Below are positions 1-33,588 of a stretch of 33,588 bases of DNA, in pieces. The first letter of the stretch is position 1. Each line of letters begins with the position of its first letter. The position numbers were made by a program, and so were the translations under genes. This stretch comes from Mycobacterium sp. (GTDB taxonomy: Bacteria; Actinomycetota; Actinomycetes; RYN-182): positions 1 through 33,588 of the forward strand of contig JAOPWU010000029.1 in assembly GCA_025965515.1 (NCBI GenBank), in the 5' to 3' direction. The notes beneath the pieces were generated by a model. It saw only the letters and a program-made list of their open reading frames with translations. It ran no database searches and was not told the origin of the DNA.

Positions 1-1
1 C

Positions 2-187
2 GCCGAGCAGCTGCAGATCGCGGTCAACAGCCGCATCCTCATCGAACAGGCCAAGGGCGTCATCGCCGAACGGCGCCGCCTCGACATCGACGAGTCGTTC
101 GCCTTGCTGCGCGGCGCCGCCCGCGCCCGCAACCGCCGGCTGTCCGAGCTCGCCCGTGCGGTCGTCGACGGGTCGGAAACCGTCTGA
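2..187 (+). CDS. ANTAR-domain protein, C-terminal fragment (truncated by window start)
   Basis: Frame 2 reads AEQLQIAVNSRILIEQAKGVIAERRRLDIDESFALLRGAARARNRRLSELARAVVDGSETV*; the IEQAKGVIAER...D..FALLR..AR..N..L..LA pattern is typical of ANTAR RNA-binding domains. Confidence 0.85.
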   Translation, partial: AEQLQIAVNSRILIEQAKGVIAERRRLDIDESFALLRGAARARNRRLSELARAVVDGSETV

Positions 188-241
188 TGAGCGTGCGGCC
201 ACGGCAGCAGGGCCAACGGCCAGGAGGCGCTGCCGGCCTCG

Positions 242-334
242 CGAGTCCCTGATCGGCATCGCCACCGGCACCGCCTACGGCGCCGTGGAGCCGTCCTGGC
301 CGTCGTGAGCTCGGTGACCGGCGGGGCCGTGTAG
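242..334 (+). pseudogene. Degenerate, frameshifted remnant of a paralog of the small secreted protein at 1534-1770
   Basis: ESLIGIATGTAYGA... then a frame shift to ...VLAVVSSVTGGAV*; parallels DSLVGIATGSYYGAAGAAFAVLNTLGLPI* of the 1534-1770 gene. No intact ORF or start in the track. Confidence 0.5.
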
Positions 335-359
335 GCGTAGCGACCTGTCGGGACGGAGA

Positions 360-386
360 ACCCCTCAGGACTCCTGAGGGGTCTTC
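360..386 (+). terminator. Rho-independent-type terminator hairpin
   Basis: ACCCCTCAG GACTC CTGAGGGGT followed by CTTCC; 9-bp perfect stem. Confidence 0.7.
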
Positions 387-629
387 CGTGTGCGCGATGG
401 ACGTCAGACGACGATCGGATGCCGGTATCGCGGGCGTCGCAGAGGGAGTAGCCTGGTGATGCTGCTCCGGACCTCGGCGGTGTGACGAATCCACCTGAGT
501 CCGGGGACCCCCGTGGATGCCGTCGAACGGCAGACAGCTCAGCCCTGGCATGCGCCCGTCTGCACCAGCTCCTCCCACCGCCGCGCTGCGCCGGATGGGT
601 CATGCAGTCGTGTTCTGGAAGAAGGCGTC

Positions 630-1499
630 ATGCGACGCAACCGCACTGTCATCCAGGCTTCGCTCGGGGTCGCCGCCGTCGCCGGGGGCATCGTGTTCTT
701 CCCCCCCGCGGCACAGGCCATCACCATCCCCGTGGCGTGCAGCGAGAACGCGCTCGTCGCTGCCGTCAACCTCGCCAACTCCACCCCGACCCCCGACACC
801 CTCGTGCTCGCGGGCGGCTGTACCTACCGCATGACCACCAGCCACGGTGGCGCCGCCAACGCGCTGCCGGTGATCACCACCCCGATCGAGATGATCGGCC
901 CCGCCACCGTCACCAATGCCTCGCTGCTGGGGCTCGGGCTCTTCCGGATCGCCGAGGTCGCCCCGACCGGCAGCCTCACCCTCACCACCGGGGTCGCGTT
1001 CACCCTGGGCAACGTGGTCGGTGACGGCGGCGGCATCTTCAACCGCGGCGCGGTGACCCTCACCGGCAGCACACTCACCGGTAACACCGCCTCGGGCAAC
1101 GGCGGTGGCCTAGCCAATGCGGACACCCCGTCCGGGACCGCGCCGGCAGCGACGTTCACCAACAGCCCGGTTTCCGACAACACCACCCTGCTCGGTAACG
1201 GCGGCGGCATCTACAACGGTCTCCGTGGCACGTTGACGGTCACCGGCGTCTCCGGCAGCCCGCTGTTCATCACCGGCAACAACGCCGGCCGGGGCGGCGG
1301 CATCTCCGCGGTCGACTCCACCGCGACCACCCTCACCCAGACCGCCGTGACCAACAACCACGCGCTGCTGCTCCTGGGCTCCTCCGGTGGCGTCTACCGC
1401 CAAGGCGGAACGATGACCACCACGAACTCCCCGATCACCGCCAACACCCCGAACAACTGTGTCGGCAGCGTCCCGGCGGTCCCCAACTGCACCGGCTGA
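630..1499 (+). CDS. Secreted right-handed beta-helix / CSLREA-like repeat protein
   Basis: Start ATG at 630 preceded by GGAAGAAGG; signal peptide (MRRNRTVIQASLGVAAVAGGIVFFPPAAQA); N-terminal CSENALVAAVNLAN...TLVLAGGCTY and repeated NGGGI/GDGGGI/NGGGL turns. Confidence 0.8.
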   Translation: MRRNRTVIQASLGVAAVAGGIVFFPPAAQAITIPVACSENALVAAVNLANSTPTPDTLVLAGGCTYRMTTSHGGAANALPVITTPIEMIGPATVTNASLLGLGLFRIAEVAPTGSLTLTTGVAFTLGNVVGDGGGIFNRGAVTLTGSTLTGNTASGNGGGLANADTPSGTAPAATFTNSPVSDNTTLLGNGGGIYNGLRGTLTVTGVSGSPLFITGNNAGRGGGISAVDSTATTLTQTAVTNNHALLLLGSSGGVYRQGGTMTTTNSPITANTPNNCVGSVPAVPNCTG

Positions 1500-1533
1500 T
1501 CCCGACTCCCACCGAAGTGAAGGAGTACCTGTC

Positions 1534-1770
1534 ATGAACAAGTTCGCTCGCCTCGGAGTGGTGACCACCGCCGTCTCCGCCTTCGCCCTGGCCGCACAGT
1601 CGGCGGCCAGTGCCCTCACCGTGCCTCCGCTCCCGGCGACCCCGTCCCTGAGTGGGGTCCCGGTATTTGGCGCTCTGCTCGACTCGCTGGTCGGCATCGC
1701 CACCGGCTCCTACTACGGCGCCGCCGGTGCTGCGTTCGCCGTGCTGAACACACTCGGCCTGCCGATCTAG
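1534..1770 (+). CDS. Small secreted hypothetical protein (78 aa)
   Basis: MNKFARLGVVTTAVSAFALAAQSAASA signal peptide; ATG at 1534 with upstream GAAGTGAAGGAG. Confidence 0.7.
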   Translation: MNKFARLGVVTTAVSAFALAAQSAASALTVPPLPATPSLSGVPVFGALLDSLVGIATGSYYGAAGAAFAVLNTLGLPI

Positions 1771-1786
1771 CGGTCGGTGACTCGGG

Positions 1787-1819
1787 CGGACGCCCCTCGG
1801 GACAACCCGGGGGCGTCCG
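1787..1819. terminator. Strong bidirectional terminator-like hairpin
   Basis: CGGACGCCCC-T-CGGG-acaa-CCCG-GGGGCGTCCG: 14 paired bases with one bulge, between the plus-strand gene ending at 1770 and the minus-strand gene ending at 1985. Confidence 0.7.
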
Positions 1820-1984
1820 TCGCGCCGGCCACCACGCCGGCGCCGGCCACACCGAGGCTAGCCGGCTGCGGGGCGTGTGTACGCGGGCGTGGACCCGCTG
1901 ACCCACCGCCGACGCACCCTGCAGGAGACCGCTGCGACGCGCGGCGAGGCGGAGCTCGGGCCGGGCCGCACGGGGTCACACCGG

Positions 1985-2674
1985 TCAGCCCCTGGCATCG
2001 TCCACCTGAGCGCGGGCCCGGGCGACGACCGCCGGGGTGATCTCGCCGAGCGAGCCGACGACGACCCCAGCCAGGGCGAGCGCGTCCTGCGCGGGCGGGA
2101 AGGCGGCGTGCGGGACGGCGATCACGCCCAGCCCGGCCCGGGCCGCCGCCCGGAGGCCGTTGCTCGAGTCCTCGATCGCCACGGCCCGGCCGACCGGCAC
2201 CCCGAGGCGCCGCGCCGCCTCCTCATAGACGGCCGGCGACGGCTTCCCTTCGGCCACCTCCTCCGTCGAGACGGTCACCGCGAACCGCCCGGCCAGATCG
2301 GCCGCGGCGAGGACTGCGTCGATGAGACGCCGCGGCGAGGACGAGGCGAGGCCGAGCGTGAACGCCCCGGCCAGCCGCTCGACCGCCTCGATCGCGCCCG
2401 GGATCACCGGCAGCCGGGTGCGGTAGCGGGCAGCCATGCGGTCGATGACGGTCGTTGCCACGTCCGCGGCTGTCCCGGGCACTCCGACGACGCCGGTCAG
2501 GTATGCCGACCACTCGGCCGTGCTCATGCCCTGCATCGCGCGGGTGGCCTCATCCGGCCACGGCCGTCCAGCGGTCGCGGCGACGTCCCGTCGCACCAGG
2601 TCCCACAGCTCCTCGGAGTCGACCAGCACCCCGTCGAGGTCGAACACAACCGCCTGCACCGCGTCATCCGCCAC
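1985..2674 (-). CDS. HAD-superfamily phosphatase (beta-phosphoglucomutase-like)
   Basis: VVFDLDGVLVDSEELW (DxDG motif I), LASSSPRRLIDAVL, GKPSPAVYEEAARRLGV, AIEDSSNGLRAAARAGLGVIAVPH. Confidence 0.9.
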   Translation of the reverse strand: MADDAVQAVVFDLDGVLVDSEELWDLVRRDVAATAGRPWPDEATRAMQGMSTAEWSAYLTGVVGVPGTAADVATTVIDRMAARYRTRLPVIPGAIEAVERLAGAFTLGLASSSPRRLIDAVLAAADLAGRFAVTVSTEEVAEGKPSPAVYEEAARRLGVPVGRAVAIEDSSNGLRAAARAGLGVIAVPHAAFPPAQDALALAGVVVGSLGEITPAVVARARAQVDDARG

Positions 2675-2767
2675 GTCCGTGGACCCTACGGTTCCCCAGC
2701 CATGGCCGCTTCCGACGCATGGGCGCGCCGGGACACGTCACCTCGGTGGCCGCCGATGAGCAGCGTG

Positions 2768-4237
2768 TCAGGCCTCGGCGGTGAGCCGGCGCTTGAGGAC
2801 CTTCCCTGACCCGTTGTGCGGCAAGGCGTCGACGAAGCGGAACTCGGCCGGGATCTTGAAGTCGGCGAGCAGGGTCGCGGCGTGCGAGCGCAGCGCCTCG
2901 GCGGTGGGGGTGGCGCCCGGCCGGAGCACGACGAAGGCCCGTACCCGTTCGTCGAGGATCGGGTCGGGAACGCCGACGACGGCCACCTCGGCGATGTCCG
3001 GGTGGGCGGCCAGGGCGGACTCGACCTCGAGGCTGTAGATGTTCTCGCCGCCCCGGATGATCATGTCCTTGAGCCGGTCGAGCAGCCGCACGTGGCCGTC
3101 CGCGTCGATGGAGCCGACGTCACCGGTGTGCAGCCAGCCGTCGGCGAACGCGGCTCCGGTGGCCACCCGGTCGCCCCAGTAGCCGGCGGTGACGGTCGGC
3201 CCCCGGACGCACAGCTCGCCGACGCGGTCCCGGACGTCCCGCGGCTCCTCCCCGGCCCCGGCCACGGCCAGCTCGACGCCCGGGACGGCGCGGCCGACGC
3301 TCCAGGGCCACGCCAGGTACTCCTCGCCCTCGACGTACGTGACGATCGAGGTGGCCTCCGTCAGTCCCCACACGTTGGCCAGCACGAGCTCCGGAACCCG
3401 GCGCCGGACCTCGGCCGGGAAGTTCGCGGGCACCGGCGAGCCACCCAGCACGCACAGCCGCAGCGCCGACAGCTCGGCCGCGCCCGCCCGCAGCAGCATC
3501 AGCCGCAGCATCGCCGCCACGCCGACGAACACGGTGATCCCTTCCCGTGGGAGCAACGACAGTGCGGTTGCGGCGTGGAACTCGGGAACGAACACGCAGC
3601 ACGCCCCGGCCGCGCAGAAGCCGACCAGCTGGGAGGCGGTCCCGGTGGCGTGGAACATCGGGGCGACGACCAGCGTCCGCTCCCCGGGCGCGGCGCCGAG
3701 CCGGTCCCGGACGGTGCGGGCGTTGGCCAGCAGGTTCGCGTGCGTCTGCATCGCGCCCTTGGGTCGGCCGGTGGTCCCCGAGGTGTAGAGCAGTTGGGCG
3801 ACGTCATCGGGTTGCCGCGCGGCCCCCGGCAGCGCGCGGGGTTCCGTGCGGGCGGCGGCGAGGTCCGCCGCCCGCACGGGACGAGCGGGTGAACCGGGCG
3901 CCAGCCGGCCGCCGAGGAGGTCATCGGTGAGCACGAGCCGGGCTCCGCTGTCGCGAAGCACGTGCTCGATCTCGGTGCCGGTCAGCCGGGTGTTGACCAG
4001 GACGGCCACGGCTCCGGACAGCTGGACACCGAAGTAGCAGACCGCGTAGTGCCAGCCGTTGGGCAGCAGGATGGCGACGCGGTCGCCCGGCTCGACGCCC
4101 AGCCCGGCGAGCCCCGCCGCCACCGCGCCCGCCTGCCGCACGACGGCGGCGTAGTCGAGCCGCACGGGGCCGTCGACCAGTGCCTCGTCGGTCGCGTGCC
4201 GCCGCGCGACGTCGAGCAGCGCCGTGGCGAGGTTCAC
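2768..4237 (-). CDS. AMP-forming acyl-CoA synthetase / ligase
   Basis: GTG start at 4237 (VNLATALLDVARRHATDEAL...), overlapping the HyuB-like stop (GTGA); YTSGTTGRPKGAMQTHANL, GYWGD..T..AFADGWLHTGDVG, LDRLKDMIIRGGENIYSLEVE, NGSGKVLKR. Confidence 0.92.
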   Translation of the reverse strand: MNLATALLDVARRHATDEALVDGPVRLDYAAVVRQAGAVAAGLAGLGVEPGDRVAILLPNGWHYAVCYFGVQLSGAVAVLVNTRLTGTEIEHVLRDSGARLVLTDDLLGGRLAPGSPARPVRAADLAAARTEPRALPGAARQPDDVAQLLYTSGTTGRPKGAMQTHANLLANARTVRDRLGAAPGERTLVVAPMFHATGTASQLVGFCAAGACCVFVPEFHAATALSLLPREGITVFVGVAAMLRLMLLRAGAAELSALRLCVLGGSPVPANFPAEVRRRVPELVLANVWGLTEATSIVTYVEGEEYLAWPWSVGRAVPGVELAVAGAGEEPRDVRDRVGELCVRGPTVTAGYWGDRVATGAAFADGWLHTGDVGSIDADGHVRLLDRLKDMIIRGGENIYSLEVESALAAHPDIAEVAVVGVPDPILDERVRAFVVLRPGATPTAEALRSHAATLLADFKIPAEFRFVDALPHNGSGKVLKRRLTAEA

Positions 4238-6492
4238 CCTCGGACGTCGATCTCGATGTCGTGCAGGGCCTCGTCGCCCTCCTTGACGATCTCGGAGTCC
4301 ACCCGCAGCCCGGTGACGGGGCAGAGGTACTCCCGGTACCGCGTCCGGTCGCCGGCCCTGCCCTCGCGGGTGGCGAACTCCGGGGCGACGTCGCGCCAGG
4401 GGCGTTCCAGGACCGCGCAGCCGTCCTTGAAGTTGCTGCCGGCGGGAGCCAGGACGGCGCGCCCGGTGAGGCTCACGAACACCGCGGGCCGGCCGTCCCG
4501 CTCCACGACGGCCAACTCCCCGGCGAGCGGCCGCAGCGGCACGTCGTCCGGGACCGTGGCCGGTGCGACGGGCGGCGGAACGGCGCGGGCGAGCCGGGCG
4601 GTGAGGCGCTCGGCACGCAGCGCCCGGGTCGCCTCCTCGCCGGCCGCCACCCCGTAGACCCGCTCGGCCTCCTCCGCCGGCAGCGCCCCGGTCGCGACAT
4701 CGACCCTCACCCGCTCCGGGTCGCGGGTGAGCGGGTCGCCGAAGCCGGGCGCGTTGGCGCCGGTCCACTCCCAGACAGCGTCCGCGGCCATCATCAGCAT
4801 CGGGCCCTTCGCCTCGATCCCCGGCTCGGTACCCGCGACCGTGTCGAGGTCCTGGGGCACCTCGCCCCCGGCGAACCGGGCGAGGACGTCGGTGCCGTGC
4901 TTGAGCCGGAAGTGCCCGGCCGAGCCGGGGTTGCCGCCGAAGGGTCCGACGGCCTTGGGGAACGACTCGTCCGTGTAGAGGGCCGCGGCCATGCCGGGCA
5001 CGGTCCAGGGGATCCCCGCCTCGACGAACCCGCGCCCGCCGCGGAAGCGCCCCGCACCCCCCGCGCCCGCGGGGAGCGCGCGTCGGTAGAGCACCAGCAT
5101 CGGCCAGAGCAGCTCGAGCTCCTCGATGTTGCTCGCGGTGCCCTCGGGGATCCAGGAGTGGCCGCCGAAGTCGACGCCGTCGCCGGCCGGCGACGCGCCC
5201 AGCGAGCCGATCATGTTGTCGGCGTTGGTCGCGACGAACGGCTCGCCGGTCGGGTGCACCCCGCCGGAGATGAAGCCGTAGAACACCGGGTGCGCGGGGC
5301 CGATCGCGAGCTCGGCCACCTCCCGCTCGGCGCACGCCAGCATCTTGCCGATCACCGCCCCGGACAGGCTGATCAGCGTCTCCATCGTGTAGATCCCGGC
5401 GGGGCTGACCGCCGCGGGGAAGTCCGCGCAGGACAGCGTCCCCGGCACCGGCTCGAAGTGCACCCGCCGGTACACCCCGCCGTACGCGCCGGCGAGGTCC
5501 GCGGTGAGCGAGGCGGTCAGGGCGGCGAGGAAGGCGCCGGAGAACCCCGCGTAGGTGACGTTGATCGAGCCGGTCTGCGGGTCGGTTCCGGCGTTGTCCA
5601 CGTAGAGGTGCTCGCCCTGCTTCCGCACGGTGACCTGGTACGTGTAGATGCCGGTGTCGCCCGTGTGCGCGGCCTCGGCGTAGAGCCGGTGGGTCCACCG
5701 GCCGTCCGGGATCTTCGCCAGCCGTTCGGCGACCGTCCGCTCGCCGGCGTCGAGCACGCGGTTCATCACCGACTTCACCGCGGCCGCGCCGTACCGGTCG
5801 ACCAGGGCGGCGATCCGCCCGGCGGCGACCCGGTTCGCCGACACCGCGGAGTGCAGGTCCATCTGCACGTTCGTCGGCACCCGCGACTGCCGCAGGAACA
5901 TCTCCTCGAGGTCCCTGCGCAGCTCGCCGCGACTGACCAGCTTGAACGGCGGGAAGGCCGGCGGGTCCGTGAAGATGTCCGTCGCGTCGACGCAGAAGCT
6001 GCCCATCACCGAGCCGCCGACGTCCGCGTGGTGCAGGACGTTGGCCACCCAGCAGAACAGCTCCGCGCCGACGAACACCGGGGCGGCAACGATCGTGTCG
6101 GGCTGGTGCGGGGTCCCGACGTAGGGGTCGTTGGAGACGAACATGTCGCCCGGCTCGATGCCGGGGTTCTGTGACCGGTTCTCCAGGATCCACTTGATGG
6201 TCAGGGCCTGGGCCGTGGAGAAGTACTGCAGGTACGGGCCGAGGAACACCAGGTCGCCGGACTCGGTGAGGATCGACGGCTGGAAGTCCCGGGTGATCAT
6301 CGTGACCGGGGAGACCGCGAGTCGCTGGATGGTCTGGCCGTGCTCGAGGTTGATGTTCATGAGCGAGTAGCGGATGACCTCGAAGGTCACCGGGTCCACG
6401 TCGGCGGTGTCGGTGTGCAGCCGCAGCGACGCGTGGATGCGCAGGTCGGCACCGGGGATGTAGCCGCGGTGCACGCCGTCCCAGTCGGTCAT
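4234..6492 (-). CDS. hyuB: Hydantoinase B / oxoprolinase / ketone carboxylase beta-type subunit
   Basis: MTDWDGVHRGYIPG...DPVTFEVIRYSLMNINLEHGQTIQRLAVSPVT..., GDMFVSNDPYVGTPHQPD, NVLHHADVGGSVMGSFCVDATDIF; HyuB family. Start overlaps the upstream gene's stop (TGATG). Confidence 0.9.
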   Translation of the reverse strand: MTDWDGVHRGYIPGADLRIHASLRLHTDTADVDPVTFEVIRYSLMNINLEHGQTIQRLAVSPVTMITRDFQPSILTESGDLVFLGPYLQYFSTAQALTIKWILENRSQNPGIEPGDMFVSNDPYVGTPHQPDTIVAAPVFVGAELFCWVANVLHHADVGGSVMGSFCVDATDIFTDPPAFPPFKLVSRGELRRDLEEMFLRQSRVPTNVQMDLHSAVSANRVAAGRIAALVDRYGAAAVKSVMNRVLDAGERTVAERLAKIPDGRWTHRLYAEAAHTGDTGIYTYQVTVRKQGEHLYVDNAGTDPQTGSINVTYAGFSGAFLAALTASLTADLAGAYGGVYRRVHFEPVPGTLSCADFPAAVSPAGIYTMETLISLSGAVIGKMLACAEREVAELAIGPAHPVFYGFISGGVHPTGEPFVATNADNMIGSLGASPAGDGVDFGGHSWIPEGTASNIEELELLWPMLVLYRRALPAGAGGAGRFRGGRGFVEAGIPWTVPGMAAALYTDESFPKAVGPFGGNPGSAGHFRLKHGTDVLARFAGGEVPQDLDTVAGTEPGIEAKGPMLMMAADAVWEWTGANAPGFGDPLTRDPERVRVDVATGALPAEEAERVYGVAAGEEATRALRAERLTARLARAVPPPVAPATVPDDVPLRPLAGELAVVERDGRPAVFVSLTGRAVLAPAGSNFKDGCAVLERPWRDVAPEFATREGRAGDRTRYREYLCPVTGLRVDSEIVKEGDEALHDIEIDVRG

Positions 6493-8516
6493 CAGAACTC
6501 CCTCAGGTGCAGCTCGCCGAGTGGGCCGGGGGTCAGCGTCGCCCCGTCCGGGACGGCAACGGTGGTGTGTGCCAGCTCGACCAGGGCCGGGCCGGTGATC
6601 GTGTCGGCCGGGGCGCCGCGGTGGACGACGGTGCGTGTCCTGCCGTGGCCCGGCCAGTAGACGTCGGTGGCTTCGGGTTCGGTGGCGGCGCTCGGCTTCG
6701 GCCGGGCGACGGGAATGCCCGCCGGAACGGCGACCCTCGCCCGCAGCGCGAACACCTCGACACCCTGGAACAGCGCGGTAGCCGCGTCGCCGTAGCGGCG
6801 TGCGTACTCCTTGTCGAAGTCGGCGAGCAGCGTGCCCCCATCGGGCGGCGACGGGACCGGGATCTCCAGGCTGTGCATCAGCTGCTCGCGGTAGCGCAGC
6901 AGGGCCTCGAGCTCCACGTGCGCCTCGCCGGTGACGCCGGTGGCCGCGAGGTCGGCCAGCGCCGCCGCCCGCAGCTCGGCCACCGCGGCGGCGAGCGCCG
7001 GCCCGTCGAACGGCGCCGGCAGGGAACGCTCGAGCTCGCGGTGGAGCACCACGTCGCCGGACGCGATGCCGTACGCCGAGAGCGTCGACGCGCCGCCGCC
7101 CAGTGGGATCACGACTTCGCGGACGCCGGACTCGGCGGCGTACCCGAAGGCGTGCACCGGGCCCGCGCCGCCGAACGCGTAGAGCGCGAAGTCGCGCGGG
7201 TCGTGCCCGCGCTCCATCGTCTGCTGGCGGATCACCGTGGCCGCCCGCATGTTGTTGACCCGCAGGATGCCGGCTGCCGTCTCCTCCACGGTCAGGTCCA
7301 GCCGGGACGCGAGCCCGCCCACCGCGGCGACGGCCGCGTCGCGGTCCAGCGGCATCCGGCCGTCCAGGAACGACGCGGGCCGGAGCAGGCCGAGCACGAC
7401 ATCGGCGTCGGTCACCGTCGGTTCCACGCCGCCGCGGCGGTAGCAGGCCGGGCCCGGCTCGGAGCCCGCGCTGGCCGGGCCGACCCGTAGCCCGCCGGTC
7501 GCCTCGTCGAGCCAGGCGATCGAGCCACCGCCGCAGGCGACCGACCGCACGTCCAGGTGGGGCAGCCGGTAGGTGTACTGGTCGATCACGTGCTCCTGCG
7601 CCACCACCGGCTTGCCGGTGACCACCAGCCCGACGTCGAACGAGGTGCCGCCCATGTCGGTGGCCACCACCTGGTCGTGGCCGTAGGCGCCGGCGAGGGT
7701 AGCGACGCCGATCAGCCCGCCGGCTGGGCCGGAGTCGATCGTGCCCACGGCGGTGGCGGCGGACGCTGGTAGCACGCCGCCGTCGGCCTGCATGACCAGC
7801 AGCGGAGTGGCGAGCCGGCTCCCCAGGTCGCCGAGGTATCGGGAGCAGGCCGGGCCGACGTAGGCGTCGAGCACGGTGGCGACAGTGCGCTCGTACTCGC
7901 CGAGCCGGGGTGACACCTGCGATGAAGCGGACACGAACGCGGCCCGGATCACCTGCGCCAGGGCCCGCTCGTGCGCCGGGTTGGCGAACGACCACAGCAG
8001 CGCGACGGCGACGGAGTCGAGCTGGTAGTCGGCGATCATCCTGCCGATCCGCTCGGCCGCGGCGTCGACGTCCAGCGCGACGACGACCTTCCCGCTCGCG
8101 TCGACCCGCTCGTGCACCTCCACCACGGCGCCGGGCACGATCAGCGGCGCCGGCAGCCTGCTGCCGTGCACCGAGAACACGTCCTCGATCGAGCGGCCGG
8201 CGACCCGGCCGGCACCGCGCATCATGGCGAGGGCGTCACCGTGCCCGGCCGTGGCGACGAGGCCGACCCGCGCGCCGTTCCGCTCCAGCACCGCGTTGGT
8301 GCCGATGGTGGTCCCATGTCCGATCCGCTCCGTCCGCTTCAGCAGCGTGGGCAGGTCGACGCCCACGGTCCCGGCCAGCCGCTCCAGCCCGGCAAGCACC
8401 CCCGCGACCGGGTCGTCCTTGGTCGACAGCGTCTTGGCCGTGCGGTGGTTGCCGTCGGAGTCCACGAGTACGCAGTCGGTGAACGTGCCACCGATGTCCA
8501 CGCCGAGGTAGTACAT
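6492..8516 (-). CDS. hyuA: Hydantoinase A / oxoprolinase / ketone carboxylase alpha-type subunit
   Basis: MYYLGVDIGGTFTDCVLVDSDGNHRTAKTLSTKDDP..., RIGHGTTIGTNAVLERNGARVGLVATAGHGD, VVATDMGGTSFDVGLV; HyuA family. Confidence 0.92.
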   Translation of the reverse strand: MYYLGVDIGGTFTDCVLVDSDGNHRTAKTLSTKDDPVAGVLAGLERLAGTVGVDLPTLLKRTERIGHGTTIGTNAVLERNGARVGLVATAGHGDALAMMRGAGRVAGRSIEDVFSVHGSRLPAPLIVPGAVVEVHERVDASGKVVVALDVDAAAERIGRMIADYQLDSVAVALLWSFANPAHERALAQVIRAAFVSASSQVSPRLGEYERTVATVLDAYVGPACSRYLGDLGSRLATPLLVMQADGGVLPASAATAVGTIDSGPAGGLIGVATLAGAYGHDQVVATDMGGTSFDVGLVVTGKPVVAQEHVIDQYTYRLPHLDVRSVACGGGSIAWLDEATGGLRVGPASAGSEPGPACYRRGGVEPTVTDADVVLGLLRPASFLDGRMPLDRDAAVAAVGGLASRLDLTVEETAAGILRVNNMRAATVIRQQTMERGHDPRDFALYAFGGAGPVHAFGYAAESGVREVVIPLGGGASTLSAYGIASGDVVLHRELERSLPAPFDGPALAAAVAELRAAALADLAATGVTGEAHVELEALLRYREQLMHSLEIPVPSPPDGGTLLADFDKEYARRYGDAATALFQGVEVFALRARVAVPAGIPVARPKPSAATEPEATDVYWPGHGRTRTVVHRGAPADTITGPALVELAHTTVAVPDGATLTPGPLGELHLREF

Positions 8517-8527
8517 GGCTCAGCTCC

Positions 8528-9286
8528 TTAGCGATGCAGCCCGACCTGGCCGAGTTCCGCGCCGCCGTCGAGGCGCAGCCCCTGCCCGGTCACGTATCCG
8601 GCTGCGGGCGACAGCAGGTAGAGCACCGGGCCGACGACCTCGGCGAGTGAGGCGACCCGCCGCATCGGCACACCGGCGAGCAGCCGGTCGCGCACCCCCG
8701 GCGGCATGCCGAGCACCTTCGGGGTCGCGACGAGACCGGGCACCACCGCGTTGACGCGGATGCCGCTACCGCTCCATTCGGCGGCGAGCGACCTCGTCAG
8801 CCCGAGGACACCGGCCTTGGCCGCCGCATAGCCGACCTGGCCGGGTAGGCCGGTCTCCGCCGCGAGGGATGAGAAGAAGACGATCGACGGTCGGCGCCCT
8901 TCCCGCAGCGCCGGGAACGCGGCCTGCGCGACCGTGAACTGGGCCACCAGGTTCGCCTCGATGTCCCCGCGGAACTCCTTGAGCGGGAAGGTCTCCGCGC
9001 GGTGGATGGTGTCCACCACGCCGGCCGCCCCGACCAGGGCGTCCAGGCCGCCCAGGCGCGCCACCGCGTCGGTGACCGCGCGGCCCGCGCTGTCGTCGTC
9101 GGTGAGGTCGGCCGTGACGGTCGCCCCGGACCCCGGCACGTCGATGCCCACGACCTCGGCGCCCACGTCGGCGAGCGCGCCCGACAGGGCCCGCCCCAGT
9201 CCGCCCGCGGCTCCGGTCACCAGGACGCGGCTCCCCGGAGCCGGCAGCGTCGACCACTCGGGCCTCGGTGCGACCGCGTGTCCCAT
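8528..9286 (-). CDS. Short-chain dehydrogenase/reductase
   Basis: VLVTGAAGGLGRALSGALADVGAEVVGID, S..(x)..YAAAKAGVLGLTRSLAAEWSGSGIRVNAVVPG; ATG at 9286 with GGGAG upstream; a longer start at 9355 is possible. Confidence 0.92.
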   Translation of the reverse strand: MGHAVAPRPEWSTLPAPGSRVLVTGAAGGLGRALSGALADVGAEVVGIDVPGSGATVTADLTDDDSAGRAVTDAVARLGGLDALVGAAGVVDTIHRAETFPLKEFRGDIEANLVAQFTVAQAAFPALREGRRPSIVFFSSLAAETGLPGQVGYAAAKAGVLGLTRSLAAEWSGSGIRVNAVVPGLVATPKVLGMPPGVRDRLLAGVPMRRVASLAEVVGPVLYLLSPAAGYVTGQGLRLDGGAELGQVGLHR

Positions 9287-9486
9287 GCCGTAACTCCCGC
9301 GTGCCGACGTCTCGTTGCCCTCGAGACTCGTCGTGGCAGGCCCGCATGACGCCACGGCCAGCCCGAAACCCGCGCTCCGCCGGCTGGAGTCTCCGCATAC
9401 CTGCTGGCCCCCACTGGCCGGTCGGCGCGGCCCGGGTCAGGCCCGGTGGTCACCGCCGTGCGTCGCTCCGGGCCGGAGGGAGCACC

Positions 9487-10041
9487 TCACATGGCGGGCC
9501 GCAGCGTCTGCCGGGCCTCGGTGGTCAGGCTCCGGATCTGCACGGCGAGGACGAGCGACGAGATGCCGTGGACGATGCTGAAGAGGCCGAACACGGTGGC
9601 CAGGGTGAGGGCGCCGAGGTCGGGCCGGATGGCGAGCACGACGCCGAGCCCGACCGAGACGAGTCCGCTGAGGCTCCACAGCGCCCGCTCGCCGGCGGGC
9701 TCCGCGGGCCGGAACGCCAGCGCCACTTCGACCACACCGGTGGCGAGCGCCCAGGCGGCCACCCAGAGGGTCAGGGCCAGCGCCGTGATGCCCGGCCAGA
9801 CGAGGGCGCCGATGCCGGCAGCGATCGAGAGGACGCCGAGCAGCAGGTAGCCGATCACCCGGCCGGCACTCTCGCTGCGGAAGGCGCGCGACAGATCGGT
9901 GCCGGCGGCCATGAAGGCGTACACGGCAAAAAGGATCACGAATGCGCCGATGGTGATGCCCGGCCACGCAACCGAGACCACGCCGACGGCGATGCCGAGC
10001 ACCCCTCGCAGCAGCAGCGAGGATGACAGGTGAGAAAACAT
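9487..10041 (-). CDS. HdeD-like / DUF308 integral membrane protein
   Basis: MFSHLSSSLLLRGVLGIAVGVVSVAWPGITIGAFVILFAVYAFMAAG...; repeated WPGIT hydrophobic units typical of HdeD-like proteins; RBS GGGAGGAGA upstream of ATG. Confidence 0.8.
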   Translation of the reverse strand: MFSHLSSSLLLRGVLGIAVGVVSVAWPGITIGAFVILFAVYAFMAAGTDLSRAFRSESAGRVIGYLLLGVLSIAAGIGALVWPGITALALTLWVAAWALATGVVEVALAFRPAEPAGERALWSLSGLVSVGLGVVLAIRPDLGALTLATVFGLFSIVHGISSLVLAVQIRSLTTEARQTLRPAM

Positions 10042-10561
10042 GGGCGTCTCCTCCCGAGCGCGTTCCGTAGAAGGCGCCGGTGGGCTGTCCCCGCTCACGG
10101 GGCGGCCGACCTGGGATTTCTGCCCGCCCGCGGGCGCTTCCACTCCGCGCCGGGCGCACGGCTTGCGGACCGCTGGTCGACCCGCCGCGCGGCCGGGTCC
10201 ACCGCGCGCGCCGCCGCGTTGAGGCTGCGGGAGACCGTGCTCGTTGCGCCGTCCACCCGTTGCACTGAGATAGCCACAATATGCTGACATCCGCCTATGG
10301 CGAGGTCGCCAGTCTCGCCTAGCGAACGGCCCACCATGGGCCCTTTGCCCGCGCCCCCCATAACCTGACGGTGCATCAACTCGTTCATCCACATGCCAGG
10401 ACGGCCTCTCCCCGGGGTTCTGCCGTCGGCGAGGAAGGAGCCGGGCGCGGGACTGGGGACCCGGGCCCGCTGGGGCAGGTCCACGCCGGATGCGACGTCC
10501 GTCGGTGCTGTGGTGCGCCGGACCGGGCGGCTGTCCTGGAGCGGCGTGAGTAGGGGGACTC

Positions 10562-13500
10562 ATGAAGACCGTCGGTGGCCTGCGCCCGGCCGGCGAGTGG
10601 CCCGCGAGGCCGCACGTGGAACAGAAGCTCGACAGCGCCGGAAGCCGCGTCTGCGTCGTCCTCGGCGTGGCGGGGTCCGGAAAGACGGCTGCGGTCGCCG
10701 CCTGGGCGCGCCGCCATCGCACGGTGTGGCTGGCGTACGAGCGGCGGCACGACGCCGCCTGGATCCTGCGGGTGATCGAGCGGGCGGTGGGGCAACGGGT
10801 GCCCCACGCCGTCCGCGAGGCCGCGGGGGAGACGGACGATGTCGACCGGCTGGGTGCGGCGGCGGCCGGGTTGTGCTCCTGGCTCCGGGAGGCCGTCGGG
10901 CCGGAACTCGTCGTCGTCCTCGACGATCTCCAGCGGTTCCCCCCGGGTGCTGAGGCCGTACGGCTCGTGGAGGGGATGTGCTGGTATGCCCCGCCGGGCC
11001 TGCGGATCGTCCTGGTATCCCGACGGGAGCCCCCGTTCTCGACCGCCCGGTTGCGGGGCCAGGGCCTGCTGACCGAGATCGACGCGGTGGACCTGGCTCT
11101 CGACGCGTCGGAGATCGCCGGCCTCGTGCCGGCGGTCAACGGGCCGGCCGAGGAGGGGACGGCCGGGCTCGCCCAGCGCATCCGGGAGCACACCGGGGGG
11201 TGGCCGGCCGCCGTCCACGCAGCGGTGACGGCGCTGGCGCGGGAGGACGGCGCCGGAGGGTCTTCGGCGCTGGAGCGCCTCGTGGCCCCCGGGGAGCGGT
11301 TCCACGCCTACCTGGCGGAGGAGGTGATCGGCCGGGAGCCCGACTGGGTGCAGGAGCTGTTGGTCCGGACCGCGGTGTTCGGCGGGATCACCAGCCCCGT
11401 GACGCTCGGCTCGGGGGACGGCGACCCCGGGGTCGTGCTGGCGGACCTGACCCGCCGCGGCCTCCTGCGGGAGACGTCCGGGGACGACCCGCGCTGGACC
11501 CTCGTGCCGCCGCTCGCCCGCTTCTTCGAGCACGACGGCGTGGTGGCCGGCCCGTCCCGGGCGGAGCTGCACGCTGCCGCGGCCGGTGAGTGCATGACGC
11601 GCGGGGCCTACGGCGACGCGCTGCGGCACCTGGTCGCCGCGGGGGACCGCGAGAGGACGGCGATCGTGCTCCGGCACCACGGCTCCAGCCTGGTGAGCGG
11701 GGGTCACGCCGACGCCGTGCTGCGGGCGGCGGAGCTGGTCCCCGGTCACCCCGACGACGCCCGGTTCCAGCAGGTCGTCGGCGAGGCGCGGCAGCTGCGC
11801 GGCCACTGGGCGGCCGCCTTCACCTCCTACCAGCGCGCGGCCGGCGAGGGAGACCGGATCCTCCCGGACCTGGCGTGGCGGATCATGGCCATGCTGCAGA
11901 TGCAGGGGGAGTTCGGCCAGGTGCCCCGCCTGTTCGACAGGGTGGCCCTGCGCCGCGAGGACACCCCCGACGAGTCCTGGGTGCTGGCGCACGCGGCCAG
12001 CGCCTACCGCCTGCTGGGGGACCACGCCAACGCCCGCCGTCTCGCCGACCGGTCCGTAGCCGCTGCTCAGCGCTCCGGCCGGCCGGGGGCGCACGGGCCG
12101 GCCCAGAACGTGCTGGCCATGCTCGCCGCCGCCGAGGGTGACCGCCGCGGGCTGGAGGCGCACTACACGAGCGCGCTCGAGGCGGCGGCCGCGGAGAACG
12201 ACCGCGTCCGGGTGGGGTGGATCCGCATCTCCCGGGCCATCCACCTCTTCGAGCTGGGATCCACGGGGGAGGCGGCGGCGGAGGCCGAGGCGCTGCGGAC
12301 GCTCGGTGACCAGTACGGGATCCCGTTCCTGCAGGCGCACGCCCTGACGGTGTCCGGACGCGCGGCCTTGCGGCTCGGCGACCCGGAAGCGGCCGCGGCG
12401 GACCTGTCCGCCGCGCTCGAGCTGTTCCAGCAGATCGGTTCCGGCTTCCTGGCCTGGCCCCTGGCGGCCCTCGGGGACCTGTACCGCCTCCGCGGCCAGC
12501 TCGCCCGGGCCCGGGCGGCCTACGAGGAGGCCCTGCGCACGGCTGAGGCGGGCCCCGACGCCATCGGGACGTCGCACGCGCTCCTCGGTCTGGCGCGCGT
12601 GCGGGCCGCCGACGACCTCACCGTCGCCCGCCCGCTGGCCCAGCGGGCGATGGCGCTCGACGAACCGCTCCACCGCGTCGAGGCCCTCCTCACCCGCGGG
12701 TGGGTGACCCTGCTCGCGGGCGACCGGCGCTCCGCCGCCACGGACGCGGCGCGGGCGGGTGCCGAAGCGCGGCGCCGCAGGGACGACCTCGGCCTCGCCG
12801 AGGCCGTCCTGCTGAGCGTCCAGTCCTCGAAGACCCCGGGGAAGGACGCCCAGCTGCTCGACGAGGCGATCGCGATCTGGCAGGAGGCCGGCTGCTTCCT
12901 CGAGGAGGAGGCAGCGCGGCTCGTGGCGGCGACGCTCGGCGGGGCGCCCTCCCGGCTGGAGGCGGACCGGGCGGCGCAGGCGCTGCGCGCCCGCGGCGTC
13001 GAGGTCGAGTCCCGCCAGGCGGCCGGCCCGGTGGCGGTCCTGCTGCGCTCGGCCCCGACGGTGTCCGTCCGCGCCCTGGGCGTCTTCCAGGTGGTACGCG
13101 ACGGGGAACCCGTGCCCAAGGCGGCCTGGCAGTCGAAGAAGGCCCGGGACCTGCTGAAGATCCTGGTCGCCCATCGCCGGCCGGTGCCGCGGGACCGGCT
13201 CGCGGAGCTGCTCTGGCCGGGCAGCGACCCGGCGCGCTCGGCCAACCGCCTGTCCGTGTTGCTCTCGACGCTCCGGGATGTCCTGCAGCCCGGGCGGGAC
13301 GGGGTGGGTCCGCTCCGGTCGGACGGCGCGGCGGTCTGGCTGGATCCGGCGCGGGTGCGGGTGGACGTCGAGGACTTCCTCGAGCGTGTCGACGCCGCCC
13401 TGGACGCCTTCCGCGGCGGCCGGCCCGAAGCTGCCGACCAGCTCGAACAGGCGGTCGCCGCCTACGGTGGCGACCTGCTGGAGGACGACCCCTACGAGGA

Positions 13501-13816
13501 CTGGGCCGCGCCGCTCGCCGAGGAGGTGCGCGCGCGCCACATCGCCCTGCTCCGGGCCCTCATCGCGTGCTTCCGCGCGTCCGGCGACCTCGACCAGGTC
13601 ATCCGCTACGGCTTACGGCTCCTGCAGCAGGACCCGTACGACGAGGAAGTGCGGCTCGACCTGGTGGCCGCGCTGCTCGACGCCGGGCGGCTGGGTGAGG
13701 CGCGTCGGCACTACGACGTCTACGCGCGCCGGATGCGGGAGATCGACGTCGAGCCCCGGCCGATGCCGCGCCCGCCGCGGACGATGCAGCCGGGGTGGCA
13801 GGGGCGGCTGGCGTAG
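10562..13816 (+). CDS. Large transcriptional regulator: N-terminal P-loop ATPase, TPR region, C-terminal winged helix + BTAD (MalT/SARP-like)
   Basis: Walker A GVAGSGKT, Walker B LVVVLDDLQ; C-terminal VRALGVFQVVRDGEPVPKAAWQSKKARDLLKILVAHRRPVPRDRLAELLWPGSDPARSANRLSVLLSTLRDVL...; BTAD-type repeats follow. Confidence 0.88.
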   Translation: MKTVGGLRPAGEWPARPHVEQKLDSAGSRVCVVLGVAGSGKTAAVAAWARRHRTVWLAYERRHDAAWILRVIERAVGQRVPHAVREAAGETDDVDRLGAAAAGLCSWLREAVGPELVVVLDDLQRFPPGAEAVRLVEGMCWYAPPGLRIVLVSRREPPFSTARLRGQGLLTEIDAVDLALDASEIAGLVPAVNGPAEEGTAGLAQRIREHTGGWPAAVHAAVTALAREDGAGGSSALERLVAPGERFHAYLAEEVIGREPDWVQELLVRTAVFGGITSPVTLGSGDGDPGVVLADLTRRGLLRETSGDDPRWTLVPPLARFFEHDGVVAGPSRAELHAAAAGECMTRGAYGDALRHLVAAGDRERTAIVLRHHGSSLVSGGHADAVLRAAELVPGHPDDARFQQVVGEARQLRGHWAAAFTSYQRAAGEGDRILPDLAWRIMAMLQMQGEFGQVPRLFDRVALRREDTPDESWVLAHAASAYRLLGDHANARRLADRSVAAAQRSGRPGAHGPAQNVLAMLAAAEGDRRGLEAHYTSALEAAAAENDRVRVGWIRISRAIHLFELGSTGEAAAEAEALRTLGDQYGIPFLQAHALTVSGRAALRLGDPEAAAADLSAALELFQQIGSGFLAWPLAALGDLYRLRGQLARARAAYEEALRTAEAGPDAIGTSHALLGLARVRAADDLTVARPLAQRAMALDEPLHRVEALLTRGWVTLLAGDRRSAATDAARAGAEARRRRDDLGLAEAVLLSVQSSKTPGKDAQLLDEAIAIWQEAGCFLEEEAARLVAATLGGAPSRLEADRAAQALRARGVEVESRQAAGPVAVLLRSAPTVSVRALGVFQVVRDGEPVPKAAWQSKKARDLLKILVAHRRPVPRDRLAELLWPGSDPARSANRLSVLLSTLRDVLQPGRDGVGPLRSDGAAVWLDPARVRVDVEDFLERVDAALDAFRGGRPEAADQLEQAVAAYGGDLLEDDPYEDWAAPLAEEVRARHIALLRALIACFRASGDLDQVIRYGLRLLQQDPYDEEVRLDLVAALLDAGRLGEARRHYDVYARRMREIDVEPRPMPRPPRTMQPGWQGRLA

Positions 13817-13997
13817 CAAGCAGGTTCTGTCCTCACGGCTAGCGGACGGGTCGGGCGGCGCAGCTGACCTGCGCAAAGCCGGAACGGCACCGGGCCCGGT
13901 AAGCAGCCCCGAACCGAACCCTAAGATCGCCTGAGCCCCCGTTTCCTACGGTTGCGCCTGTCGTCACAACCCGACAACGCGCCGACGGGGGGCCCGC

Positions 13998-16718
13998 ATG
14001 GTGGACCGTGGAGCGGCTCTCACCGGGGGCCCCCGCCCGTCCGTCACCAGCGACCGCCCCGCGTTCGAGCAGCTGCTCCGGGACGCGCTGCGGCAGGCGG
14101 GCCGGGCCGGCTCCTGGCAGGTCGTGGACGGGCCCCTCTGGTGCTCCGCGTCCCCGCTCGGCGCCACCGCCGCCCCGTCGCAGGGCTGGAAGTTGCATGT
14201 CTCGGCGACGCCCGCCTCCGCTGCGGCCGTCCTCGCCCGGGCGCTCCCCGTCCTGGTCGCGGGTGACTCGGCGTTCAAGTTCGCCCGCACGCCGCAGACG
14301 GTGGCGGAGCTGAACGGACGCCACACCCCGCGCGGCCAGTCGGGCAAGGTCCTCACCGTCTACCCCAGCAGCGACGCGGAGGCCGTCCGGCTCGCGGCGC
14401 TGCTGGACGCCGCCACCCGCGGCCTGCCGGGGCCGCGCGTGCTGTCCGACCGCCCGTACGCGCCCGGCAGCCTCGTCCACTACCGCTACGGCGCGTTCGC
14501 GGAGCAGCGCCGGATCTCCTCCGACGGCCAGTACTCCTGGGTGATCCTCGACCCCGACGGCAACCCGGTCGAGGACCTGCGCCTCGGCCAGTACCTGCCG
14601 CCGTCCTGGGCGCGGTGTCCCTTCCCCGATGCGGCCCCGAGGCGTCCCGCCGCGACGCCCGGAGACCGCGGGGTGCTGATCGGCGGCCGCTTCCTCGTCC
14701 GTGAGGCGATCCGTCACGCCAACAAGGGTGGCGTCTACCGGGCGGTGGACACCCGAACCGGGGACGAGGCGATCCTGAAGGAGGCCCGCCCCCACGTGGC
14801 CGCGGACGCGGCGGGCCGGGACGTCCGCGACCTGCTGCGTGCCGAGGCACGGGTGCTCGAGGTGCTCGGCCGCCGCGGCGTCGCGCCGCGGCTGCTCGCC
14901 ACCTTCGAGCAGGGCGGTCACCTGTTCCTGGCGGAGGAGCACGTGCCGGGGGAGCCGCTCCGCGTGTGGGTGCTGGACCGGATCCGCGAGGCGGGCTGGC
15001 GGCGGAACACCCCGGAGGCCCTGCGCCTCGCCGACCGGCTGATCGCGTTGCTGGAGACCTCGCACCGGGCGGGGTTCGTGCTCCGCGACTTCACGCCCAA
15101 CAACGTCATGGTCCGCCCGGACGGACGGCTGCAGCTGATCGACCTCGAGCTCGCGGTGCGCACCGCCGAGGCGGCCGACGCGCCGGGGGGCACCGGCACG
15201 CCCGGCTTCGCCGCCCCCGAGCAGATGCGCGGGGCGCCGGCCGCCCTGGAGGCGGACTCCTACAGCCTCGGCGCCAACCTGTGCTTCCTCCTGCTGGGCA
15301 GCACGCCGGAGCTGCTCGACGAGGGCGCGGAGGGCCGTCCCCTGAGCACCCGGCTCGCCGAGTGGCTGCGGGTCCGCCGGACGCCCGAGGCGCTCGTCCC
15401 GCCGATCCTGGGGCTGATGGACCCGGAGCCGGCCCGCCGCTGGACCCCCGCCGAGGCCGCCCGGGCCCTGGCACCCGCGCTCCGCCGGCCCCCGCCGGCG
15501 GCCGGCGGCTCCCGCGACCTTCCCCACCCCGACCCGCTCGACAGCGGCCTGTGGCGCGAGGTGGTGGACGGCCTCGTCAGCCACCTGCTCGGCGCGATGG
15601 ACCCGGCCGACCCGGAGCGGCTGTGGCCCGTGTCCCCGGCCCACGGAGACCCCGACCCGTGCATCGTGCAGCTCGGCACGGCGGGGATCCTCGGCGTCCT
15701 CACGCGCTGCCTCGAACTCACGGGGGACCCACGGCTCCCGGCGGCGGTGGCCACCGCGGCCCGGTGGACAAGCCGGCACGCCGCCGGCGACTCCGAGCGC
15801 GCGCCAGGCCTGTACTTCGGCCGGGCCGGCATCGCGTGGGCGCTCTACGAGGCCGGCCGGGTGCTGGGCGACGGCGACCTCGCGGCCCAGGGCCTCGCGC
15901 TCGCCGCCGGGCTGCCGGTCGACCCGGGGTCGTACGACGTCACGCACGGGACCGCCGGCATCGGTATGGCCCTGCTCCACCTGGGGCGCAGCGCCGGCCG
16001 GGAGGACCTGGTCCGGCGTGCGGGCGAGGCCGCCGCCGTCCTGGTCGCGGCGGAACGGGATGCGGACACGGCCGACGGCCTCCTGTGGCCCACGCCCGCG
16101 GCGGCAGCGTCCCCGACGGCGGGTGGCCTGTACTACGGCTTCGCACACGGCACGGCGGGCGTCGCTGCGTTCCTCCTCGCCACCGGCCGCCCCGACGGCC
16201 GCAGGACCGCGGTCCGTGCCGGCGAGACGCTGCTCGCCGCGGCCACCGTCGCCGACGGCGTGGCGCTGTGGGGCGCCGGGCCGGGAGACCCCACGACGGC
16301 GCCCTACTGGTGCCACGGCTCGGCCGGCATCGGGAGCTTCCTGACCCGCCTGTACCGGGTCACCGGCGACGACCGCTACCAGGAGGCCGCGCGCGGGGCC
16401 GCGACCGCGGTGCTGGAGAACGCCTCCCGGGGCGTCCTGGGCCAGTGCCACGGCCTGGCCGGTAACGGGGAATTCCTGCTCGACCTGGCGGACACCGGGG
16501 ACCGGGCGCACCACGAGGAGCAGGCCACCGAGGTGGCGCGCATCCTCCTGGCCAGCCGCGCGCACCGGTCCGGCGCCGTGGTGTTCCCCGACGAGACCGG
16601 GACGGTGTCGCCGACCTGGGCCGACGGCACCAGCGGCATCCTGGCGTTCCTGCTCCGGCTGCGGTACCGCTCGCCGCGGCTGTGGCTGGTCGAGCCCACC
16701 GGGGATGGGCGCCCATGA
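13998..16718 (+). CDS. lanL: Class III/IV lanthionine synthetase (lyase-kinase-cyclase); Zn ligands intact, so class IV LanL-type
   Basis: Lyase region QGWKLHVSATPASA, FKFARTPQTVAELNGRHTPRGQSGKVLTVYP; kinase region LRDFTPNNVMVRPDGRLQLIDLELA; LanC-like region HGTAGIG, YYGFAHGTAGVAAF, WCHGSAGIGSF, CHGLAGNGEFLLDL (Cys...Cys-His zinc ligands present). Confidence 0.93.
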   Translation: MVDRGAALTGGPRPSVTSDRPAFEQLLRDALRQAGRAGSWQVVDGPLWCSASPLGATAAPSQGWKLHVSATPASAAAVLARALPVLVAGDSAFKFARTPQTVAELNGRHTPRGQSGKVLTVYPSSDAEAVRLAALLDAATRGLPGPRVLSDRPYAPGSLVHYRYGAFAEQRRISSDGQYSWVILDPDGNPVEDLRLGQYLPPSWARCPFPDAAPRRPAATPGDRGVLIGGRFLVREAIRHANKGGVYRAVDTRTGDEAILKEARPHVAADAAGRDVRDLLRAEARVLEVLGRRGVAPRLLATFEQGGHLFLAEEHVPGEPLRVWVLDRIREAGWRRNTPEALRLADRLIALLETSHRAGFVLRDFTPNNVMVRPDGRLQLIDLELAVRTAEAADAPGGTGTPGFAAPEQMRGAPAALEADSYSLGANLCFLLLGSTPELLDEGAEGRPLSTRLAEWLRVRRTPEALVPPILGLMDPEPARRWTPAEAARALAPALRRPPPAAGGSRDLPHPDPLDSGLWREVVDGLVSHLLGAMDPADPERLWPVSPAHGDPDPCIVQLGTAGILGVLTRCLELTGDPRLPAAVATAARWTSRHAAGDSERAPGLYFGRAGIAWALYEAGRVLGDGDLAAQGLALAAGLPVDPGSYDVTHGTAGIGMALLHLGRSAGREDLVRRAGEAAAVLVAAERDADTADGLLWPTPAAAASPTAGGLYYGFAHGTAGVAAFLLATGRPDGRRTAVRAGETLLAAATVADGVALWGAGPGDPTTAPYWCHGSAGIGSFLTRLYRVTGDDRYQEAARGAATAVLENASRGVLGQCHGLAGNGEFLLDLADTGDRAHHEEQATEVARILLASRAHRSGAVVFPDETGTVSPTWADGTSGILAFLLRLRYRSPRLWLVEPTGDGRP

Positions 16719-18556
16719 CCGCGACCTACCTGCGTGACCGCTTCGCGTTCGCCTTCTCGCCCCGGGGGCGCTGGGCGGCCTGCCTGCGGCTGGCCGGTGA
16801 CCGGCGCACGCTGGAGCACTGGGCCCTGGGGACCGAGCCGCCCGTGCCCCGCACGGTCCACGTGGTCGACGCCACGGTCGACACCTCCGCGGCGCCCCTC
16901 GACGACGGCCGGATCGTCGTGGTGCAGCGGGAGCAGGCGGTCCCGCCGCGCTACCGGGTCCACCTGGTCTCCCCGACGGGGGACGGGCACGCCCGGCAGG
17001 AGATCGGCATGGTCCCGTCCTCCCTGGCGTGCCACGTGCTGGCTGCTCCGGGGGCGTCCCGGCTTGCCGTCGTGGTGGGCGTCGATGCGGAGCGTTCGAC
17101 GGTGTGGGAGGTGGCGGGCGAGCCGCCGCGGCTCACCGCGGTCGCGGAGCTGCCGGGCGCGGTGGACGGCGGCGCCTGGGCTGCCGCGGACGTGCTGGCG
17201 CTCAACCGGACCGACGACGCCGTGGGGACCCACGGGGTCGTCGTGGAGCTCCGGGACGGATCGTGGCGGCAGGTCTGGAACGTCTCCGAGGGCAGCGCCG
17301 ACGAGATCCTGCTCGCCAGCCCCGCGTCCGGGCTGCTCGTCGTGAGCACCGACGCCGGGGGCGTGCAGCGCCTGGGCTGGGGCCGGCTCGGTGAGCGCTC
17401 GGTCCGGTTCCCCGAGGCCCTCCGGCCCGCGGCGACGCCCTGTCGGGTCCTGGCCCTCGACGACCGGGGGGAGCGGTTGCTGGTCGATGCGCCCGCCGGT
17501 GCCTCGTCCCGGCTGTGCGTCGTCGACCTGGCCCGGGACGTGGCGGAACCGGTCCCCGGCCCGCCGTGCACGGTGTCGCCCCCGGCGTCGTGGGTCGGCG
17601 ACACCGTCCGCTTCGGGTACTCCGCGCCGGACTGCCCGCCGGCGCTCGGGACGGTGCGGCTCGGCCCCGACCCGCGGTGGTCGTCCGCCGGGGAGGGGGA
17701 CCGCCGGTGGGCCGGCGCCGGGCTCGTGGAGCTGGCCGGGGCGGCCGGCCCCGTCGAGGCGATCGTCTACGGGGGACCCGACTGGCGGCTCCGCGAGCAT
17801 CTGGTCCTGGCCTTGCACGGCGGTCCGCTGGCGGCCTGGCAGTGCGCGTACGACCCCCTGTTCGCGGAGCTGGTCGACGCCGGTGCCGCCGTCGTCGCCC
17901 CGAACTACCGGGGCAGCACCGGCTACGGCGAGGACCACCTGCGGGCGGTGCTCGGCCACTGGGGCGGCCCGGACCTCGCCGACGTGCTGCGCATCGGCCG
18001 GGATCTCCTCGCGGCGCGGGGCCCCGGTCGCCCCCGGCCCGTGCTGGTGGCCGCCAGCTACGGCGCGTACCTGGGACTGCTCGCGGCCTGCGAGGAGCCC
18101 GGCCTCTGGTCCGGCTGCGCGGCGCTGGCGCCGTTCCTGTCACCGGCCGCCCTGCACGCGAGCGGCTCTGCCGCCGTCCGCGACCGGGTCGAACGGCTCG
18201 GCGGGCTCGAGGGCCCGGCCCCGGACGTGCTGCGTGCCTGCGACGCCCTGACCGTTCCCCTGCTGCTCGTCCACGGCGCCGACGACACGACGATTCCCGC
18301 CGACGGGTCGCGGGCGCTGCACCAGCGGCTGCTCGCCCTGGGACGGCGTGACGGCGTCGACGTCGACTTTCTGCAGCCCGCGGCCGACCACACGGCGGTC
18401 GGCCTCTGGCAGGAGGAGGGGCTGCGGCGGCGGCTGCGCGACTTCTGCCTGCAGCCCCGACCCGCGCCACCGACCGCGGTGGCCGCCACGGCGGGCCGTC
18501 CCCCCAGACCACCTGCGCACCCGCTGCCCGCTGTAGAGGGCGGTGCCCGCAGGTAG
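16715..18556 (+). CDS. S9-family prolyl oligopeptidase-like peptidase (candidate leader protease)
   Basis: ATGA overlap with lanL; LALHGGPLAAWQCAYDPLFAELVDAGAAVVAPNYRGSTGYGEDH, nucleophile VLVAASYGAYLGLLAA, LLLVHGADDTTIP (Asp), ADHTAVGLWQ (His). Confidence 0.88.
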   Translation: MTATYLRDRFAFAFSPRGRWAACLRLAGDRRTLEHWALGTEPPVPRTVHVVDATVDTSAAPLDDGRIVVVQREQAVPPRYRVHLVSPTGDGHARQEIGMVPSSLACHVLAAPGASRLAVVVGVDAERSTVWEVAGEPPRLTAVAELPGAVDGGAWAAADVLALNRTDDAVGTHGVVVELRDGSWRQVWNVSEGSADEILLASPASGLLVVSTDAGGVQRLGWGRLGERSVRFPEALRPAATPCRVLALDDRGERLLVDAPAGASSRLCVVDLARDVAEPVPGPPCTVSPPASWVGDTVRFGYSAPDCPPALGTVRLGPDPRWSSAGEGDRRWAGAGLVELAGAAGPVEAIVYGGPDWRLREHLVLALHGGPLAAWQCAYDPLFAELVDAGAAVVAPNYRGSTGYGEDHLRAVLGHWGGPDLADVLRIGRDLLAARGPGRPRPVLVAASYGAYLGLLAACEEPGLWSGCAALAPFLSPAALHASGSAAVRDRVERLGGLEGPAPDVLRACDALTVPLLLVHGADDTTIPADGSRALHQRLLALGRRDGVDVDFLQPAADHTAVGLWQEEGLRRRLRDFCLQPRPAPPTAVAATAGRPPRPPAHPLPAVEGGARR

Positions 18557-18610
18557 GCCCGGCCACCCCGGCCGGGTGCACCCAAAGGAAGCACGACGAG
18601 AGGAGACACG

Positions 18611-18817
18611 ATGGAGCTCGAGAGCATGGACCTGGTGGCCTCGCTGCAGGCGCTGCCCGAGACGGACCCGATCGAGGGCATCCAGTTCTGGAGCGGCGGC
18701 GGCAACAAGAAGCCCCCTCCGGGTGGCGGCGGCAACCGCACCTGTCAGTCCGCCTGCGTGGCGGCGCTGACGATCCAGGTGAACACCGTCTGCGTGCTCG
18801 TGGCCACCTGCGTCTGA
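18611..18817 (+). CDS. lanA: Class IV lanthipeptide precursor peptide (68 aa)
   Basis: MELESMDLVASLQALPETDPIEGIQFWSGGGNKKPPPGGGGNRTCQSACVAALTIQVNTVCVLVATCV; RBS GAGGAGA upstream. Leader ALPETDP and core TC..C...LT...NTVC...C resemble venezuelin VenA as recalled (MENHDIELLAHLHALPETDPVGVDGAPFAATCECVGLLTLLNTVCIGISCA). Confidence 0.92.
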   Translation: MELESMDLVASLQALPETDPIEGIQFWSGGGNKKPPPGGGGNRTCQSACVAALTIQVNTVCVLVATCV

Positions 18818-18828
18818 GGCCCGCACGG

Positions 18829-18867
18829 CTCGCGACGCCGGCCGCTGGTACCGGCCGGCGTCGCGAG
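18829..18867 (+). terminator. 16-bp perfect hairpin just after the precursor gene (attenuator / processing / stabiliser candidate)
   Basis: CTCGCGACGCCGGCCG-ctggtac-CGGCCGGCGTCGCGAG, starting 11 nt after the lanA stop; no U-tract. Confidence 0.75.
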
Positions 18868-18945
18868 GCCTCTCGGCGGGGGCGGCCTGCGGGCCGCCTC
18901 CGCCGTCGGGATGTGGTTCGGAGTCTAGGGGGAGGGAGCCGCCCC

Positions 18946-20796
18946 GTGAGAGGTGCGGAGGGCCGCGGCCCGGCGCGGCCCCGCCCCGCGCGGCGTCGGC
19001 TGCTGTCGGGGTTCGCGGGTCCCGGGGGCGGCGAGCACCAGATCCGTGCGGTCGGCACGCGGCTCCTCCTGCGCAGCCTGGTCCAGGTGCGCCTGCCGGT
19101 CGCCGTCCTGGTGGTCGCAGCACTGCTGGGCACCGTCACGACCGTGCTGTTCCCCGCCGCGCTGGGCAGGGCGATCGACGCCGTCGTCACGGGACACGGC
19201 CTGCCGGGCGCGCTCGTGTCGGTGGGGGCGCTGCTCCTGACGGGCGTCGTTCTCGAGGCGGTCGACGATCTGGTCGGCACGTCGGTCGGCGCGTCGCTCA
19301 CGGCGTACCTGCGGCACCGGCTGCTTCGCCGGGCGCTCGGATGGGGCGGCGCGGAGCGGTTCCCGCCCGGTGACGTGCTGTCGCGGCTGGCCGTCAACGC
19401 CGACAGCGCGGCGGTGTTCCTGCCGGCCGTCATCGGTGGCGTCACGACGGTCCTCGTCGCGCTGGGGGGCGTGGCCGGCCTCGCCCTGATCGACTGGCGG
19501 CTCGCCGTGGCGTTCCTGCTCGGGACGCCCGTGGCCGTCGTCGTCGTCCGGGTTTTCCTCGTCCAGGCGGCCGGGCCATCGGTGCGGTACCAGGAGCTGC
19601 AGGCCACGCTGGTCGGCCGCCTGCTCGGGGCGTTCGAGGGTGTCCGCACGATCCGGGCGAGCGGCACGGCGGAGCGCGAGATCGAGCGCATCCTGCAGCC
19701 GCTGCCCGAGCTCCACCGCCTCGGGCGCCGGGTCTGGACGCTGCAGGGCCGGGCGAGCTGGCGGCTGACGCTGCTCACCCCCGCGGTGGAGGTGCTGGTG
19801 CTCGCGGTCGCGGGGTTCTCGCTGGTCCGCGGCCGCATCACGCCCGGGGAGCTGGTGGCCGCCGGGGAGTACGTCGGGATGGCCCTGGGGGCGATCGGGT
19901 TGGCGGACCAGCTGGTGTCGCTGCTCGGCTGCCAGGTCGGGGCCGGCCGGGTGGGTGAGGTCCTGGCGACGGAGGACTCGATCGCCCAGCCACCCGCGCC
20001 GCGGCCGCTGCCGGACGGCCCGGGCTGCGTCGAGCTGCGCGGCGTCACCGTCCGGGCGGGCGGCAAGGTCGTTCTCGACGCCCTGGACCTGACCGTCCCG
20101 GCCGGGGCGCAGGTGGCCCTGGTCGGTCGGTCGGGCGCGGGCAGGAGCACGCTCGTCTCCCTGGTGGGCCGGTTGCGGGATCCGGACGCGGGCGAGGTCC
20201 TGCTCGACGGGGTGCCCGTGCGGGAGGTGGCGCTGCCGGAGCTGCGGCGTGCCGTGAGCTACGCCTTCGAGCGGCCGGCCCTGCTCGGCGCCACGGTCCA
20301 CGACACCATCGCCTACGCGCGCCCGGCCGCCTCGCGCCGCGACGTCGTCCGAGCAGCCGTGGCGGCCCGGGCCGACAGCTTCGTGCGCAAGCTGCCCGAC
20401 GGCTACGACACCCCCCTGGCGCGGGCCCCGATGTCCGGGGGGGAGTTGCAGCGGCTGGGGCTGGCGAGGGCGGTCCTCGTGGCCGCCCGGGTGATGGTCC
20501 TGGACGACGCGACCAGCAGTCTCGACACGGCGACCGAGGCGCAGGTGACCCGGGCGCTCGCCACCGTCCTCGCCGACCGCACCTGTCTGGTGGTCGCCCA
20601 CCGGGCCGCGACGGCGGCGCGCGCGGACCTCGTCGCCTGGCTGGACGGCGGCCGCATCCGCGCGCTCGCCCCGCACCGCGCCCTGTGGGCCGACCCCGCG
20701 TACCGGGCGCTGTTCGCCGCCGGAGGCGACGGGTTCGCCGACCCGGACGCGACGGACGGCCGCCGGCCGCCCGTGGGCGCGGGGGCCGGGCCGTGA
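18946..20796 (+). CDS. ABC exporter half-transporter (TMD-NBD), degenerate-site subunit
   Basis: GTG at 18946 preceded by GGGGGAGGGAG (alternative GTG at 18913); multiple TM segments; NBD with GRSGAGRSTL (Walker A K to R), MSGGELQRLGLARAV signature, VMVLDDATSSLD (catalytic E to D), VVAHR. Confidence 0.9.
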   Translation: MRGAEGRGPARPRPARRRLLSGFAGPGGGEHQIRAVGTRLLLRSLVQVRLPVAVLVVAALLGTVTTVLFPAALGRAIDAVVTGHGLPGALVSVGALLLTGVVLEAVDDLVGTSVGASLTAYLRHRLLRRALGWGGAERFPPGDVLSRLAVNADSAAVFLPAVIGGVTTVLVALGGVAGLALIDWRLAVAFLLGTPVAVVVVRVFLVQAAGPSVRYQELQATLVGRLLGAFEGVRTIRASGTAEREIERILQPLPELHRLGRRVWTLQGRASWRLTLLTPAVEVLVLAVAGFSLVRGRITPGELVAAGEYVGMALGAIGLADQLVSLLGCQVGAGRVGEVLATEDSIAQPPAPRPLPDGPGCVELRGVTVRAGGKVVLDALDLTVPAGAQVALVGRSGAGRSTLVSLVGRLRDPDAGEVLLDGVPVREVALPELRRAVSYAFERPALLGATVHDTIAYARPAASRRDVVRAAVAARADSFVRKLPDGYDTPLARAPMSGGELQRLGLARAVLVAARVMVLDDATSSLDTATEAQVTRALATVLADRTCLVVAHRAATAARADLVAWLDGGRIRALAPHRALWADPAYRALFAAGGDGFADPDATDGRRPPVGAGAGP

Positions 20797-20813
20797 CCCA
20801 GGAAAGGGCGACC

Positions 20814-22598
20814 ATGGCGGAGGGAGCCCGGTTCCTGCGGGGCGCCCTCGGGAGCCGCCGCCGGGCCCTGGCCCGGCTCGCCGGCTACTCCCTGCTGGAG
20901 GGCCTGCCCTCCTTCGTCTCCGGCCTGTTCATCGCCACCGCGATCGATCGCGGTTTCCTCGCCGGCCGGTTCTGGGTCGGTGCCGCCTGGCTCGCGGCGC
21001 TGGCGGCGGCCTGGGTGGTCGGCGCGTTCGGGACTCGGCAGGCGTACCCGTGGCTGGCGGAGATCGTCGAGCCGCTGCGGGACACGCTCCTGTCCCGCCT
21101 GGTGGCCGCCTCGCTCGGGTCGGCGCTGCGGGACGAGGACGCCGCGCGCGGAGCGACCGTCGCCCGCGCGACCGTCCAGGTGGAGACCGTGCGGGCGCTG
21201 TTCTCCAGCCTGCTGCGCATCCTGCGCCAGCTGCTCACCTCCTGCATCGCCGCGGTCGGCGGCCTGGCGACCCTGTCGCCGCTCCTGGCGCTGTGCGCCT
21301 TGCTGTTCCTCGGCGTCGCAGTGCTGCTCTTCGTCGCGCTCCTGCCCGTGCTCGTCGCCCGGTACCGGGCGGTGGTGCTGGCCGAGGAGCAGGTCGGGGA
21401 GCGCGCGGCGCCGGTGGTGACGGGCGTCCGGGACGTGGTCGCGGCCGGTGCGCAGGAGCACGCCGCCCGGGACGTGGGGGAGGCGATCGACGCCGCGGCC
21501 CGGGCCACCCGGGCCTTCGCCCGGGCCCGGGCGTGGCGCCTGCCGGTCGTCGCGCTCGGCGCGGACTTCCCGCTGCTCGCGCTGCTGGCGGCGGCGCCGT
21601 GGCTGCGGACGCACGACCGGCTGACGGTGGGGGACATCGCCGGCGGGGTCGTCTACCTGTCGGCGGGGCTCGAGCCGGCCGTCCGGTTGCTGGTGAACGC
21701 GGCCGGCACCGTCCTCGTGACGCTGGGGGTCGTCCTGGGCAGGCTGGCGGAGGCGTGCCGGGAGCCCGACGCGCCGCCGGGGGCCGTCGGCGCCCTGCGG
21801 CCGTGCGGGTACGCCGTCCGCCTCGACGGCGTGACCTTCCGCTACGCCGAGCACGCCGCGCCGGTGCTCCGGGAGCTGGAGCTCGAGATCCCGGCGGGCG
21901 AGCACCTGGCCGTCGTCGGGCCGAGCGGCGCCGGCAAGTCCACGCTGGCGGACCTGCTGGCCGGCCTCCTCCGGCCGCAGGAGGGGTCGGTCCTGCTCGG
22001 CGGCGTGCCGCTCGAGGACCTCGACGAGCGCGAGCTGCGGCGCACCGTCGCGCTCCTGCCGCAGGAGGGCTACATCTTCGCCGGGTCGGTGCGGGAGAAC
22101 CTCGCCTACCTGCGTCCGGACGCGGACGACGAAGCCGTCACCCGGGCGGCCGCCGCCGTCGGACTGGACGCGACCGTCGCGGTGCTGGGGGGACTCGGCG
22201 CGGAGCTCGACCCGCGCAGCCCCATCCTCACGCCCGGCACCCGCCAGCGGATCGCACTGGCCCGCGCGCAGCTGTCGCCCGCCGCCGTCGTGGTCCTCGA
22301 CGAGGCGACGTCCCACCTCGATCCCGCGGCGGAGGCCGCCGCGGAGCGGCTCCTCGCCGACCGGCCGGGCACGCTCGTGGTCATCGCCCACCGGATCAGC
22401 TCCGCGCTGCGTGCGGACCGCATCCTGGTGCTGGACGGCGCTGCGGCGGTCGTCGGCCGCCACGAGGAGCTGCTCCGGACCAGCCCGCTCTACGCCGAGC
22501 TCGTCGGCTACTGGACCGATGCGCCGGACGCACCGGGCGTTGCCGGCCCGACCGCCCCCTGTCCCGTGGGCGCCCCGGACGGGCTCTTTCGCCTGTAG
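20814..22598 (+). CDS. ABC exporter half-transporter (TMD-NBD), partner subunit
   Basis: ATG at 20814 with GGAAAGG (or GTG at 20793 overlapping the previous stop); GPSGAGKSTL Walker A, degenerate signature LTPGTRQRIALARAQ, VVVLDEATSHLD, VIAHR. Confidence 0.9.
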   Translation: MAEGARFLRGALGSRRRALARLAGYSLLEGLPSFVSGLFIATAIDRGFLAGRFWVGAAWLAALAAAWVVGAFGTRQAYPWLAEIVEPLRDTLLSRLVAASLGSALRDEDAARGATVARATVQVETVRALFSSLLRILRQLLTSCIAAVGGLATLSPLLALCALLFLGVAVLLFVALLPVLVARYRAVVLAEEQVGERAAPVVTGVRDVVAAGAQEHAARDVGEAIDAAARATRAFARARAWRLPVVALGADFPLLALLAAAPWLRTHDRLTVGDIAGGVVYLSAGLEPAVRLLVNAAGTVLVTLGVVLGRLAEACREPDAPPGAVGALRPCGYAVRLDGVTFRYAEHAAPVLRELELEIPAGEHLAVVGPSGAGKSTLADLLAGLLRPQEGSVLLGGVPLEDLDERELRRTVALLPQEGYIFAGSVRENLAYLRPDADDEAVTRAAAAVGLDATVAVLGGLGAELDPRSPILTPGTRQRIALARAQLSPAAVVVLDEATSHLDPAAEAAAERLLADRPGTLVVIAHRISSALRADRILVLDGAAAVVGRHEELLRTSPLYAELVGYWTDAPDAPGVAGPTAPCPVGAPDGLFRL

Positions 22599-22699
22599 AG
22601 TTGGGTGGTGAGAGCCACCATTCCGGCCCTGGAGTCGGACGCTCGGCCGCCCCGGTTCGGCGGGCTCGTGGCAGGCGCTGTGGGCGCTGTGGGCCGGGG

Positions 22700-23125
22700 A
22701 TGACCGCCGGACCCGGCTCCGCCGCAGACCGGAGCGCCCGGTGGGACGAAGCCGCGCCGCACGTCGTGGCGTTCGGCGCCGACGGCCTGCCGGCCGTGCG
22801 GGGGACCTGCGCAGCGCTCGCGCTGGCGGCCGGGTTGTCCCGCCAGCGGGCGGACGAGCTGACGCTGGCCGTGCACGAGGTCGCCGCGAACAGCATCCGG
22901 CACGGCGGCGGCAGGGGAACCTTTTCGCTGTGGACCGAGGCGGACCGCGTCGTCTCCCAGGTGCAGGACGCCGGGCACTTCCGCGACCTCCGCGCCGGGG
23001 AGACGGAGCCGGACCTCGACCGCGAGGACGGCCGTGGCCTCTGGCTGGCCCGGCAGCTCTGCGACCTCGTGCAGATCCGGTCCAACGCCGGCGGTACCAC
23101 GATCCGGCTGCACGTCTACCGCTGA
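22700..23125 (+). CDS. RsbW/SpoIIAB-like anti-sigma factor ATPase domain protein
   Basis: ADELTLAVHEVAANSIRHGGGRGTFSLW (N box), VQDAGHF, DREDGRGLWLARQLCDLVQIRSNAGGTTIRLHVYR (G2 box). Confidence 0.85.
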   Translation: MTAGPGSAADRSARWDEAAPHVVAFGADGLPAVRGTCAALALAAGLSRQRADELTLAVHEVAANSIRHGGGRGTFSLWTEADRVVSQVQDAGHFRDLRAGETEPDLDREDGRGLWLARQLCDLVQIRSNAGGTTIRLHVYR

Positions 23126-23204
23126 GCCGGGCCCCCGAGGCGGCCCTGCATGATCGCTCACTCGGGGACTACATCCGCGGGACACCGTTGCCGATCCCTC
23201 GCCC

Positions 23205-25079
23205 ATGGCGGACCGCGGACGACGAGGGGGTCCGGGGGCCGCGGGACGCGACGCGGTCGTGGCCCGCGTACGTCGTCGCCGGGGGATCGCCCGTCCGGTC
23301 GTGGCCCGGCCCCGGGTCGTGGCCGTGACGACGGCGGTGCTCTTCACCGTCGCGGGCCTCCTCGCGCTCGCCGCGACGCTCCTGTCACCCGGCGACTTCG
23401 CCAACCTGCCCGCGGTCCGCGCGCTGGCCGTGACCGCGGTGGCCACGGGCGTCGTCACGGCCTGTTTCCGCAACCGGTTCCCCGTCCGAGCGGCCCATGG
23501 CCTGGTGACTGCCGGCACGGCGCTGATCACCGTGGCGGTGCACATGACCGCCCACTCGCCCACGTCGGTCGCCCTCGCGTCCCTGTACGTCCTCATCGCG
23601 GTCGACAGCGCCTTCTTCTTCTCGTGGCCTGCCGCGGTGGGGCACCTGACCGTCGCGACGGTCGGCGGCGGGGTGGTGCTGTGGTCGGACCACGACGTCG
23701 GCGCCGGGCCCAGCCTCGTGGTGGCCGGCACCGCGGTGCTCGTGGCGGGCGTGGTGGCCTGGTTGGTCCGGGCCGCTGGGGCCGCCGATACGGACGCCCT
23801 CACCGGGCTGCCGAACCGCCGGGGACTCGACCGGCTGCTCGACGACGCCATCACGGTGGCCGAGCGCTCCGGGGCCCCCCTGACCCTGGCGGTCATCGAC
23901 CTCGACCACTTCAAGGCGGTCAACGACAGCGCCGGTCACCAGGGCGGCGACCTGCTGCTCATCCGCACCGCGCACGCGTGGGCCGCGCTGCTCGGACCGG
24001 GCCAGTCACTGGCCCGGCTCGGCGGCGACGAGTTCGTCGTGCTGCTTCCCGGCACCGGCCTCGAGACCGCGCTCGGGGTGGTGCAGCGCCTGCGCGGCGT
24101 GGTGCCGGACGGGCGCACCTGCTCGGTCGGCGTCGCCGAGCGGCACCCCGACGACGCGTCCTCCCTGCTGTCCAGCGCGGACGCGGCGCTGTACGAGGCC
24201 AAGCGGGCTGGCCGCGACTGCGTCCGGCACCACGGGCACACGGCCGCGGTCCGGACCGAGGTCCGCGGTGCGCTGGCACGGGGCGAGATCGTCGTGCACT
24301 ACCAGCGGGTGGTCGACCTGGCCACGGGCCGCACGGCCGGGACGGAGGCCCTCGTCCGTTGGCAGCACCCGGAACGCGGGCTCGTTCCGCCCGGTGACTT
24401 CCTGCCGCTGCTCGAGGGCTCGACCCTGCTGGCCGACGTCGGCCGGTTCGTACTGACCGAGGCCTGCGCGCAGACCGCGGCCTGGCGGCGCGACGGCAGC
24501 GAGGTGACGGTGGCCGTGAACGTGGCAGGGGAGCAGCTGCTCGACCCGGGCTACGCCGAGCAGCTCGCCGAGATCCTCGCCGCGACGGGGCTGCCGGCGG
24601 CCGCGCTGGTGCTGGAGGTGACCGAGTCGTCCCTCGACGCGGACACCGCTCTGGCGCAGCGGACCCTCGAGGCCGTGCGGGCGCTCGGGGTGGGCATCGC
24701 CGTGGACGACTTCGGCACCGGGTACTCGAGTCTGGCCCGGCTGGGGCGGCTCCCCGTGGACCTCCTGAAGATCGACCGCTCCTTCGTCGTGGCCGTCCCG
24801 GAGGGGGCCACCGAGGCGCCCATGATCCAGGCGATCACCGCGATGGCGGCCGCGCTGGGGCTCGAGGTGGTCGCCGAGGGCGTGGAGGACGAGGGCCGTG
24901 CCCGCCTGCTCCGGAGGCTGGGGTGCGGCTACGCCCAGGGGTACCTCTTCGGCCGGGCCGTCCCGTCGGCGGAGCTCGACCTGCTGGGGGTCGCGGCGGT
25001 CGAGGACCACGGCGGCGCTCCGCGGCTGCCGGCGCAGCGCCGGCTGGCGGTCGGACCGGACCTGCGCCTGCCCCGCTGA
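23205..25079 (+). CDS. Membrane GGDEF-EAL bifunctional c-di-GMP protein
   Basis: N-terminal TM segments; DALTGLPNRRGLDRLL, DLDHFKAVNDSAGHQGGD, RLGGDEFVV; EALVRWQHPERG, DDFGTGYSSLARL, LKIDRSFV, VVAEGVED. Confidence 0.95.
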   Translation: MADRGRRGGPGAAGRDAVVARVRRRRGIARPVVARPRVVAVTTAVLFTVAGLLALAATLLSPGDFANLPAVRALAVTAVATGVVTACFRNRFPVRAAHGLVTAGTALITVAVHMTAHSPTSVALASLYVLIAVDSAFFFSWPAAVGHLTVATVGGGVVLWSDHDVGAGPSLVVAGTAVLVAGVVAWLVRAAGAADTDALTGLPNRRGLDRLLDDAITVAERSGAPLTLAVIDLDHFKAVNDSAGHQGGDLLLIRTAHAWAALLGPGQSLARLGGDEFVVLLPGTGLETALGVVQRLRGVVPDGRTCSVGVAERHPDDASSLLSSADAALYEAKRAGRDCVRHHGHTAAVRTEVRGALARGEIVVHYQRVVDLATGRTAGTEALVRWQHPERGLVPPGDFLPLLEGSTLLADVGRFVLTEACAQTAAWRRDGSEVTVAVNVAGEQLLDPGYAEQLAEILAATGLPAAALVLEVTESSLDADTALAQRTLEAVRALGVGIAVDDFGTGYSSLARLGRLPVDLLKIDRSFVVAVPEGATEAPMIQAITAMAAALGLEVVAEGVEDEGRARLLRRLGCGYAQGYLFGRAVPSAELDLLGVAAVEDHGGAPRLPAQRRLAVGPDLRLPR

Positions 25080-25125
25080 GGGCGCCCTGGGTACGGCTAA
25101 TGAGGGTGATCGCATCGGGCTAACT
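25079..25125. repeat. Left arm of imperfect inverted repeat flanking about 1.1 kb
   Basis: AGGGCGCCCTGGGTACGGCTAATGAGGGTGATCGCATCGGGCTAACT; 41 matches over 47 columns with the reverse complement of 26166-26211. Confidence 0.85.
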
Positions 25126-25184
25126 GTTCGTCGCGGACTCGCTCAGAAGGCGGCTTCAGGGACGGTCTGAAAGGACACGTGCCT

Positions 25185-25493
25185 CTACGGCAAATCCTGA
25201 GCGGCGAGGCGCTGAAGGATGCCGACCAGGTGTTGTAGGTCGTGCCAGGTGGAGACGATCTGGTCGGGTCGGAGGATCTCGTCCAGCGTGGCGATGTCGT
25301 CCGAGAGTTGCCCGATCGTGAAATCGGGCTCCTTCGGCGTCTCATAGACCTCATACGTCGCCCGTGGGTTCAGCGCCCAGTAGTGGTCAGCCGAGAGCGA
25401 GATGCTGTCGCCCTGTTCGGCCTGCACAGCCGTGAGCACACGGTCAAGGGCCAGACGCAGCTTGTCCATCGGTACTGACAACGGATCCTTCAT
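25185..25493 (-). CDS. Hypothetical protein (102 aa or shorter; internal ATG at 25469)
   Basis: MKDPLSVPMDKLRLALDRVLTAVQAEQGDSISLSADHYWALNPRATYEVYETPKEPDFTIGQLSDDIATLDEILRPDQIVSTWHDLQHLVGILQRLAAQDLP; balanced, soluble-looking composition unlike the GC-artefact ORFs. Confidence 0.7.
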   Translation of the reverse strand: MKDPLSVPMDKLRLALDRVLTAVQAEQGDSISLSADHYWALNPRATYEVYETPKEPDFTIGQLSDDIATLDEILRPDQIVSTWHDLQHLVGILQRLAAQDLP

Positions 25494-25556
25494 GGGCGAC
25501 TTGCTACCAGCAATCGGTCCGGTCGCTGCAGCGCGCCCTCCTACGCGCGAACGTGT

Positions 25557-25579
25557 CCCTGAATGGGCCGCTCAGAGCG
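25557..25579 (-). promoter_or_regulatory. Shared upstream element, copy 1
   Basis: CCCTGAATGGGCCGCTCAGAGCG (plus strand), 64 nt upstream of the 25493 start; 20/23 columns identical to copy 2. Confidence 0.4.
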
Positions 25580-25656
25580 CCAGTCCTACTTGCGTCCCTC
25601 GAGGCGAAGAACCGCCGCGCAGGTGATCGTCACGGCCGCGAGAACGAAAAGGGGTG

Positions 25657-26019
25657 TTAGTAGCGGGACAGTAGGTCGGCGACGCTGTCCATGCCCCGGC
25701 GACGCAGTTCTCTGATCAAGACGTCTCTTGGTGGCTGGTTGCTCCGGTACGTGTTCTTGCCAGAGCTCGTCGACAGTCCGCCCCCGGGCCCGGTGGAAAG
25801 GCCACCGCCGGGTCCGGTCGACAGTCCGCCCCCAGGCCCGGTGGAAAGGCCACCGCCGGGACCGGTCGACATGCCACCGCCAGGCCCGGTCGACATGCCA
25901 CCGCCAGGCCCGGTCGACGCCCCACCGCCGGGACCGGTGGAAAGGCCACCGCCGGGACCGGTGGAGAGGCCACCGCCTGGGCCAGTCGAACGATTGCGTG
26001 GCCACCCCTTGCTCTGCAT
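25657..26019 (-). CDS. Tandem-repeat protein (STGPGGG[L/M/A])x9 with conserved-looking C-terminal NTYRSNQPPRDVLIRELRRRGMDSVADLL
   Basis: MQSKGWPRNRSTGPGGGLSTGPGGGLSTGPGGGASTGPGGGMSTGPGGGMSTGPGGGLSTGPGGGLSTGPGGGLSTGPGGGLSTSSGKNTYRSNQPPRDVLIRELRRRGMDSVADLLSRY. Confidence 0.75.
   Translation of the reverse strand: MQSKGWPRNRSTGPGGGLSTGPGGGLSTGPGGGASTGPGGGMSTGPGGGMSTGPGGGLSTGPGGGLSTGPGGGLSTGPGGGLSTSSGKNTYRSNQPPRDVLIRELRRRGMDSVADLLSRY
25769..25984. repeat. Nine 24-bp tandem repeats (minisatellite) encoding STGPGGGx
   Basis: Units such as GTCGACATGCCACCGCCAGGCCCG and GTGGAAAGGCCACCGCCGGGACCG in register from 25769 to 25984; 25865-25888 and 25889-25912 are identical. Confidence 0.95.
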
Positions 26020-26084
26020 GGCCGCAGGCTATTGCCGGGGACCGACAGTTTCGGCGTAACGGTTGGGAAAGTCGCGCTAGGGCG

Positions 26085-26106
26085 CCCTGAAGGGCCGCTT
26101 AGGGCG
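26085..26106 (-). promoter_or_regulatory. Shared upstream element, copy 2
   Basis: CCCTGAAGGGCCGCTTAGGGCG (plus strand), 66 nt upstream of the 26019 start. Confidence 0.4.
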
Positions 26107-26165
26107 AGTTTCGCGGGCTCCCGGGCCAGACGTCCTGGCCGCATCTCGGGCGGTCGCATCCGCGG

Positions 26166-26211
26166 AGTTAGCCCGATCTGTCACCCTCATTTGCCGTACT
26201 CAGGGCGCCCT
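26166..26211. repeat. Right arm of imperfect inverted repeat flanking about 1.1 kb
   Basis: AGTTAGCCCGATCTGTCACCCTCATTTGCCGTACTCAGGGCGCCCT; reverse complement matches 25079-25125. Confidence 0.85.
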
Positions 26212-26228
26212 GCGGGGGGCGGCGGGAA

Positions 26229-27914
26229 CTAGCGGCGTGCCCGGGGCCGGCGGGGGGACCGGGGCGTGGGAACGGCAGGGTTCAGCGGCGGGGCGAGGAC
26301 GGCACGGCCGTCGCAGGCCTTCTTGGCGAGGTACATCGCCGCGTCGGCGGCGGCGATGAGCTGCGGCGCCGTCGCGACCAGCGGAGGGGTCCACGCGACC
26401 CCGAGGCTGGCTGCGATGCCGGTGGCACCGGCCAGCCCTGCGGCCCGCGCGAGGGCGTCCGCGAAGCGTTGCGCCACCCTGCGGGCGGCCTCGGCCGAGT
26501 GGACGTCCAGGCACGCGACCAGGTACTCGTCGCCACCCAGTCGGCCGACGGCGTCACGGTCGCGGCAGCTGGCGCGCAGCACGTCGGCGACGCGGCAGAG
26601 GAGCTCGTCGCCGGCCTGGTGGCCGAGCGTGTCGTTGATCTGCTTGAAGCCGTCGAGGTCGATGAACACCGCGGCCACGCCTCGGCCGGCCCGGCCGAGG
26701 GCGCCCTCGAGCGTCTCCAGCACCGCCGCCCGGTTGAACGAGCCCGTGAGCGGGTCGATGCGGGCGCGCTCCTGCAGCTGACGCCGCAGCTCGAGGCTGT
26801 CGGTCACGTCGTTGAAGCAGGCGACCGCGCCGGTCGTGACGGAGCCCTCGTCCAGGCGCCGCACCACGACGGACAGGTGGGTGACCTTCTCGGGGCAGGG
26901 CAGTGCCGCCTCGGTCTCGCCGCCGGCGGCGCCGTCGAGCACGCTGGTGAAGCAGCTGCGCACCCGGGCCGCGTCGTCGGCAGGGAGCCCGGCGACCACG
27001 CTGTCGATGCTGTCGAGTTCCGGGCCGAACAGCGTGAGCGCCTGGCTGTTCGCGTAGACCACCCGCCCGTCGGCCGCGGTCTGCACGACGCCGACGGGGA
27101 GGGACTCGGCGAGCCGGTCGAGCAGCTGCTCGCGGGCACGGAGCGCCTCGTGGGCGGCCATCTCTTCGCTGATGTCGACCATTTCGCAGAGCACGTGGCC
27201 GCGCTCCTCCAGCAGGTTGTGGTTCGTCAGCTCGAACCAGGCCCAGCTGCCGTCCTTGCAGGCGTGCCGGAGCCGGACGCGCCGGCCCAGCCCGGGCGCT
27301 GCGAGCATCTCGACCCAGCTGGCGACCGCGAGTTCCTGGTCGTCGGGGTGCACGAAGTCGCTGGAGCGGTGTCCGATGAGTTCGTCGGGGGACCAGCCGA
27401 GCAGTTGCGAGAGGGCCTCGTCGACTTCCGTGATGACCGCGATCTGGTCCTTGACCACGCGGGCGAGGCGCGGCCGCGCCGGCGCGCCGGCGGCGGCCTG
27501 CTCGCGGTCGGAGGTCTGGTCCGTGGTCGGGACCGAGACGGCGAGGAAGCAGCCGCAGGACGGCCGCGCGTCCATCATGTGGAGGATCCAAGCGCCGCCG
27601 GCGGGGTCCTCGACGAGGTGCACGACCACCGAGGCGGCGCCGGTGCGGGTGGTCGCGTCCCACGCCTCGATGACGGCGGCCCGGTCCGCCGGGGCGACGC
27701 TGTCGAGGGCGGTTTTGCCGACGAGGATCCGGCGCTGCGGGTTCGGGACACCTGTGAGCTCCGCGAGCTTCTCCGGAAGCGGCAGGAGGAAGCCGACGTC
27801 CGAGATCGCCGAGACCCGGGCCTGCGGGTCGGCCAGCAACGTCCGGAGCGCGGTCCAGAGCGTGTCGTGCTCGCGCTCGTCGGCCGTCTCGACTGTGGCG
27901 CTGTCCGGATGCAT
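26229..27914 (-). CDS. PAS-domain GGDEF protein (diguanylate cyclase candidate)
   Basis: LLGWSPDELIGHRSSDFVHPDDQ (PAS), further PAS-like segment, DPLTGSFNRAAVLETLE, IDLDGFKQINDTLGHQAGDELL, RLGGDEYLV. Confidence 0.93.
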   Translation of the reverse strand: MHPDSATVETADEREHDTLWTALRTLLADPQARVSAISDVGFLLPLPEKLAELTGVPNPQRRILVGKTALDSVAPADRAAVIEAWDATTRTGAASVVVHLVEDPAGGAWILHMMDARPSCGCFLAVSVPTTDQTSDREQAAAGAPARPRLARVVKDQIAVITEVDEALSQLLGWSPDELIGHRSSDFVHPDDQELAVASWVEMLAAPGLGRRVRLRHACKDGSWAWFELTNHNLLEERGHVLCEMVDISEEMAAHEALRAREQLLDRLAESLPVGVVQTAADGRVVYANSQALTLFGPELDSIDSVVAGLPADDAARVRSCFTSVLDGAAGGETEAALPCPEKVTHLSVVVRRLDEGSVTTGAVACFNDVTDSLELRRQLQERARIDPLTGSFNRAAVLETLEGALGRAGRGVAAVFIDLDGFKQINDTLGHQAGDELLCRVADVLRASCRDRDAVGRLGGDEYLVACLDVHSAEAARRVAQRFADALARAAGLAGATGIAASLGVAWTPPLVATAPQLIAAADAAMYLAKKACDGRAVLAPPLNPAVPTPRSPRRPRARR

Positions 27915-27919
27915 CGGGG

Positions 27920-27941
27920 GACCTCCTTTGTCCCGGAGGTC
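27920..27941 (-). promoter_or_regulatory. Hairpin that pairs the Shine-Dalgarno of the PAS-GGDEF gene with an upstream anti-SD
   Basis: Minus strand GACCTCC-gggacaaa-GGAGGTC, then CCCCG ATG at 27914; 7-bp perfect stem covers the SD. Confidence 0.5.
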
Positions 27942-28108
27942 TCGTCAGCAGAGAGGGGAATCTTGAGGTAGGTCTGGCCGGACGGCCGATCCCAGCTGGG
28001 AGATTGCTGCGCATCCGGGCGGCCCGCTCCTGTCGCCGCCGGCCGGGGCCGACAGGGGAGCAGACGCCCGCGTCCGCGGGCGCCCCCTGCAAGGTTGGGA
28101 GACCCTCC

Positions 28109-28324
28109 ATGCCCGTCAGCGCCACCTCCGCACCGAGCCCAGCGACGAGCGCCGCGCTCGCCCAGGCACAGAAGCAGCTGATCACCGATACGCAGAAGCT
28201 CGCCAACGACGCCGCGAAGAAGGCCAGCCAGGCCCAGCTCGCCGCGGACCAGGCGGCCATCCTGCGGGACCAGCTCGCGGCCCAGTCCGCCCAGAAGACG
28301 GCCCCGGCCGCGACCTACCTGTAA
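28109..28324 (+). CDS. Small Ala/Gln-rich helical (coiled-coil-like) hypothetical protein, 71 aa
   Basis: MPVSATSAPSPATSAALAQAQKQLITDTQKLANDAAKKASQAQLAADQAAILRDQLAAQSAQKTAPAATYL; ATG at 28109 with upstream AAGGTTGGGAG. Confidence 0.65.
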   Translation: MPVSATSAPSPATSAALAQAQKQLITDTQKLANDAAKKASQAQLAADQAAILRDQLAAQSAQKTAPAATYL

Positions 28325-28644
28325 CACCGCTCCAGGCCCCCGCGGCTGTCGAGCGTCAGTCGGATCCGCCGGCTGGCGGCTGCGGGGCACTCCGGCCGGC
28401 CGTACCGGCCCACGTCCGCCCGCCGGAGCAGCCGGACGGCCCGCCCCCGGCGGCGATCCCCCGCTCGTGTCGACCCCGAGCGCACCATCCCGCACCGTCA
28501 GCGGCCGTACGACGAGCGCCTGCCGTCGAGCGCCGGCCCGGCGCCGCACTTCTTCCGTCCCCGTGGCCATCCCGGGCGTCCTCAGCAGGTGCAGGCGAGG
28601 CGATCCCCGCGTCTCCCTGAGGTGATCCACGCCACAGGTGACCC

Positions 28645-28700
28645 TTGACACCGGGCACAACCGGGCAGCAACATGCATGAACGGGCATCGCAACGGAAGG
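28645..28700 (+). promoter_or_regulatory. Putative promoter/operator of the fructose PTS operon
   Basis: TTGACA at 28645-28650 followed by three CGGGCA repeats (ccgggcacaaccgggcagcaacatgcatgaacgggcatcg) upstream of the DeoR gene. Confidence 0.45.
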
Positions 28701-28712
28701 GATCCCACACTC

Positions 28713-29474
28713 ATGTACGCCGAGGAGCGGCAGGGCGAGATCGCCCGGCAGGCGCGTGAGCACGGCCGAGTGGACGTCGCCGAGCTGGCCCTCGTCTTCT
28801 CCGTGAGCCTGGAGACGGTCCGCCGGGACCTCACCGCACTCGAGCGGGTCGGGGTGCTGCGTCGGGTCCACGGCGGTGCGGTGCCGGCCGAGCGGTTGCG
28901 GCTGGAGCCCGCGCTGGCCGTCCGGGCCGCCGAGCGGATCGCCGAGAAGCGGCGCATCGCCCAGGCCGCGCTCGCGGAGCTGGAGGGAGCGTCCACCATC
29001 CTGCTGGACGGGGGCAGCACCACCGCGCAGCTGGCCGAGCTGCTGCCCGTCGGCCGCGAGCTGACCGTTGTCACGAACGCGTTGCCGGTCGCCCTGGCCC
29101 TCGGGACCCGCGCCGACCTCACCGTCCACCTGCTCGGCGGCCGCGTCCGCCCGCGCACGCTCGCCACCGTCGACCAGGCCTGCGTCGACGCGCTCAGCGA
29201 CCTCTGCGTGGACGTGGCCTTCCTCGGCGCCAACGGGATCTCGGTCGCCCGCGGCTTCACCACCGCGGACCCCGCCGAAGCGGCGGTGAAGCGGGCCATG
29301 GTCGCCGCCGCCCGCCGGGTGGTCGTGCTCGCCGACGCCACGAAGGTAGGGGACGACCAGTTCGCCCGCTTCGCGCGGCTGGAGGACGTCGAGACCCTCG
29401 TGACGGACAACGCCCTGGACCCCCGCGACGCGGACGCCCTCGAGGCGGCGGGCCCCCGGGTCGTGATCGCATGA
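28713..29474 (+). CDS. DeoR-family transcriptional regulator of fructose utilisation
   Basis: MYAEERQGEIARQAREHGRVDVAELALVFSVSLETVRRDLTALERVGVLRRVHGGAV; DGGSTTAQLAELL; VDVAFLGANGIS...GFTTADPAEAAVKRAM. Confidence 0.92.
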   Translation: MYAEERQGEIARQAREHGRVDVAELALVFSVSLETVRRDLTALERVGVLRRVHGGAVPAERLRLEPALAVRAAERIAEKRRIAQAALAELEGASTILLDGGSTTAQLAELLPVGRELTVVTNALPVALALGTRADLTVHLLGGRVRPRTLATVDQACVDALSDLCVDVAFLGANGISVARGFTTADPAEAAVKRAMVAAARRVVVLADATKVGDDQFARFARLEDVETLVTDNALDPRDADALEAAGPRVVIA

Positions 29475-30403
29475 TCGTCACCCTCACGGCCAACCCGTCC
29501 GTGGACCGCACGGTCGAGGTCGACGCCCTGGTGCGCGGCGCCGTCCTGCGCGCGACGGGCCAGCGGGTGGACCCGGGCGGCAAGGGGGTCAACGTCTCGC
29601 GGGCCCTCGCCGCCCACGGCGTGCCGACCTGCGCGGTCCTGCCCACCGGCGGCACCGAGGGCCTCCAGCTCGCGCAGCTGCTGGAAGCGGCGGGGGTGGC
29701 CGTTCGCCCCGTCCCCGTCCTCGGCGCCGTCCGCGCCAACGTCAGCATCGTGGAGCCCGACGGCACCGTCACCAAGGTCAACGAGCCGGGGCCCGACCTG
29801 GACGCCGCCGAGGTGGCAGCGCTCGTGGCCACCACGGTGGCGGCGGCCGAGGGCAGCTCCTGGGTGGTCCTGTCCGGCAGCCTGCCGCCGGGCTGCCCCG
29901 ACGACCTCTACGCCACACTGCTGGCCCGGCTGCCCGGGCCGACGGTGCTCGACAGCAGCGGCGCGCCCTTCGAGCGCGCACTGTCCGCCGGGCCGGCGTT
30001 GGTGAAGCCCAACCGCGAGGAACTCGCCGAGGTCTCGGGCCTGCCGGTCCGGACCGTGGGCCAGGCGGTGACCGCCGCCCGCACGCTGCTGGAACGGGGG
30101 GCCGGTGCGGTCCTGGCCAGCCTCGGGGCCGACGGCGCGGTGCTGCTCGACGCCACGGGCGCCTGGTACGGCGAGGCCCCGGTGGACGCGCCCGTCTCCT
30201 CCGTGGGGGCCGGCGATGCCACCCTCGCGGGCTTCCTCGTCGGTGGCGGCCGAGGCCCCGACGCGCTCCGCACCGCCCTCGCCTTCGGCGCCGCCGCCGT
30301 CAAGCTGCCCGGCAGCCGGATGCCCGGACCCCGGGACATCGATCCCTGCGCCGTCGTCATCACCGACGCGGTGCCGACCGACCGCGACCTCAAAGGGGAG
30401 TGA
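29471..30403 (+). CDS. fruK: 1-phosphofructokinase
   Basis: MIVTLTANPSVDRTVEVDALVRGAVLRATGQRVDPGGKGVNVSRAL; SVGAGDATLAGFLVG; PfkB family; ATGA overlap with the DeoR gene. Confidence 0.93.
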   Translation: MIVTLTANPSVDRTVEVDALVRGAVLRATGQRVDPGGKGVNVSRALAAHGVPTCAVLPTGGTEGLQLAQLLEAAGVAVRPVPVLGAVRANVSIVEPDGTVTKVNEPGPDLDAAEVAALVATTVAAAEGSSWVVLSGSLPPGCPDDLYATLLARLPGPTVLDSSGAPFERALSAGPALVKPNREELAEVSGLPVRTVGQAVTAARTLLERGAGAVLASLGADGAVLLDATGAWYGEAPVDAPVSSVGAGDATLAGFLVGGGRGPDALRTALAFGAAAVKLPGSRMPGPRDIDPCAVVITDAVPTDRDLKGE

Positions 30404-30407
30404 CCTG

Positions 30408-30860
30408 GTGCCCGACCTCATCACGAAGGAACTCGTGGACCTCGACCTGGAGGCACCCGACCGCGCCGCAGCCGCGCGCAGCCTCGCGACCCGCCTCGTC
30501 GAGGCCGGCCGGGTCACCGACCTGGAGGGCTTCCTCGCGGACGTCGCCGCGCGGGAGCTGCAGATGCCGACCGGCCTCGAGGGGGGCATCGGCATCCCGC
30601 ACTGCCGGTCCGACTACGTCACGGAGCCGACGCTGGCCTTCGGCCGCAGCACCGGCGGCATCGACTTCGGTGCCGAGGACGGCCCCGCGCACCTGATCTT
30701 CCTCATCGCGGCGCCTACCGGCGGCGGGTCGGAGCACATGACGATCCTCGCCAAGCTGGCCCGCACCCTCGTCCGGCCGGCCTTCACGACCGCCCTGCGC
30801 GACGCCGGCGACCCGGCCGTGGTCGCCTCGCTCATCACCACGGAGGTGTTCGGCCAGTGA
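30408..30860 (+). CDS. PTS fructose transporter subunit IIA
   Basis: VPDLITKELVDLDLEAPDRAAAARSLATRLVEAGRVTDLEGFLADVAARELQMPTGLEGGIGIPHCRSDYVTEPTLAF; His in GIPH; RBS AAAGGGGAG. Confidence 0.9.
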   Translation: MPDLITKELVDLDLEAPDRAAAARSLATRLVEAGRVTDLEGFLADVAARELQMPTGLEGGIGIPHCRSDYVTEPTLAFGRSTGGIDFGAEDGPAHLIFLIAAPTGGGSEHMTILAKLARTLVRPAFTTALRDAGDPAVVASLITTEVFGQ

Positions 30861-32362
30861 AGATCATCGCTGTCACGTCGTGCCCCACCGGCATCGCCCA
30901 CACGTACATGGCGGCCGAGTCTCTCGAGCAGACCGCCCGGGCAGCCGGCCACGAGATCGTCGTCGAGACGCAGGGCGCGGCCGGGGCCACCCCGTTCACG
31001 CCGGCCGAGCTCGCCGAGGCCGATGTCGTGATCCTCGCCGCCGACGTCGAGGTGCGCGGCCGTGAGCGCTTCGCGAGCCTGCCGACGGTCACCTCGGGCG
31101 TCAAGCGGGCGATCAACGACGCCCCCGCGCTGCTGGCCGAGGCGGAGGCCGCCGCCGCGGCCCGTGGCGCGAAGTCGCCCGGCGCCGCCCAGCCCGCCCC
31201 GGCCACGGCCGCCGTGGGTCCCGGCACCCGGCTGCGCCAGTGGCTGATGACGGGGGTCAGCTACATGATCCCGTTCGTCGCCGCGGGGGGCATCTGCATC
31301 GCGCTGGGGTTCCTGTTCGGCGGTGACCAGGTCGTCGACAAGCTCTACGGCGGCACGTACCACGGTCACACCTGGACGGCGGTCGCCGGCAACGTGCCCA
31401 GCTCGGTCGACGTCGCAGCGATCCTCCACCAGGCCGGCTACGCGGGCCTCGTCTTCATCATCGGCAAGATCGCCTTCTTCATGCTCGCGCCGATCCTGTC
31501 CGGCTTCATCGCCTACGCCATGGCCGACCGGCAGGGCCTGGTGCCGGGCATCGTCGGCGGCCTCATCGCGTCGGCGGTGGGCGCGGGTTTCCTGGGGGGC
31601 CTGGTGTCCGGACTGCTCGCCGGGGCCGTCGTCATGGCTATCGGCCGGCTCCGGATCCCGCGCCTGCTCGCGGGGGTGATGCCCGTCGTCGTGGTGCCAC
31701 TGGTCGCGTCGCTCGTCGTCGGCTTCGTCATGCTGATCGTCGTCGGCCGGCCCATCGCCGCCGCGACCCGCGGCCTCACGGACGGCCTCAACAGCCTGTC
31801 CGGCACGAACGCGGTCCTGCTCGGCGGCCTGCTCGGCCTGATGATGGCGTTCGACATGGGCGGCCCCGTCAACAAGGTCGCCTACACCTTCGGCGTCGCC
31901 AGCCTCGCGAACGGCAACCTGAACGTGATGGCGGCCGTCATGGCCGCCGGCATGACCCCGCCGATCGCGCTCGCCCTGGCGACGGTCGTCCGGCCGAAGC
32001 TGTTCACCGACGCGGAGCGCAAGGCCGGCGAGGCCGCCTGGCTGCTGGGCGCCTGCTTCGTCACGGAGGGCGCCATCCCGTTCGCCGCCGCCGACCCCTT
32101 CCGGGTCATCCCGCCCCTCATGGTGGGCAGCGCGGCGACCGGCGCCCTGTCCATGGCCTTCGGTGCCACGTCGCGCGCCCCGCACGGTGGGATCTTCGTG
32201 GTGGGCCTCGTGGGGAAGCCCTTGCTGTACCTGCTGGCCATCGTCGTGGGCATCGTCGTCAGTGCGGCGGGCGTGGTGCTGGCCAAGTCGACCACCCGTG
32301 CCGTCGTCGTCCCGGTCGAGGAGTCGAACGCCGCCGTGGCGCCGGCAGCCCTGGCCGCCTGA
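30857..32362 (+). CDS. fruA: PTS fructose transporter subunit IIBC
   Basis: MKIIAVTSCPTGIAHTYMAAESLEQ (EIIB Cys), C domain GVSYMIPFVAAGGICIALGFLFGG...; GTGA overlap with EIIA. Confidence 0.94.
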   Translation: MKIIAVTSCPTGIAHTYMAAESLEQTARAAGHEIVVETQGAAGATPFTPAELAEADVVILAADVEVRGRERFASLPTVTSGVKRAINDAPALLAEAEAAAAARGAKSPGAAQPAPATAAVGPGTRLRQWLMTGVSYMIPFVAAGGICIALGFLFGGDQVVDKLYGGTYHGHTWTAVAGNVPSSVDVAAILHQAGYAGLVFIIGKIAFFMLAPILSGFIAYAMADRQGLVPGIVGGLIASAVGAGFLGGLVSGLLAGAVVMAIGRLRIPRLLAGVMPVVVVPLVASLVVGFVMLIVVGRPIAAATRGLTDGLNSLSGTNAVLLGGLLGLMMAFDMGGPVNKVAYTFGVASLANGNLNVMAAVMAAGMTPPIALALATVVRPKLFTDAERKAGEAAWLLGACFVTEGAIPFAAADPFRVIPPLMVGSAATGALSMAFGATSRAPHGGIFVVGLVGKPLLYLLAIVVGIVVSAAGVVLAKSTTRAVVVPVEESNAAVAPAALAA

Positions 32363-32391
32363 CCTCCTCCCCAGCTCCGAAAGGAACGGCT

Positions 32392-32667
32392 ATGCCCGAG
32401 CGTCGCGTCGTCATCGCCTCCAAGGTGGGCCTGCACGCCCGCCCCGCGTCCTTGTTCGTCCAGGCGGCCTCGGCCGCCGGGGTCCCCGTCACCATCGCCA
32501 AGGAGGGCGGCGACCCGGTGAGTGCCCGCAGCATCCTGCAGGTGCTCGCCCTCGACGCCCGCGGCGGCGAGGCGGTTGTGCTGTCCGCCGAGGGGGACGG
32601 GGCGGAGGCCGCGCTGGACGGTCTCGTGCGGCTGCTCGAGATCGACCACGACGCCGCGGAGGGCTGA
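32392..32667 (+). CDS. ptsH: HPr phosphocarrier protein
   Basis: MPERRVVIASKVGLHARPASLFVQAAS; active His in GLHARPA. Confidence 0.94.
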   Translation: MPERRVVIASKVGLHARPASLFVQAASAAGVPVTIAKEGGDPVSARSILQVLALDARGGEAVVLSAEGDGAEAALDGLVRLLEIDHDAAEG

Positions 32668-32670
32668 GCC

Positions 32671-33588
32671 GTGGCCGACACGCTGACCGGCCTGGGGGTC
32701 AGCCCCGGCGTCGCCCACGGTGCGGTGGTCCGGATGTCGCCGCCGCCGCTGATCCCCGCGGACCTGGTCCCACGGGGCACCCCGGCCGCCGAGGCGGCGG
32801 ACGCCCAGCGCGCGCTGGACGCGGTCGGTGACTTCCTGGATCGCAAGGCCGTCGCGGTCGGCGGCGCGGCGGCGGAGGTGCTGCAGGCACAGGCGATGAT
32901 GGCCCGCGACCCGTCGCTGACGGACGCGGTCGTCCTGGCGACCGAGGCGGGCCGGCCCGCCGCGCACGCCCTGGTCGCCGCCTTCGACGGGTTCCGCGCC
33001 ATCCTGGCGGCCGCAGGGCCCTACCTGGCCGAGCGGGTCGCCGACCTGGACGACCTGCGCAACCGGGCGGTCGCCCTGGTGCTCGGGTTGCCGGTGCCCG
33101 GGGTGCCGGCCCCGGGTCACCCGTTCGTCCTCGTCGCCGCGGACCTCGCCCCGGCGGACACCGCCGGTCTGGACCCCACCCAGGTGCTGGCGCTCGTCAC
33201 CGAGGGCGGGGGCCCCACCAGCCACACCGCCATCCTGGCCAAGTCGCTCGGCCTGCCGGCCGTGGTGTCCTGCCCCGGTGCCGCCGCGCTGGCGGACGGC
33301 GAGACCGTGCTGGTCGACGGAGGAGCGGGCACCGTCGTCGTCAGCCCCGAGCCGGCGGCCGCGGAGCGGGCGCTCGCCGCCGAGCGCGCCCGCCGCGTGG
33401 TGTTCGCGCGCTCCTCCGGGCCTGGCCGCACCGCCGACGGTCACCGCGTGCAGCTGCTGGTCAACGTCGGCGCCGACAGCGGGATCGCGGCCGCTGCCGC
33501 CGTGGACGCGGAGGGGGTGGGCCTGTTCCGCACCGAGTTCCTGTTCCTGGACCGGCCGGAGGAGCCCACCCGCGTCGAGCAGGAGGCC
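32671..33588 (+). CDS. ptsI: PTS Enzyme I, 3' truncated by window end
   Basis: GTG at 32671: VADTLTGLGVSPGVAHGAVV...; phospho-His motif GGGPTSHTAILAKSLGLPAVV; ...GVGLFRTEFLFLDR; open to the window end. Confidence 0.93.
   Translation, partial: MADTLTGLGVSPGVAHGAVVRMSPPPLIPADLVPRGTPAAEAADAQRALDAVGDFLDRKAVAVGGAAAEVLQAQAMMARDPSLTDAVVLATEAGRPAAHALVAAFDGFRAILAAAGPYLAERVADLDDLRNRAVALVLGLPVPGVPAPGHPFVLVAADLAPADTAGLDPTQVLALVTEGGGPTSHTAILAKSLGLPAVVSCPGAAALADGETVLVDGGAGTVVVSPEPAAAERALAAERARRVVFARSSGPGRTADGHRVQLLVNVGADSGIAAAAAVDAEGVGLFRTEFLFLDRPEEPTRVEQEA

Follow-up and report, generated by a model that had tools for sequence, protein, structure and literature searches.

In the window analysed here, a stretch of 33,588 nucleotides of a Mycobacterium sp. 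contig (JAOPWU010000029.1), a class IV lanthionine synthetase gene is followed directly by the gene of a serine peptidase of family S9. Because the same peptidase stands beside the synthetase in at least 75 clusters of relatives, it very likely helps to mature the thioether-ringed peptide of the cluster. It is probably a dedicated, cytosolic peptidase of the S9C type that cuts or trims the class IV leader in the spacer ahead of the core, with no need for proline at the site.

Table 1. Genes and features of the lanthipeptide cluster in the window.
Feature	Position	Strand	Basis
lanL, class IV lanthionine synthetase (RamC_N, protein kinase and LanC-like domains)	13998..16718	+	NCBIfam NF038150, Pfam
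S9 (S9C/acylaminoacyl-peptidase-like) serine peptidase, candidate class IV leader peptidase	16715..18556	+	613 aa; Pfam PF00326
lanA, 68-aa VenA-family class IV precursor	18611..18817	+	NCBIfam NF038147, 47.3 bits against a cut-off of 35
Gly/Pro-rich insert WSGGGNKKPPPGGGGN, leader-core spacer of lanA, holding the PPP tract	18692..18739	+	alignment with VenA-type relatives
ABC half-transporter 1, without C39 peptidase domain	18943..20796	+	Pfam ABC_membrane and ABC_tran only
ABC half-transporter 2, without C39 peptidase domain	20778..22598	+	Pfam ABC_membrane and ABC_tran

The assignment of the cluster to class IV comes from the NCBIfam models. LanL scores 1054 bits against the class IV synthetase model NF038150 (cut-off 650) and 495.9 bits against the class III model NF038151, under the 575 cut-off of the latter, and the adjacent precursor belongs to the VenA family. 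By these scores the partner of the peptidase is a class IV enzyme, and not the linked class III LanKC that goes with a class III LanP of the FlaP type. The gene order is as the earlier note had described it: the peptidase gene starts at an ATG inside the final codon and stop codon of lanL, a four-nucleotide ATGA overlap, and lanA follows directly, its start 54 bp 3´ of the peptidase stop and a GAGGAG ribosome-binding site just 5´ of it. The precursor contains LPETDPIEGIQFWSGGGNKKPPPGGGGNRTCQSAC, and both KKPPP/GGGG and ETDP, which had been read in it before, are present in the translation. A search by Pfam for a C39 peptidase domain in the two ABC half-transporters found none; this pair is kept 3´ of the peptidase in most homologous clusters. 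Just upstream of lanL and on the same strand (10562-13816) lies the gene of a BTAD/TPR/AAA regulator of 1084 aa with a MalT-like N-terminal part, which may be the regulator of the cluster.

The order to which the source organism belongs contains this one genome only, and relatives were taken from other families of the same class. In a sample of 299 genomes of one such family (f90), a profile built from four homologues (A1) gave 56 peptidase matches in 49 genomes at E<=1e-70. Reading of the flanking DNA placed 55 of these 56 immediately 3´ of LanL in the same orientation; LanA and the ABC1-ABC2 pair usually come next. With 55 of 56 homologues so placed in an independent family, the arrangement is not a matter of chance. 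The sole exception (L121, G624:C1:4476341-4489201) is a half-length copy that comprises the C-terminal catalytic part and shows no LanL in the flanking DNA read; its genome also contains three full lanL-S9 clusters. In a second family (f3), the peptidase lies beside LanL at 21 fetched loci, 20 with a full LanL and one (L194) with only a partial LanL match. Together with the 55 loci from f90, these 20 bring the verified LanL clusters with the peptidase to at least 75 besides the window. The earlier note had named absence of the peptidase beside the lanL-lanA pairs of relatives as the observation that would count against it; at these loci the gene is present. Three f3 homologues (L221, L222 and L265) have no LanL nearby; they may represent a free-standing paralogue that gave rise to the cluster enzyme or descended from it.

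Synthetase and peptidase have also changed in step. Across 76 pairs the correlation between their distance matrices is r = 0.956, a value reached in 0 of 1000 permutations, and the presence of the peptidase takes 15 changes on the LanL tree, against a mean of 41.7 and a minimum of 32 when shuffled. On account of the linkage to LanL, the distance correlation and an essentially invariant catalytic triad (below), the peptidase belongs as a dedicated component to one lineage of class IV clusters, and the suggestion that a dedicated S9 peptidase resides in such a cluster is thus upheld. The gene is not essential to class IV, since 79 of the 134 LanL matches listed in f90 are without it (about 41% carry it), and the many clusters that lack it count against the view of a dedicated protease, as do the homologues that have no LanL. 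By hand count, the peptidase-bearing LanLs in f90 all fall among the 63 best-scoring of the 134 listed. One LanL cluster (L230, G471:C12) with a more distant S9 peptidase, scoring 182 bits on the profile, stands between the peptidase-bearing and the peptidase-less groups.

The best Pfam match of the enzyme is Peptidase_S9 (PF00326; 54.4 bits, cut-off 22.6). The residues of its catalytic triad, Ser448, Asp524 and His559, are each invariant in an alignment of 44 sequences (A2), and of the 79 sequences in a larger alignment, 78 retain the serine and all 79 the aspartate and the histidine; because the triad is essentially invariant, the S9 enzymes of these clusters look active. A profile of the 44 homologues matched the acylaminoacyl peptidase structures 1ve6 and 2qzp at E 6e-42 to 7e-42, with profile positions 70-588 aligning to 75-580 of 1ve6 (E 7e-42), the propeller half included, and 7c72, a chain named prolyl oligopeptidase, at E 3e-24, which makes acylaminoacyl peptidases the best solved relatives. 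The N-terminal half of the enzyme aligns with the acylaminoacyl peptidase chain and not with single-domain esterases. The N-terminal domain of the S9A group (PF02897) was absent from the window protein and from all 44 homologues scanned. Because of the full-length profile match and the absence of PF02897, we call the enzyme S9C-like, placing it by sequence on the acylaminoacyl-peptidase branch rather than among the true prolyl oligopeptidases (S9A). The designation prolyl oligopeptidase in the earlier note therefore stands as the Pfam name of the S9 superfamily, with the PF00326 match behind it, and fails where a true prolyl oligopeptidase is meant. An S9C-like enzyme also carries a caution, in that the label "prolyl oligopeptidase family" does not mean proline-specific.

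The closest solved relative is the acylaminoacyl peptidase of Aeropyrum pernix (1ve6, 2qzp; S9C), which shares its catalytic motifs with the window enzyme and, unlike it, is not found in a RiPP cluster. The nucleophile motif is AASYGAY in the window enzyme, mostly GxSYGAY in its relatives and GYSYGGY in the A. pernix enzyme. The core of this motif, SYGAY, resembles that of S9D. A Glu-specific, S9D-like cut was rejected: acidic residues occur in 105 of 106 spacers of peptidase-linked precursors but also in 40 of 45 controls, and S9C structures match best. A single-sequence AlphaFold2 model of the enzyme had a mean pLDDT of 43.9 and was too poor for a fold search.

In the maturation pathway that we favour, LanL would first install the rings in LanA. 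The S9C-type peptidase would then cut or trim the leader in the short acidic spacer that runs from the LxxL(P) motif to the first core cysteine. Export of the product would fall to the ABC1-ABC2 pair, which is devoid of a peptidase domain. The peptidase could be the principal leader protease, or it could do the trimming after a cut by an M1 (AplP-like) enzyme. We infer that LanA is the substrate, and likewise the cytosolic location, the timing and the place of the cut in the spacer; inspected by eye, the S9 protein shows no obvious signal sequence. S9 enzymes have a propeller-and-gate architecture that favours short peptides, a preference that is consistent with precursors of 34-68 aa.

A different division of labour appears unlikely, one in which the initial cut falls to an M1 enzyme of the AplP type and the S9 enzyme is left to clear residual leader residues off the core or to degrade the freed leader. 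In its favour, many S9C enzymes act on short peptides, and the host genome encodes two M1 peptidases (C152, C260) as well as at least two other strong S9 genes. From outside the cluster, AplP-type M1 enzymes are known to process the leaders of class III peptides and of SflA, a class IV peptide (PMC10885120), and such an enzyme elsewhere in the genome could be doing the cutting here. However, the two M1 genes lie outside the cluster and are identified by Pfam family only, not as AplP-type, and the tight linkage and coevolution of the peptidase with LanL suggest a committed step.

The earlier note had proposed cleavage behind the PPP tract, or alternatively behind ETDP, by a proline-specific prolyl oligopeptidase, so that the mature peptide would begin with GGGGNRTC.... 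Both sequences do occur in LanA, and FlaP, an S9 enzyme of class III, cuts after Pro(-12) (PMC10885120), but comparison of the precursors and the S9C-like character of the enzyme make this decidedly improbable. We compared 106 distinct precursors encoded in 67 peptidase-bearing clusters with 45 whose LanL clusters lack the peptidase, all found by a rule (leader motif, cysteines and ribosome-binding site) under which a few may be wrong; five sequences representing the main leader types, one of them a composite of near-identical natural sequences, all match NCBIfam class IV families. PPP is present in 1 of the 106 peptidase-linked precursors, that of the window, and was rejected as a conserved cleavage site. 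The closest relatives read LPETDPxEIDGIQLGG-TCACVGLLTLLNTVCVGISCA, and the window has FWSGGGNKKPPPGGGGNR in place of LGG; the Gly/Pro-rich insert, whose exact borders depend on the alignment, is missing from all close relatives. The tract may have arisen locally as a cleavage site. On the reading we prefer, it would be a lineage-specific spacer and not a recognition site. A cut after ETDP is weakened as well: precursors of VenA-type clusters that lack the peptidase (L216, L217, L246 and L247) contain LPETDP just the same, so it is a feature of the leader rather than of the peptidase, and ETDP was discarded as a peptidase-specific site.

Proline as such fares little better. After the leader motif, spacers contain it in 61 of 106 precursors with the peptidase and in 32 of 45 without (p = 0.14), which is lower if anything. 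Directly before the first cysteine it is somewhat commoner with the peptidase (29 of 106 against 5 of 45; Fisher p = 0.033, uncorrected for relatedness), and this speaks for the proline-specific cut. On the other side, 16 of the 106 peptidase-linked precursors have no proline before the first cysteine and 9 have none at all, as exemplified by MTIDVDALQALESDELEAEGLVVDCTWTCSWTGSTF (L186), and in one peptidase-bearing cluster (L118) all three precursors lack a pre-core proline. If the enzyme is the leader protease, it does not depend on proline in these clusters, and proline dependence in general is disfavoured.

The spacers offer no simple substitute for proline. Among the 106 and the 45, there is no single motif that every peptidase-linked precursor has and every other precursor lacks. 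A conserved Leu/Phe in the spacer would fit an enzyme of the acylaminoacyl-peptidase type but is about as common without the peptidase (79 of 105 against 30 of 45, p = 0.32) and was rejected as unspecific. L[GST]G at the leader-core junction is seen in 25 peptidase-linked precursors and in 0 others; this association may reflect ancestry, because its carriers belong to two VenA-type clades. Among VenA-type precursors, LGG or LSG precedes TC where the peptidase is present, whereas FAA or FAD is found in a Streptomyces-like clade without it. The gene is also missing from one cluster inside the peptidase-bearing clade (L210), where the junction is AAD. LGG is replaced by FAA/FAD or AAD in all five of the peptidase-less VenA-type clusters L216, L217, L246, L247 and L210, which suggests that junction and peptidase change together, with few independent events behind the pattern.

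Another role in the cluster, for instance hydrolysing the product for self-protection or removing an ester or other tailoring group, is highly improbable: S9 and related alpha/beta hydrolases are versatile and weak matches to esterase-type families occur in the same fold, but the alignment of the N-terminal half with acylaminoacyl peptidase and the precedent of S9 leader proteases beside RiPP precursors (PMC10885120) speak against it.

S9 peptidases of lanthipeptide clusters are already known, and a class IV, S9C-type and proline-independent variant of them is plausible. FlaP processes the class III peptide flavipeptin (PMC10885120, ref 120) and resembles the window enzyme in being an S9 serine peptidase of a lanthipeptide cluster with proposed leader removal before export. 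It differs in its class III precursor and post-proline cut, where the window has a class IV LanL, an S9C-like enzyme and proline-free precursors in linked clusters; the analogy rests on function, FlaP being set beside the window enzyme by description only. NorP, encoded in the class III noursin cluster (PMC10206099), and LanPB of pneumococcal class III clusters, from a survey that lists cluster proteases in its supplementary tables (PMC7268733), are likewise S9/POP-family peptidases encoded beside synthetases and assumed to remove leaders; their partners are of class III, and they too are compared by description only. Outside the key class III/IV reviews and the SflA paper, the literature searched describes no S9 peptidase that has been characterised from a class IV cluster, and an earlier mention of S9 genes in such clusters is possible. 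The venezuelin cluster, venL-venA-venT-venH, has a precursor of the same NCBIfam family, a class IV synthetase and ABC export, but no protease gene (PMC2843593), whereas the window has one between lanL and lanA. Tentatively, and with some doubt, we suggest that a widespread, uncharacterised S9C-type group coevolving with class IV LanL removes leaders without regard to proline, and that venezuelin-type clusters, with PFAA rather than LGG at the junction, use another enzyme. If true, this would identify the maturation protease of class IV lanthipeptides in this lineage. A conserved S9C-type peptidase in so many LanL clusters and about 100 natural precursors make the question of the class IV leader protease directly testable, and the enzyme could prove useful in practice for freeing class IV core peptides.

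The precursors themselves vary in further respects. The cysteines of LanA in the window are spaced more widely than in its relatives (C-3-C-11-C-5-C against C-1-C-10-C-4-C), and a separate Gly-rich expansion, GGGHGGGGGG, occurs at another locus (L204). In one cluster (L201, G767:C3:2337700-2349700), at least 10 class IV precursor genes stand in tandem behind lanL and the S9 gene; their leaders are similar and their cores differ.
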